64,000 nt of DNA, from positions 1-64,000 of the forward strand of contig NZ_FPIR01000001.1 in the NCBI RefSeq assembly GCF_900119155.1. Reading direction: 5' to 3'. Below, in pieces: positions 1-64,000 of this stretch; position 1 is the first letter of the stretch; each line of letters opens with the position of its first letter. The stretch is from Ruminococcus sp. YE71. GTDB lineage: Bacteria > Bacillota > Clostridia > Oscillospirales > Ruminococcaceae. The notes under the pieces are model-generated. The model saw only the letters and a program-made list of their open reading frames with translations. It had not been told where the DNA came from and did not search any database. The position numbers and the translations under genes are program-made.

Positions 1-2986
1 CCACGTAAGTGCCGCCTACCTGAGGCTTGCTGATGGTATCGCCGTCGAGGTTCTTATAGCTGATGATGTATTCTGTATCGGGAACTTCGTCGCCGTCGTA
101 TTCTACAGAATCAACGTCGGGAGAGTTCGCAGCCAGAGTGATATCTGCGTCCTTGACGTCGGGCTTGATAACGAAGTCTTCGGTCGCGGTGCCGATATAG
201 CCGCCCGTACCTGTGATAATAACAGTGTAAGAACCGGGTGCGGTCGGAGCTTCTTCGAGTTCTTCGCCGTCCTCTTCGTAGGAAACGGTGTAGTCGGTAT
301 CTTCGGTCAGTTCGGTCTCGCCGAGGACTACGGTCTTGACCTCAGAGGAGTTCTCGCCCAGAGTGATAACAGCGTCGTCGATCTCGGTCTTGATGGAGAA
401 GTCCTTCGTAACGGTTCCCTGGTAGTTGTCAAGACCAGTGATGACAGCGGTGTAATCGCCTACTTCGGTGGGTGCCTCGTCGAGGTCGGTCTCGCCCTGC
501 TTGTAAGCAACAGAGTAATCTGTGCCTTCGATCAGGGTGGTCTCGCCGACAACTACCGATGCAACGTCAGCGCTGTTGGTCGCCATTGTGACGGTGGCGT
601 TTTCGATGGAGGTTTTGGTCTGCTGCCCTACGACCCAAAGATCTCCGTCCTTTGTTGCTGTATAGCCATCAGTCAAAAGGCTCGTCACATCAAAGCTGAA
701 CGTACCGCCGGTGATGGACAGAGTGTCATTAGCAAATTCATCATCGAATCCACCTGTAATGCTGCCGCCGGTGATAGTTACAGCGCCTTTATTTCTACTG
801 ATCGAATATCCTGCGCTCGTGATCGTGCCGCCGTTGATGGTTACGGAACCATCATTGGTATCTATTTTAAAGCCGTATGACCATGTATCTGTAAACTCGA
901 TCGCACCGCTTTCAATAGTCACTGAGATGTCCCCACATACTAAAATTGCATAGCCGCCACCAGGTATTGTCAGCTTTCCGTTCCCGACAGAATCCTTAAT
1001 TACTAAGTCGGCACGAGCGGTTAAATATTTTAAGGTAAGATTGTGTCCGTTGAGATCAAGTGTCGATGCTTTTTTGAAATCCACTTTTGAATTGGAACTG
1101 ATGATATCTTCGCCAAGCTTAATCAAGCCGCCTGCTGCAACGGCTGCTTTAAGCTCATCGATAGTTGTGACGACCTTTGTGTTCTCCGCAATAGAATCCC
1201 CGACAGCCCAGACATCGCCGATATGCTCGACCGGAACGCCCTCAGCAACAAGGCTCGTCACATCAAAGCTGAACGTACCGCCGGTGATGGACAGAGTGTC
1301 ATTAGTACTTCCATCACTATAGAATCCACCTGTAATGGTGCCGCCGTTGATCGTTACAGTGCCTTTGTTTCTACGGATCGAATATCCTGCGCTCGTGACC
1401 GTGCCGCCGTTGATGGTTACAAAACCATCATCAAAAATATTAATGCCCTCTGCCCCTATACTTGCAAACTCGATCGCACCGCTTTCAATAGTCACTGAGT
1501 TGCTACCATATACGCCAATTACATAGCCGTTATCAGTTAGTGTCAGCGTTCCGTTCTCGGCAGAATCCTGAATTACTAAATCGGTATAACTGTTTAAATA
1601 TTTTAAGGTAAGATGGTGTCCGTTGAGATCAAGTGTCGATGCTGTTTCGAAATCCACTTTTGAAGTGGAAGTGATATCTGCGCCAAGCTTAATCAAGCCG
1701 CCTGTTCCGCCTTCATCAACGGCTGCTTTAAGCTGTTCGATAGTTGTGACGACCGTTGGTATAGTAAACTCCTTCGTCACACTGCCGTCATAATTACCCG
1801 TACCCGTGATAACAGCGGTGTAAGTGCCGGGTTCGGTGGGCTTTTCGATTGTACCGACCTGAGAATCCTGATAGGTAACGGTGTAGTCGTTAGTCGTCAG
1901 CGTGGTCTCGCCGACAACTACCGATTCAACGTCAGCGCTGTTGGTCGCCATTGTGACGGTGGTGTTTTCGGCGGTGAGGGTGGTTTTGGTACTCGCTTTG
2001 ACAAAATGAGCTGTCGGTGCGGCATAATTATAGTTTATAGCGAGCGGAGAATTTGTACTGGTCTTTTCGATTCCGTCCACGATGTATGTCCAGTTTAAGA
2101 ATTCATATCCATTTTTAGCCGTGGCGTAATAAACATAATTGTCGCCCGATGCGCTTGTTCTTACCGAACCGAAATCTGTGTTTACAGTCTGACCGTATGA
2201 TTTGACTGCCGTAATATCATAGGTAACTGCCTTTATCTCAAACGCCTTTTCCACACTGCCCTCATAATCACCCGTACCCGTGATAACAGCGGTGTAAGTG
2301 CCGGGTTCGGTGGGTGCTGATTCGAGGTCGGTCTCGCCCTGCTTGTAGGAAACGGTGTAGTCTGTGGTCGCAGAAAGCGTGGTCTCGCCGACAACTACCG
2401 ATGCAACGTCAGCGGAGTTGGTCGCCATTGTGACGGTCGTGTTTTCGGTGGTGAGGGCGGTTTTGGTCGATACCGCTTCATAAGTGACCACGATCTTTTT
2501 TACAAGGTAGTACTCATGTGGAGAAATCAGGTTTACATCATTGCTGTTTACATTTGTGAATGATAATACTTGTCCCTCAGCGTTATATGTTCCCACTGTA
2601 TTATTTGCTTTGAGACTTTCCGGATTAGTACTAAGTGAATCTGATTGTCCACTCAGATATACAGTAACATCTTTGATCTTCTTTTCATTTGTAGCGGATA
2701 GATTGATCGTACCTTCACCGTTGCCCAATTTATAAAGCCAGGATCCCCAAATACTACTATTATATCGACCGCTAAAAGTTATTGAAACATCACCATCAGT
2801 TGTTGTGCCGCTTTTCTTAGTTTCCGCATTTGCATCAAATGTTGCAGTTTGAAGCGAGCTATCAGCACTCGCCATGATAGCCGTCCAACTCGTTACCGCC
2901 TGCGAGATAGGCTCAAAAGGCACCGAGCCTGTCACCATCGACAGTGCCATGATACCTGCTGTTACTCTTTTCCAAGATCGTTTCAT
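1..2986 (-). CDS. Secreted repeat-rich cell-surface protein (C-terminus outside the window)
   Basis: The reading frame is open from an ATG at 2986 (preceded by AAGGAGG) to the window edge, about 995 codons, so the C-terminus is missing. Residues 1 to about 42 form a signal peptide (basic MKRSWKR, then a hydrophobic stretch). At least five copies of a roughly 75-residue beta-type repeat follow, with the pattern TVTMATNSADV..VVVGETTL..DYTVSY..PGTYTAVITGTG.Y.G.V...F.I, at about residues 172-250, 332-405, 790-863 and on to the edge. Between copies 1 and 2 lies a segment (about 250-328, containing GYEFLNW) like a divergent InlB B-repeat. Residues about 407-790 hold two tandem copies of a cassette rich in TITGGTITGG motifs, suggesting a beta-helix. 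The role is probably adhesion or surface display. No enzyme domain is visible in the part present. Confidence 0.85.
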   Translation of the reverse strand, partial: MKRSWKRVTAGIMALSMVTGSVPFEPISQAVTSWTAIMASADSSLQTATFDANAETKKSGTTTDGDVSITFSGRYNSSIWGSWLYKLGNGEGTINLSATNEKKIKDVTVYLSGQSDSLSTNPESLKANNTVGTYNAEGQVLSFTNVNSNDVNLISPHEYYLVKKIVVTYEAVSTKTALTTENTTVTMATNSADVASVVVGETTLSATTDYTVSYKQGETDLESAPTEPGTYTAVITGTGDYEGSVEKAFEIKAVTYDITAVKSYGQTVNTDFGSVRTSASGDNYVYYATAKNGYEFLNWTYIVDGIEKTSTNSPLAINYNYAAPTAHFVKASTKTTLTAENTTVTMATNSADVESVVVGETTLTTNDYTVTYQDSQVGTIEKPTEPGTYTAVITGTGNYDGSVTKEFTIPTVVTTIEQLKAAVDEGGTGGLIKLGADITSTSKVDFETASTLDLNGHHLTLKYLNSYTDLVIQDSAENGTLTLTDNGYVIGVYGSNSVTIESGAIEFASIGAEGINIFDDGFVTINGGTVTSAGYSIRRNKGTVTINGGTITGGFYSDGSTNDTLSITGGTFSFDVTSLVAEGVPVEHIGDVWAVGDSIAENTKVVTTIDELKAAVAAGGLIKLGEDIISSNSKVDFKKASTLDLNGHNLTLKYLTARADLVIKDSVGNGKLTIPGGGYAILVCGDISVTIESGAIEFTDTWSYGFKIDTNDGSVTINGGTITSAGYSISRNKGAVTITGGSITGGFDDEFANDTLSITGGTFSFDVTSLLTDGYTATKDGDLWVVGQQTKTSIENATVTMATNSADVASVVVGETTLIEGTDYSVAYKQGETDLDEAPTEVGDYTAVITGLDNYQGTVTKDFSIKTEIDDAVITLGENSSEVKTVVLGETELTEDTDYTVSYEEDGEELEEAPTAPGSYTVIITGTGGYIGTATEDFVIKPDVKDADITLAANSPDVDSVEYDGDEVPDTEYIISYKNLDGDTISKPQVGGTYV
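679..1304. repeat. Direct repeat inside the surface-protein gene
   Basis: The 54 bases at 679-732 are identical to 1251-1304, an offset of 572 bases, within two in-frame copies of the beta-helix-like cassette. Flanking parts of the cassettes have diverged. This suggests tandem duplication followed by drift or local gene conversion. Confidence 0.85.
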
Positions 2987-3049
2987 AAGAATTCCTCCTT
3001 ATTCAGATTTTTTTTGAAGCGCTCTGCACTTCTTTAGCTGTACTTGTTA

Positions 3050-3078
3050 GAAAACTATTACCGTTTGGTAATGTTTTC
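3050..3078 (-). other. 5' leader stem-loop of the surface-protein gene
   Basis: GAAAACATTACC and GGTAATAGTTTTC pair with one bulged base around an AAAC loop in the leader of the gene starting at 2986. No U-tract follows on the minus strand, so a stability element or operator is likelier than a terminator. Confidence 0.45.
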
Positions 3079-3091
3079 CCTCATGTTAACA

Positions 3092-3120
3092 ATTATATCA
3101 CAGTAGGTTCAATATTTCAA
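3092..3120 (-). promoter_or_regulatory. Sigma-A promoter of the surface-protein gene
   Basis: Read on the minus strand, TTGAAA and TATAAT are separated by 17 bases, about 105 bases upstream of the start codon at 2986. Confidence 0.7.
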
Positions 3121-3216
3121 GTGATTTCTTAATAATTTATTATTTTAACAGCTTTTTTGTGAATATTCTACAAACATACACAAGTCGTTTTGTCAGCATA
3201 TGCTCCCCGTCAACGC

Positions 3217-3245
3217 AAAAAAAGACCGCAGGTCATCTGCGGTCT
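3217..3245 (-). terminator. Terminator of the aminotransferase gene
   Basis: A perfect 9-bp stem (AGACCGCAG / CTGCGGTCT, loop of 5) is followed on the minus strand by seven U, six bases beyond the stop codon at 3251. Confidence 0.85.
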
Positions 3246-3250
3246 CTCTT

Positions 3251-4474
3251 TTACTGTCTGTATGTTTTTAAAAATTCGCTCAGTCCGTCCATCGACTCGC
3301 TCAGCGTTTTCAGGTCGGGCAGGTACACAATCCTGAAATGGTCGGGCGTCTCCCAGTGGAAACCGCCGCCTGCCACCAGCAGTATCTTCTTCTCATGCAG
3401 GAAATCCAGCACGAACTTCTCGTCGTTGGTGATGCCGAACTTCCCGATGTCTATCTTCGGGAAGATGTAGAACGCCGCTTTCGGCTTTACCGCGGTGATG
3501 CCGTCGATCTCGTTCAGCGCCTTCGTGATGAACTCGCGCTGTTCGTAGATGCGTCCGCCGGGCAGCAGCAGCGGATCCTTCCAGCCGAAGGAGGACGGGT
3601 CGAGCGCCTTCGGTATCATATGCTGTGCAGGCACGTTCGAGCAAAGTCTCATGGAGGAGAGCATATTGATGCCCTCGATGTAGCCCTTCGCCGCCTGCTT
3701 GTTGCCCGAAAGGGTCATCCAGCCGCAGCGGTAGCCCGCCGTCATGTGGGACTTCGACAGTCCGCCGAAGGTCACGCAGAACACCTCGGGGTCGGCGATG
3801 GACGCTATCGAAACGTGCTCAACGTCGTCCATCAGCAGTCTGTCGTATATCTCATCGGAGAATATCATCAGACCGTTCTCCTTCGCCACATCGGCTATCT
3901 GCTGCAACAGATCCTTCGAGTAGACCGCGCCCGTGGGGTTGTTCGGGTTGATGATGACGATAGCCTTGGTGTTCGGGGTTATCTTCTTTCTGATGTCGGC
4001 AATATCGGGGTTCCAGTCGGAACTTTCGTCGCAGATGTAGTGTACCGCAGTACCGCCCGCAAGTGTCACCGAAGCCGTCCAGAGCGGATAGTCGGGGGCA
4101 GGCACGAGCACCTCGTCGCCCGAATCCAGCAGACCCTGCATGGACATGGTGATGAGCTCGGAAACGCCGTTGCCCGTGTAGATGTCCTTCACGGTAACGC
4201 CCGTGATGCCCTTGTACTCGTTGTAGCGCTTTATGGCCTCCAGCGCCTCGGGGATGCCCTTTGAATCGCTGTAGCCCATCGAAGCGGTGAGCGAATCAGC
4301 CATGGTCTCCAGAATGAAATCGGGGGCGGAGAAACCGAACTTTGCAGGGTTTCCGATATTGAGCTTCAATATGCGCTCCCCCTGAGCCTCCATCTCATTG
4401 GCGGCATCCATTACAGGACCTCTTATGTCATAACACACATAGTCGAGCTTATGCGACTTTGAAAAACTTCTCAT
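3251..4474 (-). CDS. Alanine aminotransferase-like PLP enzyme (AlaA type)
   Basis: A 407-residue fold-type I aminotransferase, close in pattern to E. coli AlaA, which makes alanine from pyruvate and glutamate. Visible features are the N-terminal VCYDIRGPV and LNIGNPAKFGF segments, VPAPDYPLWT, INPNNPTGAVYSK (177-189), SDEIYDRLL with the PLP-contacting Asp207, and GGLSK with the Schiff-base Lys241. The start was placed at 4474, which has AAGGAG just upstream and matches AlaA's N-terminus. A longer frame opens at 4555, but the TTGACT-17-TATAAT promoter at 4561-4589 puts transcription initiation at about that base, so the longer form is unlikely. It is a single-gene unit with its own promoter and terminator. 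Confidence 0.92.
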   Translation of the reverse strand: MRSFSKSHKLDYVCYDIRGPVMDAANEMEAQGERILKLNIGNPAKFGFSAPDFILETMADSLTASMGYSDSKGIPEALEAIKRYNEYKGITGVTVKDIYTGNGVSELITMSMQGLLDSGDEVLVPAPDYPLWTASVTLAGGTAVHYICDESSDWNPDIADIRKKITPNTKAIVIINPNNPTGAVYSKDLLQQIADVAKENGLMIFSDEIYDRLLMDDVEHVSIASIADPEVFCVTFGGLSKSHMTAGYRCGWMTLSGNKQAAKGYIEGINMLSSMRLCSNVPAQHMIPKALDPSSFGWKDPLLLPGGRIYEQREFITKALNEIDGITAVKPKAAFYIFPKIDIGKFGITNDEKFVLDFLHEKKILLVAGGGFHWETPDHFRIVYLPDLKTLSESMDGLSEFLKTYRQ

Positions 4475-4560
4475 CTTAAACTTACTCCTTTTTGCGGCGA
4501 AGGTCCCGACAGCGATTTTTGCAAGTTCAGCCTGCCGACGATTCACCGAAGTCAAGTTCT

Positions 4561-4589
4561 ATTATAGCACCTATTTCACGCAAAGTCAA
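4561..4589 (-). promoter_or_regulatory. Sigma-A promoter of the aminotransferase gene
   Basis: TTGACT and TATAAT with a 17-base spacer on the minus strand. The predicted start near 4553 leaves an 80-base leader to the ATG at 4474. Confidence 0.75.
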
Positions 4590-4637
4590 TAATGATTATT
4601 CACAAAACGGTGCGCAAGTGCGGCGGTGTTTTTGCCG

Positions 4638-6341
4638 TCAGCCCTCTGACAGCGAGGAGTAATAGGCTTCAAGATTCGGGCGTGCCGCCACATAGTAGGG
4701 TTCAAGGCGCTTGTCGAACTGCGTCCCCATGCCCTCCATGATGATGCGGTCCGCCTTTTCAAAGGACATACTCTCCTTGTAGACGCGCTTGCTGACGAGG
4801 GCGTCGTAAACGTCGGCTATCGCCATGATGCGCGCTTCGAGGGGTATCCGGTCGCCCTTCAGACCCTCGGGGTAGCCCGAGCCGTCCCAGCGTTCGTGGT
4901 GGTAGTGCGCCACGTTCTCGGCGATGATGTGGAAGGTGTAGTCGTCGGTGTCTTTGAGCACCTCATGAACGATGCGCGCACCCTCGGCGGCGTGAGCCTT
5001 CATCTTCTCGAACTCCCAGGGCTCGAAGCGTCCGGGCTTGCGGAGGATAGCGTCGTCAACGGCTATCTTTCCGAGGTCGTGCATAGGCGCGGCCTTGATG
5101 ATGTCCTCACAGAACTCATCCGACAGCTCGAAGGTATCGCCCTTGCGTATCTCTTCCACAAGGATGCGGACGCCCTCGCTGGTGCGCTTGATGTGACCGC
5201 CCGTGGAGTTGTCGCGGCTTTCGACCATGGTCGCCATGCTCATGATGAGGTTGTTGTGCATCGAAACGAGGTTCGCGGTCTTCTCGCTGACCTGCTTTTC
5301 AAGGTCGTCGTTATAGTGTTCGATAAGAGCCACGTACTTGCGGTTCTGGGTGTCGTCGTTGAGGAACAGCTGGTAGCCCCTGCGTCTTTTGCCGTCGTAG
5401 AGGTAGTTTATATCCACAAGGTAGGTCTTGTCGCCCGTCTCGTAGTAGACCCTGTCCTTGCTATCGTCGGCGATAAAGTCGGTGAGCCATGAGAGCACGG
5501 TCTTTTCAAGGTTCGCGTTGCCCTTGACGGGCTTATCGACGGTCACCTTTTCGAGGTCGGGGAGAAGACGTCTTGCGGTCTCGTTGCTTCCGAGGTAGTT
5601 GAGGGAGAAGTCGAAGGAGATGAAGCCCGTATTGTCAGCCTGCACCAGGGAGTCGATGCCCGAGTCGGTTATATCGTAGAGCATCATCCTGTAGACGATG
5701 ACGAGGTAGACGAACTGTGCGAAAACGTAAGCCACAGGCACCAGCTCGATAACCGTGATGACCTTTCTTCCGCCGAAGAAAGCCACTATGCAGATGACTT
5801 CGGGCAGGAACATCAGCAGGAGAAGCTGGTTCGAGACCTGGGTCTTCTTGAAGAAGCAGTAGACGATCGCCGCCACGCTCAGAGCGAAGTAGACGAATAT
5901 CATGATGTAGAAGACGTCGTGCAGAGGTCCGTACTCTTTAATAAGGTAAGAAGTCCCGTCCTCTCTGACAAAACCGATGTTTTTGTAGAAGCTGGCGTTT
6001 TTGCCCGCGGTCAGTGACGCCAGATACGTGAACGAGGTCAGCAGATACAGCCCCATCCGCACCAGCTTCGGCAGTTTGATCCTGCACAGGCTGAACACGG
6101 TCAGCATGATTATCAGTATCTGATAACACCCTCCGATATAGCAGACCTTGTTGGCAAGCACCGCCGCTTCAAGCGACTGTGTCTCGGACAGAAGGTAAAA
6201 TCCCAGATTGGTGATGGGCACCATCACGAAAATGAGCGTGATATGCACATCAAAATGCTTGTGCCATATGAACATATATATCATCGTCAGCACCAGCGAA
6301 GCCGCAAATGTTGACAAATAGTAGATCTCACTACAGGACAT
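4638..6341 (-). CDS. 7TM sensor with C-terminal HD-GYP domain (cyclic di-GMP phosphodiesterase type)
   Basis: A 567-residue membrane protein. Residues 1 to about 225 contain about seven hydrophobic helices of the kind found in 7TM-type histidine-kinase sensors. A PAS-like soluble linker follows (FISFDFSLNYLGSNETARRLLP, about 250-340), then a C-terminal HD-GYP domain. The metal and signature motifs are intact: HDLGK, the histidine pair of HYHHERWDG, GSGYPEGLKGDRIPLEARIMAIADVYDALVS split over that region, and a following KADRII helix. HD-GYP domains hydrolyse cyclic di-GMP or related dinucleotides. The ligand sensed is unknown. AAAGGAGG lies 7 bases before the ATG. Repeat A1 lies directly upstream and I see no clear promoter there. 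Confidence 0.9.
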   Translation of the reverse strand: MSCSEIYYLSTFAASLVLTMIYMFIWHKHFDVHITLIFVMVPITNLGFYLLSETQSLEAAVLANKVCYIGGCYQILIIMLTVFSLCRIKLPKLVRMGLYLLTSFTYLASLTAGKNASFYKNIGFVREDGTSYLIKEYGPLHDVFYIMIFVYFALSVAAIVYCFFKKTQVSNQLLLLMFLPEVICIVAFFGGRKVITVIELVPVAYVFAQFVYLVIVYRMMLYDITDSGIDSLVQADNTGFISFDFSLNYLGSNETARRLLPDLEKVTVDKPVKGNANLEKTVLSWLTDFIADDSKDRVYYETGDKTYLVDINYLYDGKRRRGYQLFLNDDTQNRKYVALIEHYNDDLEKQVSEKTANLVSMHNNLIMSMATMVESRDNSTGGHIKRTSEGVRILVEEIRKGDTFELSDEFCEDIIKAAPMHDLGKIAVDDAILRKPGRFEPWEFEKMKAHAAEGARIVHEVLKDTDDYTFHIIAENVAHYHHERWDGSGYPEGLKGDRIPLEARIMAIADVYDALVSKRVYKESMSFEKADRIIMEGMGTQFDKRLEPYYVAARPNLEAYYSSLSEG

Positions 6342-6395
6342 ATATTTCCTCCTTTAAAAAACTCCCTTTCTACATAGATCAGACTTTGAGAGTTA

Positions 6396-6740
6396 TTGGG
6401 GGAGACCCTTTTGAAAAAGGGTCTCCCCCAAACCCCCTCACTAAAACTTTTAATACTTTTTGGCTTTTGGGCGGTTCTTCCTTACTTTGTAGAGGTCGGG
6501 AAGTTTGTAGTTCTACTCTTAGATAGCTTGACCTTGCCAAAAAGACGTACATGAGAGCGTAACGCTTCATTTGCGGTATTTATCAGACGGTCACTCTTGA
6601 AGCGGTGATAGTCTATCTTTCCAACCACAACAAACGAACAACATATTAAAAGTCTTTGGAATGTGGGCCGCCTTAGCTTCGCACGGCAAGGGGAGAACCT
6701 TTCTTCAGAAAGGTTTCCCCCAGTAAAACCCGCAGGCAGC
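6396..6740 (-). repeat. Dispersed repeat family A, copy A1
   Basis: This and the next few bases fill the 530-base gap between the marR-like gene and the HD-GYP gene. In the sense of the upstream marR-like gene it begins with CTGCGGGTTTTACTGGGGG, then a hairpin of AACCTTTC/GAAAGGTT, the shared module (6668-6687), CCAAAGACTTTTAATATG, and about 200 bases of conserved spacer. It ends in TATTAAAAGTTTTAGTGAGG plus a very strong hairpin at 6396-6431, with a perfect 17-bp stem and a loop of two. Clearly related copies lie at about 18246, 27303, 40955 and 59786. No convincing protein is encoded. Confidence 0.85.
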
Positions 6741-6833
6741 ACCCAAGAAAAGGGGATCAAGAAAAATAGTTTACTTTTTTAATTATAAACTATAAATCTC
6801 CAAATGTCAATACGGCACTTGCTGATAATTGCG

Positions 6834-6864
6834 AAAAAAAGCCGCAGGACGTGATTCCTGCGGC
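6834..6864 (-). terminator. Terminator of the marR-like gene (6872-7312)
   Basis: GCCGCAGGA / TCCTGCGGC, a 9-bp perfect stem, is followed on the minus strand by seven U, 7 bases after the stop codon. Confidence 0.85.
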
Positions 6865-6871
6865 TGTGGGT

Positions 6872-7312
6872 TCAGTCGGAAGACATTTTTTTGAGCATCT
6901 CGGTCGCTTCGTCGATAGTCTGGACGATAGCGTCGAGCTTGTTCTGGGGAACGTCGTCGAGGGCTGCTGCGAAGCCCTTGCCGCGTTCAAGCATACGGTC
7001 TATCATCTCGCAGCCGTGGTCTGTCACCGAGATAAGCACGCTGCGCTCATCCTTCTTCGAGCGGGTGCGGCAGAGAAGACCGTCGCGCTCAAGCTTTTTG
7101 CAGAGAGTGGAAGCGTTGGAGTGAGTGATATTGAAGTAATTGCTCAGGTCTCCCACCGAAAGGCTTCCCTCAGAGCGGATAAGGAACAGCATCATAGTCT
7201 GGAGGACGGTCAGCCCCTCCTCCTTGCACATATGCTCTATCACCTTGAACAGCGAATATTTCAGGTCGTAATATGATTTGCACAGGCAGGAAAGATAATT
7301 TTCTGTGATCAT
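6872..7312 (-). CDS. MarR-family transcriptional regulator
   Basis: A 146-residue protein with the MarR layout: N-terminal dimerisation helices, a winged helix-turn-helix (LSVGDLSNYFNITHSNASTL, then KKLERDGLL) and the beta-wing RTRSKKDERSVLISVT, then C-terminal helices. The ATG at 7312 follows GAGGTG. It has its own promoter and terminator and lies 197 bases downstream of the yhgE-like gene on the same strand. MarR proteins usually repress adjacent transporter or efflux genes and respond to small ligands, so the yhgE-like gene is a plausible target. No ligand can be inferred. Confidence 0.9.
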   Translation of the reverse strand: MITENYLSCLCKSYYDLKYSLFKVIEHMCKEEGLTVLQTMMLFLIRSEGSLSVGDLSNYFNITHSNASTLCKKLERDGLLCRTRSKKDERSVLISVTDHGCEMIDRMLERGKGFAAALDDVPQNKLDAIVQTIDEATEMLKKMSSD

Positions 7313-7423
7313 TACATTTCACCTCAGTCAGAGTTGCCACCGTTACCGGAGGAAAAAGCCGAAAACCGTGCTGTTCTCCTTCAATATGGTGAATTTCGTT
7401 AATTTCTGATTCAAACTATATAT

Positions 7424-7453
7424 ATTATAACACATTTCAACATTAATTGTCAA
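7424..7453 (-). promoter_or_regulatory. Promoter of the marR-like gene
   Basis: TTGACA and TATAAT are spaced by 18 bases on the minus strand, between the yhgE terminator and the marR start. Confidence 0.65.
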
Positions 7454-7462
7454 GTCTTTTTT

Positions 7463-7497
7463 CAAAAAAAACGAGGCCGGGTTTTCCCGACCTCGTT
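7463..7497 (-). terminator. Terminator of the yhgE-like gene
   Basis: A 12-bp stem (AACGAGGTCGGG / CCCGGCCTCGTT, one G-U pair, TTTT loop on the plus strand) is followed on the minus strand by a run of seven to eight U. It separates yhgE from the marR-like gene. Confidence 0.85.
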
Positions 7498-7509
7498 TGG
7501 GATGACCTA

Positions 7510-10500
7510 TCAGGCAAGTCCGTGTGCTTCGATCACGTCATAGAGAGTGGTCTGATTGTTTTCGATCTTCTTAGCTCTGATGATGAAGAGGTTCATCGTC
7601 AGCAGCGAGAATACTACGAGGATGCCTGCCATTACGATGCAGCAGGGAACGATGCTTCCGTTGCCCGAGATAGCGTTTCTGAACGCGTCTACGGTGTAGG
7701 TGAACGGAACGTATGCGTGGATGCTGCTAACGAATTTGCCCGAGATCTCAACAGGGTAGGTGCCTGCCGAGCCTGCGAGCTGGAGTACCATGAATATCAG
7801 CATGAGGAAGGAGCCGACCTTACCCATCGCAACGTTCATGAAGTACTGTATCGACATGAATGCGAGGGATGCAAGGCAGGCGACTACAATGGTCTTGCCC
7901 CAGCTTACGGGTGTGAAGCCGCACGCCTTGTGGAGCACGAGGAGCATTATCGCTGCCATCAGCTGAGTGAGCAGGTGAAGTACGGAAGCCTTGGAAGCCC
8001 ACCATGCAACACCGTTCTTGATCTTGCTGTGAGCCTCGGTGAGAGGATACATGATGCAGAATGCAAGAGTACCTACCCAGAGACCTACCGACATCATGTA
8101 AGGTGCCATGCCGTGACCGTTATCGGAAACGTGTGTGAGCTCTGTCTTGGATGTGGAAACAGGTGCCGAGAACATATCGTAGGTAGCCTGTGTGGTGTGA
8201 ACGTCGTTTATTGCCTTTGCACCGTCGGAAAGAGCGGTGGTGAGGGTGTCAGCGCCGTCGTGAGCCTTTGTCAGGCCTTCGCCGAGCTGTTCGCTGCCGT
8301 CTGCGAGCTGCGAAGCGCCGTCGGAGATCTTCTCCGCGCCGTCCAGCAGGTCGGCAGCTCCCTGATTGAGCTTTTCGTTGTTGGCGGTCAGAGTCTGTGT
8401 GCCGCTGAAGAGCTGTGCTGTGCCCTCTGCAAGCTGAGCAGTACCGCTCGCCAGCGAGGTGTTGAGGGTGCCGATGCCGCCGTTGAGGTCGTTCGCGCCC
8501 TTTACAAGTGCGGGTGAATTGGTCTTGAGTGTTGCAAGTCCGCTGCCGAGCTGCGATGCGCCGTCGGTGTAGGAGAGGATGCCTGCGCGGAGCGCCTGTG
8601 CGCCCTCATTGAGCTGTCCCGCACCCGAACCGAGTGCGTCGGCAAGAGTACCGATGCCAGCGTCGAGCTTGAATGCGCCTTCGTTGAGTGCCGCGGAGTT
8701 CTCGTTAAGGGTATCGAGGCCTGCGCTGAGTGCGGATGCGCCTTCGGTGTAAGCCGCAACGCCGTCGCGGAGCTGTTCAGCGCCTGCGGACAGCTGTGCC
8801 GAGCCCTCGCCGAGAGCCGTACCGAGCTGTGCAACGCCGTTGTCCAGCTGCTTTGCGCCTTCTTTGAGCGCCGCGCTGTTCGCGTCGATCTGTTCAAGTC
8901 CGCCCTTCAGGTCGCTGACGCCCTTGGTGTAGCTGGTTGTGCCCGAGCCTAAGCTCTGAGCGCCTGTGGAGAGGTCATAGAGACCGCTGTTAAGGGTATA
9001 CATACCGGGGATTATCTGTCCGTCAAGAGCTGCCTGAACGTTTATGAGTCCGCCCTTGAGGTTGTTGATAGCCATCTTCGAGCCGGGCAGAACCGCGTCT
9101 GCGCCTGCGCTTATCGCTGCGACGCTGGTCTTGAGTGTTTCAAGGCTTGCCGCCGCGGAGTTCAGCGAGGAGAGTCCCGAAGCTGCTGTCTGCATGGTGG
9201 TCAGCTGAGTTCCGATGTCGGATACCGAGCTGCCTGCTGTCTGAGCGTAGCCGCCGATGTTATGGAGCTCATTTGCGAGAGCGAGATAACTGGGGTCGTT
9301 CATGAGTGCGGGGTTTGCCGCAGCCAGCTGCTGCATATAGGTCTGAGCGCTGCCGAGGCTTCCGCTCATACCGCTGAGAGCCGCACCTGCCGACTGAGCG
9401 TCAGCGCCGATGTTCGCCGCAGGACCTGTGATGCCTGCCGCAGCGGTGCTGAGGTCGGGTATCTCCAGTGCGGAGACTGCGGTGTTCAGCTCGGTGATGC
9501 CGCTGTGAAGGGTATCGCAGCCTGTAGTGAGCTGTGCGAGCTGTGCTGTCTTGTCAGCCGAAAGGCTTGCTTTGAGTGTGCTCGAAAGGGTGTTCAGACC
9601 GCCGAGCAGTGTGTAGGAGCCGCCCGAGAGCTGCTGTGCGCCGCCTGCCACCTGAGCCGCGCCGCTGTTAAGTGTCGCGCTGTTGGAGTCGAGCTTCTTT
9701 GCGCCGTCAGCCGCCATCGAAACGCCGTCAGCGTAAGCGGTCACGCCGTCTTTAAGGGAAGCGGAGCCGTCTTTGAGCTGTTTTGCACCCTCGCCCGCTT
9801 TTTCGCCCAGCTCCTTGGAGCCGTTTGCGAGCTGTGCCGCGCCCTCGTTGAGAGCCTTGTTATTTTCTGTGAGCTGTTTTGCGCCGTCAGCCGCCTGAGA
9901 AACGCCGTTGGTGTAAGCCGAAACGCCGTCTTTGAGCTGCTTCGAGCCGTCAGTCAGCTGCGAAACGCCTTCGCCTGCCGCTTCTGTGAGCTGCTGAGTG
10001 CCGTCCGCCAGCTGTGCCGCGCCGTTGTTGAGTGCTTCGTTGTTCGAGTTAAGGGCAGCCGCGCCCTCAGCTGCGGTATTCACGCCGTCGGTGTAGGTCT
10101 TTACGCCCTCAGCGAGTTTTCCGCTGCCGTCCTTGAGCTGTGAAACGCCGTCGCCCGACTGGGACTGCAAGCTGTTCACGCCGTCGTTGAGCTTTTTCGC
10201 GCCCTCATTTATCTGAGCTGCGCCGTCGGTGTAATCACTGATACCCTCTTTAAGTGTCTTGGTACCGTCAACGAATACCACGGACTTTTCCGCAAGGGTC
10301 TTGAGGTTCTCGGTGATAGTGTTGTTGCCCTCAGCTATCTGGTCGATACCGCTTTCGAGCTGACCCGTACCGTCTGACGCCTCATTCAGCGAATCGCCTA
10401 TTCCCGAAAGTTCATCGAACACTGTCTCGGAGTAGGTCTTTGTTATCTCCTCCGAAACGCTGGTCTGGATCTTTGAAAGTGCGGTGTCGCTGAGTTTGCT

Positions 10501-10917
10501 TGCCACGTAGTTCCTGCCGGGGTTCGTCTCGTATTTCAGCTCCATCTTCTTGGGTTCATCCTCAAGAAGTGTCGAAGCGTTCTTCGAGAAGTCCTTCGGT
10601 ATGGTGACTACCATGTAGTAGGTACCGTTTTCAAGTCCGTCCTGAGCCTGTTCCGCGTTGACGAAGTTGAACTGCAAAGCCTTGTTTTCCTTCAGCTTCG
10701 TGACCAGCTGGTCGCCGACGTCGATCTTTTTGCCTTCGTAATCATAAGGCTGATCTTCATTGACGACTGCCACAGGCAGCTTATCCAGGTTGCCGTAGGG
10801 GTCCCACATCGATGCGAGGAACAGTCCGGAGTAGATCGTTGGTATGGCGATTATTGCCGTCAGTACCATGATCATCAGCGGATTCTTGAAAATCGATCTC
10901 CATTCTTCCTTGATCAT
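7510..10917 (-). CDS. YhgE/Pip family membrane protein with long LxxG repeat region
   Basis: A 1135-residue protein, longer than the roughly 700-900 residues usual in the family. One N-terminal membrane helix (about 15-37) precedes an extracytoplasmic YhgE-type domain (VAVVNEDQPYDYEG, NGTYYMVVTIPKDFS). A huge central region is rich in LxxGxxxLxxG helices. At least five membrane helices lie at the C-terminus (from GLWVGTLAFCIMYPL to the final IIRAKKIENN). The central region shows a higher-order period of about 60 residues (GEGxxQLxDGxxxLxDGVxxYTxGV...ALNxGAxQLxxG) in about six or seven copies, interrupted around residues 440-650. The family includes a phage-infection protein and resembles type VII-secretion EsaA proteins. 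The molecular function here is unknown. The ATG at 10917 has an AAGGAGA ribosome site. Confidence 0.88.
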   Translation of the reverse strand: MIKEEWRSIFKNPLMIMVLTAIIAIPTIYSGLFLASMWDPYGNLDKLPVAVVNEDQPYDYEGKKIDVGDQLVTKLKENKALQFNFVNAEQAQDGLENGTYYMVVTIPKDFSKNASTLLEDEPKKMELKYETNPGRNYVASKLSDTALSKIQTSVSEEITKTYSETVFDELSGIGDSLNEASDGTGQLESGIDQIAEGNNTITENLKTLAEKSVVFVDGTKTLKEGISDYTDGAAQINEGAKKLNDGVNSLQSQSGDGVSQLKDGSGKLAEGVKTYTDGVNTAAEGAAALNSNNEALNNGAAQLADGTQQLTEAAGEGVSQLTDGSKQLKDGVSAYTNGVSQAADGAKQLTENNKALNEGAAQLANGSKELGEKAGEGAKQLKDGSASLKDGVTAYADGVSMAADGAKKLDSNSATLNSGAAQVAGGAQQLSGGSYTLLGGLNTLSSTLKASLSADKTAQLAQLTTGCDTLHSGITELNTAVSALEIPDLSTAAAGITGPAANIGADAQSAGAALSGMSGSLGSAQTYMQQLAAANPALMNDPSYLALANELHNIGGYAQTAGSSVSDIGTQLTTMQTAASGLSSLNSAAASLETLKTSVAAISAGADAVLPGSKMAINNLKGGLINVQAALDGQIIPGMYTLNSGLYDLSTGAQSLGSGTTSYTKGVSDLKGGLEQIDANSAALKEGAKQLDNGVAQLGTALGEGSAQLSAGAEQLRDGVAAYTEGASALSAGLDTLNENSAALNEGAFKLDAGIGTLADALGSGAGQLNEGAQALRAGILSYTDGASQLGSGLATLKTNSPALVKGANDLNGGIGTLNTSLASGTAQLAEGTAQLFSGTQTLTANNEKLNQGAADLLDGAEKISDGASQLADGSEQLGEGLTKAHDGADTLTTALSDGAKAINDVHTTQATYDMFSAPVSTSKTELTHVSDNGHGMAPYMMSVGLWVGTLAFCIMYPLTEAHSKIKNGVAWWASKASVLHLLTQLMAAIMLLVLHKACGFTPVSWGKTIVVACLASLAFMSIQYFMNVAMGKVGSFLMLIFMVLQLAGSAGTYPVEISGKFVSSIHAYVPFTYTVDAFRNAISGNGSIVPCCIVMAGILVVFSLLTMNLFIIRAKKIENNQTTLYDVIEAHGLA

Positions 10918-10945
10918 GACTCTCTCTCCTTTACATTTGATTTTA

Positions 10946-11022
10946 TATTATAATGTATTATGTTACACACTATAATATATTTAAAGTAACTATATTATAA
11001 TTCACGTATTATATATTGTCAA
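10946..11022 (-). promoter_or_regulatory. yhgE promoter with inverted repeats downstream of it
   Basis: TTGACA (11017-11022) and TATAAT (10994-10999) are 17 bases apart on the minus strand. Just downstream are GTTAC/GTAAC arms (10962-10966 and 10986-10990) and TATTATA/TATAATA arms (10946-10952 and 10971-10977). These could be MarR-type operators. The promoter is well supported, the operator role is a guess. Confidence 0.6.
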
Positions 11023-11109
11023 TGCATTTTTGGACACATTTGTAAAAGTGTCCAAAAATATTTTCCGAAATGTAAAGGACCCGTGAGATTTTTTCTTTCT
11101 CACGGGTTC

Positions 11110-11572
11110 TGTGGGGGTTATTATTGTGGGTTTAGGTCTGGGGAAAATCGCTTGCGCGATTTTTGGGGTGTTTCACTCGAATCGCTTCGCTCTCTCGCGA
11201 AAATAAAATCGGCAAATCGTTTGTTCTTGATAGGTTGATTTTAGTTTCTCATTCCGCGCCTTTCGGGACGTTTTTTCGGGATTTGCCGATTTTATGTTTG
11301 TATGGGATGTTGGTGCGCTTTGGCTTCAAAGCCTTATTCCCTGGACGGGGACGCCGTCCCCGAGCCCCTGCTGGGGGAGCCTTTGTAGCCGTGCGCAGCT
11401 AAGGCGGGGGTCTCCCTCCTCCTAAACTTTTTGAGACTCTGGCGTGTAAGGGACGGAGACTCTGTTCCTGAGCCACTGTTTCGGGAGCCTTTGTTGCCGT
11501 GCGTAGCTAAGGCGGGGGTCTCCCTCCCTCCTAAACTTTTTGTCTCTGGCGTACACGGGACGTTTGTTTAGG
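11110..11572 (-). repeat. Dispersed repeat family B, copy B1 (with partial tandem duplication)
   Basis: Fills the 660-base gap between yhgE and degV. In the degV sense it begins right after the stop with CCCGTGTACGCCAGAGAC, then TTTAGGAGGGAGGGAGAC and the shared CTTAGCT.CGCACGGC module. This first half is present twice (about 11330-11440 and 11440-11572). The core at 11203-11295 has perfect 16-bp inverted arms (ATAAAATCGGCAAATC at 11203-11218, its complement at 11280-11295). It ends in a conserved GCGAGAGAGCGAAGCGATTC segment. Copies B2, B3 and B4 lie at about 48440, 52816 and 38730. Confidence 0.88.
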
Positions 11573-11578
11573 CGGTAA

Positions 11579-12451
11579 TTATCTCTTGTCTCCGTAGAAA
11601 AACAGCGCCAGCGTTCCGGGACCCGAATGGGCACCTATTACAGGGCCTGTATACGCTATCACTACTTCAGTGTCCCTGCCGAATATCTCCTTCATCATAT
11701 TCTCGGCCGCAAGCGCATCATCTATACAATCTCCATGACTCATGGTCACTATCGGATTCGGATTGACGCCTGCTCGCTCCTTTATCATCTCTCCCAGCGC
11801 CTTTATCGACGCCTTCCTGCCGCGGACTTTCCCCTGCGGTATCAGATGACCCTCGTCATCAACGTTCAGCAGCGGCTTGATGCCCAGCATCGTGCCCGCT
11901 ATCGCCGCTCCGCGCGAAACCCTTCCACCGCGGAACAGATATTTCAGGTCGTCTACCGTGAAAACATGGCAGATATGCGGCCTTATCTCCTCGATGTACT
12001 CCGCGAGCTTCTCAATGGAATAGCCCTCGCGCTTCTTCTTCTCGGCGTATATCAGCAGCAGACCCTCCCCCGACGATGCCGCCAGCGAATCCACTACGAT
12101 TATCTTACGGTCGGGGTACTTGTCTTTCAGCTCGTCGCGCACGATCAACGAGCTCGCGTAGCTGCCGCTCAGTCCCGACGAGAACGCAAGGTACAGCACG
12201 TCCCTGCCCTTTTGCAGCTCCTCCTCGAACGCCTTCTCATAGACGCCGACTGGTATCTGCGAGGTCTTGGTGCGTGCGTCGTTTCGCATACGGGTGTAGA
12301 ATTCTTTCATTGTGATGGTATCTGTGGTAAATGTCTCGCCGTCCACCTCAAAGCTGAGAGGGAGCAGCTTGCAGTCCATCTGTGCGAGCCTTTCTTCGGG
12401 CAGGTCGCAGGTGGTATCGCAGAACAGCGTATACGGTCTGTTGTTATCCAT
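11579..12451 (-). CDS. DegV family fatty-acid-binding protein
   Basis: A 290-residue DegV/FakB-type protein: N-terminal FCDTTCDLPEE, SFEVDGETFTTDTI, the TSQIPVGVYEKAF motif, LAFSSGLSGSYASS at the ligand pocket, KIIVVDSLAASSGEG, the LFRGGRVSRGAA hairpin, and C-terminal IVMSHGD-like and GPVIGAHSGPGTLALFF motifs. FakB proteins present fatty acids to a FakA kinase for phospholipid synthesis. No fakA lies nearby, so the partner must be elsewhere. The ATG at 12451 follows GGAGTG. Its promoter at 12511-12539 overlaps the base of the preceding gene's terminator. Confidence 0.92.
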   Translation of the reverse strand: MDNNRPYTLFCDTTCDLPEERLAQMDCKLLPLSFEVDGETFTTDTITMKEFYTRMRNDARTKTSQIPVGVYEKAFEEELQKGRDVLYLAFSSGLSGSYASSLIVRDELKDKYPDRKIIVVDSLAASSGEGLLLIYAEKKKREGYSIEKLAEYIEEIRPHICHVFTVDDLKYLFRGGRVSRGAAIAGTMLGIKPLLNVDDEGHLIPQGKVRGRKASIKALGEMIKERAGVNPNPIVTMSHGDCIDDALAAENMMKEIFGRDTEVVIAYTGPVIGAHSGPGTLALFFYGDKR

Positions 12452-12469
12452 AACTGTTACACTCCATAG

Positions 12470-12509
12470 ATAAAAAATTCGGGCAGAGACTTTGACCTCT
12501 GTCCGAATT
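12470..12509 (-). terminator. Terminator of the araC-like gene
   Basis: A 13-bp stem (12476-12488 with 12497-12509, AATTCGGACAGAG / CTCTGCCCGAATT with one mismatch) is followed on the minus strand by six U. The degV promoter abuts its upstream edge. Confidence 0.75.
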
Positions 12510-12510
12510 G

Positions 12511-12539
12511 ATTATATCACATTATCACCAAATGTGCAA
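12511..12539 (-). promoter_or_regulatory. Promoter of degV
   Basis: TTGCAC and TATAAT with 17 bases between on the minus strand. Initiation near 12504 would fall inside the right arm of the araC terminator, so transcripts from this promoter would not form the full hairpin. Confidence 0.6.
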
Positions 12540-12583
12540 GACGTTTGTGAGTTTCTTTTACCCATTTTGCAAAAATTGTCGCA

Positions 12584-13345
12584 CTATTCATCCTTCTTGC
12601 CGCTGTCGGGGGACTGCCATGTCATGCGGAAGTAATTCTCGCGGTACTGCTTCGGGGTCATACCCGTGTGCTTGCGGAAGCAGGAGATGAAATGGCTGTG
12701 GGAGCTGAAATTCAGGTAGTTACCGATGTCCACGGGGGTGTATTCCGAGAATTTCAGCATATTCTCCGCCGCCTGTATTCGCCTTGACATCACGTACTCT
12801 GTGATGGTCATGCCGACTTCCTTGCGGAACAGTTTCGAGAGGTACTGCGGAGTCAGCCCCAGTTCATCGGCGAGTTCCTGAACGCGCACACCATTATATA
12901 TATTATTGTATATGAGGTCAAGACAGGTGAGGACGTGCTTCGAGTAAGCCTCGCCCGAATTCACCATGCGCATACGCTTTGTGTACTCGATGAAGGTCTC
13001 GCGGTGGATATCCGAGAGCTGTTTTTCGGTGGTGCTGACATCAAGCCTGTTGATGAAGATATCGCTGATGGTGTATGCGGTCTCCATCGGCATACCCGCT
13101 TCGATGCAGAAGCGTGCTATCAGCGCTATGGTTATAACGAGGTGGTATTTTATATTGCGTATGGGGTCGGCTGACAGCTTGCCGTAGCCCTCCACCGCCA
13201 GCGGTGTGTAGAGTTCCATTACCCTGTCGAGGTCGCCCGCGCTGACTGCCGAATAGAATTCGAGTTCTTTCTGATACGGCGAATGCAGCAGCCCGTTCTC
13301 CCTCTGCATGAACTCCCTGTAGTTAAGTTCCTTGTTTATTGACAT
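12584..13345 (-). CDS. AraC-family transcriptional regulator
   Basis: A 253-residue protein. The C-terminal 100 residues are an AraC/XylS DNA-binding domain with two helix-turn-helix units: VQELADELGLTPQYLSKLFRKEVGMTITEYV... and the signature ending YFSSHSHFISCFRKHTGMTPKQYRENY (here NYLNFSSHSHF). The N-terminal part (FYSAVSAGDLDRVMELY.. through SDIHRETFIEYTKRM) is the alpha-helical sensing region often seen in Clostridia, without a cupin. The start was placed at 13345, which has AGGGGTGAG at proper spacing; an in-frame ATG at 13372 lacks a good site. Its target is unknown. Confidence 0.9.
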   Translation of the reverse strand: MSINKELNYREFMQRENGLLHSPYQKELEFYSAVSAGDLDRVMELYTPLAVEGYGKLSADPIRNIKYHLVITIALIARFCIEAGMPMETAYTISDIFINRLDVSTTEKQLSDIHRETFIEYTKRMRMVNSGEAYSKHVLTCLDLIYNNIYNGVRVQELADELGLTPQYLSKLFRKEVGMTITEYVMSRRIQAAENMLKFSEYTPVDIGNYLNFSSHSHFISCFRKHTGMTPKQYRENYFRMTWQSPDSGKKDE

Positions 13346-13399
13346 AAACTCACCCCTGTAATTTTCCTGCATTATATATCAAAAATATAATCTTATATT

Positions 13400-13428
13400 A
13401 TTATAACACATCAAAAACGATAAGTCAA
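13400..13428 (-). promoter_or_regulatory. Promoter of the araC-like gene
   Basis: TTGACT and TATAAT spaced 17 bases on the minus strand, about 55 bases before the start codon. Confidence 0.7.
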
Positions 13429-13455
13429 TGACCGTATAACGTGCTTTTTCGCACG

Positions 13456-13497
13456 AAAAAAAAGCTCTGTCTTGTGCGATACTGCACAAAACAGAGC
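13456..13497 (-). terminator. Terminator of htpG
   Basis: A 14-bp stem (GCTCTGTTTTGTGC with GCACAAGACAGAGC, one G-U pair) is followed on the minus strand by eight U, 10 bases after the stop codon. Confidence 0.88.
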
Positions 13498-13506
13498 AGG
13501 ATTTCA

Positions 13507-15396
13507 TCATACCATAAGTCCGCAGATGAGGTCTGCAAACTCTACGGGGTTCTCCACCGTCAGACCCTCGATGAGCAGAGCCTGCGAGTAAAGCAGCTTG
13601 GTGTAGTCGGCGAGCTTATCCTGGTCGTCGGCTTCAAACAGCGCTTTGAGCTTTGCGAACACGGGGTGCGAAGCGTTGAGCTCCAGGCACTTTTCTGCCT
13701 TGACGCGGTTGTTGTCGTTCTGGGGCATGGAGTTGAGCACCTTCTCCATCTCGATAGTCACCTGACCCTCACTGGTGAGGCATACGGGGTGGCTCTTGAG
13801 ACGCTTGGAAAGGCGGACTTCCTTGACCTTGCCCTCAAGAGCGTCGGTCATGAAGGCGAACATATCCTTATTCTCTTCGGCAGTCTTCTTTGCCTCTTCC
13901 TTCTCTTCCTCGGTATCGAAGTCGAGGTCGGCGTCGGTGATAGATCTGAAAGGCTTGTCCTTATACTTCATCATTACCCTGATAGCGAACTCATCAACAT
14001 CCTGAGTGAAGTACAGAACTTCGTAGCCCTTATCTCTTACCTTTTCAAATACAGGCAGGAGCTCTATCTTCTCACGGCTCTCGCCGCAGGCGTAGTAGAT
14101 GTTCTCCTGACCTTCCTTCATGCGTTCAACGTACTCTGCGAGCGTTACCTTGCCCTTGTCGTCGAAGGACGAGGGGAACATCAGCAGATCCTGCAAAGCG
14201 TCGATAGCCGTGCCGTAGCTCTGGTAGATGCCGAACTTGAACTGGAGACCGAACACATCATAGAACTTCTCGTACTTCTCGCGGTCGTTCTTGAGCAGCT
14301 TGGTCAGCTCGTTCTTCACGGTCTTCTCGATATTCTTAGCGATGACCTTCAGCTGTCTGTCGTGCTGGAGCATCTCACGGGAGATGTTGAGGGACAGGTC
14401 TTCGCTGTCCACAAGACCCTTGACGAAGCTGAAATAATCGGGGAGCAGGTCTGCGCACTTGTCCATTATCATTACGCCGCTGGAGTACAGCTGGAGACCC
14501 TTCTCGTAGTCCTTGGAGTAGTAGTCGAAGGGAGCGCGTCCGGGGATGTACAGCAGAGCGTCATAGGTCGCGATACCCTCGGTCTTGGAGTGGATGTGCA
14601 TAACAGGCGGAGTATAGTCCATGAACTTCTCCTGATAGAACCTGTTGTAGTCGTCGTCGCTGAGCTCGGACTTGTTCTTCTTCCAGATAGGTGTCTGGGA
14701 GTTGAGTGTCTCGTCCTCGATTACGATGTCGGGCTCTTCCTTGCCCTCGCTGTACTTGGGCGACTCGCACATCATCTTTATCGGGAAGCGGATGTAGTCG
14801 GAGTACTTCTTTACCAGCGACTGGATGCGGTACTGTTCGAGATAGTCGGAGTACTTCTCGTCGTCGGTATCGTCCTTGAGGGTGAGGATGACCTCGGTGC
14901 CGACGGTATCCTTGTCGGTCTCCTCAACGGTGTAGCCGTCAACGCCGTCCGACTGCCACTTGTAAGCCTTGTCGCTTCCGTAAGCCTTGGTGATGACGGT
15001 AACGGACTTTGCCACCATGAAGGTCGAATAGAAGCCGACGCCGAACTGACCGATGATGTCAACATCCTCGCCGAGCTCGTTCTCGGTCTTGAACGCCAGC
15101 GAACCGCTGGACGCGATGGTGCCGAGGTTGTTTTCCAGGTCGTCGGCGGTCATGCCGATACCGTTATCCGAAACGGTCAGGGTGCGGTCGTCCTTGTTGG
15201 TGCTTATGCGGATAAGAAAATCATCCTTGTTCATGCCCACCGAAGTATCGGTCAGCGATTTGAAATAGAGCTTGTCGATGGCATCGCTCGCGTTGGAGAT
15301 TATCTCACGCAGGAATATCTCCTTGTGCGTATAGATGGAGTTTATCATCATATCGAGCAGACGCTTCGACTCGGCTTTAAACTGTTTTGTTTCCAT
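13507..15396 (-). CDS. htpG: Molecular chaperone HtpG (Hsp90)
   Basis: A 629-residue bacterial Hsp90. The N-terminal GHKL ATPase has [16 protein letters not shown] (catalytic Glu and Asn), [10 protein letters not shown] (nucleotide-binding Asp), the glycine-rich lid [13 protein letters not shown] and the GTEVIL strand. Then come the middle domain ([24 protein letters not shown] with the catalytic-loop Arg) and the dimerisation domain. The start at 15396 gives the canonical [10 protein letters not shown] beginning and has AAGAGG upstream. A longer frame from 15504 runs through the CIRCE element and promoter and is rejected. It is a heat-shock gene under likely HrcA control. Confidence 0.97.
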
Positions 15397-15425
15397 TATT
15401 ACTACCTCTTTTGCCTTGAAGGATC

Positions 15426-15452
15426 TTAGCACTCTTGACGGTCGAGTGCTAA
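15426..15452 (-). promoter_or_regulatory. CIRCE operator (HrcA binding site) upstream of htpG
   Basis: An exact TTAGCACTC-N9-GAGTGCTAA inverted repeat, the consensus CIRCE element, lies between the htpG promoter and start codon. HrcA repressor binding here would make htpG heat-inducible. No hrcA gene is in the window. Confidence 0.95.
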
Positions 15453-15462
15453 CTATATTTTT

Positions 15463-15490
15463 ATTATACACTATAATCCGCAAATTGCAA
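15463..15490 (-). promoter_or_regulatory. Promoter of htpG
   Basis: TTGCAA (15485-15490) and TATAAT (15463-15468) are 16 bases apart on the minus strand, immediately upstream of the CIRCE element. Confidence 0.7.
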
Positions 15491-15615
15491 GGGATATAAC
15501 ACAAATTCTATAATTTGTTTACACACGGTACATATAGGCGTTTGTATTTTTTCCGAAGATATGTTATAATTATAGTGTCTAACTGTGATATACTATAATA
15601 AGGATAGTGATATAT

Positions 15616-16479
15616 ATGCAAATGAAAGAGATCTTTACCGAAGGCAGGACCGTCTTTTCCATGGAAGTTTTCCCCCCGAAAAAGACCGATCCCGTCAGCG
15701 AGATATATTCGACCCTCGAAGGTCTGTCGGACACTAAGCCCGACTTCATAAGCTGTACCTACGGCGCGGGCGGCAACCCTGCCGACACTTCCACCGTGGA
15801 CATCTGCCGCGCTATCAGGGAAAAGTTCGGCATACTGCCCATCGCTCACCTCACCTGCGTCAACAACACCCGTGAGGACATCGACCGCGCTATCGCCCTC
15901 TTCCGTGAGGCAGGGGTGACAAACGTGCTCGCTCTGCGCGGCGACTACAGCGACAGAGTCCCCCCGAAGGACGATTTCCACTACGCTTCCGAGCTAATCA
16001 CATATTTAAAGGAACACGCCCCCGAGATAAGCGTGTCGGCTGCCTGCTACCCCGAGACTCACCCTGCGGCAGTCAGCGCGGTGGACGACATCCTTCGCAT
16101 GAAGGAAAAGGAACAGTGCGGCGCGGAACACTTCATGTCACAGCTGTTCTTCGATAACGAGGACTTCTACGAGTTCCGCGAAAAGACCCAGATAGCAGGC
16201 ATCCGCAGCCCTATCGAGGCAGGCATCATGCCCGTCACCACAAAGGCCGGCATCCTGCGCATGGTGTCCATGTGCGGCGCTTCCATACCGAAAAAGCTCG
16301 CAAGACTGCTCAACCGCTACGAAAACGACCCTACCGCTCTCCGCGACGCCTGTATTGCCTACGCTATCGACCAGATAGTTGACCTCATCGCGAACGACGT
16401 TGACGGCATCCATCTCTATTCGATGAACAAGCCCGAGATCGCAGGCAGGATCTACGATGCGGTCAAGAATCTTCTCTGA
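15616..16479 (+). CDS. metF: 5,10-Methylenetetrahydrofolate reductase
   Basis: A 287-residue MetF-type flavoprotein that reduces methylene-THF to methyl-THF for methionine synthesis. Visible features are the N-terminal FSMEVFPPKK, ISCTYGAGG, AHLTCVN, NVLALRGD (FAD/folate site), ACYPETHP, the QLFFDN strand, GIMPVTTKAG and the C-terminal GIHLYSMNKPE. The ATG at 15616 has AAGGATAG 9 bases upstream; a GTG at 15607 is possible. A TTGTAT-17-TATAAT promoter at 15542-15570 is plausible. It is divergent from htpG and followed closely by the CPBP gene. Confidence 0.93.
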   Translation: MQMKEIFTEGRTVFSMEVFPPKKTDPVSEIYSTLEGLSDTKPDFISCTYGAGGNPADTSTVDICRAIREKFGILPIAHLTCVNNTREDIDRAIALFREAGVTNVLALRGDYSDRVPPKDDFHYASELITYLKEHAPEISVSAACYPETHPAAVSAVDDILRMKEKEQCGAEHFMSQLFFDNEDFYEFREKTQIAGIRSPIEAGIMPVTTKAGILRMVSMCGASIPKKLARLLNRYENDPTALRDACIAYAIDQIVDLIANDVDGIHLYSMNKPEIAGRIYDAVKNLL

Positions 16480-16492
16480 CGGAGTGTGAAAA

Positions 16493-17599
16493 ATGTACGG
16501 TAATAATTTTCCGCCGCCGATGACGCCCCGACAGCAGCCGCAGCCTTCGCCGCAGCGGCAGTTCCTTTCTCCGAACGAGTACTGGGCGCAGAAACAGCAG
16601 GCGATGCGAAACGAAAAGAAGGCGCTTTCAAAGAGCGCTACCAAGGCGGCGCTCCTGCTTATACTATATAATATAATGAACCTTGTCTCGGCGAGGATAT
16701 TCTACATCATCGTGTACAGCGTGGTCAGCAAGTCGCCCACCATCAGCCTGCAAGTGGCGGTGGAGAAGCTGAAATCCGACTACGCCGACCTCATCGCGGG
16801 GACGGCATTCCGCATGAGTGCGATGCTGTTCACGGTACTGCTTTCGACCCTCGTGGTGTTCATCACAGGACAGTTTTTGCTGAAAGCCGACCTTGTCTCG
16901 TGGTTCCGACCATCGAAGAAAAACGTCGCCGAGGGCTTCAAATGGGCACCGTCCTGTATCACGGTCAATCTGATAGTCAGCGTTTTCGCGGCGCTGATAG
17001 TCGATATGCTCTCGTCGGGCGGCGTGAACGTCCCGAAAGCCGACTTTACGATAAAGACCCCCACCACCCTCGGACTGACGATGCAGTTCCTGTACGTCTG
17101 TGTCGCAGGTCCTTTCGCGGAAGAGTTCATCTACCGCGGCGTCATTCTGAGACTGCTGTCCCCCTACGGAAAGGGACTTGCGGTGTTCGTATCGGCGCTG
17201 TTCTTCGGCGTCATGCACGGCAACCTCTCCCAGACAGTGCCGACCTTCATCGGCGGTATGCTGTTCGCGGCGGTGGCGGTAAGCTGTGACAGCCTTATCC
17301 CGACGCTGATAATACACATCTGCAACAACGTCATCGCTTCGATAAACGACTTCGGCACAGCCATGAACAAGGACTTCTCGAACATTTACCTCGGGGCGGC
17401 GATACTCATGATGATAATCGGCTTCTATGTGATGCTGGTGTTCATCAACGACCTCTCCGAAAGCATATCGAAAAATCAGCAGTACGCGCTGTCGGCAGGA
17501 AAACGCACCTCCACAGTGTTCGTAAATGTCGCGATGATAATTTATATAGGTATATTCCTTGTTTATCCGTATATCGAATCGTTTATCCAAGCAAACTGA
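16493..17599 (+). CDS. CPBP-family intramembrane metalloprotease
   Basis: A 368-residue multi-pass protein. The N-terminal 45 residues are cytosolic and rich in Pro and Gln. About eight membrane helices follow. The CPBP (Abi) motifs are intact: EEFIYRG (EExxxR), FFGVMHG (FxxxH) and HICNNVI (HxxxN), at about residues 205-290. These form the metal site of Rce1-type intramembrane proteases, whose bacterial substrates are mostly unknown. It starts 13 bases after metF with GGAGTG before the ATG. The next gene starts 13 bases after its stop, so the three are probably co-transcribed. Confidence 0.88.
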   Translation: MYGNNFPPPMTPRQQPQPSPQRQFLSPNEYWAQKQQAMRNEKKALSKSATKAALLLILYNIMNLVSARIFYIIVYSVVSKSPTISLQVAVEKLKSDYADLIAGTAFRMSAMLFTVLLSTLVVFITGQFLLKADLVSWFRPSKKNVAEGFKWAPSCITVNLIVSVFAALIVDMLSSGGVNVPKADFTIKTPTTLGLTMQFLYVCVAGPFAEEFIYRGVILRLLSPYGKGLAVFVSALFFGVMHGNLSQTVPTFIGGMLFAAVAVSCDSLIPTLIIHICNNVIASINDFGTAMNKDFSNIYLGAAILMMIIGFYVMLVFINDLSESISKNQQYALSAGKRTSTVFVNVAMIIYIGIFLVYPYIESFIQAN

Positions 17600-17612
17600 G
17601 GTGAAAAAAACG

Positions 17613-18188
17613 GTGTCTGAAACCTTTCTCATGCCCGAGGGCATATCTGTCGAGGATACCTCGGCACTGAAAAACACATATTCGCACGGGGATGAGGGCT
17701 GTCTGTCGGCAGTGCTGTCCGCCGAACTGCTCGAAAAATTCATCCGCGGATTTACAGGGCTTATCCCCGAGCCGATATTCTTCTTTCTCGAACTGCCCGT
17801 AAGCGGCAGCGACGACGAGTTTGAACTGTACTATCTCGACAACTGCACCGCCCCCGTCATCAGCACGCTTATCACCGAGTACGGTCAGATGCTGATAAAC
17901 GACGGCCTGTGCAGGTTCGGCTTCGGCGGAAACGAAAGCGGCGACGAGATATACGTTCAGCGGTACAAGGTCATGAGCATCTACTCGCCCGACGGCGGTC
18001 GGCTGAAAAAGACCGAAAAACTGCTCAAAGACCTCGGCGCTTCCCCCGTCACTGACCTGGTCACCCCCTGGGACGTTATCTCCGAGGAAAACCCCGCAGT
18101 CTGCGCAAGCGTCGAGGAAGACGGCATCTCCGCCTTCGACCTCCCCGAAATGCTCGAAAAAGCAGGTATGTACAAAGCCGAAAACTAA
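17613..18188 (+). CDS. Hypothetical protein following CPBP gene
   Basis: A 191-residue, acidic, probably cytosolic protein with no family I recognise. It has an N-terminal stretch VSETFLMPEGISVEDTS, a central mixed alpha/beta segment (FFFLELPVSGSDDEFELYYLDN) and a C-terminal tail with PWDVISEENPAV. A GTG at 17613 was chosen because GAGGTG lies 8 bases upstream, overlapping the CPBP stop. The frame is also open upstream inside the CPBP gene, and the first ATG at 17631 lacks a ribosome site. A strong terminator follows directly. Confidence 0.75.
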   Translation: MSETFLMPEGISVEDTSALKNTYSHGDEGCLSAVLSAELLEKFIRGFTGLIPEPIFFFLELPVSGSDDEFELYYLDNCTAPVISTLITEYGQMLINDGLCRFGFGGNESGDEIYVQRYKVMSIYSPDGGRLKKTEKLLKDLGASPVTDLVTPWDVISEENPAVCASVEEDGISAFDLPEMLEKAGMYKAEN

Positions 18189-18230
18189 AAACAGTCCGAA
18201 AGCGACGCTTGCCGCTTTCGGACTGTTTGT
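18189..18230 (+). terminator. Terminator after the metF-CPBP-hypothetical unit
   Basis: A perfect 14-bp stem (ACAGTCCGAAAGCG at 18191-18204 with CGCTTTCGGACTGT at 18213-18226) is followed by TTGTT. Confidence 0.82.
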
Positions 18231-18245
18231 TATGTACAGGGAATT

Positions 18246-18455
18246 AACTGCGGGATTCACTGTGGAAAACCCGCCTTAGCTTTGCACGGCCAGATGAAAG
18301 GTTCTCCCCTTGCCGTGCGCAGCTAAGGCGGCCCCCATTCCAAAGACTTTTAATATGTCGTCTGTTGGCCGTGGTCGGGAAGATAGGCTATCACCGCTTC
18401 AAGGGATGATGTCTTTCTGACGGGTAGGAAATTTCCCTGCCCCGTACAAACTACA
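18246..18455 (+). repeat. Dispersed repeat family A, copy A4 (shortened)
   Basis: In the sense of the upstream gene it begins CTGCGGG, then carries the shared module twice as an inverted pair (18271-18290 and 18312-18331, 18 of 20 positions pair). Then come CCAAAGACTTTTAATATG, GGTCGGGAAGATAGGCTATCACCGCTTCAAG split over 18378-18405, and GTACAAACTA. The terminal hairpin present in A1 and A2 is missing. The copy sits between converging genes. Confidence 0.8.
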
Positions 18456-18464
18456 GAAAAAGCA

Positions 18465-19499
18465 TCAGAGCAGGTCAGCGAGCTCGAGGACGAGTTTCTC
18501 GGACTTAGCCCAGCCGAGGCAGGGGTCGGTGATCGACTTGCCGTATACGCCTTCGCCGATCTTCTGTGCGCCGTCTTCGATATAGCTTTCGATCATGAGG
18601 CCCTTGACCATGCCTGCGATCTCGTTGGAGTGGCGGCAGCTGTGGAGGACTTCCTTTGCGATGCGGATCTGCTGTTCGTACTTCTTGCCCGAGTTTGCGT
18701 GGTTGCAGTCAACAACGACAGCGGGATTTGCGAGGTCGGAGTGTTTCTGATACATATCGTAAACAGTGATAAGATCCTCGTAGTGGTAGTTCGGAAGGGA
18801 GTGACCCTGCTTGTTGACATAGCCGCGGAGGATAACGTGTGCGAGGGGGTTGCCCTTAGTGCGAACTTCCCAGCCTCTGTAGAGGAAAGTGTGCTGCGAC
18901 TGTGCCGCTGTCACGGAGTTGAACATAACGCTGTAGTCGCCGCCTGTGGGGTTCTTCATGCCGACGGGGATGGAGATACCGCTGGCGGTCAGTCTGTGCT
19001 GCTGATCCTCTACCGAACGCGCACCGATAGCAACGTAGGACAGAAGGTCGTTCACGTAACGGTGATTCTCGGGGTAGAGCATCTCATCGGCGCAGGTCAG
19101 ACCTGTTTCCTTGATAGCCTTCTGGTGCAGTTCTCTGATCGCGATAAGACCTGCGAGCATATCCTCCTGCTTCTCGGGGTCGGGCTGATGTACCATGCCC
19201 TTGTAGCCTGCACCTGTGGTACGGGGCTTGTTGGTGTAGATGCGGGGGATGATGATGATCTTGTCCTTTACCTTCTCCTGAAGTCCAGCGAGACGGGTGG
19301 TGTAGTCAAGAACAGCGTCCTCGCGGTCAGCCGAGCAGGGTCCGATTATCAGCAGGAACTTGTCCGACTTGCCCTCGAATACTGCCGCGATCTCAGCGTC
19401 GCGCTTTTCCTTGATCTCCTTGATGTCGTCGGAGAGGGGGAACTGTTCCTTGATCTCCTTGGGGATAGGCAGCTTTCTGATGAATTCCATGTTTTTCAT
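18465..19499 (-). CDS. 3-Deoxy-7-phosphoheptulonate synthase (DAHP synthase, type I)
   Basis: A 344-residue enzyme of the AroF/G/H class. It condenses phosphoenolpyruvate and erythrose 4-phosphate in the first step of the shikimate pathway. Motifs: LLIIGPCSADRE, IIPRIYTNKPRTTGAGYKG, ARSVEDQQHRLTASG, GMKNPTGGDY, HVILRGY, VVDCNHANSGK (metal-binding His) and GLMIESYIEDGAQ, with YGKSITDPCLGW near the end. The paralogue (Phe, Tyr or Trp sensitive) cannot be told. The ATG at 19499 has AAGGATG upstream. I looked for a T-box or leader peptide in 19500-19697 and saw none convincing. Confidence 0.95.
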   Translation of the reverse strand: MKNMEFIRKLPIPKEIKEQFPLSDDIKEIKEKRDAEIAAVFEGKSDKFLLIIGPCSADREDAVLDYTTRLAGLQEKVKDKIIIIPRIYTNKPRTTGAGYKGMVHQPDPEKQEDMLAGLIAIRELHQKAIKETGLTCADEMLYPENHRYVNDLLSYVAIGARSVEDQQHRLTASGISIPVGMKNPTGGDYSVMFNSVTAAQSQHTFLYRGWEVRTKGNPLAHVILRGYVNKQGHSLPNYHYEDLITVYDMYQKHSDLANPAVVVDCNHANSGKKYEQQIRIAKEVLHSCRHSNEIAGMVKGLMIESYIEDGAQKIGEGVYGKSITDPCLGWAKSEKLVLELADLL

Positions 19500-19697
19500 T
19501 TCTCTTACATCCTTTTCTGTATAAAATTTGGTTTAAATGGGTGACTTTGATGATTTTAACCGTTAAAACGTCACAGTGGTAAATATGCTTGCCCTCTGTG
19601 CTTACCAGACAGAGGACAAGCCGTATTGTACTGTTTGCTTTTCGGTAAAAGTTGTGCCGCAAACGGTTTTGTCGTTTCCGCGTCAGAGCGAATAAGC

Positions 19698-21161
19698 TCA
19701 GCGTGCCTTCTCTACAGGCTCGAAGCGGATGCGGATATCGGGCAGCTTTGCGATGGTGGCGTAGCTGTTGAACATTCCGTCGGGAGCGGTGAGATCGTTC
19801 TCGCCCGATGCAGGGGGTGCGAATATCCTGAGGGTCAGGTCAGCCTCGCCCTCAAGAGGCTTCTCGAAGAAGGCGCTCATAAGGTCGATGGTCTTAGCCT
19901 TGGGGGACTTATAGAACCACTTGCCGTTTATCTCCATCATGAGGTTGGAGTCGTCGTCGAAAGTGACCTCACAGAAGTGGGGGTTCTTGTCGAAGTGGAG
20001 AGGTATCTCGATACCCTCGGCGTCCTCGGAACCGCCCCATCTCAGCTGAACGGGGAACTGCAATTCCCCGCCGCGGGTCATGGAGGGCTTGAAGAAGTCG
20101 TCGTGGATTATCTGCTTGTACACGCCCATGAGCGGCTGTTCGATACCGCAGTCGGAGTAGTTGGGATCCTCGATCTCAAGACCAAGTCTGCCGCGGTCGC
20201 GGAACTGATACATGGAGAAGCCGTTGAACCAGCCCTCGTCGGGGTCAGCCTTGAGCATATCGCAGTACTCCCTGACCATGTCAGCCTGTTCGTAAGGGCC
20301 CGTAACGTCGCCGTCGGCGTTGAACTCGCTCATGACCATCGGCTTCTTCACGCCGCCGTTGATCTCTGTGAGGCGCTTGCAGGTGCGCTTTGTCCAGTCG
20401 TAGATATTCTTGATATTGTCGCGGCCGTGGGTAGTCTCTGAAGGAGTGCCGCCGCCGCAGTTGCGCTCGGCAACGTCGTAAGGCCAGCCCCAGTGGAGTG
20501 CGAAGTACTTGTCAACGCTCCAGATGTCGGTGTCCTTGAACGCCTGAGTGAACTCTTTTTCCATCTCTATCTCGCCCTTGGCGTCGTCTATGCCGCCTGC
20601 GCAGAGGATGGTGGAAACGTTTGGAGCGTGCTCCTTGAGTATCTTGTTGAAGCGGCAGTAGAAATCCGCTATCTCCTGATAGCTTGCACGCTTGGTGAAG
20701 CTGAACCAGTTGCCCGTAGCCTCGTGGTTTATCCTCAGCTGCATACGTCCGAAGGTCTTCAGGTCGTTGGCGATGGCGATAAGGTGCTCATCGGAAACGT
20801 TCGGGTCGATGGTGAGGGTGAGGATGACTTCCTGACCGTGACGGCGGACGTCGCGCATACAGGTGAAGGGTTCGCCGTCGGTATTGCCGTTCAGACCGCC
20901 CTTGTAGGTGAAATAGTCATCGTAGGGGTAATCCCAGGCGAAGGAAACTTCCATGTCCTTGCAGGCCTCGGATATCCTCTGGGGAAATTCCTTGTCCAGG
21001 GGGTAATAGCAGTACATCAGGCTGATGCCGCGGTGGGGTCTGCCCAGCTTATGCAGGATGTAATCCTGATTGACGTACTCGCCTCTTTCAGAGCCGTCGC
21101 CGAGATCGACCGCGCACTTAGCCGCGCCCATATGTACGGCGTATGCTTTGAATCCACTCAT
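19698..21161 (-). CDS. Intracellular GH26-like (clan GH-A) glycoside hydrolase
   Basis: A 487-residue protein without a signal peptide. The first 350 residues look like a clan GH-A TIM barrel. LRINHEATGNWFSF matches the acid/base Glu strand typical of GH26 mannanases, followed by YCRFNKILKEHAPNV. VDKYFALHWGWPYD and PMVMSEFNADGD carry a candidate nucleophile Glu. The C-terminal 120 residues (LQFPVQLRWGG.. to IRFEP) look like a beta-sandwich. Action on imported manno-oligosaccharides or a related glycan is an inference; the precise family is unsure. It lies upstream of DAHP synthase with a 198-base gap. No transporter adjoins it. Confidence 0.7.
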   Translation of the reverse strand: MSGFKAYAVHMGAAKCAVDLGDGSERGEYVNQDYILHKLGRPHRGISLMYCYYPLDKEFPQRISEACKDMEVSFAWDYPYDDYFTYKGGLNGNTDGEPFTCMRDVRRHGQEVILTLTIDPNVSDEHLIAIANDLKTFGRMQLRINHEATGNWFSFTKRASYQEIADFYCRFNKILKEHAPNVSTILCAGGIDDAKGEIEMEKEFTQAFKDTDIWSVDKYFALHWGWPYDVAERNCGGGTPSETTHGRDNIKNIYDWTKRTCKRLTEINGGVKKPMVMSEFNADGDVTGPYEQADMVREYCDMLKADPDEGWFNGFSMYQFRDRGRLGLEIEDPNYSDCGIEQPLMGVYKQIIHDDFFKPSMTRGGELQFPVQLRWGGSEDAEGIEIPLHFDKNPHFCEVTFDDDSNLMMEINGKWFYKSPKAKTIDLMSAFFEKPLEGEADLTLRIFAPPASGENDLTAPDGMFNSYATIAKLPDIRIRFEPVEKAR

Positions 21162-21218
21162 GTTTTAACCTCCAAATATATTACATTTTGCCTTGGCGTT
21201 TGTCTTATATTGACCGCA

Positions 21219-21755
21219 TCATCCGTTGGCGGTATCAGCCGTGAACTCATGATCGCAGAACTGACATACCGCGGGGATCCCGAGCCGCACCCTGCATTCG
21301 CCGCCGCAGTTGGGGCACTTCACGCTGTGGAGCACCGCTTCTTCGGGGACCTGCTGTTTGTAGTACGCATGGAACTTCCTGTTCACGGGGTCGTAGTTTA
21401 TGTTATTGAGATACTTCCGGGTCTGCATCTTTTGCAGCTTCTTCATGGGCTGTTTTATGTTCAGCTCGGTGCGCACGATGTCCTCTGAGATCTCGATGTT
21501 GGGATAGTTGTAGAAAAGATCCGCGATAGACTCAGCCTTCCAGCGCAGGGAAATACGGCGCGCCGCGGCGTAAAAGCCCCACACGAACAGCGCCATCAGA
21601 AACACAGACGATAAAATATCCGAAACGCTCTTGTGAGCCTTTATGCTGTCGGACAGAACGATGATGCTCGCCACCACGAACAGACCGAATATGAACAGAA
21701 GCACAACATCGACCTTGTTCCCGATTTTTGTTTTTATGCCTAAGTACTCTTTCAT
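21219..21755 (-). CDS. Two-helix membrane protein with C-terminal zinc ribbon
   Basis: A 178-residue protein. Residues about 15-35 and 45-65 are hydrophobic helices (VVLLFIFGLFVVASIIVL and ILSSVFLMALFVWGFYAAA). A cytosolic helical segment follows, and a C-terminal zinc ribbon with CPNCGG and CQFC ligand pairs (CPNCGGECRV...PAVCQFCDHEFT). The start was set at 21755 with AGAGGAAG upstream, just after the stop of the preceding lipoprotein gene at 21769. This suggests co-transcription with the serine hydrolase. Function unknown. Confidence 0.8.
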   Translation of the reverse strand: MKEYLGIKTKIGNKVDVVLLFIFGLFVVASIIVLSDSIKAHKSVSDILSSVFLMALFVWGFYAAARRISLRWKAESIADLFYNYPNIEISEDIVRTELNIKQPMKKLQKMQTRKYLNNINYDPVNRKFHAYYKQQVPEEAVLHSVKCPNCGGECRVRLGIPAVCQFCDHEFTADTANG

Positions 21756-21768
21756 AGCGTTCTTCCTC

Positions 21769-22842
21769 TCATTCTTCGGAAACGAGCTGTTCGTTGATAA
21801 TGTCGAACTGTTCGGCGAGCCTGTGGAAGACCTCGTCGCTCTCATGGGTCTCGGGGATCTGTTCGGTCATGATGACCAGCACGAAAGGCAGGTCGGCGTA
21901 GCAGATCGCGCAGTCGTGGTAGCACATCTGATCCCAGTCCGAGCCGTACTTGTGGGAGACAGGGTATTTGTCCGAGAGCTGAGCGGTTATCTGCGTCTCA
22001 TGCTCGGTCTGCTGCATAAGGCGTATCAGCCAGTCGCCGCGCTTGGTGTCGTTGGCGTACCAGAAAACATCCTCATACTCCTTGAGCAGGTCGGCGGCTG
22101 TACATTCGTTGAAGATGTAGCCGTAGCCGAGGTAATACCCGACCCCAAGCTCATTGTTCATGTCGTTGAAATCATAGAACCCGTACTTGTTGACAAGGTT
22201 CAGGTAAGCCGAGTTGTCCGACTCGGTGACCGCCAGCTTTATCAGCTCTCTTGCGGTAAATTGACTGCCGTAGCCCGACTCCGCCACCGTCCCCGCGAGG
22301 GGTATCCAGAGGTCGTTGATGGTCACCTTCTCGTCGAGGTCGATGCCCTTCGCCAGCAGGCTCTTGCAGAACGGAACTTTTATGGTGGAACAGCAGCCGT
22401 AGTACCTGTTCTCGTTGTAAGCGCAGGCGGCGCCCGTTATCACGTTCTTGTACACGAAGCTGATGCTGTAGCCGTACTCGCCGCAGATCGCGTCGATATC
22501 CGAGAAAGCTTTTTTCAGCTTCTTGTTTGAGTAGACCTGTTTCGGGAAATCCGAAACCGAGAAGCGGTGCCCCGACAGGAGCTCTTCCTTGATGCCCACA
22601 GGCTCTTTCGGCGCTTCGGTGACGGTGGTGGTGACAGTCTCGGTCACAGGTTCTTCTTCATCGGGCAGCGTTATCACGGGGGAGTGCATATCGGGCACTT
22701 CCGCGAGTTCGGGAGCGGCAGTTTCGGCAGTCGTGGTGAATGTTACGCGCTCAGTCTCGGAAGGCGGTATCTCTTTTCCGCCGCAGCCCGAGAGCAGAAC
22801 TGCCGAAAGCAGCAGCACCGCCGCTTTCATATTGTTATACAT
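21769..22842 (-). CDS. Lipoprotein with class A beta-lactamase-like serine hydrolase domain
   Basis: A 357-residue protein with a lipoprotein signal (AVLLLSAVLLSGCGG, lipidated Cys20), a Thr/Pro/Glu-rich linker to about residue 80, and a penicilloyl-serine transferase-type domain. The three motifs are visible: STIK (SxxK), SDN in VTESDNSAYL, and HKYG in place of the usual KTG box. Such proteins are usually inactive or weak homologues of class A beta-lactamases, or act on cell-wall peptides. Resistance activity cannot be claimed. The start is uncertain: ATG 22842 is preferred, ATG 22830 and TTG 22881 are alternatives. The C-terminal motif differs from the second such protein at 54815. Confidence 0.82.
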   Translation of the reverse strand: MYNNMKAAVLLLSAVLLSGCGGKEIPPSETERVTFTTTAETAAPELAEVPDMHSPVITLPDEEEPVTETVTTTVTEAPKEPVGIKEELLSGHRFSVSDFPKQVYSNKKLKKAFSDIDAICGEYGYSISFVYKNVITGAACAYNENRYYGCCSTIKVPFCKSLLAKGIDLDEKVTINDLWIPLAGTVAESGYGSQFTARELIKLAVTESDNSAYLNLVNKYGFYDFNDMNNELGVGYYLGYGYIFNECTAADLLKEYEDVFWYANDTKRGDWLIRLMQQTEHETQITAQLSDKYPVSHKYGSDWDQMCYHDCAICYADLPFVLVIMTEQIPETHESDEVFHRLAEQFDIINEQLVSEE

Positions 22843-23057
22843 ATCATTTTTTACCCATTCGATGCCGACATCCTTCGGCAAACCCCATTTACAATACTCA
22901 TAGCTATTTTATCACAAAACCCGTCAAATGTCAACACTAATAATCTTATATAACATCACAAGATTTTAGCCAATCGGAAAATATTTTTGACAACTCGCAC
23001 ATAAAACCGAAACTTCCAACGAAAATCGGCAGATTTAAAGTAAAAATCGAAAAGTTA

Positions 23058-23187
23058 TTGACATTTCCTTTTAAATATTGTATAATATATTAAGGATATG
23101 TTTCTACTTGTCAGGTAAATAATTACATTTGTCATCCCACAAAATGACATACGTTATCTTTACAAACGGCACCGCGTTCGGTATAAT
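23058..23187 (+). promoter_or_regulatory. Tandem sigma-A promoters of the lipoprotein gene at 23220
   Basis: Promoter 1 is TTGACA-17-TATAAT at 23058-23086. Promoter 2 is TTTACA-17-TATAAT at 23159-23187. The gap 22843-23219 otherwise holds AT-rich sequence with no gene. Confidence 0.75.
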
Positions 23188-23219
23188 TAAACTATACCAA
23201 AACGAAAGGTCGTGCCGCT

Positions 23220-24074
23220 ATGTTAAAAAAGATCATAACCGCTGTATTGTTCGTTATCTCGCTGTGTGCGCTGCTCACATCGTGCAGTCTTTCCGCCGAT
23301 GACGTGAAGCTCAGCGACGCAAAACAGTGCAAAAAGTACGCCGAGGATAACTACTGCGAGTGTGAGCTCATCAGCAGTTACGAGTCGGACGGAGAGCACA
23401 AGTATGAGTTCCGCGACATGGAATGCGGGTTCAGCTTCTATGTCACAAGCTGCGCTGTCAGCATGGGTATGGACGGCACAACGTTCTATTATCATGAGAG
23501 AACGAGCAGCAACTACGACACGGAATACTGCAAATGGGTGGTCGGTTCCGTAAAAGCCGAGACCGACGCTCTCGCCGAAGAATACGGCATGAACATAGAA
23601 TGGGAGGAAAACCCGTATACCGGACTTGCGGAGATCACCATCGACACCGCCGACCCGAAAGTCTGCGAGGATGCAGCCGTGAAACTCGGTCAGCTGATAA
23701 AAAGCGCGGACAGGCGCAGCAGATACTCGAACTGCGAGATACCCTTCATCGGCTCCGACTATCATCTTCTCGGCACCTTCAAGTTCGAGAACATGACCTT
23801 CGAGAAGTTCGACAGGGACAAGCTCGAAGAGCTCAAAGCCGCACTCGAAGGCTACACGGGCTTCGAGATGGAGTACGTGTGGAACTATCAGACGAATTTC
23901 GAGGATCTGTACAAGATCGGTGGACACACCCGTCAGGACGGTTCGGACGGGTCTGTCACCGTTTACTACTTCAACGGCGGAGGAAAACAGTGGTACATCA
24001 CGGACGCGGTCATCGAGGACGGGACTTACTATTATTTCATGGCAGATGAGGAATATCTCGGGTACGAGGGATAG
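23220..24074 (+). CDS. Hypothetical lipoprotein
   Basis: A 284-residue secreted protein. The N-terminus has a lipoprotein signal (VLFVISLCALLTSCSL, lipidated Cys22). The mature part is Lys/Asp/Tyr-rich mixed alpha/beta sequence with several cysteines (KQCKKYAEDNYCECELI, RDMECGF, SCAVS) and a C-terminal VTVYYFNGGGKQWYITDAV. I recognise no family. AAAGG lies upstream of the ATG. It is driven by the two promoters above and probably forms its own unit. The 185 bases to the rhamnulokinase gene show no clear terminator. Confidence 0.8.
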   Translation: MLKKIITAVLFVISLCALLTSCSLSADDVKLSDAKQCKKYAEDNYCECELISSYESDGEHKYEFRDMECGFSFYVTSCAVSMGMDGTTFYYHERTSSNYDTEYCKWVVGSVKAETDALAEEYGMNIEWEENPYTGLAEITIDTADPKVCEDAAVKLGQLIKSADRRSRYSNCEIPFIGSDYHLLGTFKFENMTFEKFDRDKLEELKAALEGYTGFEMEYVWNYQTNFEDLYKIGGHTRQDGSDGSVTVYYFNGGGKQWYITDAVIEDGTYYYFMADEEYLGYEG

Positions 24075-24259
24075 ACATAAGGACGGAACTTTTTTTCACG
24101 CTCCCTTTGCCGTACCCCGTGCGCCGATAAACATGACGCTGACCGGGCAGCTGCGCTTTTTCAAGGCGCGGCTCCGCCCGTAACATAAAGGCAGCACCGC
24201 GCAGGTCTCTGCACGGTAATGCCCGAACCTACATTGAATCAACAAGGGAGTTGTTAACT

Positions 24260-25732
24260 ATGACAAAAAGAGTTCTCGCTATTGATCTTGGTGCTTCAAC
24301 AGGAAGAGGTCTCATTGCCGAGCTTGACGGCGGCAAAATTTCACTCGAAGAGATCGAACGCTTCAACAACACGCCTGTTTCTCTCATGGGTACTACCTAC
24401 TGGGATGTCCTCAGGCTTTTCCACCACATCAAAAACTGCCTGCTCAAAGCAAAACCCTACGATATACAGAGCTTATCCATAGATACGTGGGGCGTTGACT
24501 TTGCGCTGCTCGACCGCGACGGCGTGCTTCAGGGCAACCCCGTCCACTTCCGCGACAAGCGCACAACGGGCATGGTAGACTACGCGATCCGCACAGAGAT
24601 AGCGCGTGAAAGACTTTACGAGATAACGGGCATCGAGATAATGGAAAAGAACACCCTTTTCCAGCTCGAAGCTTTGCAGCTCAATCACGACAGCCATGTG
24701 GAAGCCGCTAAGGAACTTCTGTTCATGCCCGACCTGTTCAACTACTTCCTCAGCGGAGAGGACAGGACCGAGCCTTCCATCGCGTCCACTTCCCAGATGC
24801 TCGACGCACGCACGAAGCAGTGGTCGTGGGAGATAATCGAGGACATACAGCTCGACTCCCCCGCTCTTCCGGGCATCGTCCCCAGCGGAACGGTCATCGG
24901 AAAGCTGCTGCCGGACATCGCACATGAGCTGGGCGTTGAGCGCACCGACATCATCGCAGGATGCGGTCACGATACTCAGTGCGCGGTAGCCGCCGTACCT
25001 GCCGAGGAGAAGGACTTCCTGTTCCTCGACTGCGGTACATGGTGCCTGCTCGGTACCGAGCTGGACGGTCCGCTGATAAACGAAAAGACCCTTGAACTGA
25101 ACCTCTCGAACGAAACGGGCTTTGAGGGCAGGACTACCCTGCTCAAGAACATCGTGGGACTGTGGCTCATCCAGGAGAGCCGCCGTCAGTGGATACGCGA
25201 GGGTCAGGAATACAGCTTCGCGGAGCTGGAAGAGCTGGCTAAGGACGCCGAGCCCTTCAGGAGCTTCGTTGACCCCTCCGCCCCCGAATTCTCGGCGGCA
25301 GGAAATATCCCCGAACATATCCGCGAGTTCTGCGAGTTCACGGGTCAGCCCCTGCCCGAGAGCATAGGCGAGGTCGTGCGCTGCATCTACGAGAGCCTTG
25401 CGTTCAAGTACCGCGAGGTCATCGAAGAGATACAGGACGTTACGGGCAAGAAGTTCAAAAACCTCTACATGGTCGGCGGCGGCGCGAAGGACGAGACCCT
25501 CGCGCAGGCGGCGGCAGATGCCTGCGGCATCAGAGTGGTGGTCGGCCCCGTTGAAGCGACCGCTTACGGCAACGCGGCGATACAGTTCATCGCAAAGAGA
25601 GACATCACCGACCTGGACGAAGCAAGACAGATCATCCGCGATTCCATCGAGCCGAAAGTGTTCGAGCCGAAGAACGCCGACGCATGGAACGAGGCTTACA
25701 AGCGTTTCAGAAAATTCACAGCAGAGACCTGA
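24260..25732 (+). CDS. rhaB: Rhamnulokinase
   Basis: A 490-residue FGGY-family sugar kinase that phosphorylates L-rhamnulose. Motifs: N-terminal ATP-binding IDLGASTGRG, YWDVLRLFHHI, SIDTWGVDFALLD with the catalytic Asp, GNPVHFRDKRT, the FQLEAL and FMPDLFNYFLSG segments typical of RhaB, GCGHDTQ, LFLDCGTWCLLG, and the C-terminal MVGGGAKDETLAQ and VEATAYGNAA. The ATG at 24260 has AAGGGAG upstream. The next gene, a class II aldolase, begins 4 bases after the stop, so kinase and aldolase form a deoxyhexose-degradation pair. No isomerase, permease or regulator is in view. Confidence 0.94.
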   Translation: MTKRVLAIDLGASTGRGLIAELDGGKISLEEIERFNNTPVSLMGTTYWDVLRLFHHIKNCLLKAKPYDIQSLSIDTWGVDFALLDRDGVLQGNPVHFRDKRTTGMVDYAIRTEIARERLYEITGIEIMEKNTLFQLEALQLNHDSHVEAAKELLFMPDLFNYFLSGEDRTEPSIASTSQMLDARTKQWSWEIIEDIQLDSPALPGIVPSGTVIGKLLPDIAHELGVERTDIIAGCGHDTQCAVAAVPAEEKDFLFLDCGTWCLLGTELDGPLINEKTLELNLSNETGFEGRTTLLKNIVGLWLIQESRRQWIREGQEYSFAELEELAKDAEPFRSFVDPSAPEFSAAGNIPEHIREFCEFTGQPLPESIGEVVRCIYESLAFKYREVIEEIQDVTGKKFKNLYMVGGGAKDETLAQAAADACGIRVVVGPVEATAYGNAAIQFIAKRDITDLDEARQIIRDSIEPKVFEPKNADAWNEAYKRFRKFTAET

Positions 25733-25735
25733 TAT

Positions 25736-26422
25736 ATGTACGAAGATATTAAAGAACAGATAGCCGATGTCTGTCACAGGATGTGGGACAAAGGCTGGGT
25801 TGCCGCAAATGACGGCAACGTGACCGTGAAGGTCGGCGAGGGTCTTTTCCTCGCGACACGCACGGGCATCTCAAAGCACGACATCACGCCCGCTCACATC
25901 GGGCTCATCGACGGGGAGTTCAACATCATCGAAGCGCCCGCCGACGACTGGAAGCCCTCCTCGGAAGCGAAGCTCCACATGAGATGCTACGCCGACCGCC
26001 CCGACGTGAACGCCGTCATCCACGCCCATCCGCCTTTCGCGACGGGCTTCGCCTGCGCACACATGAGCCTTGACGACTACTGCATGATAGAGTCGGTGCT
26101 GACCATCGGCGCAGTCCCGCTGACGCCCTACGGCACCCCCTCCACCTATGAGGTCTGCGACGCGGTCGCGCCCTACTTGCAGGAGCATGACGTTTTCCTG
26201 CTGGAGAACCACGGTGCGCTGTCGGTGGGATGCGACCTTATGACCGCCTACTTCCGCATGGAGACCCTCGAACAGCAGGCGCACATCAGCCTTATCGCAA
26301 GACTGCTGGGCGGCGCGGTGGACATCCGTCGCGAGGACATCGACAAGCTCATAAGCCTGCGCCCGAATTACGGCATCACGGGCAGACATCCTGGATACAA
26401 GAAATTTCCTAAGAAGGGCTGA
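25736..26422 (+). CDS. Class II sugar-phosphate aldolase (fuculose/rhamnulose-1-phosphate type)
   Basis: A 228-residue zinc-dependent class II aldolase. Motifs: WVAANDGNVTVKVG, RTGISKHDIT (phosphate site), PSSEAKLHMRCY with the catalytic Glu, AVIHAHPPFATGF (two zinc His), and LLENHGALSVG (third zinc His). Its length and pattern resemble FucA. Placed directly after rhamnulokinase, it most likely splits L-rhamnulose 1-phosphate (or L-fuculose 1-phosphate) into dihydroxyacetone phosphate and L-lactaldehyde. Substrate choice is inferred from context. Confidence 0.9.
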   Translation: MYEDIKEQIADVCHRMWDKGWVAANDGNVTVKVGEGLFLATRTGISKHDITPAHIGLIDGEFNIIEAPADDWKPSSEAKLHMRCYADRPDVNAVIHAHPPFATGFACAHMSLDDYCMIESVLTIGAVPLTPYGTPSTYEVCDAVAPYLQEHDVFLLENHGALSVGCDLMTAYFRMETLEQQAHISLIARLLGGAVDIRREDIDKLISLRPNYGITGRHPGYKKFPKKG

Positions 26423-26446
26423 TACTTTTTGACGAGGTGATATTTT

Positions 26447-27250
26447 ATGTCAGTTTTTCCGAAGCCGGGCAAATCGGAGCTTGATAACTACAACAAGAAT
26501 AATCCGCCCGAAAAACAGCTGGAAGAAATGCTGAGAGAGAGCAGCAAGGTCGTGTTTTTCGGCGGCGCTGGCGTTTCGACCGAGAGCGGCATCCCCGATT
26601 TCCGCTCGGCTAACGGCATCTACTCGGAGAAGTACGGCAATCTTTCGCCCGAAATGATAATCAGCCGCAGTTTCTTCGACAGAGATCCCGAAATGTTCTA
26701 CGATTTCTACTGCCGAAAACTCATCTACAAGGATGCGGAGCCGAATGCCGCCCACAAAAAGCTCGCCGAGCTTGAAGCGGCGTTTGAGGGCGTCGGCAAG
26801 AAGCTGACGGTCATCACCCAGAACATCGACGGTCTGCATCAGAGCGCAGGCAGCAAGAACGTCATCGAGCTGCACGGCTCGGTGCTGCGCAACTTCTGCA
26901 TGAAGTGCCATAAGGCATACGGCCTCGAAGCTGTCCTCGACGGCGGCAAGAGCGTGCCGAGGTGCGAGTGCGGCGGCATCATCAAGCCCGATGTGGTGCT
27001 CTACGAGGAGTCCCTCAACGACTCTGATATAAACAACGCCGTGAAAGCCATCAGCGAGGCGGATATGCTCATCATCGCAGGCACTTCGCTCATCGTTTAC
27101 CCCGCGGCAGGCTTCGTCAGGTACTTCCACGGAAAACACAGCGTCATCGTGAACCTGTCGCCCGGCGACCGCGATATGCTGACCGAACTCGTCGTCCGCG
27201 AAAAAGTCGGCGAACTCTTCTCCAAAATAGACGTAAACAACTGCATATGA
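26447..27250 (+). CDS. Sir2-family NAD-dependent protein deacylase
   Basis: A 267-residue sirtuin. It has an N-terminal helix, then FGGAGVSTESGIPDFRS (NAD binding), TQNIDGLHQSAG, the catalytic His in IELHGS, a zinc module CMKCHK...PRCECGG, IKPDVVLYEESL and IAGTSLIVYPAAGF. It removes acyl groups from lysines using NAD. It starts 24 bases after the aldolase gene with CGAGGTGA before the ATG, so it is probably the third gene of the operon. A sirtuin in a deoxyhexose operon is unusual. A hairpin terminator follows. Confidence 0.94.
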   Translation: MSVFPKPGKSELDNYNKNNPPEKQLEEMLRESSKVVFFGGAGVSTESGIPDFRSANGIYSEKYGNLSPEMIISRSFFDRDPEMFYDFYCRKLIYKDAEPNAAHKKLAELEAAFEGVGKKLTVITQNIDGLHQSAGSKNVIELHGSVLRNFCMKCHKAYGLEAVLDGGKSVPRCECGGIIKPDVVLYEESLNDSDINNAVKAISEADMLIIAGTSLIVYPAAGFVRYFHGKHSVIVNLSPGDRDMLTELVVREKVGELFSKIDVNNCI

Positions 27251-27292
27251 AAAAACCGTCAGACAGCAATCGCCGTCTGACGGTTTCCTTTT
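27251..27292 (+). terminator. Terminator after the rhaB-aldolase-sirtuin unit
   Basis: A 12-bp stem (AAACCGTCAGAC at 27253-27264 with GTCTGACGGTTT at 27275-27286) is followed by CCTTTTT. Confidence 0.85.
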
Positions 27293-27302
27293 TACGGGGG
27301 TG

Positions 27303-27675
27303 AGTGCGGTTTTTCTTGGGGGAGACCCTTTTGAAAAAGGGTCTTCCCCCAAACCCCCTCACTAAAACTTTTAATACTTTTTGGCTTGTGGTGCTTCTTC
27401 CTTAGTTTGTACAGGTCGGGAAGTTTGGCGCTCTTTTCCAAAATAGCTTGCCCCTTGCCAAAAAGACGTTCGATAGAGCGTTACGCGCCATTTGAGCGTA
27501 TTCATCAGATGTCATCTCTTGAAATGTCAAGGGACTACCTTCCCGACCACAACAATCGAACAACATATTAAATGTCTTTGGAATGGGGGCCGCCTTAGCT
27601 ACGCACGGCAAGGTGAGAACCTTTCTTCAAGCCGTGCGAAGCTAAGGCGGGTTTCCCCCAGTAAAACCCGCAGTC
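27303..27675 (-). repeat. Dispersed repeat family A, copy A2 (longest)
   Basis: Fills the gap between the converging sirtuin and ecsC-like genes. In the ecsC sense it starts 3 bases after the stop codon (ACTGCGGGTTTTACTGGGGG). It holds the shared module as an inverted pair (27590-27609 and 27631-27650, 19 of 20 positions pair), a conserved 200-base middle bounded by ACATTTAATATG and GTATTAAAAGTTTTAGTG, and ends in the GGGGGAGACCC hairpin (27316-27352, one bulge). Confidence 0.86.
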
Positions 27676-27677
27676 TA

Positions 27678-28469
27678 TTATTGTTCAGGCTGTTTCTCTT
27701 CCTCGTGAACAACGGGGAGTTCGCGCAGGATGAACAGGTCGTAGGCATTGTCGCCGATGGTCTTGGTGGAAGCCACGTCCATCGCTCCGCCGAACACGCC
27801 GCCTGCTATCGGGACGGCGTTGATGGACTTCACCATATTTTTCAGTATGAACTTTGCGATGAAGCGGAAATCCATCTTGTGCCCCATCGAGCCCAGCACC
27901 TTGTTTGGGATGACGTCCGCCGCCTGTGCCGTGAACTTCTGTGCGGTCTCGGTGTGTATCTTCGCGAGTATCTTCGGCGCGTCCTTACCCGTCAGGCAGA
28001 CGTAGACCAGCGCCTTCGTCTCCTCGGTGGAGATATCGAAGCCGCCTATCTTCGCGACCGCCGCCGCCATGCGTATCTGCATATACATCAGGCTCGAAAT
28101 ATTCGCAGGCATCGTCACGGGCATGGTGATGAAGCCGCCCAGTCCCGTCAGGAAGCCCGACGCGCCGCACTTTGCTATCTGCGCGGTGATGAGCGACCTC
28201 GCCGCCTTCGAGTCGGTGGGATAGCGCCGCATATACACCGACGCGAGCTCGTCCACGCTGCCGCTGTGCGCCTTCGGGATGCCCGTCAGCGCCTTTCTGT
28301 ACAGGTCGTCCAGCATCATCAGAAGTATCCGCTCGTCGATTATCTCACTGGTGCGGAACTTCGTCTGCTCGCTTATCTTCTCCCTGACCGACTTTCCTTT
28401 TTCAAAGGCGGTCTTTCCTGCCTTCTTAACACCGTCAGCCGCCTTTTCGGCTGTACGCTTTATGTCCAT
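27678..28469 (-). CDS. EcsC-family protein
   Basis: A 263-residue protein. An N-terminal charged helix (KRTAEKAADGVKKAGKTAFEKGK) precedes an EcsC-like region with SLITAQIAKCGASGFLTGLGGFITMPVTMPANISSLMYMQIRMAAAVAKIGG (hydrophobic, Gly-rich, split here for description) and a C-terminal VPIAGGVFGGAMDVAST. EcsC was named from the B. subtilis ecs operon; its biochemical role is unclear. The start at 28469 has AAGGAG 7 bases upstream. It follows the telA gene on the same strand with a hairpin between, and may be the third member of the yceG-telA unit. Confidence 0.82.
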   Translation of the reverse strand: MDIKRTAEKAADGVKKAGKTAFEKGKSVREKISEQTKFRTSEIIDERILLMMLDDLYRKALTGIPKAHSGSVDELASVYMRRYPTDSKAARSLITAQIAKCGASGFLTGLGGFITMPVTMPANISSLMYMQIRMAAAVAKIGGFDISTEETKALVYVCLTGKDAPKILAKIHTETAQKFTAQAADVIPNKVLGSMGHKMDFRFIAKFILKNMVKSINAVPIAGGVFGGAMDVASTKTIGDNAYDLFILRELPVVHEEEKQPEQ

Positions 28470-28495
28470 TCTCTGCTCCTTAACCGTTATCATTC

Positions 28496-28528
28496 GTGTA
28501 GGGTGAGAGCCGAGCCCTCACCCTACAC
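28496..28528 (-). other. Intercistronic hairpin between telA and ecsC-like genes
   Basis: A perfect 12-bp stem (GTGTAGGGTGAG with CTCACCCTACAC, loop of 9) lies 14 bases after the telA stop. No U-tract follows on the minus strand, so an RNA-processing or stability hairpin that lowers ecsC expression is likelier than full termination. Confidence 0.6.
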
Positions 28529-28541
28529 CTGAATTATGTTT

Positions 28542-29720
28542 TTACTGATTCGGCTTGTCTATCGTAGCGTAGCGCTTTCTGAAATCGTCCTTGATAGCTT
28601 CGAGGCGCTGCTTGTCCTCGATGCGCTGCTTGCGTGCGTCCTGCTCGATCTGCTTGGTCTCCTCAATGCCGTCCATGATGGTCTTCCAGGTAGTTTCGAG
28701 GGTATCCACCGAGATGGAGCTGCCCGAAGCGAGTCTTGCGGTCATCTTCGACTGGTCAACGGTGTTCTGGGCGTTCTTGATGAGCAGCTCGTTGGTCTTG
28801 GCGTCGAGTGCCGCCATCGACTCGGCCTGTATCTTCTGACGCTTCAGAAGGATAGCCTGTGCGAGAGCCTGCTTGAACACAGGCAGCGTGATGATGAACG
28901 CCGAGCTGATCTTTCTCACGAGGTTGTAGTTCGAGAACTCCATAGTCTTGAGCATCGGCACCGACTGCATAGCGATGCTCTCGGCAGTTCTCAGGTCCTG
29001 AGTGCGCTGTTCCATCATCATGAGCGCCTGATTGAGGTTCTGGAGCTCGAAATGAATGGAGTTGTCGCCTGTTGCGGCGAGGTCGGCTTCGCGCTTCTTG
29101 ATATACTCTTCAAGCTCCTTGCAGGCCTGCTCGCCTGCGAGGATGTACTTCACCAGCTCCTGATAGTAGCCCACGTTCGCGTCGAAGAGCAGAGCGAGCT
29201 TTCTGTTGGACTGCTTGATCTCCTCCTCGTACTGTTTGAGCTGAACGTAGATCTCGTCCACAGCGCCGCCCATGGTGTGGTACTTCATCAGCACCTTATC
29301 CAGCGGATCCTTCGGCTTGCCGAACAGCTTTCTCAGCTTCGAGGGCTCCTCTCTGATCTCGTCGATGTCGAACTGCTGCATGATGCCTGCCAGTATCTCC
29401 ATCAGCTTCGCGCTCTCGTCGATCTGCTTCATGTTGGTGCTTTTCAGCACGGTATCCGCCACCTTCGAGATCTCCTCGGCAGCGCCTGCGCCGAATCCCA
29501 CGATGGTGCTCATATCATTGATGTCCACGGTGCTCACGAGCGCGTCAACTTCGGGCGAGTTCACAAGCTTGGTGTTCATCTCTTCTCTTGCTTCAACTAT
29601 GTCAAAACTCTGCTGCTCGGGTGCGTCCGCGACTGCCGCGTCTACGACCTTAGCCTCTGCTGCCGCAGCAGCCTCCTGTGCCGCCGCAGCGGACTTTGAA
29701 AAATCCAGTCCCATGTTCAT
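28542..29720 (-). CDS. TelA-family toxic anion resistance protein (YceH type)
   Basis: A 392-residue, mostly coiled alpha-helical cytosolic protein of the TelA family. An Ala-rich N-terminus (about 10-40) precedes the typical segments: LRKLFGKPKDPLDKVLMKYHTMGGAVDEIYVQLK, with its characteristic NRKLALLFDANVGYYQELVKYILAGEQ neighbour, and QTPVFKQALAQAI-like ITLPVFKQALAQAILLKRQK near the C-terminus. TelA proteins are linked to tellurite and colicin resistance and, in B. subtilis yceCDEFGH, to a Ter-dependent stress system. Its ATG overlaps the yceG stop by 4 bases, implying translational coupling. Confidence 0.92.
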   Translation of the reverse strand: MNMGLDFSKSAAAAQEAAAAAEAKVVDAAVADAPEQQSFDIVEAREEMNTKLVNSPEVDALVSTVDINDMSTIVGFGAGAAEEISKVADTVLKSTNMKQIDESAKLMEILAGIMQQFDIDEIREEPSKLRKLFGKPKDPLDKVLMKYHTMGGAVDEIYVQLKQYEEEIKQSNRKLALLFDANVGYYQELVKYILAGEQACKELEEYIKKREADLAATGDNSIHFELQNLNQALMMMEQRTQDLRTAESIAMQSVPMLKTMEFSNYNLVRKISSAFIITLPVFKQALAQAILLKRQKIQAESMAALDAKTNELLIKNAQNTVDQSKMTARLASGSSISVDTLETTWKTIMDGIEETKQIEQDARKQRIEDKQRLEAIKDDFRKRYATIDKPNQ

Positions 29721-32311
29721 TTTCCTTTCTTAAAAAAGCTGAATCGTGATCCCGATCTTTTTGCTGCCTGTTTCCGCAGGTCGGGTACCCTAAGATCGTA
29801 AAGGTACGTTCCGATCTGGTGTTCCTCCATTATATCGCCGTTGAAATGCTTTTCCATGCTCTGATATCCTGTCGGAACGAACACAGCCACATCGCAGCCC
29901 AGCACGCTGAGGTATGCGGCTATCACCGCGTCCTCGATGGGTATGAACTGCTTGCCCGTGTGTATATATATGAGCTTCGGGTTTGTCTTTGTGAAGTCGA
30001 AGCTCTGCAGCTTGCGGATGATATATTCGTCGAGGTTGAGGCAGACGGCAACTATCATCTGCTCCGCCCCCTCCGTGAACGTGCCCCTTATCATGCGGCT
30101 GTCGAGAAGCAGCTGGAGCTTATCCAGCATATGCTCAAGCATCTCCTCGCGGATGTAGCCGTACTTGAACTGCGGATGCGACGTGATAAGGTCGCGGCGC
30201 AGCCTGCCGTCCCTGATGAAGTCGGGGTCGTTCGCCCACGAACCGCGCAGGTTCGCGGAATTTACCAGCGGCGGCGCGGTGACAAGCATGGTGTCCTCGG
30301 TAATGAGTTCCGCGATGCTGTCCCAGTATGCGTCCTCGTCGCCGTTCTTCACGCCCGATATCTTTGCGAAGACGGTAGGTATATTCACCGTATCCCCCAC
30401 GGTCGAGAAATTCGGGCGGTATTTCAGCTCGTTCCTCCACAGAAGACGTATCTCTTCGTACATGGTCTTGAGAACGAGCGCATTTGCTTTTTCGTACTGT
30501 TTATTGCGGTAGAATCCCGTGCCGTCGTAGAGGGTCTTGTCAAGGTCGCGCTCTGCGTAGAACGCAGCCGTGCCGAGGTTCACCTGCGAAGCGTCCTCGG
30601 GGTACTTCTCCACGCGGAAGCTCTCGGAATTATTCTGTTCGTAGAGGTTCTTGTCGGTGAGGCAGCAGGTGTCGTGCTCCCTGTCGGGGCAGAGTATCAC
30701 AACATCTATCGGCAGCCGTGCGATGAACCGCACGAACAGCTCTTCCGCCTTTGTTTTGCATCCGCCCAGCAGCATGAAGCAGCCGCACTCTCCCCAGCTC
30801 CAGGGAGCGAGCAGGGTGTCCTGCCATCTGATGAACCAGCAGAGCATATATACCGCCAGATCGGTGAGTTTGTGAAGGTCGCTTACCTCTTCCGAGACCT
30901 CATACATCAGCTGCATGAAGCCGGATACCATGAGCTTTTGCAGACCAGGGTCGTCCTTGTACCTGAGCTTTTCGCACATATCCATGTACAGGCTGTTGGG
31001 GTCGCTGTAGGACTTTGGTTCAAGCTCGCCTATCTCGCTGTTATCGGGCAGCGGGATGCCGTATTCGCAGATAACGGGCTGTATATCGCGGCTGATGAGG
31101 TCGAGCCGTGTAAGGTACAGCTCGTTCATATAGCCTGCCCTGTCCCACACGCCCATGACTCTCATGAAGATGTTGTAGAACAGTCTTTCGTCGCTCCCTC
31201 GCTGAGCCGCGGGTTTGAGCATATCGTCAAGCTCGTAGCCGACTATCCATGCGTTGGTGCAGGCGACAGGTTCTTCGTTTATGTCGGGGCGCTGTCTGCG
31301 GCTGCGTTTCTTTTCCGCGACGCGGTCTTTTTCGGGCTTGCGGCGCATATCCTCCATGCCGTACCCTCTCGGGAACTTCACCATCCCGGGGACCAGCAGC
31401 AGCTCGGAAAATTCCGATTCGGGGTCGGCGTTGAGGTAGATGTCATCGCCGCCGTACTCCACGAGCAGGACATCGCAGCCCGCCTTCGACATGATGTTCA
31501 GCAGCATGAGGTCGTGGATGGTGATACTGCCGTCGTAGAGTATCTTCGGCACTTCCACCGCGCCGAGCTTTCCGCAGACGTCCTCAAAGCTCTGCTTTAT
31601 CATGCACATATAGCGCACGTAGCAGTTCTTCGCGGCGTTGTCGCTCATCCCCTGCGAGATCAGGTAATTCAGCGTATCGAAGATAGCCCCCGACAGCGAA
31701 CTTCTCTGCCGCACGTCCATGTATGGTATCCATTTCGTGAGCGCCTGCGCTATGAACCGCGCTTCCCTCACGAAACCGTAGCCGAGTTTCAGCTCGAACT
31801 CGCGTTTGGTGGCGGCGTCCACGGGGGGCAGTCTGCCCTCGATGACCTTGCCGCACTTCTCGGCTGCCGAGCAGTATCTTCTGAGGAATTCATCCACCTC
31901 TTCGCTGTACCCTGCGATACGGCAGAAGTAGACGGTGTCTCTCAGCCGCACGTTCATGGCGCGGAAGTAGTCGTCATACGTGGTGACGTTCCTGCGGAAG
32001 TAGGTGTCCGCCGAAAAAGCGTAGCCGTTCCTCTGGGAGGTCTGTGTGGCGCTGCGGCGGTTGTACTGCGAGGAGCCCGAAACGTTCTGCGCACCTGCGC
32101 CCGAAGGGCTGCCCTGTCCCGTACCGAATCCGCCCGAGGAGTTGTTAAATCCGTTGTTGTTAGTGCCGAAGCCGTTGTTGTATCCGTTATTATATCCGTT
32201 GTTGTAGTTATTTCTGTAATTGTCGTTTGAATCGAGTCTGAGTGAATATCCGTGCCTCATCAGAAAGCTGTTGAGCCTGAAGATAAGTCTCTCGATAAAA
32301 GGATTTCTCAT
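29717..32311 (-). CDS. YceG-family protein (partner of TelA in Ter-type stress systems)
   Basis: An 864-residue cytosolic protein. Residues about 27-60 are a low-complexity Asn/Tyr/Gly tract (NNGYNNGYNNGF), followed by a Ser/Gly/Gln linker to about 95. The remainder is a large globular protein with DVLLVEYGGDDIYL, LPIDVVILCPDREHDTCC, and C-terminal AEQMIVAVCLNLDEYIIRKLQSFDFTKTNPKLIYIHTG-type sequence, ending in a basic tail (RKQAAKRSGSRFSFFKKGK). The pattern matches B. subtilis YceG, placed by comparative genomics in a 'biosynthetic module' with TelA. The exact reaction is not known. Here terD-like genes and other module members are absent. TATAAT promoter at 32364; weak GGGG ribosome site. 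Confidence 0.82.
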   Translation of the reverse strand: MRNPFIERLIFRLNSFLMRHGYSLRLDSNDNYRNNYNNGYNNGYNNGFGTNNNGFNNSSGGFGTGQGSPSGAGAQNVSGSSQYNRRSATQTSQRNGYAFSADTYFRRNVTTYDDYFRAMNVRLRDTVYFCRIAGYSEEVDEFLRRYCSAAEKCGKVIEGRLPPVDAATKREFELKLGYGFVREARFIAQALTKWIPYMDVRQRSSLSGAIFDTLNYLISQGMSDNAAKNCYVRYMCMIKQSFEDVCGKLGAVEVPKILYDGSITIHDLMLLNIMSKAGCDVLLVEYGGDDIYLNADPESEFSELLLVPGMVKFPRGYGMEDMRRKPEKDRVAEKKRSRRQRPDINEEPVACTNAWIVGYELDDMLKPAAQRGSDERLFYNIFMRVMGVWDRAGYMNELYLTRLDLISRDIQPVICEYGIPLPDNSEIGELEPKSYSDPNSLYMDMCEKLRYKDDPGLQKLMVSGFMQLMYEVSEEVSDLHKLTDLAVYMLCWFIRWQDTLLAPWSWGECGCFMLLGGCKTKAEELFVRFIARLPIDVVILCPDREHDTCCLTDKNLYEQNNSESFRVEKYPEDASQVNLGTAAFYAERDLDKTLYDGTGFYRNKQYEKANALVLKTMYEEIRLLWRNELKYRPNFSTVGDTVNIPTVFAKISGVKNGDEDAYWDSIAELITEDTMLVTAPPLVNSANLRGSWANDPDFIRDGRLRRDLITSHPQFKYGYIREEMLEHMLDKLQLLLDSRMIRGTFTEGAEQMIVAVCLNLDEYIIRKLQSFDFTKTNPKLIYIHTGKQFIPIEDAVIAAYLSVLGCDVAVFVPTGYQSMEKHFNGDIMEEHQIGTYLYDLRVPDLRKQAAKRSGSRFSFFKKGK

Positions 32312-32363
32312 CTTTTGTTATTCCCCGCTCTCTTGTTCATTTTCACATTCCTTCTCCGAAATG

Positions 32364-32392
32364 ATTATACCATAAAAACGCCCAAATTTCAA
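32364..32392 (-). promoter_or_regulatory. Promoter of the yceG-telA-ecsC operon
   Basis: TTGAAA and TATAAT with a 17-base spacer on the minus strand, about 50 bases before the start codon at 32311. Confidence 0.75.
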
Positions 32393-32585
32393 TATACACT
32401 TTTGATAAATTCGTACAAAAAACTTTGTTTATTTTACAAACGCACCGTCAAAGTGGGGGTCGTATTGTGCAGTTTTGCCTAATTTTTTTATATATTTTCA
32501 CATAATATACATATTAATATGGTAATATATAGCGGTAAATATCGTCTGAATAAATTTACAGACGCATAAAACGGAGGTATGCTGT

Positions 32586-33260
32586 ATGCCAAAGATATTA
32601 GTTGTTGACGACGAAGAGCGCATCCGCGCTATCATACGCGAATACGCCGAATTCTCAGAGTTTGAGGTGACGGAGGCTGCCGACGGCATGGAGGCGGTCG
32701 AGGCTGTCAGAAAGGATAACTTCGACATCATAGTTATGGACGTCATGATGCCGAGACTCGACGGTTACTCCGCCTGCAAGGAGATAAAGAAGCTCAAGGA
32801 CATCCCCGTCATCATGCTTTCCGCAAGGGGCGAGGAGTACGACAAGCTGTTCGGCTTCGAGATAGGCGTTGACGATTACGTTACCAAGCCCTTCTCACCG
32901 AAGGAACTGATGGCACGCATCCGCGCTGTCATGAACCGCGCTTCGGGCACGAAGAAGACCGAGGATGTCATCACCTATCAGGGTCTTGTCATCAACTTCA
33001 CCGCCCGCGAGGTCACCATCGACGGCAAGAAGGCACAGATGACCCCGAAGGAGTACGACCTGCTCTTCTACCTCGTGCGGAATATGAACATAGCGCTTTC
33101 GAGAGAGAAACTGCTCGAAGAAGTATGGGGCTTCGATTTCTACGGCGACGACCGCACCGTGGACACCCACATCAAGATGCTCCGCAACAGCTTAGGTCCG
33201 TACCGCAGTCTTATCGTAACGCTCCGCGGAATGGGCTACAAGTTCGAGAAGATCCCTTGA
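32586..33260 (+). CDS. OmpR/PhoB-family response regulator
   Basis: A 224-residue two-domain regulator. The receiver domain (1-120) has the acidic pair in VVDDEERI, the phospho-accepting Asp in IIVMDVMMPRLDG, the Thr/Ser switch in IMLSARGEEYD and the conserved Lys in DDYVTKPFSPKEL. The C-terminal winged helix (about 130-224) has MTPKEYDLLFYLVRNMN, LSREKLLEEVWGFDFYGDDRTVDTHIKMLR (described in two parts) and LRGMGYKFE. ATG at 32586 with ACGGAGG upstream. The kinase gene starts 4 bases after its stop, forming a two-component operon. A CGTCTG-N10-CAGACG inverted repeat sits in its leader (32543-32564). Confidence 0.95.
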   Translation: MPKILVVDDEERIRAIIREYAEFSEFEVTEAADGMEAVEAVRKDNFDIIVMDVMMPRLDGYSACKEIKKLKDIPVIMLSARGEEYDKLFGFEIGVDDYVTKPFSPKELMARIRAVMNRASGTKKTEDVITYQGLVINFTAREVTIDGKKAQMTPKEYDLLFYLVRNMNIALSREKLLEEVWGFDFYGDDRTVDTHIKMLRNSLGPYRSLIVTLRGMGYKFEKIP

Positions 33261-33264
33261 TGCG

Positions 33265-34770
33265 ATGAAAACAATACCGCGGAAAGCCCGCAAAAACCGC
33301 AGTAAACAGCCGCTCAAACACTACGTGTGGCTGTACTTCATGGTGCTGGTGCTCTGCATCCTCGTGCTGCTGTGGCTGTTTCAGTACTTCTTTCTGCCGA
33401 AATACTACAGAGCCGCGAAGATACGCGAAGTTACCGCATCGGCTGAAAGTCTCATCCAGCGTTTCCGCACCGAGAATATCGAGGACTACGCAAGGAAACT
33501 GACCTTCAACCAGAATATGTTCATACTCATCACCGACCCGAACGGCGAAGACCTCGTGCTCGAAAACAACATGGGCAACTACTCGTTTTTCAGCAAGGAC
33601 AAGAGCCAGAACTTCGGCAAGACACTCTACCAGCTCAGACAGCAGGTGGAGGACAGCGAGACGGGCAGTATCACCAAGATAGTCGAGTCGGACGACTTCG
33701 GGCTGGATGAGATATTCTACTGCTCGCGCTTCGAGTCGGACGATAACGTGTACTACCTCTATGCGGAAGCCCCCATCGAGCCTATCGACTCGACGGTCAG
33801 CATCATCCGCGAACAGCTCATCTACATCTCGGTTATACTTTTCGAGCTGGCGTTCATCATCACCGTGCTCATCTCGCGGCGTATCTCGATGCCTATCGAA
33901 GACCTTACCGAGACCGCGAAGAAATTCGGCGGCGGCGACTACGACGTTGAGTTCAAAGCCGAGGGCTACCGCGAGATAGAAGAGCTCTCGGGCGTGCTGG
34001 ACATGGCGAGGGGCGAGGTCAAGAAGGTCACCGACCTGAAAAAAGAACTAATCGCAAACATCTCCCACGACCTGCGCACACCGCTGACGATGGTCAAGGC
34101 ATACGCCGAGATGATACGCGACCTGTCGGGCAACAACCCCGAAAAGCGCGAAAAACACTGCCAGATAATCATCGACGAGGCGGACAGGCTCTCGAACCTC
34201 GTCAATTCGATACTCGAACTGTCGAAGCTGGAGAGCGGCGCGATGGAACTGACCCTTTCAAACTACTCCGTCCACGAGCAGATGGAAGACGTTCTGAAGC
34301 GCTACACCCTCATGATAGAAAAAGACGGCTACGACATCAGCTTCATTCCCGACGACGACCGTTTCATCCGCGCCGACTACGAAAAACTGGGGCAGGTGCT
34401 GTACAACTTCATCAACAACGCCATCAACTACAGCGGCGAGGAGAAGCACATCAAAGTTCGGCAGATAAACAAGCCGAACATCGTGCGCATCGAAGTCGAG
34501 GACAACGGTCAGGGCATCCCGAAGGACAAGCTGTCGGAAGTTTTCGACCGCTATTACCGCGGCGGAAAGGTGAAGCGTGAGACGGTAGGTACGGGATTGG
34601 GACTGTCGATATGTCAGGAGATACTGAAAAAGCACGGATTTGCGTTTGGTGTGCAGAGTGAGGAAGGCAAGGGTTCGACATTCTGGTTTGAAGCGAAAGA
34701 AGCGCCTGCGACGCCAAAGAAGTCCGAAGAAAACAAAGAACCGATAGAAGCAAAATTTGAAGAAGAATAA
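33265..34770 (+). CDS. Membrane sensor histidine kinase
   Basis: A 501-residue kinase. Two membrane helices (about 25-47 and 185-207, ISVILFELAFIITVLIS) flank an extracytoplasmic sensor of about 140 residues. Then come a HAMP linker (SMPIEDLTETAKKFGGGDY), a HisKA domain with the phospho-His in ANISHDLRTPLTMVKAY, and a HATPase_c domain with the N box FINNAINYSGEEK, the G1 box VEDNGQGIP, the F region FDRYYRG and the G2 box GTGLGLSICQ. A charged tail (KKSEENKEPIEAKFEEE) ends it. It pairs with the upstream response regulator. The signal is unknown. A terminator separates it from the exporter genes. Confidence 0.95.
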   Translation: MKTIPRKARKNRSKQPLKHYVWLYFMVLVLCILVLLWLFQYFFLPKYYRAAKIREVTASAESLIQRFRTENIEDYARKLTFNQNMFILITDPNGEDLVLENNMGNYSFFSKDKSQNFGKTLYQLRQQVEDSETGSITKIVESDDFGLDEIFYCSRFESDDNVYYLYAEAPIEPIDSTVSIIREQLIYISVILFELAFIITVLISRRISMPIEDLTETAKKFGGGDYDVEFKAEGYREIEELSGVLDMARGEVKKVTDLKKELIANISHDLRTPLTMVKAYAEMIRDLSGNNPEKREKHCQIIIDEADRLSNLVNSILELSKLESGAMELTLSNYSVHEQMEDVLKRYTLMIEKDGYDISFIPDDDRFIRADYEKLGQVLYNFINNAINYSGEEKHIKVRQINKPNIVRIEVEDNGQGIPKDKLSEVFDRYYRGGKVKRETVGTGLGLSICQEILKKHGFAFGVQSEEGKGSTFWFEAKEAPATPKKSEENKEPIEAKFEEE

Positions 34771-34843
34771 ACGCACATTGAAGCGTCCTCGCCAGAGACA
34801 AGGCAGCCCCATTCAAATAAGTTTCTGCGGCAAAAAGCAACAA

Positions 34844-34885
34844 ACGGAGATGACCTCTCAAAAGGAGAAGTCATCTCCGTTTTTA
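34844..34885 (+). terminator. Terminator of the two-component operon
   Basis: An 11-bp stem (ACGGAGATGAC at 34844-34854 with GTCATCTCCGT at 34870-34880) is followed by TTTTT. The rest of 34771-35185 holds a possible family B relic (CGCCAGAGACA at about 34788; GCGCGAGAGCAAGC at about 34907) and the exporter promoters. Confidence 0.85.
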
Positions 34886-35068
34886 ATGTCCGCACACACG
34901 AAGTGCGCGAGAGCAAGCCCTCGCAAAAAAAAAGCACAAACACCCCTCCCAGAACCTCCCGGAAACGAAATCGTTTAATATTTATTGTGTTGTCAGATTA
35001 GTTCAAGTATCTTAATATTTTAGTATAAACGCGCACAACGGCGACAAAAATACGTGAAAAACCGTCGT

Positions 35069-35127
35069 TTTGACGATAAGAAAAATCTTGTATAACGCTT
35101 GACATTTGTTTGCACAGGGACTATAAT
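35069..35127 (+). promoter_or_regulatory. Promoters of the ABC exporter operon
   Basis: The main site is TTGACA-17-TATAAT at 35099-35127. A second candidate with an extended -10 lies at 35069-35096 (TTGACG, TG, TATAAC, 16-base spacer). Confidence 0.75.
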
Positions 35128-35185
35128 AACAAAAGTCATCAAAAAACGACAAACATCACAAATGGCAACAAGGGAGGGAATGCAA

Positions 35186-36949
35186 ATGTTCCAGCTTCAA
35201 TGGCTGTGGCACAACCTTAAAGGCTACAGAGCGGTCTATATCACCGCGCTCGTGCTCTCGCTCGGGTGCAACGCGCTCTATCTCACGACACCTTACTTCG
35301 GCTCGAAGATAGTCGATGACTACCTCACGGGCGAACACGCCGCCGAGAATCTCGCAAACGACAGGGACGGTCTCGTGACTATGCTGATACTAATGATAGG
35401 CTTCACACTTCTCAGAGTCGTGTTCCAGTACGCCTGCAATATGACCTACGAAGTGTCCTCGCAGGGGATGATATACCGCATGAGGACTCACCTGTTCAGA
35501 AAGATCGAGACTCAGGATATGGACTTCTACGACAAGCACCGCACAGGCGACCTCATGACCCGCCTGACGGGCGACCTCGATATGGTCAGACATACCGTGT
35601 CATGGGTGTTCAAGGGCATCGTCGAATCGCTGTCACTGTTCACCGCCGCGATGGTCTTCTTCTTCACCATCAGCTGGAAACTGGCACTCATGCTCCTTGC
35701 CGTGACCCCCTGCATCTTCATCGTCACCAAACGCTTCCGCAAGGTCGCAAGACCCGTGTTCGTCGAGCTCAGAGAAAAACTCTCGAAGATGAATACCGAC
35801 GCTCAGGAAAATATCTCGGGCAACCGCGTGGTGAAGGCCTTCGCAAGAGAGGACTTCGAGATCGAAAAGTTCCGTCAGGCAAACAGCGATTTCTCCACCG
35901 CCAACAAGAACGGCTCGCTGATATGGCTCCGCTTCTCGCCCCTAATGGAGACCTTCGCGGGGATGCTGACGGTCATAATGCTCCTTGGCGGCGGCGCCTT
36001 CATCATCGGCGAACAGATGACCCCCGGTGAATATATCGCTATGTCGGGTCTGATATGGGCGGTATCCAACCCCATGCGCCAGCTCGGTATGTACGTCAAC
36101 GACCTTCAGCGCTTCATGGCTTCCGCGATGAAGATAATCGAAATATACTACGCTCAGCCCCGCATCCTCGACCGCGCCGACGCCATCGACTGCACCGACA
36201 GGCTCAAAGGCAGGGTCGAGTTCAGGAACGTCACCTTCAGGTACGGCAACAAGACCGTCCTCGAAAATATCAGCTTCACCGCCGAACCTGGCGAAACTGT
36301 CGCCATCATGGGCGAGACAGGCTCGGGCAAGACCACCCTTGTGAACCTCATCCCCCGTTTCTGCGACGCGGACGAGGGCGAGGTGCTGGTGGACGGCGTG
36401 AACGTCCGCTTCCGCAAGCTCAGACAGCTTCGGCATAACATCGGCATGGCTACTCAGGACGTGCTCCTCTACTCGGACACCATCGACGGCAATATCGCCT
36501 TCGGCAACTCCTCCATGCCCGAAGAGGACGTGAAGAAGTACGCAAAGCTCGCCGCCGCCGACGGCTTCGTTTCCTCGATGGCTGACGGCTACGAGACCCT
36601 CATCGGCGAACGCGGCGTGGGTCTGTCGGGCGGTCAGAAACAGCGTATCTCCCTCGCGAGAGCGCTGGCGATACGCCCCTCCATACTCATCCTCGACGAC
36701 ACCACCTCCGCAGTCGATATGGAGACCGAGGCGCACATCCAGCAGAGCCTCCGCGACCTCGATTTCCCCTGCACAAAGATAATCATCGCACAGCGAATCT
36801 CCTCCACAAAGGACGCCGACAAGATAATCATCCTCGGCGGCGGAAAGATAATCGAGTCGGGCACCCACGAGGAGCTCCTCGCGAAAAAAGGCTACTACTA
36901 CGACGTGTTCACCCTGCAAAACGAGGGCTTCGGAAAGGGGGACGAGTAA
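35186..36949 (+). CDS. ABC exporter half-transporter with degenerate ATP site
   Basis: A 587-residue fused permease-ATPase: six membrane helices (about 1-320), then an ATPase domain with Walker A GETGSGKTT, Q-loop, signature LSGGQKQR and Walker B ILILDDTTSAVD. The Walker B motif ends in Asp where the catalytic Glu normally stands, as in the degenerate subunit of heterodimeric exporters such as TM287/288. It therefore probably works with the next gene, whose site is canonical. ATG 35186 was chosen over upstream ATGs at 35162 and 35180 because AGGGAGGG lies 8 bases before it. The substrate (drug, lipid or peptide) cannot be told. Confidence 0.92.
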   Translation: MFQLQWLWHNLKGYRAVYITALVLSLGCNALYLTTPYFGSKIVDDYLTGEHAAENLANDRDGLVTMLILMIGFTLLRVVFQYACNMTYEVSSQGMIYRMRTHLFRKIETQDMDFYDKHRTGDLMTRLTGDLDMVRHTVSWVFKGIVESLSLFTAAMVFFFTISWKLALMLLAVTPCIFIVTKRFRKVARPVFVELREKLSKMNTDAQENISGNRVVKAFAREDFEIEKFRQANSDFSTANKNGSLIWLRFSPLMETFAGMLTVIMLLGGGAFIIGEQMTPGEYIAMSGLIWAVSNPMRQLGMYVNDLQRFMASAMKIIEIYYAQPRILDRADAIDCTDRLKGRVEFRNVTFRYGNKTVLENISFTAEPGETVAIMGETGSGKTTLVNLIPRFCDADEGEVLVDGVNVRFRKLRQLRHNIGMATQDVLLYSDTIDGNIAFGNSSMPEEDVKKYAKLAAADGFVSSMADGYETLIGERGVGLSGGQKQRISLARALAIRPSILILDDTTSAVDMETEAHIQQSLRDLDFPCTKIIIAQRISSTKDADKIIILGGGKIIESGTHEELLAKKGYYYDVFTLQNEGFGKGDE

Positions 36950-38719
36950 ATGGCACGCAACCGCTACGACGTTGACGAAATGCTTGAAACTCCCTTCGAC
37001 TTCCGTCACCTGAAACGCTCCTTCGTCTACATGAAAAAATACCGCGGAAAGATGTTCCTCGCACTGTCGCTGAGCATCCTCGCGGCACTTTCGGGTCTGC
37101 TGACCCCCATCATAACCCGATACGCCCTCGACAACACCATCCCCCAGAAGAAAACGGGTGAGCTGTTCCTTCTGGGTCTGCTGGTGATACTCGCTTCGGC
37201 AGTCTCCATCGTGCTGTCGAACATCCGCGGACGCATCATGACCGTGGTCGGACAGGACATGATATTCGACATCCGAAGCGACCTGTTCGCACACCTGCAA
37301 AAACTCCCCTTCCAGTACTACGACGACCGCCCCGCGGGAAAAATACTCATCCGCGTGGTCAACTACGTCAACTCGGTCTCGGATATGCTGTCAAACGGCA
37401 TCATAAACGTCATCCTCGAAATGCTGAACCTGCTGTTCATACTGGTGTTCATGCTGATAGTCGATGTGCGCCTGACGCTCGTCGTGCTGAGCGGTTTGCC
37501 GCTGTTCGCGCTGGTCATGTTCAGCATCAAGAAATATCAGCGCCGCGCATGGCAGGACGTTTCCAACAAAAGCTCGAACCTCAATGCCTACTTGCAGGAA
37601 TCCATCGTGGGCGCGAGGATAACGCAGGTGTTCACCCGCGAGGAAGAGAACGAGGGCATCTTCGACAGACTGTCCGACAAGTACCGCAAGAGCTGGATGA
37701 GGGCGGTCGCCTTCTCGAACCTTGTGTGGCCTTCCACCGACGTCATCTCGACGCTGGTGCGTGCCGCGATATTCTTCGTGGGACTGCTGGTGCTCTCCCC
37801 TGCCACCGTGACCCTCGGCACCATCGCCGCCATGACATCCTACGCATCGCAGTTCTGGCAGCCGATAATGAACCTCTCGAACATCTTCAACAACTTCATC
37901 AACAACATCGCCTATCTCGAACGCATCTTCGAGACGCTGGACGAACCCGTGACCATCACCGACAAGCAGAACGCCGCCGTGATGCCCGAGATAAAGGGCA
38001 GCGTCAGCTTCCGCGATGTGACCTTCGCCTACGACGAGAGCAAGACCGTCCTCGAAAAGGTCAGCTTCGACGTGAAGGCGGGCGAGAGCGTTGCGCTGGT
38101 AGGCCCGACGGGGGCAGGCAAATCCACCATCGTGTCGCTCATCTCTCGCTTCTACGACCTGAACGGCGGCAGGATAACCATTGACGGACAGGACATCAGC
38201 GAGGTGACGCTCCATTCGCTGCGCTCGCAGATGGGCATCATGCTGCAGGACAGCTTCATCTTCTCGGGGACTATCGCCGACAACATCCGCTACGGACGTC
38301 TGGACGCCACCGACGAGGAGATAATCGCCGCATCAAAGACCGTGTGTGCCGACGAGTTCATCAGCGAGATGGAGAACGGCTACGACACCGAGGTCAACGA
38401 GCGCGGTTCAAAGCTGTCGGGCGGACAGAAGCAGCTCATTTCCTTTGCGAGGACGCTGCTCTCCGACCCGAAGATACTGGTACTTGACGAAGCGACATCA
38501 TCCATCGACGCAAGGACGGAGAGGATGCTGCAAAAGGGACTGAACGAACTGCTGAAAGGCAGAACGTCATTCATCATAGCGCATCGGCTGTCAACGATAA
38601 AGAACTGTGACCGCATCATGTACATAGACAACCGCGGCATAACCGAAAGCGGCACCCATGAAGAACTGATGGCAAGAAAGGGCGATTATTACCACCTCTA
38701 CACCGCCCAGCACCTGTAA
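36950..38719 (+). CDS. ABC exporter half-transporter with canonical ATP site
   Basis: A 589-residue partner of the preceding protein, starting at the base after its stop codon. Six membrane helices lie between about 30 and 320. The ATPase domain has Walker A GPTGAGKST, Q-loop MLQDSFIFSG, signature LSGGQKQL, Walker B ILVLDEATSSID with the catalytic Glu, and the switch His in IIAHRLST. Together the pair forms a heterodimeric multidrug- or lipid-type exporter with one consensus and one degenerate site. Repeat B4 lies just after its stop codon. Confidence 0.94.
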   Translation: MARNRYDVDEMLETPFDFRHLKRSFVYMKKYRGKMFLALSLSILAALSGLLTPIITRYALDNTIPQKKTGELFLLGLLVILASAVSIVLSNIRGRIMTVVGQDMIFDIRSDLFAHLQKLPFQYYDDRPAGKILIRVVNYVNSVSDMLSNGIINVILEMLNLLFILVFMLIVDVRLTLVVLSGLPLFALVMFSIKKYQRRAWQDVSNKSSNLNAYLQESIVGARITQVFTREEENEGIFDRLSDKYRKSWMRAVAFSNLVWPSTDVISTLVRAAIFFVGLLVLSPATVTLGTIAAMTSYASQFWQPIMNLSNIFNNFINNIAYLERIFETLDEPVTITDKQNAAVMPEIKGSVSFRDVTFAYDESKTVLEKVSFDVKAGESVALVGPTGAGKSTIVSLISRFYDLNGGRITIDGQDISEVTLHSLRSQMGIMLQDSFIFSGTIADNIRYGRLDATDEEIIAASKTVCADEFISEMENGYDTEVNERGSKLSGGQKQLISFARTLLSDPKILVLDEATSSIDARTERMLQKGLNELLKGRTSFIIAHRLSTIKNCDRIMYIDNRGITESGTHEELMARKGDYYHLYTAQHL

Positions 38720-38729
38720 CGCAAAACGA

Positions 38730-39012
38730 AGCGGGCACGCCGGAGACTCAGTGGGTCAAGGGGGCTGTACCCTTGCGAGGTTTGGAGCAGAGCTCCAAAA
38801 TTCGCCGCAGGCGAATAAAAATCGCAAACGAAGAAAGATCACACCCGTTATCCAAGCGCACAAAATAACCCAATAAACATAAAATCGGCAAATCCCGAAA
38901 TCCCGTTCAAAAACCCGCCCCGACAGCGGCAAAGACAATTGAACGGAAACAGACAGATTTGCCGATTTTATTTTTGGCGCGAGAGCGAAAGCAATCCGCG
39001 TCAAACACCCCA
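38730..39012 (+). repeat. Dispersed repeat family B, copy B4 (divergent)
   Basis: Starts about 10 bases after the ABC gene stop with CACGCCGGAGACTCAG. Its first half differs from the other copies (it has GGGGGCTGTACCCTTG and TTTGGAGCAGAGCTCCAAA instead of the shared module). The core at 38879-38971 is 93 bases with perfect 16-bp arms (ATAAAATCGGCAAATC at 38879-38894, complement at 38956-38971). The conserved GCGCGAGAGCG...TCAAACACC tail follows. Orientation matches the other family B copies relative to the upstream gene. Confidence 0.82.
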
Positions 39013-39020
39013 CAAACGAC

Positions 39021-39053
39021 AAAAAAAGAGCCGTGCAGTAAAGCACAGCTCTT
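39021..39053 (-). terminator. Terminator of the HPr gene
   Basis: An 11-bp stem (AAGAGCTGTGC / GCACGGCTCTT with one G-U pair) is followed on the minus strand by seven U. Confidence 0.82.
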
Positions 39054-39080
39054 CCGATATATCACGATATTAGGTTCGGC

Positions 39081-39353
39081 TTATCTTGCTTCCTCAGAGA
39101 AACCGCTGTCAACGAGATCAACGAGACCCTCAACAGCTGCCTGCTCATCAGCACCGTCAGCGATGATCCTGATGGTAGTACCGCCTACGATACCGAGCGA
39201 GAGAATACCAAGTAAGCTCTTAGCATTGACTCTTCTGTCCTCCTTCTCGATCCAGATGGAAGACTTGAACTCGTTAGCCTTCTGGATGAAGAAAGTTGCG
39301 GGACGTGCGTGCAGACCGACCTGATTCTGAACTACTACATCTTTAACGAACAT
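39081..39353 (-). CDS. HPr-family phosphocarrier protein
   Basis: A 90-residue HPr. GLHARPA carries the phospho-accepting His at about residue 15, and NAKSLLGILSLGI carries the regulatory Ser at about residue 46 that HPr kinase modifies in Firmicutes. It therefore has both PTS and catabolite-control features. The start at 39353 follows GAGAGG at good spacing. ptsI is not adjacent. The gene is monocistronic, with its own promoter and terminator. Confidence 0.93.
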   Translation of the reverse strand: MFVKDVVVQNQVGLHARPATFFIQKANEFKSSIWIEKEDRRVNAKSLLGILSLGIVGGTTIRIIADGADEQAAVEGLVDLVDSGFSEEAR

Positions 39354-39452
39354 AAATAACCTCTCCATTCATGATTCTTGAATTGACTTCTGCCGCGCTG
39401 AGAAAGCGGCGTAAAGCACTGTACATCATTTTGTACCCTTTGCTCTAATAAT

Positions 39453-39481
39453 ATTATAGCGCACAGTTTCCGTTTCGTCAA
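39453..39481 (-). promoter_or_regulatory. Promoter of the HPr gene
   Basis: TTGACG and TATAAT with a 17-base spacer on the minus strand, about 100 bases before the start codon. Confidence 0.75.
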
Positions 39482-39643
39482 CACGAAAATTGACCAAAGC
39501 CGTCAATTTGAAAAAAATTCTGTTGTTTTGACAAATTCGATTATTTGAGGGGGGAATCGTATTGTGCAAACTCCATAATATAATTATGATTTTTTGTTAA
39601 ACCGTCCAATGAAAATTCACAACTCGAATATTTCATTTATTAA

Positions 39644-40387
39644 TCATACATTTTCTTTCAAACTTTTTTCACACTGGTTGTGCAGTATCTCCAAATCCTT
39701 CTCCGAAAGTTCGGCATTTTCGAGAAGCTCGGGACGCTTTCGTAAAGTCGTCAGAAGTGCCTGCTCACGGCGCCATTTTGCAATATTCGCATGATGCCCC
39801 GAAAGCAGTATCGGCGGAACCGCTTCGCCCTCCCAGACCTCGGGACGGGTGTACTGCGGATACTCCAGCAGACCGTTGAAATGGCTCTCGTCCTCGTAAC
39901 AGTCGGGACGGTCGAGCACGCCGTCGAGCATCCTCGCCACACAGTCGATGAGCACCAGCGCAGGCAGCTCGCCGCCCGTCAGCACATAGTCGCCGATGGA
40001 TATCTCCTCGTCCACGATGCGGTCAAGCACCCTCTGGTCAACACCCTCGTAGTGACCGCAGAGGATGAAAATGTCGCTCATCTTTGAAAGCTCTATCGCA
40101 CGCTTCTGGGTCAGCGTCCTGCCCTGCGGTGACATATAGATGACATGGGGTCTGCGCTCCCCTGCCACCGCCTTGTAACAGTCGTATATCGGCTGCGCCT
40201 GCATCAGCATACCCTTGCACTCGCTGTAGGGAGTGTCATCGACGCGGCGGTGCTTGTTGGTGGTGTAGTCGCGGATGTTGTGGCAGTATGCCTCGAAAAG
40301 ACCGCTCCGCCTCGCACGCCCGATAACGCTTTCGTTCAGTGCGCTCTCGACAAAGTCGGGGAACAGGGTCGCAATATCAAATCTCAT
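39644..40387 (-). CDS. trmD: tRNA (guanine37-N1)-methyltransferase
   Basis: A 247-residue SPOUT-class TrmD: N-terminal FDIATLFPDFVE, IRDYTTNKHRRVDDTPYSECKGMLMQAQPIYD (described in parts; the family usually reads GGGPGM where this has SECKGM), the knot motifs ILCGHYEGVDQRV and ISIGDYVLTGGELPALVLID, and the C-terminal YPQYTRPEVWEGEAVPPILLSGHHANI. It methylates G37 of tRNAs to prevent frameshifting. It lies 9 bases after rimM in the usual order. The altered Gly-rich turn (YSECKGMLMQ) is worth noting. Confidence 0.95.
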   Translation of the reverse strand: MRFDIATLFPDFVESALNESVIGRARRSGLFEAYCHNIRDYTTNKHRRVDDTPYSECKGMLMQAQPIYDCYKAVAGERRPHVIYMSPQGRTLTQKRAIELSKMSDIFILCGHYEGVDQRVLDRIVDEEISIGDYVLTGGELPALVLIDCVARMLDGVLDRPDCYEDESHFNGLLEYPQYTRPEVWEGEAVPPILLSGHHANIAKWRREQALLTTLRKRPELLENAELSEKDLEILHNQCEKSLKENV

Positions 40388-40396
40388 ACTCCCACC

Positions 40397-40909
40397 TCAG
40401 ATATCGAACAGACCGTCGAGAGGTGTGATGAGCATCACGCCGCCGTCAAGGTCGATGCTGTCAACAACGTCGGGGATGGCAGGGGCAAGCAGCGTCCTGC
40501 CGTCGGGCGTCTTTATGTGGTAAACATCGTTCGCACCCGTTTCGGTGACGTCGGAAAGCGTGCCGTAGACTTCGCCCGTTTTCGCGTCGCGGACTTCCAG
40601 CCCGATAAGGTCGGCGATGAACCAGCTCCCCTCCTCCAGCTCAACATCATCCCTGTCCATGTAAAGGACATGGTTGCGGAGCTTCTGGGCGGCCTCGGGC
40701 GTGTCAACACCCTCCAGCTTCAGAACCGCCATGTTCTTCTGAACACGCGCTTTCTCAACGGTGACGGGCGTGCCGCTCTTCCAGTACAACGTCCCGAACT
40801 CACAGAGCAGCTCGGGCGAATCACACATCGGATACACCCTGACTTCACCCTTCAAACCAACTATCGAAGTTATCTTGCCTATCTCAAGGTACTTTTTTCT
40901 CTCAGCCAT
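40397..40909 (-). CDS. rimM: 16S rRNA processing protein RimM
   Basis: A 170-residue ribosome maturation factor for the 30S head. The N-terminal RimM domain has IGKITSIVGLKGEVRVYP, and the C-terminal PRC-barrel has DLIGLEVRDAKTGEVYGTLSDV and LLAPAIPDVVDSIDLDGGVMLITPLDGLFD (described in parts). AAGGAG stands before the ATG. trmD follows. Upstream, where rpsP often stands in Firmicutes, there is only repeat A5. Confidence 0.93.
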   Translation of the reverse strand: MAERKKYLEIGKITSIVGLKGEVRVYPMCDSPELLCEFGTLYWKSGTPVTVEKARVQKNMAVLKLEGVDTPEAAQKLRNHVLYMDRDDVELEEGSWFIADLIGLEVRDAKTGEVYGTLSDVTETGANDVYHIKTPDGRTLLAPAIPDVVDSIDLDGGVMLITPLDGLFDI

Positions 40910-40954
40910 ACTTATCTCCTTGCCATCTGATATTTTCCCTCTTTGCCTGCTTCT

Positions 40955-41130
40955 ACGGGGTGAGTGCGGGTCGGGGAGGTCGTAATTCTTCTGTTATATA
41001 GTTTGCTCCTTGCCAAAATGACGTTCGTCGGTGGGTCACGCCGCATTTGTCAGGTCAGACATAGCGAGCGGCGTGAGCAAGCCACCGCCCTACAGAACAC
41101 ATCCATCTAAGCTAAGGCGGGTTTCCAACG
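40955..41130 (-). repeat. Dispersed repeat family A, copy A5 (degenerate)
   Basis: In the plus direction it reads GAGTGCGGGTCGGGGAGG, then TTTGCTCCTTGCCAAAATGACGTTCG (in parts) matching the family A middle, GCATTTGTCAGG, an unrelated insertion, and ends in CTAAGCTAAGGCGGGTTTCC. It lies between the divergent rimM and GH36 genes and is the only copy not downstream of a gene. Confidence 0.65.
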
Positions 41131-41136
41131 GTTTCA

Positions 41137-41154
41137 TGATATAATTATATCATA
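41137..41154. promoter_or_regulatory. Perfect 18-bp palindrome
   Basis: ATGATATAATTATATCAT is fully self-complementary and contains a TATAAT on each strand. It lies in the divergent rimM / GH36 intergenic region. It could be an operator or a pair of overlapping -10 elements; no good -35 is seen for either. Confidence 0.4.
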
Positions 41155-41283
41155 AAAAGCGCAGGATTTGGAGACCGGGGGTTGTAGAATTTTCGCATGG
41201 GCGGGGTGAAATGTTTGTGCAAATTCACGGCAAAAAAATGCGCCGCGAAAACGGTTTCAAGCGTGTTTTCACCAAAATATCAC

Positions 41284-41312
41284 TTGAAATAAGCACCGTG
41301 ATATGATATAAT
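41284..41312 (+). promoter_or_regulatory. Promoter of the GH36 gene
   Basis: TTGAAA-17-TATAAT, about 50 bases before the start codon. GAAAAC/GTTTTC arms at 41247-41270 just upstream could be an operator. Confidence 0.72.
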
Positions 41313-41362
41313 TAAAGTGAATATGCGAGCCCTGTTTTCGGCTCACACGGAGGTATAACTTT

Positions 41363-43555
41363 ATGGCGATCTTATTTAACGAAAAGGAAATGAGCTTCAA
41401 GCTCACTGCAAACGACAGCTGCTATATGCTTGCTGTGGCACCCGGCGGCTATCTCGCCCACGTTTATTACGGCAAAAACGTCCCCGACGAGAGCCTTAAC
41501 TATCTGCTCCGTCTCGACGAGAACCCGTTCACACCCGAAACGAACGACCGCGACCGCGCAGTCTACATGGACACGCTCCCCTTCGAGTACCCCTGCTACG
41601 GGATCGGCGACTACCGCGAGCACGCGTTCGCCATCCTCGACAAGAACGGCGCTTCCACCTGCGACCTGCGCTACAAGTCCCACCGCATCTACAACGGCAA
41701 GCCGAAGCTCGAAGGTCTCCCCGCAACTTTCGCGAACGACACCTCGGACTGTCAGACCCTTGAGATAGTGATGGAGGACAAGCCTGCGGGTCTCGAAGTG
41801 ACCCTCATCTACACCGCCTTTGAAAAGCTCGACGTCATCACGCGCTCGGCGACGGTGAAGAACGTCGGCTCGGACAGCGTGAAGCTCACACGCGTTTACT
41901 CGACAGTAGTAGAGCTCGACGACGAAAAATTCGACATGATGACCCTCAACGGCTCGTGGGCTCGCGAGCGTGCCCCTGAGCGCTGCCGCCTGCACCACGG
42001 CAAACAGCTCATCGACTCGATGCGCGGCGAATCCAGCCACCAGAACAACCCGTTCATCGCGCTCTGCCGTCACAATGCCGACGAGGACAGCGGTGAGGTC
42101 TACGGCTTCAACTTCGTGTACTCGGGCAATTTCGTTGCCGAAGCCGAGGTCACTCAGCACAAAAAGACCCGCGTCCTCATGGGCATCAACTCCAACGATT
42201 TCAGCTGGACGCTCGAACCGAACGACGTGTTCACCGCCCCCGAAGCGGTCATGGTCTACTCGGACGAGGGTCTCGGCAAGATGAGCCGCACCTTCCACGA
42301 CCTGTACAGACAGCACCTCATCCGCGGCGAGTACCGCGACAAGCGCCGCCCCATCCTCATCAACAACTGGGAGGCGACCTACTTCAACTTCACCGCCGAA
42401 AAGCTGGTGCAGATAGCCGAGGAAGCGTCCAAGCTGGGTATCGAGATGCTCGTTATGGACGACGGCTGGTTCGGTCACCGCGACTCGGACAACAGCTCTC
42501 TCGGCGACTGGTTCGTGTACGAGAAGAAGCTCGAAGGCGGTCTGAAAGCACTGGTTGACAAGGTGAACGCTCTCGGCATGAAGTTCGGCATCTGGTTCGA
42601 GCCCGAGATGGTCTCCCCCGACTCGGAGCTCTACCGCGCTCACCCCGACTGGGCGATACAGGTCAAGGGCAGACCGCTGACCCTCTGCCGCGAGCAGTAC
42701 GTGCTCGACTATTCGCGCAAGGACGTCCGCGACTACGTCTACGGCATGATGCGAAAGATACTCGACAGCGCGAACATCGAGTACATCAAGTGGGACATGA
42801 ACCGTCAGCTGACCGAAGTCGCGTCGGGCGCCCTGCCTGCCGACCGTCAGCGCGAGCTGTGGCACAGGTATGTCCTCGGTGTGTATGACCTGATGGACAG
42901 GCTGACCACCGACTATCCCCACATCCTGCTGGAGAACTGCTCGGGCGGCGGCGCGAGGTTCGACGCGGGTATGCTCTACTACTCGCCGCAGATCTGGTGC
43001 TCGGACGACACCGACGCGATCGAGCGCCTGAAGATACAGTACGGCACGAGTATGTGCTACCCCTGCTCGGCGATGGGTGCGCACGTTTCCGACTGCCCGA
43101 ACCACACGGTCGGCAGGAGCACCCCCTTCACCACCCGCGGTCATGTGGCGATGGTAGGCACCTTCGGCTACGAGCTCGACGTGACCCGCATCCCGCAGTC
43201 TGACCGCGACGCCATCCCCGCACAGATAGCCGAGTTCAACAAGTACAACACCCTTGTCCGCACTGGCGACCACTACCGCATCGGCAATATGTTCGCCGAC
43301 AATCTCTGGGACGCGTGGATGTTCGTGGCGAAGGACAAGAGTGAGGCGCTGTTCGAGTTCGTGCAGGTGCTTTCCCGTCCGAACGAGAGAAGCCGCCGCA
43401 TCAAGCTCAAGGGTCTCGACCCCGATGCGTACTACTATGAGGAGAGCACCCCCGACTTGAAGCTGTCGGGCGCGGCTCTGATGCAGTGCGGTGTGAATAT
43501 CGGCGGTCTGTGGGGAGATTATCAGTCCAAGATACTGCATTTTGTAAGGATTTGA
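41363..43555 (+). CDS. Alpha-galactosidase, GH36
   Basis: A 730-residue cytosolic enzyme of the usual bacterial GH36 length: N-terminal beta-supersandwich, a TIM barrel from about residue 320 (INNWEATYFNFT, MDDGWFGHRDSDNSSLGDW) and a C-terminal beta domain. YIKWDMNRQ holds the nucleophile Asp and CSDDTDAIERL the acid/base Asp; ENCSGGGARFD is the GH36 signature. It releases alpha-galactose from raffinose-type sugars, galactomannan or xyloglucan oligomers. No signal peptide, so it acts on imported sugars. CGGAGG precedes the ATG. A small gene and the GH74 gene follow on the same strand. Confidence 0.95.
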   Translation: MAILFNEKEMSFKLTANDSCYMLAVAPGGYLAHVYYGKNVPDESLNYLLRLDENPFTPETNDRDRAVYMDTLPFEYPCYGIGDYREHAFAILDKNGASTCDLRYKSHRIYNGKPKLEGLPATFANDTSDCQTLEIVMEDKPAGLEVTLIYTAFEKLDVITRSATVKNVGSDSVKLTRVYSTVVELDDEKFDMMTLNGSWARERAPERCRLHHGKQLIDSMRGESSHQNNPFIALCRHNADEDSGEVYGFNFVYSGNFVAEAEVTQHKKTRVLMGINSNDFSWTLEPNDVFTAPEAVMVYSDEGLGKMSRTFHDLYRQHLIRGEYRDKRRPILINNWEATYFNFTAEKLVQIAEEASKLGIEMLVMDDGWFGHRDSDNSSLGDWFVYEKKLEGGLKALVDKVNALGMKFGIWFEPEMVSPDSELYRAHPDWAIQVKGRPLTLCREQYVLDYSRKDVRDYVYGMMRKILDSANIEYIKWDMNRQLTEVASGALPADRQRELWHRYVLGVYDLMDRLTTDYPHILLENCSGGGARFDAGMLYYSPQIWCSDDTDAIERLKIQYGTSMCYPCSAMGAHVSDCPNHTVGRSTPFTTRGHVAMVGTFGYELDVTRIPQSDRDAIPAQIAEFNKYNTLVRTGDHYRIGNMFADNLWDAWMFVAKDKSEALFEFVQVLSRPNERSRRIKLKGLDPDAYYYEESTPDLKLSGAALMQCGVNIGGLWGDYQSKILHFVRI

Positions 43556-43556
43556 A

Positions 43557-43922
43557 ATGCTGTTTGATCTTCTGACAATACTGGGGCTGGTGATCGTGGC
43601 AGTCGTCATGCACCGACGGTCAGTTGAAGCCTGCACCGTCCGTGCAGTCCTGCCGTACAGCGAAAGCACCTGCCGTACAATGCTGAACAACTACTGTGAC
43701 GAAAAGCGGGATTTTTATATCAGACTCAGAGAGCGCGGCGGCGTGATGTATGCGGTGTGCTCGGCGTCTTTTCGTGATAATGCGACGTTCAGGCTGTCCA
43801 TGTATCCGACTGCGGCAGGCACGGAGCTTGTTTTTGTTCCGTGTCTTGAACGATGGTCGAAGAACAGCGTCCCTGCATATAAGCTGCGAGCGGCTATGAG
43901 GCTATGCGGCGATCTGACGTGA
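43557..43922 (+). CDS. Small N-terminally anchored membrane protein
   Basis: A 121-residue protein starting 1 base after the GH36 stop. One hydrophobic helix (about 3-18, FDLLTILGLVIVAVVM) is followed by a basic turn (HRRS) and about 95 cytosolic residues of mixed structure (TMLNNYCDEKRDFYIRLRERGG, MYAVCSASF). No family recognised. Translational coupling with GH36 is likely. Confidence 0.68.
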   Translation: MLFDLLTILGLVIVAVVMHRRSVEACTVRAVLPYSESTCRTMLNNYCDEKRDFYIRLRERGGVMYAVCSASFRDNATFRLSMYPTAAGTELVFVPCLERWSKNSVPAYKLRAAMRLCGDLT

Positions 43923-43989
43923 GGGACAGCTCAGAATGCAGATTTGATTTTTTCACAATGGATATTATGTTATTTTTCAGGAGAAATAT

Positions 43990-46284
43990 ATGAAATGTAA
44001 GAATATCATCGCTATCGGGTGCGCGGCTCTGCTGACCGTTTCGGCTCTCAGCGGCTGCGGCAAGAAGGATAAGGAGGGCGGCAGCGGCGGCTCCGAAAGC
44101 TCCGCCGATACCGTAAATACCGCTTACTACAACGCTCAGCCGAAAGACACGGGCTGGGACTGGGGCAACGTCCAGATAGTCGGCGGCGGCTTCATCCCGA
44201 ATATCATCTATAACCCCACCGAAGAAGGCCTCGCGTACCTGCGTACCGACATAGGCGGCGCTTACCGTCTTGACAAGGAAAAGGGCGAGTGGGTCTGCAT
44301 CACCGACTTCATCGGCGGCGACGACTGGAACCTCATGGGTATCGAGTCTATCGCCACCGACCCCGTCGAGCCCAACAGAGTCTATCTCGCGGCAGGCACC
44401 TACACTTCCGCCGAGGGCGCGATGCTGCTTTCCGAGGACTACGGCAAGAACTGGGTCAAGGTCGATACCGAATTCCGCATGGGTGGCAACGAGGTCGGAC
44501 GCGGCTGCGGCGAACGCTTGCAGGTAGACCCCTGTGATAACAGCGTCATCTACTACGGTTCCCGCGCGGACGGTCTGTTCCGCTCGGAGGACTACGGCAA
44601 GACCTGGAACGAGGTCGGCTCCTTCCCGACCAAGGGCGGTTACACTGAGGAAGGCTACAATATCGGCGTGACATGGATCGCCTTCGACAAGTCCTCGGGC
44701 AGCAAGGGCGAACGCTGCAAGACCATCTTCGCAGGCGTGGCAAGGCGCGACGACGGCAACGTCATCATGCGCTCGGACGACGGCGGCGAGAGCTGGACTG
44801 AGGTCGAGAACCCCTACTACGAGCGCCTCAAAGCCAACAAGGGTATGAAGCCTATCCAGGGCGAGATAAGCTCGGACGGGTATCTCTACTGCACCTTCGG
44901 CGACAAGGCGGGGCCCAATCAGGTGACCCGCGGCTCGGTGCAGAAGTACAGCATCGCCGACGGAACATGGACGGAGATAACCCCCGACTACGGCTACACC
45001 TGCGGCTACAGCGGTCTTTCGGTCAACCCCAACGACCCGAACATGATCGTCGTTACCACTCTTGACCTGTGGGCGGTTGTGGACAATGTGTTTACTTCCT
45101 TCGACGGCGGCAGCAGCTGGACGGGCATCTGGGATACCGAGTCCACGAAGAAGAACTACACCCTCGACATCAGCGAGAGCGAATGGCTCGACTGGCAGGG
45201 TCAGCTCAAACCGGGCTGGTGGATGACGGGCGTCGCGATAAACCCCTTCGACCCCGACGAGATAATGTACGGCACGGGCGCGACCCTCTTCAAGACCGAC
45301 AACCTCACCAAGTGCAAGGACGAGCCCGTGAACATCTCCGTGGCGGCAAAGGGCGTTGAGGAAACGGCGATCTTCCAGTTCGTTTCGCCGAATCAGAACG
45401 ATGAGAACGCCCCCGAGCTTTACAGCATCCTCGGCGACCTCTACGGCTTCCGTCACGACGACGTGAACAAGGCCCCGAAGGAGCATTTCGGCGACTTCAA
45501 GTCCACCTCGCTCGACTGCGCGGCGCTCGACTACAACTACGTCGTCCGTGCGACCGACGACGACAACGGCACCATCTGGTACTCGACCGACGGCACGGCA
45601 AGCTGGCAGGCAGTCGAATCGCTCCCCGACGACAAGAACTACAAGCTGAAAAAGACGGGCGGCACGGTGAAGCTGAGCGCGGACGGCAAGACGATACTGT
45701 GGCAGCCGGGCATCTCGGGTTCAAACGTGTGGCTGACCCACGACTTCGGCAAGACATGGGAGAAGCCCGACCTTCCAGGCGGCTGTCAGATAGAGACCGA
45801 CAAGGTGAATCCCGACCGTTTCTACGCTGTTCACGACGGCAAGTTCTACGTGACCGCGGACAGCGGAAAGACGTGGGAGATAGCCGCGGAGATGCTGGTA
45901 GCGAACTTCACCTACATGGCGGCGCCCGACACCGAGGGCGACCTGTGGATAACGGTCGGAACAGGCGGCGTGTACTATCTCGACGCGGATGACGGCGGAC
46001 AGCTGACGCGTGCTTCGGAGAACATCAACGACTGTCAGGCGCTCGGCATGGGAAAAGCGGCGGACGGTGCGGACTACATGACCTTCTATATGCTGGGCGA
46101 AGCCAACGGTGAGGGAAAAGGCGTGTATATGTCCACCGATAAGTGCGTGACATGGACGAGGATAAACGATGACACGCAGAAATGGGGCAACGTAAACAAC
46201 TTCATCGCAGGCGACCCCAAGACCTTCGGAAGAGTCTATATCTCGACAAACGGCCGCGGCATAATAATGGGAAACAAAAAATAA
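43990..46284 (+). CDS. GH74-type xyloglucanase-like lipoprotein
   Basis: A 764-residue surface lipoprotein: signal peptide with lipobox SALSGC (Cys23), a Gly/Ser/Asp linker to about 45, then two seven-bladed beta-propellers typical of GH74. Evidence includes WGNVQIVGGGFIPNIIYNP, YLRTDIGGAYR with the first catalytic Asp (Asp87), repeated Asp-box-like SEDYGKNW, SEDYGKTW and SDDGGESW motifs, and the C-terminal GRVYISTNGRGIIMG. GH74 enzymes cut the beta-1,4-glucan backbone of xyloglucan. The second catalytic Asp was not placed with certainty. AGGAGA precedes the ATG. With GH36 upstream this suggests a plant-cell-wall glycan cluster. Confidence 0.92.
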   Translation: MKCKNIIAIGCAALLTVSALSGCGKKDKEGGSGGSESSADTVNTAYYNAQPKDTGWDWGNVQIVGGGFIPNIIYNPTEEGLAYLRTDIGGAYRLDKEKGEWVCITDFIGGDDWNLMGIESIATDPVEPNRVYLAAGTYTSAEGAMLLSEDYGKNWVKVDTEFRMGGNEVGRGCGERLQVDPCDNSVIYYGSRADGLFRSEDYGKTWNEVGSFPTKGGYTEEGYNIGVTWIAFDKSSGSKGERCKTIFAGVARRDDGNVIMRSDDGGESWTEVENPYYERLKANKGMKPIQGEISSDGYLYCTFGDKAGPNQVTRGSVQKYSIADGTWTEITPDYGYTCGYSGLSVNPNDPNMIVVTTLDLWAVVDNVFTSFDGGSSWTGIWDTESTKKNYTLDISESEWLDWQGQLKPGWWMTGVAINPFDPDEIMYGTGATLFKTDNLTKCKDEPVNISVAAKGVEETAIFQFVSPNQNDENAPELYSILGDLYGFRHDDVNKAPKEHFGDFKSTSLDCAALDYNYVVRATDDDNGTIWYSTDGTASWQAVESLPDDKNYKLKKTGGTVKLSADGKTILWQPGISGSNVWLTHDFGKTWEKPDLPGGCQIETDKVNPDRFYAVHDGKFYVTADSGKTWEIAAEMLVANFTYMAAPDTEGDLWITVGTGGVYYLDADDGGQLTRASENINDCQALGMGKAADGADYMTFYMLGEANGEGKGVYMSTDKCVTWTRINDDTQKWGNVNNFIAGDPKTFGRVYISTNGRGIIMGNKK

Positions 46285-46342
46285 CACAAACATCCCCCAC
46301 AAAAAACACAATCGCAAAACAAGAACAAGGAAGTGAACAGTA

Positions 46343-46876
46343 ATGGCAGACTCAAACACAACAAAAAAAGCACTCGCGGACGGACTGAAGACCCTGATGG
46401 AACACAAACAGTTCGCAAAGATAAGCGTAGGCGATATATGCGAGACCTGCGGTATGAACCGCAAGAGCTTTTACTACCACTTCCGCGATAAGTACGACCT
46501 CGTCAACTGGATATTCTATACCGAGTTCGTGCAGGCGCTCAACTACCGCCCCGAGGATAACGGCTGGCAGCACCTGACCGACGTCTGCGGCTACTTCTAC
46601 GATAACAAACGCTTCTACCGAAAGGCACTCCAGATCGAGGGGCAGAACTCCTTCAAGGACTACTTCCACGACATCCTTGAGGCGATTCTGCTCGAATACC
46701 TCAAACAATACTTCGGCAACGAAAAGGAGTCGGAGTTCGCGGCGGAGTTCTTCTCTGACGCAGTCATCTGCTCGATGATACGCTGGCTGACCTCGAAAGA
46801 CCCCGTAAAGCCCGCGGAATTCACCGAACAGATACACAGCTGCATGAAGGGCGTCAAGGCATACAGACTTGGATAA
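46343..46876 (+). CDS. TetR/AcrR-family transcriptional regulator
   Basis: A 177-residue regulator. The N-terminal helix-turn-helix is KISVGDICETCGMNRKSFYYHFRDKYDLVNWIF (in parts), characteristic of TetR proteins, especially the DhaS-like group with a C-terminal TetR_C_8 domain (NGWQHLTDVCGYFYDNKRFYRKAL). The ATG follows AAGGAAG. It is 58 bases after the GH74 gene and could control the cluster. A hairpin overlaps its stop codon. Confidence 0.9.
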   Translation: MADSNTTKKALADGLKTLMEHKQFAKISVGDICETCGMNRKSFYYHFRDKYDLVNWIFYTEFVQALNYRPEDNGWQHLTDVCGYFYDNKRFYRKALQIEGQNSFKDYFHDILEAILLEYLKQYFGNEKESEFAAEFFSDAVICSMIRWLTSKDPVKPAEFTEQIHSCMKGVKAYRLG

Positions 46877-46900
46877 ACTTTTTTCAACAATTTATCCAAG
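46868..46900 (+). other. Hairpin over the tetR stop codon
   Basis: A perfect 10-bp inverted repeat (CTTGGATAAA at 46868-46877, TTTATCCAAG at 46891-46900) includes the tetR stop codon. There is no U-tract after it on the plus strand, though the loop is U-rich. It may be a weak terminator or a stability element. Confidence 0.5.
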
Positions 46901-46969
46901 GTATACCATTGAATAATCTAAAAAATTACCAAAAAACAGAGATTGTGTAAATAATAGCCACAAAAACTA

Positions 46970-47021
46970 TTGACAAAAAAAGTAAATCGGGTTATAATTA
47001 TATTATTGATGATGACCCGAT
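46970..47021 (+). promoter_or_regulatory. Promoter and inverted-repeat operator of the marR-like gene at 47094
   Basis: A consensus promoter TTGACA-17-TATAAT lies at 46970-46998. ATCGGGT (46986-46992) and ACCCGAT (47015-47021) form an inverted repeat spanning the -10 and the initiation site, well placed for repression. A leader hairpin ACAGCTGC/GCAGCTGT follows at 47033-47054. Confidence 0.72.
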
Positions 47022-47093
47022 ATACACTGCTGACAGCTGCTTTCGGGCAGCTGTTCGCATTATGGGGAGATTTTTTTGAAAGGGGGAGATGTC

Positions 47094-47516
47094 TTGAACG
47101 ATCACAAAGCAGACGCACAGGCGTGCCTGTTTACGATCTATCCCGTTCTCAGAAGAGCGATGTATGAGGCATTCGACAAACAGACCACCAAGGTCACAAG
47201 AACTCAGCAGATAATCCTGATAACGATGTCGGATATGGCTACGCTCAGTATGTCGCAACTTGCAAGAAAGATCGACACAAGCAACGAACAGGCTACTCGC
47301 GCCGTGACTCAGCTCGTGAACCTCGGATATATCGACAGGTTCCAGAACGAACAGAATCACCGCATCGTGAATATCAGACTCACTGAAAAAGCCATGCAGC
47401 TGCTCAATATCATCAACAGCACAGCCGAGGAGATACTCGCCGACCGCTACGGTCAGAACGGCTACTCGGACATAAAAAAACACCTCGGGGCACTGGCAGC
47501 AAGCTTCGGCAATTAA
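47094..47516 (+). CDS. MarR-family transcriptional regulator
   Basis: A 140-residue MarR protein: N-terminal helices (FTIYPVLRRAMYEAFDK), the HTH MSQLARKIDTSNEQATRAVTQLVNLGYI (in parts) and the wing RFQNEQNHRIVNIRLTEKA. A TTG at 47094 was chosen as start because AGGGGGAG ends 5 bases before it. No transporter or enzyme adjoins it in an operon, so it may act only on itself and on distant genes. An operator-like repeat overlaps its promoter. Confidence 0.88.
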   Translation: MNDHKADAQACLFTIYPVLRRAMYEAFDKQTTKVTRTQQIILITMSDMATLSMSQLARKIDTSNEQATRAVTQLVNLGYIDRFQNEQNHRIVNIRLTEKAMQLLNIINSTAEEILADRYGQNGYSDIKKHLGALAASFGN

Positions 47517-47535
47517 GAAGATCTATAATGACAAC

Positions 47536-47580
47536 TGAAAAAAGGACGTTTCCGTCATCGGGAACGTCCTTGATTTTTTT
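47536..47580. terminator. Bidirectional terminator between converging genes
   Basis: AAGGACGTTTCC (47542-47553) pairs with GGAACGTCCTT (47561-47571), with one extra base in the left arm. U-tracts lie on both sides (TTTTTTT after it on plus, AAAAA before it). It serves the MarR gene and the deacetylase gene. Confidence 0.85.
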
Positions 47581-47583
47581 GCA

Positions 47584-48423
47584 TTATTCCTCGCGTTTTT
47601 CGACCACGGAGAAGGTGCGGTAGCGCCCCCACAGCTCGTCGGCAGGGTCGATGCCCTTCGCCTCGAACAGCTCCGACACGGTCACAAACTCATAGCCCTG
47701 CTCGGCGAGGGACGGGATTATTGTCTCCAGCGCCTCGACCGTCGCGAAGTTCTGCGGCTGGTCGTGCAGCAGGATTATCGCGCCGTCGCAAGCCTGCTCA
47801 AGGGTCTTGTCGATACGCTCCTGCACCGTCACCGCGCTGTCCCAGTCGTTGCAGCCGTAGCCCGAGATGAAGCAGAGGTCGATATTCTCATACATATCCA
47901 TATTCACCGCGATATACGGCGGTCTGAAAAAAGTCGAGCCCTTGCCGATGATGCCCGTTATCAGCTCCTCGGTCTTTGAGATCTCTTCCTTCATCTGATC
48001 GGGTGTCATCTTGGTGAAGTACTCGTGCGTATATGAATGATCGGCGATCTCACAGCCCATGAGGTACGCCCTCTTCACCACCTCCGCGTTATCATCGTTG
48101 ATATTCTGCCCGATGAGGAAGAAGGTTCCGACCGCGTCGTTTTTCTCCAGCAGGTCAAGCACCTGCGGCGTGCAGGTGGTATTCGGGCCGTCGTCGAAGG
48201 TCAGCGCGATGAGCGGTTTTTCGGGGTCGTAGGTATGCTCCTTCGGAACGAGCACCTCGGGTTCGGACGAGCTGTCCTCAGGTGTCGTTTCCGCAGCCGA
48301 GACCGTTTCGGCGGGCTTGTCCGCGGCTGACGTGCTCTCGCCGTCCGCGTTATCCGAGCCTGCGCAGCCTGATAACATCACAGCTGCGAACAGGATGGGG
48401 AATATTCGTTTCTTAATGTTCAT
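47584..48423 (-). CDS. Polysaccharide deacetylase lipoprotein (NodB domain, CE4)
   Basis: A 279-residue protein with a lipoprotein signal (FPILFAAVMLSGCAG, Cys20), a Ser/Glu/Thr-rich linker to about 70, and a NodB domain: ALTFDDGPN with the catalytic and metal Asp pair, EIADHSYTHEYF with the metal His pair, FFRPPYI, and IILLHDQP near the end. It deacetylates peptidoglycan or another N-acetylated polysaccharide at the surface. Start at 48423 with AGGAAG upstream; the longer open frame runs into repeat B2 and is rejected. Confidence 0.93.
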   Translation of the reverse strand: MNIKKRIFPILFAAVMLSGCAGSDNADGESTSAADKPAETVSAAETTPEDSSSEPEVLVPKEHTYDPEKPLIALTFDDGPNTTCTPQVLDLLEKNDAVGTFFLIGQNINDDNAEVVKRAYLMGCEIADHSYTHEYFTKMTPDQMKEEISKTEELITGIIGKGSTFFRPPYIAVNMDMYENIDLCFISGYGCNDWDSAVTVQERIDKTLEQACDGAIILLHDQPQNFATVEALETIIPSLAEQGYEFVTVSELFEAKGIDPADELWGRYRTFSVVEKREE

Positions 48424-48439
48424 TTTCTTCCTTTCGGTT

Positions 48440-48785
48440 TCTTGGTGGGTTTGTGCGGGTTTTGTTGATCGCTGACGCGATCTGGGGTGTTTCACTCGAA
48501 TCGCTTCGCTCTCTCGCGAAAATAAAATCGGCAAATCGTGTGTTCTTGATTTGTTGGAGTTGGCTTCTCTTTCAGAGCCTTTCGGGACGTTTTTTCGGGA
48601 TTTGCCGATTTTATATGTGGGATGTTCATTTGGCTCTCTTACGGGTCAAAGCCACATTCCCTGGGCGGGGACGCCGTCCCCGAGCCCCTGCTGGGGGAGC
48701 CTTTGTAGCCGTGCGCAGCTAAGGCGGGGGTCTCCCTCCCTCCTAAACTTTTTTAGACTCTGGCGTGTACGGGACGTTGGTGCGT
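48440..48785 (-). repeat. Dispersed repeat family B, copy B2
   Basis: Fills the gap between glgX and the deacetylase gene. In the glgX sense it begins right after the stop with CGTCCCGTACACGCCAGAG, then TTTAGGAGGGAGGGAGAC, the shared CTTAGCTGCGCACGGC module and a GGGGACGGCGTCCCCG hairpin. The 93-base core (48522-48614) has perfect arms ATAAAATCGGCAAATC, and the GCGAGAGAGCGAAGCGATTCGAGTG tail (in parts) follows. It is nearly identical to B1 and B3 in the first half. Confidence 0.9.
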
Positions 48786-48788
48786 TTT

Positions 48789-50873
48789 TTACAACTTCAC
48801 TATCGAAACTGCTACTGCGCTTCTCGGCGCAAGCCGCAGCGTGCTGCCGTCGCGATGTATCATCTCATTGAAATTCGTTCCGCGCTTATACGGCGCATTG
48901 GTGTAGAAATCCACATTCCAGCCATACCCCTCGGGCAGCCACGGAAGCTCGGTCGGACATTCCTCCCAGTAGGCATTGAACGCGATAAACACCGCGTCCT
49001 CACAGCCGCGCTTGTCCCTGCCCGCAAACATTATGCCTATAACATGGTCGTCGTCGCGGAACGAATCGTTCCATGCGCGTGTGTTGTGTATGCTCACATC
49101 GGGGAACCCCAGCCCCGATTTCTCCGTGCTGTGCCTTATGACCTCGTGCTTCTTGCGGTAGGCTATCATGTCCTGCACGAAATCGTGTATCTCGCGGTAT
49201 TTTTTCAGCCTCGTCCAGTCCAGCCACGATACCTCGTTGTCCTGACAGTAGGCGTTGTTGTTGCCGTACTGCGTGTTGCAGAACTCGTCTCCCGCATAGA
49301 ACATGACCGCTCCCCTGCTGCATAGCAGCGCGGTGAACGCGTTCTTTATCATGCGCATCCTCAGACCGTTTATCTGAGGGTCTTTCGTCTCGCCCTCGAC
49401 TCCGCAGTTCCAGCTGGTGTTGCTGTTGTCGCCGTCGGTGTTCTTCCAGCCGTTCTCCTCGTTGTGCTTGGTGTTGTAGCTGTAGAGGTCGTACATGGTG
49501 AACCCGTCGTGGCAGGTCAGGAAATTCACCGAAGCGTCCTGTCCTCTCAGGTCGGGGGGATACAGGTCAGTCGAACCCAGTATCCGCTGAACAGCCGCCC
49601 ACGCCATGTTGTGGTCGCCCTTGAGGAAACAGCGCAGGTCGTCGCGGAAACGTCCGTTCCACTCAGCCCACCTGTTCCACGAGGGGAAACTGCCCACCTG
49701 ATACAGACCGCCCGCGTCCCAAGCCTCCGCGATGAGCTTCGTTCCGCTGAGGATAGGGTCATACGCGATGGTCTTCAACAGCGGAGGATTTTCGAGGGGC
49801 GTACCGTCCTCTCGCCTGCCGAGTATCGAAGCAAGGTCAAACCTGAACCCGTCCACGCGGTACTCGATGACCCAGTATCTCAGGCACTCGATGATGAACT
49901 GCTGAACGATGGGGTGGTTGCAGTTCATGGTGTTGCCGCATCCGCTGAAATTGAAATACTTCCCCTCGGGGGTGAGCATATAGTAAACGTTGTTGTCGAG
50001 CCCCTTGAAGGAGAATATCGTGCCGTCCTCGTTTCCCTCGGAAGTGTGGTTGAACACCACGTCGAGGAACACCAGCAGACCGTTCTCGTTGCAGGTCTTG
50101 ATGAGCCGTTTGAGCTCGTCGCCCTCGTGGTTGTACTCGACCGCGGAAGCGTAAGCGGTATTCGGCGCGAAGAAGCAGGTCGTATTATACCCCCAGTAAT
50201 TCATCAGCAGACTGCCCTCATGCTGACGCTCCTCGTAAAGCTCGTCGAACTCGAATATCGGCATCAGCTCGATGGCGTTGACGCCGAGCTTTTTGAGGTA
50301 AGGTATCTTCTCGATAACGCCGTCGAAGGTCCCGGGGTTCGCCACTCCCGAGGACTTATGCTGAGTGAATCCGCGGACGTGCAGCTCATATATCACAAGG
50401 TCGCTGAAGGGTATCTCCTTTTTCTCGAAGGTGCCCCAGTCGAAGCTGTCGTTGACGACGCGGGCGTGATAGCCGTATCTCCGTCCCGACCTCGCCCCCC
50501 ATACGCTCTGACCCGTAACAGCTCTCGCATACGGGTCAAGGATATTCGTATCCTCGTTGAAAAGCAAGCCTTTTTCGGGGTTATACTCACCCTTGAAGCG
50601 GTAGCAGTATTCTATCTCGTAAATATCGAGTCCGTATATCATTATCGACCAGGTGTCGCCGATGCGGTAGCTGTCGGGGATAGGCACGACCGCGAAGGGG
50701 TCAGCCTCTCCGCGGCGGAAAAGCACAACGGAACAGCCTGTCGCGTTAGCCGAGTGGATGGTAAAGTTTACTGCGTGGAGCATCGCGGAAGCGCCGTTGA
50801 GGGTATAGATACCCGGGCGGCAGTCAAAACCCGCGATCTTATCGGTAGCCTTATAGGTTGCGGAATTTTTCAA
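48789..50873 (-). CDS. glgX: Glycogen debranching enzyme / isoamylase type (GH13_11)
   Basis: A 694-residue alpha-amylase-superfamily enzyme: N-terminal CBM48-like domain (FDCRPGIYTLNGASAMLHAV), then the (beta/alpha)8 catalytic domain with VVFNHTSEG (region I), YRVDGFRFDLASILGR with the nucleophile Asp (II), LIAEAWDAGGLYQVGSF with the acid/base Glu (III) and LTCHDGFTMYDL with the stabilising HD pair (IV). It cleaves alpha-1,6 branches of glycogen. The start is TTG at 50873, preceded by GGGAGTG; the ATG overlapping that site is out of frame. It has a TTGAAA-17-TATAAT promoter. Not clustered with other glycogen genes. Confidence 0.9.
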   Translation of the reverse strand: MKNSATYKATDKIAGFDCRPGIYTLNGASAMLHAVNFTIHSANATGCSVVLFRRGEADPFAVVPIPDSYRIGDTWSIMIYGLDIYEIEYCYRFKGEYNPEKGLLFNEDTNILDPYARAVTGQSVWGARSGRRYGYHARVVNDSFDWGTFEKKEIPFSDLVIYELHVRGFTQHKSSGVANPGTFDGVIEKIPYLKKLGVNAIELMPIFEFDELYEERQHEGSLLMNYWGYNTTCFFAPNTAYASAVEYNHEGDELKRLIKTCNENGLLVFLDVVFNHTSEGNEDGTIFSFKGLDNNVYYMLTPEGKYFNFSGCGNTMNCNHPIVQQFIIECLRYWVIEYRVDGFRFDLASILGRREDGTPLENPPLLKTIAYDPILSGTKLIAEAWDAGGLYQVGSFPSWNRWAEWNGRFRDDLRCFLKGDHNMAWAAVQRILGSTDLYPPDLRGQDASVNFLTCHDGFTMYDLYSYNTKHNEENGWKNTDGDNSNTSWNCGVEGETKDPQINGLRMRMIKNAFTALLCSRGAVMFYAGDEFCNTQYGNNNAYCQDNEVSWLDWTRLKKYREIHDFVQDMIAYRKKHEVIRHSTEKSGLGFPDVSIHNTRAWNDSFRDDDHVIGIMFAGRDKRGCEDAVFIAFNAYWEECPTELPWLPEGYGWNVDFYTNAPYKRGTNFNEMIHRDGSTLRLAPRSAVAVSIVKL

Positions 50874-51013
50874 GTAGCATCACTCCCTGTCTGATCCTGT
50901 CAGATTTTTCTGTATTTCGGAAAACGGACTTGAAATCGGATAAGAGATGAGAAACGTAAGATATCGGAAAAAGGCATCGCTTCTCGATGTTTTTTCGGGT
51001 ATCCCTATATACT

Positions 51014-51042
51014 ATTATAAAGGATTTTCGGGTTTATTTCAA
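51014..51042 (-). promoter_or_regulatory. Promoter of glgX
   Basis: TTGAAA and TATAAT spaced 17 bases on the minus strand. The leader to the TTG start is about 130 bases. Confidence 0.72.
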
Positions 51043-51086
51043 TTGAACATATTTAATGAAAAAATCTGCGGATCTTTGTACAAGTG

Positions 51087-51115
51087 TTGACAATGGTTTG
51101 AATATTTGATATAAT
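51087..51115 (+). promoter_or_regulatory. Promoter upstream of the deaminase gene
   Basis: A consensus TTGACA-17-TATAAT, divergent from the glgX promoter. Initiation is expected near 51122, 177 bases before the deaminase start. Confidence 0.78.
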
Positions 51116-51136
51116 ATATTTGTCAAATAATTTATC

Positions 51137-51186
51137 AGCGGCACTCCGCCGCTCTCGGACAAACGGCGGAGCTGCGGCTTTTTTCG
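51137..51186 (+). terminator. Terminator-like hairpin in the deaminase leader
   Basis: CTCCGCCG (51144-51151) pairs with CGGCGGAG (51164-51171), extended with bulges by AGC..GCA/TGC..GCT, and is followed by TTTTTT. It lies about 15 bases after the expected start of transcription. It could end a short RNA of about 60 bases or attenuate the deaminase gene. Confidence 0.65.
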
Positions 51187-51204
51187 CAAGTCAGGGAGAA
51201 CTTT

Positions 51205-51263
51205 GGCAATAATGCAAGCAGGTGACGTTCAAAGACGCAAGCCGATCGCCGTGCGGTATTGCC
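51205..51263 (+). ncRNA. Structured leader segment of unknown type
   Basis: GGCAATA (51205-51211) and TATTGCC (51257-51263) form a 7-bp closing stem around a GC-rich interior with repeated GCAAGC and GACG words (ACGTTCAAAGACGCAAGCCG). It ends 35 bases before the deaminase ATG. It resembles no riboswitch consensus I can match with confidence. Confidence 0.3.
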
Positions 51264-51298
51264 TTAGTATCTGAAATCTATTATTCGGAGGTGTACTT

Positions 51299-51931
51299 AT
51301 GCTGTACAATGAACTGCCTACACAGTGGCAAAGGATCTTTGAGCTCGAATGGGAATCCCTATGCATGGGAAGCAAGGCCATCGCTGCCGTTATCACTGAT
51401 GAAAACGGCGGGATCATTTCCGAGGCTCGGAATATGACGGGCGAATCGCATATCCCGAACCCCAAGACCGCTCACGCCGAGACCGAGGCTGTCAGAAATC
51501 TCGACATCGACTGCTACCCGAACAAGTGGAACTATACCCTCTACTCGGGTCTCGAACCCTGCGTCATGTGCATGGGAACGCTCGTTATGGGCGGCATCCG
51601 CAAGGTCGAGATAGCCGCACGCGACGACTTCGGCGGCGCGATAGACCTGCTGACCGCCAACGATTTCCTCAAGAACAAAAACGTGCAGGTGGTCTGGCAC
51701 GGCGAACTGCTCGGCGACATCCAGCGCGGTCTGCAAACCATGAGAGAACTTCTCTTCAACACCGACCGCGACAAGCTCGGACGTATGCTCAAAGACTTCT
51801 CGGTGTACAACAAGCGCGGAGTCGATGCGGCGATAAAGCTGGTGGATGACGGCTTCTTCGACGGGAAACAGCCTGCATACTACACCGCCGAGGAAGCGGT
51901 CAACGAGATACTAAACATCATCTCCGACTAA
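51299..51931 (+). CDS. Zinc-dependent nucleoside/cytidine-type deaminase
   Basis: A 210-residue CDA-fold protein. KTAHAETEAV holds the zinc His and catalytic Glu, and EPCVMCMG gives the PCxxC zinc ligands. ARNMTGESHIPNPK lies near the substrate loop. The spacing is like TadA/guanine-deaminase relatives, but the protein is longer, with an 80-residue C-terminal helical part (LGRMLKDFSVYNKRG, YTAEEAVNEILNII). The substrate is not clear. ATG 51299 follows CGGAGGTG. The patatin-like gene follows after 27 bases. Confidence 0.85.
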   Translation: MLYNELPTQWQRIFELEWESLCMGSKAIAAVITDENGGIISEARNMTGESHIPNPKTAHAETEAVRNLDIDCYPNKWNYTLYSGLEPCVMCMGTLVMGGIRKVEIAARDDFGGAIDLLTANDFLKNKNVQVVWHGELLGDIQRGLQTMRELLFNTDRDKLGRMLKDFSVYNKRGVDAAIKLVDDGFFDGKQPAYYTAEEAVNEILNIISD

Positions 51932-51958
51932 AAAACAAAAAAGAAAGAAGAGACCGAT

Positions 51959-52813
51959 ATGTCAAAAACAGTGATCGTAGCCGAGGGCGGCGCGAGCCGT
52001 ACCGCTTATTCGGCAGGTGTCATGGACGCGCTGCTCGAACAGGGCTTCGTGTCGGATATGTTCTACGGGGTCAGCGCGGGAGCGGCTTTCGGCGTGTCCT
52101 ACTGCTCGGGTCAGCAGGGGCGCAACCGCACCCTCGTCACCGACTATATGCCGACTCCGCAGTACTCGGGCGTGAAACATCTCGTGCGACCCGACAACCG
52201 CAGTTTCTACAACCTCGACTACGTTTACAGCAAAGTCCCGAACGAGCTTCTGCCGTTCGATTTTGAAGCGTTCGCGAAGTACAAGGGCAAGTGCGTCGCG
52301 GTCATGACCGACCTCGAAACAGGCGAAGCGGTCTACCCCGACATCCCCCGCGACGACAGGACGTTCACGCATCTGAGGGCGACCTGTGCGCTGCCGCTGC
52401 TGTTTCCGCCCATCGAGATAGACGGCAGGAAGTACATGGACGGCGGCATCGCGGATTCGATACCGTTCCGTCACGCGCTGTCCGAGGGCTGTGACAAGCT
52501 GATCGTGATACTGACGCGTGAGCGTGGATTCAGGAAGTCGCCCGAGCCGACGCTGAAGTTCATACTGAAAGCATTCAGGGCATATCCGAAGTTCTGTCAT
52601 CAGATGATAACGCGTTCGGAGAGGTACAATGAGGACACAGCCGAGCTGGAGAAGTTAAGGCAGGAAGGAAAGGCGTTCATTTTCTATCCGAAGAAGGAGC
52701 TGTTATGTTCGCGGACGGAGTCCGACCCCGGCAAGCTGCTGCATTTATATGATTACGGATTCCGACATGGGATGTGGGCAAAAGACAGCCTTGCAGAGTT
52801 CCTGTCAAGATAG
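51959..52813 (+). CDS. Patatin-like phospholipase family protein
   Basis: A 284-residue serine lipase of the bacterial patatin/RssA group. Visible are the oxyanion glycines EGGASRTAYSAGV, the nucleophile elbow GVSAGA (GxSxG), the DLETGEAVYPD strand, and the catalytic Asp in YMDGGIADSIPF. It lacks a signal peptide and is probably cytosolic or membrane-peripheral. It is likely co-transcribed with the deaminase gene. AAGAAAG is a weak ribosome site. Repeat B3 begins immediately after its stop. Confidence 0.92.
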   Translation: MSKTVIVAEGGASRTAYSAGVMDALLEQGFVSDMFYGVSAGAAFGVSYCSGQQGRNRTLVTDYMPTPQYSGVKHLVRPDNRSFYNLDYVYSKVPNELLPFDFEAFAKYKGKCVAVMTDLETGEAVYPDIPRDDRTFTHLRATCALPLLFPPIEIDGRKYMDGGIADSIPFRHALSEGCDKLIVILTRERGFRKSPEPTLKFILKAFRAYPKFCHQMITRSERYNEDTAELEKLRQEGKAFIFYPKKELLCSRTESDPGKLLHLYDYGFRHGMWAKDSLAEFLSR

Positions 52814-52815
52814 CA

Positions 52816-53145
52816 CATCCGTCCCGTACACGCCAGAGACTAAAAAGTTTAGGAGGGAGGGAGACCCCCGCCTTAGCTGCGCACGGCTACAAAGGCTCCC
52901 CCAGCAGGGGCTCGGGGACGGCGTCCCCGCCAAGGGAATAAGGCTTTGACCCGTAAGAGCGCCAAATGAACATTCCACATATAAAATCGGCAAATCCCAA
53001 AGAAAACATCCCGAAAGGCAGCAAAAGAAAAGCCCACTCCACCAAATCAAGAACACACCGATTTGCCGATTTTATTTTCGCGAGAGAGCGCAGCGATTCG
53101 AGTGAAACACCCAAGATCGCGTCAGCGATTCCAAATCCCCACACA
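52816..53145 (+). repeat. Dispersed repeat family B, copy B3
   Basis: Starts 2 bases after the patatin stop: CATCCGTCCCGTACACGCC, AGTTTAGGAGGGAGGGAGAC, shared module CCTTAGCTGCGCACGGC, a GGGGACGGCGTCCCC hairpin, then the 95-base core at 52981-53075 with perfect 16-bp arms, and the CGCGAGAGAGCGCAGCGATT / GAGTGAAACACCCAAGATCGCG tail. Orientation relative to the upstream gene is the same as in B1, B2 and B4. Confidence 0.9.
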
Positions 53146-53167
53146 AACACAAAAAAGCAAAACAAAA

Positions 53168-53201
53168 ACAGAGGTACCCCACCCGATACCTCTGTTTTTT
53201 G
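53168..53201 (+). terminator. Terminator after repeat B3
   Basis: ACAGAGGTA (53168-53176) pairs with TACCTCTGT (53187-53195), followed by TTTTT. It probably ends transcripts from the deaminase-patatin unit that read through repeat B3. Confidence 0.85.
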
Positions 53202-53215
53202 CATTTCCGCCCGCG

Positions 53216-53411
53216 AAAAAAACGAACAAAAAGCAGTTGTGCCTGCACGATAACACGCACAGGCACATATCCCTTAATTCTATAGAGTGTCATACGACCG
53301 CGGTCAAAAGAAAAGACCGCATGGCACATTCGGCAGCCGCCGTGCTGCCCGATGCCGAGGATGCCCGATGCTCCGCTGCCGATGCGAAGAACGAGCTGTT
53401 TCATATCCTTG
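53216..53411 (-). ncRNA. Candidate small RNA divergent from rex
   Basis: A minus-strand unit of about 195 bases bounded by a consensus promoter (53417-53445) and a terminator (TGTGCCTG at 53260-53267 and CAGGCACA at 53238-53245 on the minus strand, then two U-runs). Inside are CGGCAGC/GCTGCCG arms, a repeated GCATCGGGC word and a GCGGTC/GACCGC hairpin. A frame starting MKQLVLRIGSGASG opens at about 53402 but has no stop before the terminator, so a protein is unlikely. Matches no RNA class I recognise. Confidence 0.45.
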
Positions 53412-53416
53412 AATAT

Positions 53417-53445
53417 ATTATAAACTATTAAATGACAAATGTCAA
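53417..53445 (-). promoter_or_regulatory. Minus-strand promoter divergent from rex
   Basis: TTGACA and TATAAT with exactly 17 bases between, on the minus strand, 68 bases from the rex promoter. Confidence 0.75.
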
Positions 53446-53512
53446 TACCTTTCGGCACAATTTTTTCAAATTGTTACCCCAATAATAAATTTGTCGAAAA
53501 CAATCGCAAATG

Positions 53513-53564
53513 TTGACAAATCGGATATTTGGTTGTATAATAGATATTGACAATTATTTCACAA
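53513..53564 (+). promoter_or_regulatory. rex promoter with candidate Rex operator
   Basis: Consensus TTGACA (53513-53518), 17 bases, TATAAT (53536-53541). TTGACAATTATTTCACAA at 53547-53564 matches the clostridial Rex site TTGTTAA-N4-TTAACAA at 11 of 14 positions and covers the initiation site, suggesting autorepression at high NADH/NAD. Confidence 0.7.
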
Positions 53565-53619
53565 AAGCGGCAAAAGATTTTGTCAGAAGGTGTGAACTAA
53601 TTTTCGAGGAGGTCTATCA

Positions 53620-54288
53620 ATGTCTAAAAACGGTTCCATCTCGGCATCGGTCATCAAGAGACTGCCGAGATATTACAGATTTTTGGGAGAACTGAAAAAT
53701 CAGGGCGTGGACAGGATTTCTTCACGCGAACTCTCGCAGAGGATGCGCCTGACCGCTTCCCAGATACGGCAGGACCTGAACTGCTTCGGCGGCTTCGGTC
53801 AGCAGGGCTACGGCTACCATGTCGAAGAACTTCGCGAGGAGATAGGCAAGATACTCGGCGTTGACCGCTGCTTCAATACTATCCTCATCGGCGCAGGCAA
53901 CCTCGGCAGGGCAATAGCTACCCACATCAACTTCGATACCCGTGGCTGCCGCCTGACTGCAATATTCGACAGCAACGAAAAACTCGCAGGGACTCCCGTC
54001 GGCGACCTCAGCGTGCGCCATATCAGCGAACTTGCGGATTACTGCCGCAAAAAAAACCCCGCCGTTGCAGTGCTCTGCATCCCGAAGGCCGCTACACAGG
54101 GCATCGCAGATACCCTCGTGAGCCTCGGCGTAAAGGCGTTCTGGAACTTCTCACACTATGACCTCTCCATCGGATATGACGATATCATCGTGGAAAACGT
54201 ACACCTCGGCGACAGCCTGCTCACCCTTACTTACGGCGTGAACGTGCTGACTTCGGGTTCGGATGACGGCGCGGAGGACGAGAAATGA
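53620..54288 (+). CDS. rex: Redox-sensing transcriptional repressor Rex
   Basis: A 222-residue Rex protein. The N-terminal winged helix (about 8-85) has KRLPRYYRFLGEL, ISSRELSQRMRLTASQIRQDL (in parts) and FGGFGQQGYGYHVEEL. The Rossmann domain has ILIGAGNLGRAIA, and VLCIPKAATQGIADTLV and FWNFSHYDLSI lie near the NADH site. It represses fermentation and redox genes until NADH displaces it. GGAGG precedes the ATG. The next gene overlaps by 4 bases. Confidence 0.96.
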   Translation: MSKNGSISASVIKRLPRYYRFLGELKNQGVDRISSRELSQRMRLTASQIRQDLNCFGGFGQQGYGYHVEELREEIGKILGVDRCFNTILIGAGNLGRAIATHINFDTRGCRLTAIFDSNEKLAGTPVGDLSVRHISELADYCRKKNPAVAVLCIPKAATQGIADTLVSLGVKAFWNFSHYDLSIGYDDIIVENVHLGDSLLTLTYGVNVLTSGSDDGAEDEK

Positions 54289-54809
54289 GCGGACAGCCAA
54301 GAGAGATAGAACGCAAATATATCATCGCCCGCCCGTCCGGGAGCGAACTTTCCGCTATAGACGGGGCGGTGCGCACCGACATCGTGCAGACTTACCTGTC
54401 CGTCCCCGAAAACGGCGCTAAACGCCGCGTCAGAAAACGCGGTACAAGGGAGTCGGGATGGGTGTATACCTATACCGAAAAGACTGACGTGGCTTTCGGG
54501 GAACGCATCGAGATCGAACGCGAGATAGACGAGGAGGAGTACCTGACGCTTCTTGCAGAGACTTCGCCGGACAGAATGCCGATAGTCAAGAGCAGGTATG
54601 TGTTCGTGTATGACGGACAGACCTTCGAGCTGGATATCTATTCGTTCAGCAGCGAGCTTGCAGTGCTGGAGATCGAGCTTGACGATATCGGGCAGGAGGT
54701 AAGGCTGCCGGACTTCCTGGAGGTCATCAGCGACGTGACCGGCGACAGACGGTATGACAATTCCTCGCTGGCGGCTGTTCAGCGGCTTGTGATGCCGGAA
54801 ACGGAGTGA
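54285..54809 (+). CDS. CYTH-domain protein (triphosphate tunnel metalloenzyme family)
   Basis: A 174-residue protein. The N-terminal EIERKY is the ExExK motif of CYTH domains. RKRGTRESGWVYTYTEKT, EIEREIDEEEY and VLEIELDD supply the tunnel's basic and acidic strands. Family members hydrolyse triphosphates or inorganic polyphosphate, or make cyclic AMP; short bacterial ones are mostly tripolyphosphatases. Its ATG overlaps the rex stop (ATGA). Confidence 0.88.
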   Translation: MSGQPREIERKYIIARPSGSELSAIDGAVRTDIVQTYLSVPENGAKRRVRKRGTRESGWVYTYTEKTDVAFGERIEIEREIDEEEYLTLLAETSPDRMPIVKSRYVFVYDGQTFELDIYSFSSELAVLEIELDDIGQEVRLPDFLEVISDVTGDRRYDNSSLAAVQRLVMPETE

Positions 54810-54814
54810 CGGCT

Positions 54815-55756
54815 ATGAAACGCAGGAATGATATAAAGAAGGTCGAGACGATCGTGCTGATCGCGGTGTTCGTCGTGATATCAGGCGTTCTGGTGGCGGT
54901 CATGGTGAGTATAGCACGTCAGTTCAGGCACAGGGTACAGCGGGAACATGAATCACGCCCGATCATCGTCACGACGGCTCCGGAGACAAGCTCGGTAACG
55001 GAGGAGACGGTCAGCGTGCCCGAGGAGACCGACCCCTCAAAGAACCTCGAACCCCTGAACGACGAGCTCCGCGATAAGATAGCCGTTTTCGACGGCACCT
55101 GGTCGGTGTACGTGAAACACCTCGGCACAGGCAAAGAACTGGTCATCAACGACCGCGAGATGTACGCCGCTTCCCTCATCAAACTCTACTGCATCGGCGC
55201 GATACAGCAGGCGGTCGAGGGCGGCAACCTCACTCAGGAAGAAGTCCGCGAAGACGAGAAGAATATGATAATGTACAGCGACAACTACGCCTTCGACGCG
55301 CTGGTTGAACTGCTCCCCAACGGCTATATCTCCGAATGGTGCGTCAAGCACGACTACTGGGAGACCCAGCAGACCCACGAACTCTCCAACGACTGGGCGT
55401 ATCAGGTGCGCCGCACGGGTCTCGAAGACAACATGACCAGCGTGCAGGACACGGGACATTTCCTTGAGACCGTCTACAACGGCACCTGCGTTTCGGAGGA
55501 AAGCTCGGCGTGGATACTCAAACTGCTCAAAAAGCAGAAGACCCTCACCAAGATACCGAAGGGTCTGCCCAAGGGCGTCGTGTGCGCAAACAAAACGGGC
55601 GAGACCGACGACTACTGCCACGACGCGGCTATCGTCTACTCGGACGGCGGCGACTACATCCTCGTGGTCATGGTCGAGTCCTTAGGCTCCGCCTACAACT
55701 GCGACAGCGACATCGCCGAGCTGTCAAAGACCGTGTACAAGTACTTCAACCCGTAA
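54815..55756 (+). CDS. Membrane-anchored class A beta-lactamase-like serine hydrolase
   Basis: A 313-residue protein. A single membrane helix (about 12-33, IVLIAVFVVISGVLVAVMV) is followed by a Thr/Glu-rich linker to about 80 and a beta-lactamase/transpeptidase-fold domain. All three active-site boxes are present: ASLIK (SxxK), YSDNY (SDN) and NKTG (KTG). No class A Glu166-type omega loop could be placed, so a cell-wall peptidase or PBP-like role is as likely as lactamase activity. ATG 54815 follows GGAGTG. Last gene of the rex operon. Confidence 0.85.
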   Translation: MKRRNDIKKVETIVLIAVFVVISGVLVAVMVSIARQFRHRVQREHESRPIIVTTAPETSSVTEETVSVPEETDPSKNLEPLNDELRDKIAVFDGTWSVYVKHLGTGKELVINDREMYAASLIKLYCIGAIQQAVEGGNLTQEEVREDEKNMIMYSDNYAFDALVELLPNGYISEWCVKHDYWETQQTHELSNDWAYQVRRTGLEDNMTSVQDTGHFLETVYNGTCVSEESSAWILKLLKKQKTLTKIPKGLPKGVVCANKTGETDDYCHDAAIVYSDGGDYILVVMVESLGSAYNCDSDIAELSKTVYKYFNP

Positions 55757-55784
55757 AAAAAGTATGAACATTTGTAGCCCCCTC

Positions 55785-55813
55785 TTGACAGGGGCATGGC
55801 GATGTGATATAAT
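55785..55813 (+). promoter_or_regulatory. Promoter of rpmE
   Basis: TTGACA-17-TATAAT. The leader of about 105 bases has GGACA/TGTCC arms that could close a structure, as in autoregulated L31 leaders. Confidence 0.78.
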
Positions 55814-55922
55814 ATTTAAGTCTCAATGGACATTTATAACGATCTTACCATAGAACTACTGTCCGAACATTACTCTGATGGGCTTCTATGAGGAATAATA
55901 TGTTTCGGAAGGAGGAGTTAAA

Positions 55923-56123
55923 GTGAAGGAAGGAATCCATCCCGTATACGAGGAGACCACCATTACCTGTGCTTGCGGCAACGTTATCAAGACCCGTTCG
56001 ACCAAGAAGGATATCAAGGTGGAAATTTGCTCCAAGTGCCATCCGTTCTACACCGGTAAGCAGAAGCTTGTTGATACCGGCGGACGCGTTGACAGATTCA
56101 AGAAGAGATTCAAGCTCGACTGA
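55923..56123 (+). CDS. rpmE: Ribosomal protein bL31 (zinc-binding form)
   Basis: A 66-residue protein with [30 protein letters not shown] and a basic C-terminus ([10 protein letters not shown]). The cysteines CACG and CSKC mark the zinc-binding form, whereas low-zinc paralogues lack them. The start is GTG at 55923, with AAGGAGGAG 7 bases upstream. Monocistronic, with a promoter and two terminators. Confidence 0.96.
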
Positions 56124-56129
56124 TAACAA

Positions 56130-56160
56130 AAGGCGGCAGTATATGCCGCCCTTTTTTTAT
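56130..56160 (+). terminator. Terminator of rpmE
   Basis: GGCGGCA / TGCCGCC, a 7-bp stem (56133-56139 with 56145-56151), followed by seven T. Confidence 0.88.
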
Positions 56161-56169
56161 AGATAATAA

Positions 56170-56226
56170 CAGATGAATGATAAGTTCCGTCGGTGAAGCC
56201 GACACCTTATTTCTCATCTGATTTTT
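56170..56226 (+). terminator. Second, long hairpin after rpmE
   Basis: CAGATGA...ATAAG...GTCGG pairs with GCCGAC...CTTAT...TCATCTG in three blocks across 56170-56220 and is followed by ATTTTT. It is either a backup terminator or a leader element of yigZ. A TTTGACA-N7-TGTCAAA inverted repeat follows at 56235-56255. Confidence 0.65.
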
Positions 56227-56284
56227 CATGCGGTTTTGACACGATTTTTGTCAAATTATCACCCTGGAGGTGTAATATTGTAAG

Positions 56285-56908
56285 ATGGATGATTATCGGA
56301 CGATACGCTCCGCCTGCGAGGGGGAGCTGGAGGAAAAGAGATCAAGGTTCATCGCTTCGCTGGTGCCTGTCACCGACGAGGAACAGGCGATAGAACACAT
56401 CAACGCCGTCAAGTCGGCTAACAGAAAGGCGCGGCATAACGTCTACGCCTACATCCTGCGTGAGGGCAATATCAGTCGCTACAGCGACGACGGCGAACCC
56501 CAGGGCACGGGCGGAGTGCCCGTCCTCGAAGTGCTCAGAGGCAACGGTCTGACCGACGTCTGCGTGGTCGTGACCCGATACTTCGGCGGTATACTGCTCG
56601 GTACGGGCGGTCTCGCGAGGGCTTACTCGGGCGCCTGCAAGAACGCCGTGGCAGCTGCCGATATCATGGATATGTGCCGCTGCTCACGCTTCGACATCCG
56701 CTGCGATTACAACCTCTACGGCAGACTTTCACGCCTGCTGCCCGAACTCGGCGCAAAGACCCTCTCGGAAGACTTCGCCGACGCGGTCAGCCTTTCGGTG
56801 ATAGTCCGCGCCGACAGCATCGCGGCTTTCAGGGAAAAGGTCACGAACGCCGCAAACGGCAAGATAGATATGTCAGAAACCACAGACCTGTTCGAAAATT
56901 TCGCATAG
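56285..56908 (+). CDS. yigZ: YigZ/IMPACT family protein
   Basis: A 207-residue UPF0029 protein. The N-terminal domain has EGELEEKRSRFIASLVPV, ARHNVYAYIL, SDDGEPQGTGGVPVLEVL and the signature VVVTRYFGGILLGTGGLARAYSGA (in parts). The C-terminal DUF1949-like ferredoxin fold starts near 135 (FDIRCDYNLYGRL). Role not settled: related eukaryotic IMPACT regulates GCN2, and bacterial ones may bind nucleic acid. GGAGGTG lies 14 bases from the ATG, which is long. Confidence 0.9.
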   Translation: MDDYRTIRSACEGELEEKRSRFIASLVPVTDEEQAIEHINAVKSANRKARHNVYAYILREGNISRYSDDGEPQGTGGVPVLEVLRGNGLTDVCVVVTRYFGGILLGTGGLARAYSGACKNAVAAADIMDMCRCSRFDIRCDYNLYGRLSRLLPELGAKTLSEDFADAVSLSVIVRADSIAAFREKVTNAANGKIDMSETTDLFENFA

Positions 56909-57016
56909 GATTTGTGCAGATATACAAAAATACATATTTTACAAAAATAAAAAAAGGGTAATTCGGCTCGGAATTTGTATAATAATATAGACACGCTTTT
57001 TTCAGGAGGTGTTGGT

Positions 57017-58012
57017 ATGCTTCCAAGAGAGTCCTATGAACAGTTTGAAAAGCAGCTCCTGTGTGAGGATGCCTGCCTTTCGTCCGAGACAAAGGGAAGA
57101 GATCATCCGACCGCCCCGTGCGATCTGCGCACGGAATTCCAGCGCGACCGCGATAAGATCATCCACTGCAATTCCTTCCGACGGCTGAAGCTAAAAACTC
57201 AGGTGTTCCTCTCGCCCGAGGGCGACCACTACCGCACGCGCCTGACCCACACCCTTGAGGTCGGTCAGATAGCACGCACCATCGCTCGCGCTATGCGGCT
57301 CAACGAAGACCTGACCGAAGCTATCGCCATGGGTCACGACCTCGGACACACACCCTTCGGACACGCTGGCGAACGCGCCCTCGACAGGATAAAACCGGGC
57401 GGTTTCAAGCACTACGAACAGGGCGTCCGCGTGGTCAGCCTTATCGAGAATGAGGGCAAGGGTCTGAACCTTACATACGAAGTCCGCGACGGCATCCTGC
57501 GCCACACCAACATGATAGCCGAGACGAAAGAAGGCTACGTTGTGCGCTACGCCGACGTCATCGCGTACCTTAACCACGACATCGACGACGCCATCAGGGC
57601 AGGGATACTCAGCGAAAAACAGATACCCGACAGCATCACCGACGTGCTCGGCCACTCGAAGTCGGAACGCATCACCACCCTCGTCGCCGACCTCGTGTCC
57701 AACGGCGTGAAGCGCATGGAACTTTCCCCCGACATCGACAGGGCTTACTGCGAGCTTCGGGAATTCATGTTCGAGAACGTCTACCGCAACCCCACCTGCA
57801 AGGCCGAGGAAGCAAAGATACTCGGCATCATCGAGGGGCTGTACAGCTACTACTTCGCCGACCCGTCGCGTATGCCCGACCTCTACAGGACGCTGGCGGA
57901 CGAGTACGGCAGAGAGACCGCGGTCTGCGACTACATAGCAGGAATGAGCGACAAATACGCCATCGACCGCTACGTTGACATATACGTCCCTGCGGCATGG
58001 AATCTCAGATAG
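57017..58012 (+). CDS. dgt: Deoxyguanosinetriphosphate triphosphohydrolase-like protein
   Basis: A 331-residue HD-domain dNTP triphosphohydrolase: DRDKIIHCNSFRRLKLKTQVF, RTRLTHTLEV (first metal His), AIAMGHDLGHTPFGHAGE (HD pair) and later YADVIAYLNHDIDDAI (metal Asp). It splits dNTPs to deoxynucleoside and triphosphate. ATG 57017 follows AGGAGGTG. It precedes dnaG by 18 bases, the common clostridial order dgt-dnaG-rpoD. Confidence 0.94.
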   Translation: MLPRESYEQFEKQLLCEDACLSSETKGRDHPTAPCDLRTEFQRDRDKIIHCNSFRRLKLKTQVFLSPEGDHYRTRLTHTLEVGQIARTIARAMRLNEDLTEAIAMGHDLGHTPFGHAGERALDRIKPGGFKHYEQGVRVVSLIENEGKGLNLTYEVRDGILRHTNMIAETKEGYVVRYADVIAYLNHDIDDAIRAGILSEKQIPDSITDVLGHSKSERITTLVADLVSNGVKRMELSPDIDRAYCELREFMFENVYRNPTCKAEEAKILGIIEGLYSYYFADPSRMPDLYRTLADEYGRETAVCDYIAGMSDKYAIDRYVDIYVPAAWNLR

Positions 58013-58030
58013 ATCAGAGGTGTTACGGGC

Positions 58031-59779
58031 ATGGCTTTCCCCGAAGAATTCATCGACAGACTGAAATCCAACAACCCTATCGCTGATGTCGTGGGCGAAA
58101 GAGTCAGCCTGAAAAGGTCGGGAAACGACTACGTCTGTGTCTGCCCTTTTCACCCCGATAACAACCCTTCGCTGCACGTTCATCCCGACAGAGGGTTCTT
58201 CAAGTGCTTCGGCTGCAACATCGGCGGCGATGTCATCACCTTCGTCATGCAGTACGACAACCTCGGCTACTACGACGCCGTAAAGCTGCTCGCCGAACGC
58301 GCCAATATGGAGATGCCCGCCGACGACTACAACGGCAAACAGCGGTTCAACACCGAACGCCGAAAACGGCTCTACGAGATGAACCGTCAGGCCGCGAAGT
58401 TTTTCTACAGCCAACTGAAGACCAAAGAGGGCGAACGCTGCCTGCATTACCTTCACGTCACGAGAGGGCTCACCCCCGAGACGGTGAAGAAATACGGCAT
58501 GGGCTTCGCGCCCAAAAGCTGGACGGCGCTGAAAAACCATATGATGTCCCTCGGCTATTCCGAGGACGAGCTTATCGACGCGAGGCTGATCTCGCGCTCG
58601 AAGAACAACACCAAAAACACGTTCGATTTCTTCGTTGACCGCGCAATGTTCCCCTTCATCGACCTGACGGGCAACATCCTCGGCTTCGGCGGACGAACGC
58701 TCTCGGACGACCCGCGAAAGTATGTGAACTCCGCGGACAGCCCGATATACAACAAAAAGAAATTCCTGTTCTCGCTGAACTTTGCGAAGAACACCGCGGT
58801 CAAGGAGCACAAGCTGCTGCTCTGCGAGGGCAACCTCGACGTTATCTCGCTTTATCAGGCAGGATTTCAGAACGCGGTGGCGAGCTGCGGAACAGCGCTG
58901 ACCCCCGAACAGGCAAAGCTGATGCAGACCTACGCTCAGGAGGTCGTCATCTGCTACGACTCGGACGAGGCAGGACAGAAGGCCGCCGACCGCGCTATCG
59001 ACATACTCGGTCAGGCAGGGCTCAAAACCACCGTCATCAAGATGAAGGGCGCGAAAGACCCCGACGAGTACGTGAGGAAATTCGGGGCGGCGGCGTTCAG
59101 AGTGCTGATAGACGGCGCTGACGGCGCGGTGAGCTTCCGACTCGCAAAGGCGAAGGCGGCTCAGGACATCGCCTCGGAATCGGGATGGGTGGCTTACAAG
59201 AACTCCGCCATCGGCATCCTTGCCGACCTGTCCTCCCCCGCCGAAAGGGAATTCCACGCCCACAAACTCGCCGAAGAACTCGGTATAGAATTCAACTCGG
59301 TCATGAGCGAGATAAACATAGAACTCGGCCGCCGCAGCAGGTCGCGGAAAAAACAGCAGCGGCAGGAGGAATTGAAGTTCGAGTACCGCCGCGACAAGGT
59401 CAACACCGAACGGTACACCCACTACGGCTTGTCGGACGCCGAGGAGATAGTTATCGCTTATCTCTACAGCAACCCCGACTTTCTACCTCAGCTGTCCGAG
59501 CTGACCCCCGACCGCTTCGTCACTCAGTTCAACCGCCGCGTGTATGAATTTATCACCGAACGGATGAAAGAGGGCGGCGACTGGTCGCTGACGGCGATGA
59601 ACGAAATTTTCACCCCCGTGGAAATCGGCAAGATACTCAGCATGACCGAACGCGTCCGCGAAGAAGGCATAACCGCTGAGGTCGCAGGCGACAGCGCCGA
59701 AAAACTCCTCAGCAACAAACCCAGAAAAACCGCGTCCGAAACCAGCGACGACGAACTCCGCGCTATGTTCGGACAGTGA
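58031..59779 (+). CDS. dnaG: DNA primase
   Basis: A 582-residue primase. The N-terminal CHC2 zinc domain has VCPFHPDNNPSLHVHPDRG and FFKCFGC (C-H-C-C ligands, about 40-65). The catalytic core follows (GMGFAPKSWTALKNHM), with a TOPRIM domain: LLLCEGNLDVISLYQAGF with the catalytic Glu, CYDSDEAGQKA with the DxD-type acids. A C-terminal helicase-binding region starts near 440. It makes RNA primers for replication. Repeat A3 begins about 7 bases after its stop codon. Confidence 0.96.
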   Translation: MAFPEEFIDRLKSNNPIADVVGERVSLKRSGNDYVCVCPFHPDNNPSLHVHPDRGFFKCFGCNIGGDVITFVMQYDNLGYYDAVKLLAERANMEMPADDYNGKQRFNTERRKRLYEMNRQAAKFFYSQLKTKEGERCLHYLHVTRGLTPETVKKYGMGFAPKSWTALKNHMMSLGYSEDELIDARLISRSKNNTKNTFDFFVDRAMFPFIDLTGNILGFGGRTLSDDPRKYVNSADSPIYNKKKFLFSLNFAKNTAVKEHKLLLCEGNLDVISLYQAGFQNAVASCGTALTPEQAKLMQTYAQEVVICYDSDEAGQKAADRAIDILGQAGLKTTVIKMKGAKDPDEYVRKFGAAAFRVLIDGADGAVSFRLAKAKAAQDIASESGWVAYKNSAIGILADLSSPAEREFHAHKLAEELGIEFNSVMSEINIELGRRSRSRKKQQRQEELKFEYRRDKVNTERYTHYGLSDAEEIVIAYLYSNPDFLPQLSELTPDRFVTQFNRRVYEFITERMKEGGDWSLTAMNEIFTPVEIGKILSMTERVREEGITAEVAGDSAEKLLSNKPRKTASETSDDELRAMFGQ

Positions 59780-59785
59780 GGAGAG

Positions 59786-60075
59786 TGCGGGTCTTAGCTT
59801 CGCACAGCCGGAATCCCCCCCTTCCAAAGACTTTTAATATGCCGGACGATAGTTGTGTTTGATAAAATAGACTATCACCGCTTCAAGAGTGACCATCTGA
59901 CAAATTCCGCAAATGATGCGTAAACCACCATCGACCGTCTTTTTGGCAAGGGACGTGCTATATAGTAGAAGAACCACAATATTCCCGACCAACACAAATC
60001 AGTAAAGAAGCACCGCAAGCCAAAAAGTATTAAAAGTTTTAGTGAGGGGGTTTTGGGGAAGACCCGCACCAAGAA
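59786..60075 (+). repeat. Dispersed repeat family A, copy A3, between dnaG and rpoD
   Basis: In the dnaG sense it begins GTGCGGGTCTTAGCTTCGCAC (in parts), with the start of the element shortened, then CCAAAGACTTTTAATATG, TGATAAAATAGACTATCACCGCTTCAAGAG (in parts), GTCTTTTTGGCAAGGGACG, GCCAAAAAGTATTAAAAGTTTTAGTGAGGGGG (in parts), and ends with a damaged terminal hairpin. It fills almost the whole 350-base dnaG-rpoD gap. A TATAAT at 60095-60100 just after it could serve rpoD, but no -35 is evident. Confidence 0.83.
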
Positions 60076-60129
60076 AAAGCACCCAATGATAAAGTATAAT
60101 GTAAAAAAATTTAGGAGAGGAAAATCGAT

Positions 60130-61230
60130 ATGGACAAGAAAAACATAATGGAGAACCTGCTTGAGCAGGGCAAGGCAAAGGGAAAGCTGACCACCAAGGA
60201 GATCAACGATGCGCTTGAGAAGCTCGACTACGATGTTGAGCAGATCGACCAGTTCTACGAGAGCTGCGAGCAGTTCCACATCGAGATAATCGACGACATC
60301 ATGCCCGACGACGACCAGCTGATGCTCATCAATCCCGAGGACGAGATGTCGCCCGAGGACATTGACATCGGGCTTTCCACCGACGGCATCGCCATCGACG
60401 ACCCTGTAAAGATCTACCTCAAGGAGATAGGCAGAGTTCCGCTGCTGACCGCCGAGGAGGAGATACAGATCTCCGAGAAAATGTCGGGCGGAAACGAAGC
60501 CGAAGCGGCGAAAGCGAGAAACAGACTTACCGAAGCGAACCTTCGACTCGTTGTCTCCATCGCGAAGAAGTATGTCGGCAGAGGCATGAGTTTCCTCGAC
60601 CTGATCCAGGAGGGCAACATGGGTCTGCTCAAGGCTGTCGAGAAGTACGACTACACCAAGGGCTTCAAGTTCTCGACCTACGCCACATGGTGGATCCGTC
60701 AGGCTATCACCAGAGCCATCGCGGATCAGGCAAGGACCATCCGCATCCCCGTCCACATGGTGGAGACCATCACCAAGGTCAAGAAGGCATCGAGCCAGCT
60801 TCTGCACCAGAACGGCCACGACCCCTCGCCCGAGGAAATCGCGACCTATCTTGATATGCCTGTCGAGCGTGTACGTGAGATCATGCGCATAGCACAGGAT
60901 CCCGTTTCGCTGGAGACACCTATCGGCGAAGAGGAAGACAGCCACCTTGGCGACTTCATCCCCGACGAGGACGCGCTCGCACCGCAGGAAGCGGCTTCGC
61001 AGGCGGCTCTGAAAGACCAGATCAATCAGGTACTCTCGACCCTTACCGAGCGTGAGGAAATGGTGCTGAGACTTCGTTTCGGACTCATCGACGGCAGATC
61101 GCGCACCCTTGAGGAAGTAGGTCAGCAGTTCAACGTCACCCGTGAGAGGATCAGACAGATAGAAGCAAAGGCTCTCAGAAAACTCCGCCACCCCAACAGG
61201 TCGAGCAAGGTAAAGGATTACCTCTTATAA
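60130..61230 (+). CDS. rpoD: RNA polymerase primary sigma factor (sigma-A / RpoD)
   Basis: A 366-residue housekeeping sigma factor. A region 1.1-like N-terminus ([20 protein letters not shown]), then region 1.2 ([17 protein letters not shown]), region 2 ([53 protein letters not shown], with the -10 recognition helix), region 3 ([11 protein letters not shown]) and region 4 ([23 protein letters not shown]) are all present. AGGAGAGG precedes the ATG. The promoters seen in this window fit this sigma factor. Confidence 0.97.
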
Positions 61231-61264
61231 TTTTTTTCAGCCTATCCCGAAAGGAACATCAATT

Positions 61265-61708
61265 ATGTATATCACTCTTGAAGCCGATTACGCAGTAAGG
61301 ATAGTATCGGCACTCAGCCTGGACAGAGGCAGAGTTGACGCAGGCACGCTGTCGGAGCGCACCTGCGTGACACTGCGTTTCGCCCTGAAAATACTCCGCA
61401 AGCTCGTGGCATCCGACCTCGTCAGATCCTACAAGGGCAGTCAGGGCGGCTATCAGCTCAACAAAGAACCCGAGGAGATAACCCTCAGGATGGTCATAGA
61501 AGCTATCGAAGGAACATATTATTTCTCAAGGTGTCTCTCGCCCGACTGCGACTGCGGAAGAGGTGCCGACGGCATCTGCTGTTATCAGCGTGCCTTCGGC
61601 GAGATAACGAAGTCGGTGAGAGAACAGCTTGACAGCTATAATTTTGCCGAGCTTATCGCTCATTCCGAGGAATGGGGCGACGGTGAACAGCCGCCGCTGA
61701 ACAGGTAA
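61265..61708 (+). CDS. Rrf2-family transcriptional regulator
   Basis: A 147-residue Rrf2 protein: N-terminal winged helix (EADYAVRIVSALSL, TLSERTCVTLRFALKILRKL, GSQGGYQLNKEPEEITLRMVIEAIEG in parts) and a Cys-rich segment CLSPDCDCGRGADGICC. Rrf2 regulators such as IscR or NsrR use three cysteines here for an iron-sulfur cluster; this one has five. It may sense iron-sulfur status, nitric oxide or redox state. It begins 34 bases after rpoD with AAAGGAA upstream. No iron-sulfur assembly genes follow. Confidence 0.9.
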   Translation: MYITLEADYAVRIVSALSLDRGRVDAGTLSERTCVTLRFALKILRKLVASDLVRSYKGSQGGYQLNKEPEEITLRMVIEAIEGTYYFSRCLSPDCDCGRGADGICCYQRAFGEITKSVREQLDSYNFAELIAHSEEWGDGEQPPLNR

Positions 61709-61731
61709 GGCTTCGGTACGGAGCAAAGGGA

Positions 61732-62862
61732 ATGAAAGGAAAAGAGAAAAGAAAAAACAGCGAACAGAAAAATGTAAGGTACGTCTTTGACCCTCAGACG
61801 GGTCAGAGAGTACCCTACAAAGCGCCTGCCGAACGTTCGGAGACAAAGCGCGATGTGGTCACGGCAAGGACTGTGCCTTCGGGTACGGGAGACTCGCGCA
61901 GACCTGCAAAAAAACGGCGCACTCCCCCTCAGACGGAAGTTCCGCCGCAGACCGTGCGCCCGAGAAAACGCCGCCCCGACGGCGCGGTATCGGAACAGCC
62001 CGTCCCCCGTCCGCGTCCGCAGGAAGGCTTCGGACAGCTGCCCGAACAGGATCCCTACTTCCCCGAAGAGGAACAGCAGGCACCCGTCCGCCGCAAAAAA
62101 AAGAAGCACCCGAAGCTGAGAAAACTCTACATCACGGTGCTGATACTGGGTATCGTCGTGATACTCATAAACATCGCGTTCCTCTACTTCAGAGGACAGA
62201 TATGGTTCAACGAGCCGAGAAAGCGCGACTACCCCGTGAGGGGCGCGGTCATCGACTCCGACCTTGGCGACGTGGACTGGGAGATAATGAGCACCCAGAC
62301 CATCAGCTTCGTATACATCCGCGCCACAAAGGGCACGGGCTACGTGGATGAACAGTACTCGAAAAACCGCAAAGGCGCAAACAAGACCAAACTGCTCTCG
62401 GGCTACTATCACGAGTTCGACTTCTCCCGCGACGGCAAAAAACAGGCGGAGAACTTCATCGACAGTCTCGGCAGTCTCGACGGCAAGCTCCGCCCGATGG
62501 TGAAGCTGACAAGATACGGCGTCTACAAGCTCCACATGAAGGACAGCGAGAAAGTCCGCGACGAGCTCGAAGCCTTCCTCGGACGGATAGAGGAAGAGTA
62601 CGGCAGACGGTGCGTCATCATGTGCGACAAGGACTGCTACGAGGAGTACGTCGAGCCCTACTTCAACAAGTACACCCTCTGGATGATAGACCACTTCTCC
62701 GAGCCCAAGGCAGAGACCAAATGGGCGCTCTGGGAATTCAACCCCCGTGTCCGCTCGTCGGGCTACGCGAACAAGAAGGTCTACTACGCAATGACCGTCT
62801 ACCGCCGCGACAGGGATCTGGAAAACTTCAAGAAGAACTTCCTGATGGACCCGTCGTCGTAA
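61732..62862 (+). CDS. Membrane-anchored GH25-like protein, probably catalytically inactive
   Basis: A 376-residue protein. Residues 1-130 form a cytosolic, basic, Pro/Arg-rich tail. A membrane helix follows (about 132-154), then an extracytoplasmic GH25 lysozyme-type domain (about 169-376). The fold is recognisable from GDVDWEIM, SFVYIRATKGTGYVDEQYSKN, LLSGYYHEFDFSRDGKKQAENF (in parts) and KYTLWMIDHF. But the usual GID at the N-terminus reads AVI, and the DxE of the catalytic strand (commonly PPVLDVE) reads PMVKLTR, with Lys258 and Thr260 in place of the acids. A binding or scaffold role in the wall seems likely. It starts 24 bases after the Rrf2 gene. Confidence 0.78.
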   Translation: MKGKEKRKNSEQKNVRYVFDPQTGQRVPYKAPAERSETKRDVVTARTVPSGTGDSRRPAKKRRTPPQTEVPPQTVRPRKRRPDGAVSEQPVPRPRPQEGFGQLPEQDPYFPEEEQQAPVRRKKKKHPKLRKLYITVLILGIVVILINIAFLYFRGQIWFNEPRKRDYPVRGAVIDSDLGDVDWEIMSTQTISFVYIRATKGTGYVDEQYSKNRKGANKTKLLSGYYHEFDFSRDGKKQAENFIDSLGSLDGKLRPMVKLTRYGVYKLHMKDSEKVRDELEAFLGRIEEEYGRRCVIMCDKDCYEEYVEPYFNKYTLWMIDHFSEPKAETKWALWEFNPRVRSSGYANKKVYYAMTVYRRDRDLENFKKNFLMDPSS

Positions 62863-62883
62863 CAAGACACAATGACAATAATA

Positions 62884-62915
62884 ACCCCCGTAAGTGTTCC
62901 GTCACTTACGGGGGT
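62884..62915. terminator. Terminator hairpin between converging genes
   Basis: A perfect 13-bp stem (ACCCCCGTAAGTG with CACTTACGGGGGT, loop of 6). The run of A and T on its left gives a weak U-rich tail for the minus-strand exporter gene; no U-tract follows on the plus strand. Confidence 0.7.
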
Positions 62916-62919
62916 CATG

Positions 62920-64000
62920 TTATTCAAGCTCGAATGCGCCTGTGTAGAGCTGGTAGTACTTGCCCTTTTCTTCGATAAGTTTCTTGTGGCTTCCGCGTTC
63001 GATTATGCTGCCCTGTTCGAGCACCATGATGACGTCGGAATTCTGCACCGTTGACAGTCTGTGAGCGATAACGAATACCGTTCTGCCGTACATCAGACCG
63101 TCCATACCGCGCTGGACCAGCGCCTCTGTACGGGTGTCGATAGAGCTGGTCGCCTCGTCGAGTATCATTACGGGCGGGTCTGCAACTGCCGCACGCGCTA
63201 TCGAGATGAGCTGTCTCTGACCCTGCGAAAGATTCGCGCCGTTGCCCGTCAGCATCGTGTTGTAGCCCTCGGGCAGACGTGTGATGAAGTCGTGGGCGTT
63301 CGCAAGCCTTGCGGCGGCGATGCACTCTTCATCGGTAGCTTCAAGATTGCCGTAACGGATGTTGTCCATAACCGTACCCGTGAACAGGTTGACATCCTGC
63401 AAAACGATACCGAGCGAACGGCGAAGGTCGTCCTTCTTTATCTTGTTGATGTTGATGCCGTCGTAGCGTATCTTTCCGTCTGCGATGTCGTAGAAACGGT
63501 TGATAAGGTTCGTGATGGTGGTCTTGCCTGCGCCCGTTGCACCAACGAACGCTATCTTCTCGCCGGGGTTCGCGTAGATGGAGACCTCGTGAAGCACTAT
63601 CTTCTCGGGAACGTAGCCGAAATCCACTTCGTTCAGCTCGACCTTGCCCTCCACCTTCGTTAGAGTGGTGGTGCCGTCCTGATGCGGATGCTTCCACGCC
63701 CAGATGCCCGTGCGCTCCTCACACTCTTCCAGCTCGCCCGAAGCACCGAACTTCGCATTGACAAGGGTAACATAACCGTCATCCGCCTCGGGCTTTTCGT
63801 CCAGCAGGCTGTAGATACGTGTAGCGCCCGCCATCGCCATCGCAACGGCGTTTATCTGCTGGGACACCTGCGAGATGTTGTTGCAGAACTGTCTCGTCAT
63901 GCCGAGGAAGGTAACGACCACCGCGATGTCGAGAGCGCCGCCCGAGAGCGAAACGTTCGGCACCTTCAGGGTGATGAGGACACCGCCCACAAAGGACATG
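62920..64000 (-). CDS. ABC exporter, C-terminal part (N-terminus outside the window)
   Basis: About 360 residues are present and the frame is open to the edge. The last membrane helix region (DIAVVVTFLGMTRQFCNNISQVSQQINAVAMAMAGATRI, in parts) precedes an ATPase domain with Walker A GATGAGKTT, Q-loop VLQDVNLFTG, signature LSQGQRQ (Gln for the usual second Gly), Walker B VMILDEATSSID with catalytic Glu, and switch His in VIAHRLST. The 55-residue stretch between membrane and ATPase parts (EADDGYVTLVNAKFGASGELEECEERTGIWAWK, in parts) is an insertion typical of one clostridial exporter group. Probably half of a heterodimeric multidrug-type exporter with its partner beyond the edge. Confidence 0.92.
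   Translation of the reverse strand, partial: MSFVGGVLITLKVPNVSLSGGALDIAVVVTFLGMTRQFCNNISQVSQQINAVAMAMAGATRIYSLLDEKPEADDGYVTLVNAKFGASGELEECEERTGIWAWKHPHQDGTTTLTKVEGKVELNEVDFGYVPEKIVLHEVSIYANPGEKIAFVGATGAGKTTITNLINRFYDIADGKIRYDGININKIKKDDLRRSLGIVLQDVNLFTGTVMDNIRYGNLEATDEECIAAARLANAHDFITRLPEGYNTMLTGNGANLSQGQRQLISIARAAVADPPVMILDEATSSIDTRTEALVQRGMDGLMYGRTVFVIAHRLSTVQNSDVIMVLEQGSIIERGSHKKLIEEKGKYYQLYTGAFELE

Follow-up and report, generated by a model that had tools for sequence, protein, structure and literature searches.

A membrane-anchored GH25-fold protein that lacks its active-site acids, encoded behind rpoD in Ruminococcus-like genomes, as a candidate pseudo-lysozyme

The GH25 lysozymes (PF01183), among them 2WAG of Bacillus anthracis and Cellosyl (1JFX), have the same barrel as the protein described here (Z 29.8 and 25.6, respectively). 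In active members this fold binds muramyl glycans, and both the first Asp and the C-terminal Asp of the domain have active-site roles. In fungal GH25 the Asp and Glu of the DxE motif (Asp95/Glu97) are the reported catalytic residues, with the Asp proposed as the acid (PMC7954357). Dead wall hydrolases acting as regulators are established for the LytM-type proteins (DipM, EnvC and ActS), which likewise keep a wall hydrolase fold under selection after the loss of catalysis, and DipM is reported to dock and stimulate autolysins (PMC10336132). The RsgI anti-sigma factors have an inner N-terminus and one helix followed by an outer domain that can be a glycosidase (PMC12203970). More distant structural matches to the barrel are Rv2525c of Mycobacterium tuberculosis (Z 14.3, 7% identity over the aligned part), which is Tat-secreted according to the title of its structure entry, unlike our protein, and the GH18 chitinases (Z about 10).

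The window, by which we mean the whole stretch of 64,000 nucleotides that was analysed, encodes a protein that differs from each of these systems. Compared with the GH25 lysozymes, it has its four active-site acids replaced, carries a membrane helix and a long cytosolic tail, and is fixed in position behind rpoD. Its closest counterpart in the genome that is still intact (33% identity) is a membrane-anchored GH25 paralogue (L032/L062 and relatives) that also consists of one helix followed by the same barrel, whereas the paralogue keeps all four acids (D, D, E, D), has a tail of only 3-11 residues in the eight copies sampled, and was not found beside rpoD. The LytM-type proteins are built on a LytM peptidase fold and not on GH25, and a LytM/M23 fold was not found in the window protein. 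No report of a GH25 pseudoenzyme family was found among the open-licence full-text papers searched, which is weak evidence of novelty.

The gene was found at positions 61732-62862 of the forward strand, where it opens with an ATG and encodes a catalytically degenerate GH25 protein of 376 residues, arranged as a tail, one membrane helix and the barrel. The tail comprises residues 1-133 (61732-62130) and contains 35 Lys and Arg, 20 Pro and 16 Asp and Glu residues ahead of the hydrophobic helix; by the positive-inside rule it would lie on the cytosolic side. The helix was placed at about residues 134-152 (62131-62187) by the best 19-residue hydropathy window, in agreement with the single anchor proposed in the first-pass annotation. 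A first full-length structure model of the protein has a helix at residues 127-160, but it was poor (pLDDT 56) and all claims on the fold were made without it. Following the helix is a juxtamembrane collar, WFNEPRKRDYPVRG, at residues 158-171 (62203-62244), which is the most conserved 14-column window in the genus, and then the degenerate barrel at residues 172-370 (62245-62841), on the evidence of Pfam, model and structural alignment. Two extracytoplasmic cysteines, C298 and C302 (62623-62637), were also observed; C298 is invariant in all 30 rows of the window's genus (g1) and of genus g89 and C302 in all 13 rows of g1, the free GH25 copies having mostly T/A and A/S at the two positions.

PF01183 covers residues 179-339 of the window protein, scoring 78.4 bits where 27 is the cut-off. 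It was the only family above the cut-off in this protein and the only one that matched more than three of the 26 family members tested; other Pfam matches, such as Deltameth_res (0.02) and CDC45 (0.0073 in one member), were rejected as below the cut-off or restricted to few members. Among solved structures, 2WAG comes closest in sequence (E 1.7e-32). A model of the barrel, built as a domain model from 88 sequences, reached a pLDDT of 95.1 and a pTM of 0.92, and its top Foldseek match was again 2WAG (E 2.7e-20), to which a second aligner fitted 209 residues at an rmsd of 2.1. The family match, the matches to 2WAG and the barrel model therefore place the GH25 fold beyond doubt, and the superposition on GH25 enzymes that had been proposed as a check of the first-pass annotation bears out its reading of the fold.

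Alignment with the canonical copy of the same genome (L032) locates the losses. The GVDVSNYQG of L032 corresponds to GAVIDSDLG in the window protein, VVDVEFYG to MVKLTRYG, and CIDLNV to YYAMTV, so that the first conserved Asp is replaced by V173 (62248-62250), the catalytic DxE by K258-L-T260 (62503-62511), and the fourth acid, the Asp of IDxN, by A353 (62788-62790). None of the four acids of the GH25 site is thus retained. The readings AVI at the first Asp and KLT at the DxE had been given correctly before; A353, near the C-terminus, is a further loss that had been missed. Comparison with orthologues, also proposed at the time, showed the same four positions changed in 11 of the 12 further genomes available for the genus; the exception (L042) retains only the Glu of the DxE, and this recurrence rules out a sequencing error. 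With the fold kept and the acids gone, the earlier view of the protein as a non-enzyme is well supported.

Both neighbours named in the first-pass annotation lie directly upstream on the same strand. The housekeeping sigma factor gene rpoD (60130-61230) is the upstream neighbour in all linked loci whose stretch reaches it, and a gene for an Rrf2-family regulator (61265-61708) stands between rpoD and the degenerate gene. An inverted repeat 3' of the gene (62881-62918), terminator-like on both strands, agrees with an operon end at this point; nine terminator-like sites were found in the region against a mean of 4.5 in shuffled sequence. Further upstream of dgt-dnaG-rpoD, positions 53620-55756 of the window contain a regulator with Put_DNA-bind_N and CoA_binding domains, which we take to be Rex-like, together with a CYTH-domain protein and a Beta-lactamase2 protein.

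A whole-protein search of 61 genomes found the degenerate gene in all 13 genomes of the window's genus, with identities of 44-74% over the aligned protein among the orthologues. A contig scan with two peptide patterns, both drawn from the collar, gave 25 loci, twelve of the genus and thirteen more distant, including the isolate Ruminococcus sp. FC2018. The order rpoD-rrf2-degenerate GH25 gene was observed in 23 of the 25 loci, mostly with dgt and dnaG in front, and in the remaining two (L040 and L060) the contig ends before rpoD. Wider searches covered 396 genomes of the family (134 matching at E 1e-10), 394 of the order and 391 of the class; copies were taken from the family search apart from 44 generic GH25 matches with E above 1e-30 and a duplicate-looking row (G380:C64), and from the order search except for its final four rows. 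Genera g95, g98 and g150 also have the rpoD-linked gene, as does a single member of g137 (L204). In g98 there is no rrf2 at this place, and the degenerate frame starts 13-49 bases after the rpoD match. In 30 other genomes of the family rpoD was found in 29, none of which has a GH25 match within 1.5 kb after it; in these 29, rrf2 follows rpoD in ten and falls partly within the stretch in an eleventh. A separate adjacency of GH25 to the rpoD operon was seen in another family of the order, where an intact copy of 364 residues (D, D, E, D; L218, G436:C15:2500-10400, positions 553-4647, minus strand) immediately precedes dnaG and rpoD in the same orientation.

With identical domains counted once, the census comprised 140 distinct GH25 domains, of which 45 were scored as rpoD-linked and 95 as free copies. 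The linked copies include L040 and L060, which were assigned by similarity, so that rpoD was actually seen beside 43 of the 45. A copy was called free when no rpoD match over 55% identity lay on the fetched stretch, and some of these stretches are short or at contig ends; L218 was assigned to this class manually, its GH25 gene being located upstream of dnaG. Two sequences were left out, namely a duplicate of the window (L061) and a 134-residue fragment behind rpoD (L205), which has Val at the first Asp and is missing the other sites. None of the 45 linked copies has the complete set of four acids: 30 have none of them, twelve a single one, two have two and one has three, whereas all four are kept in every one of the 95 free copies. 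The Asp and Glu of the DxE occur together in 0 of 45 linked and 95 of 95 free copies. Among the copies from the class search, the four acids are kept in all 26 in which the fourth site is in view (a twenty-seventh is cut), and their flanks of 1.5 kb contain no rpoD, rrf2 or dnaG match; L295, counted among the 26, repeats the free copy of the window genome.

In the maximum-likelihood tree, rooted by midpoint, a single branch splits the linked from the free copies (support 97/71), and this split is present in 96% of 200 bootstrap trees. The mildest linked copy, L093 (2363-3166), has D, N, E, D at the four sites, i.e. one substitution, D to N in the DxE, and a tail of 25 residues. It adjoins the free side of the tree, the other linked copies lying deeper, and is a likely stepping stone for assays; with three of the four acids kept it may have residual activity. 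This mildest member and the ladder of DxE states suggest, as read from the tree, that the acids were lost gradually within one lineage. L204 is a very divergent linked copy (112 bits) on a branch of about 4, so its placement is unsure, and two other genomes of its genus have no GH25 match within 1.5 kb of rpoD.

The dN/dS values of the linked copies were 0.04-0.17 in nine of eleven pairs (those not saturated), and so the degenerate gene is not decaying. The free copies gave similar values of 0.09-0.19, with three of five pairs usable. A sequencing error or the decay of a single strain was rejected on the orthologues of the genus, the partition of the acids between linked and free copies, and these dN/dS values. 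Where conservation sits in the protein was followed with the alignment that also served for the model, made up of 42 of the 45 linked and 46 of the 95 free copies (L190, L203 and L204 were left out). The collar ranks first of 205 windows in both g1 and g89, and 170 of 205 in the free copies. Its conservation was tested again on rows found by other means because the scan patterns had come from the collar itself. In g1, where twelve relatives were also found without the patterns, it again ranks first of 205, and in g89 the non-scan rows, only four in number, also give rank 1; the twelve rows of g95, g98 and g150 give rank 39, and all 16 non-scan linked rows together rank 9. Its conservation is therefore high in two genera and lower in the others.

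The tail before the helix is 24-190 residues long in the linked copies (43 of 45 with a usable start). A long basic tail rich in Pro, Arg and Lys, as given in the first-pass annotation, is found in the window's species and stands there, but not as a general feature: the tail is strongly acidic in three linked copies, with 57/11, 50/18 and 40/11 acidic/basic residues in L056, L074 and L110, respectively. Since charge and length both vary, a basic tail is not a function common to the linked copies. A short N-terminal motif was found in 18 members of g1, g89 and g95, consisting of F-x-L, an Ile about eight residues later and in most cases D/N-x-E/Q-Y/F, of which only F, L and I are invariant among the 18 aligned. 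In the 13 genomes searched, a model of this motif finds the degenerate gene in 12 at E 5.1e-8 or better and has no other match better than 0.1, so that wherever the motif occurs it is private to this gene. The thirteenth is the window's own genome, in which, as in its nearest relatives, the motif (FxLxxxAxxxIDxEY in other members) was not found; the species of the window is therefore not the best one in which to study it. Part of g89 (L048, L050-L054, L057 and L058) has a second motif, YSxxIDxxGYPxE or close to it, in place of the FxL motif.

The fold, the loss of the acids, the single syntenic lineage behind rpoD and the purifying selection are computed results, as are the conserved collar in two genera and the N-terminal motif in part of the family. 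On this basis the protein is best seen as a non-catalytic one retained in the membrane for binding, and it probably regulates or scaffolds the cell wall and no longer cuts it. The reading that we favour, with somewhat better than even confidence, is that of a pseudo-lysozyme that serves the cell envelope as a transmembrane adaptor or scaffold and acts through the collar and the short N-terminal motif, the scaffold function being drawn by analogy with other dead wall hydrolases. The protein would be a single-pass membrane protein whose extracytoplasmic barrel retains the GH25 fold without catalysis; a partner inside the cell would bind to the N-terminal motif, with the variable tail as a flexible spacer, and the collar and barrel would engage a partner on the outside, most probably an enzyme that builds or cuts the wall. 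Its place in the dnaG-rpoD gene run might couple the supply of the protein to growth. Against this adaptor stand the weaker collar in the rows of g95, g98 and g150 and the lack of the N-terminal motif in the species of the window and in those closest to it.

The first-pass annotation had instead suggested a wall-binding tether or sensor, whose dead groove would still hold the glycan strands of peptidoglycan and whose tail would report to the cytosol. We regard this as unlikely, although the fold and the core tryptophans W317, W331 and W334 are kept, and the affinity of active members for muramyl glycans speaks for it. In the free copies the catalytic face is conserved above the rest of the domain, only nine of 194 circular shifts being as high, whereas in the linked copies it is not, with shifts as high in 94 of 194 cases for g1, 85 for g89 and 108 for all linked copies; the groove residues also vary from genus to genus. 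Wall binding through the old groove is unsupported because the catalytic face no longer stands out by its conservation in the linked copies. A special conservation of the dead groove was accordingly rejected on the circular-shift test, and so was a crowding in the groove of the changes fixed in g1 (four of 11 such changes lie on the catalytic face, as do 11 of 34 fixed sites that are unchanged; Fisher p 1.0). The conserved docking groove reported at the dead site of DipM was not found in the linked GH25 copies.

Improbable in our view is a membrane regulator of transcription in the manner of RsgI, aimed at RpoD or at the Rrf2 regulator. Such a role would suit the position fixed behind rpoD, and behind rrf2 where that gene is present, the architecture that resembles RsgI with its possible glycosidase domain outside (PMC12203970), and an N-terminal motif occurring only in the degenerate gene of the genomes searched. 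However, no anti-sigma domain passed in 26 members, the only trace being Sigma_reg_N in one of them at E 0.086, and the neighbour is the housekeeping rpoD and not SigI. The tails are short or of low complexity with variable charge, genus g98 has no rrf2 at this place, and the operon position may mean shared expression alone.

That the protein is still an enzyme, with E228, D299 or Asp175/Asp180 having taken over the role of the acid and perhaps with a changed substrate, is quite improbable. The fold is intact and under selection, and E228 (62413-62415) and D299 are new acids that are invariant in g1. In g89, however, position 228 is Val or Ile in 16 of 17 rows and position 299 is mostly Ser. 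The substitute acids Asp175 and Asp180, which the first-pass annotation had named as a possible objection to its own reading, are not borne out either, as the genus has D, T or S at 175 and D, E or K at 180. The Asp of the DxE is Lys or Arg in all 13 rows of g1 (E or D in g89 and g95), and in a fungal GH25 enzyme the exchange of a single Asp for Glu in the predicted active site abolished measurable activity (PMC7870139). E228 goes together with K258 (Arg once) in all 13 rows of g1, while the four L094-type rows of g98 have the charges swapped, K228 and E258, in every case, and the 46 sampled free copies have F at 228 and D at 258; the charge pair, as read from the alignment, would fit a contact inside the old active site.

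A pseudo-lysozyme wired to RpoD, in which the dead barrel and collar would monitor wall synthesis and the N-terminal motif would act on RpoD or Rrf2, so that wall growth would set the basal transcription rate, is distinctly improbable. If true, it would be the first case known to us in which a former wall hydrolase controls RpoD from the membrane. That the protein inhibits, or works together with, the canonical GH25 paralogue of its genome is very improbable: both copies occur in 10 of the 13 genomes of the genus, but the other three (G002, G007 and G011) have only the degenerate copy, G002 and G011 being listed as 99% complete, and the family search found no second copy at E 1e-10 in any of its seven g98 genomes. 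A decaying pseudogene, to which the graded loss of acids and the very long L204 branch might point, is hardly credible and is refuted for the main lineages, L204 alone excepted, by the dN/dS values, the intact frames, and the conserved collar and position.

If the pseudo-lysozyme adaptor is the correct reading, the rpoD-locked dead GH25 lineage would be a second family of dead-hydrolase regulators after the LytM fold. The series from one substitution to complete loss, spread across several genera of gut bacteria, would then show how an enzyme turns into a scaffold. For the annotation of these organisms, the PF01183 matches in Ruminococcus-like genomes are not all lysozymes, and surveys of GH25 enzymes overcount by one in these lineages.
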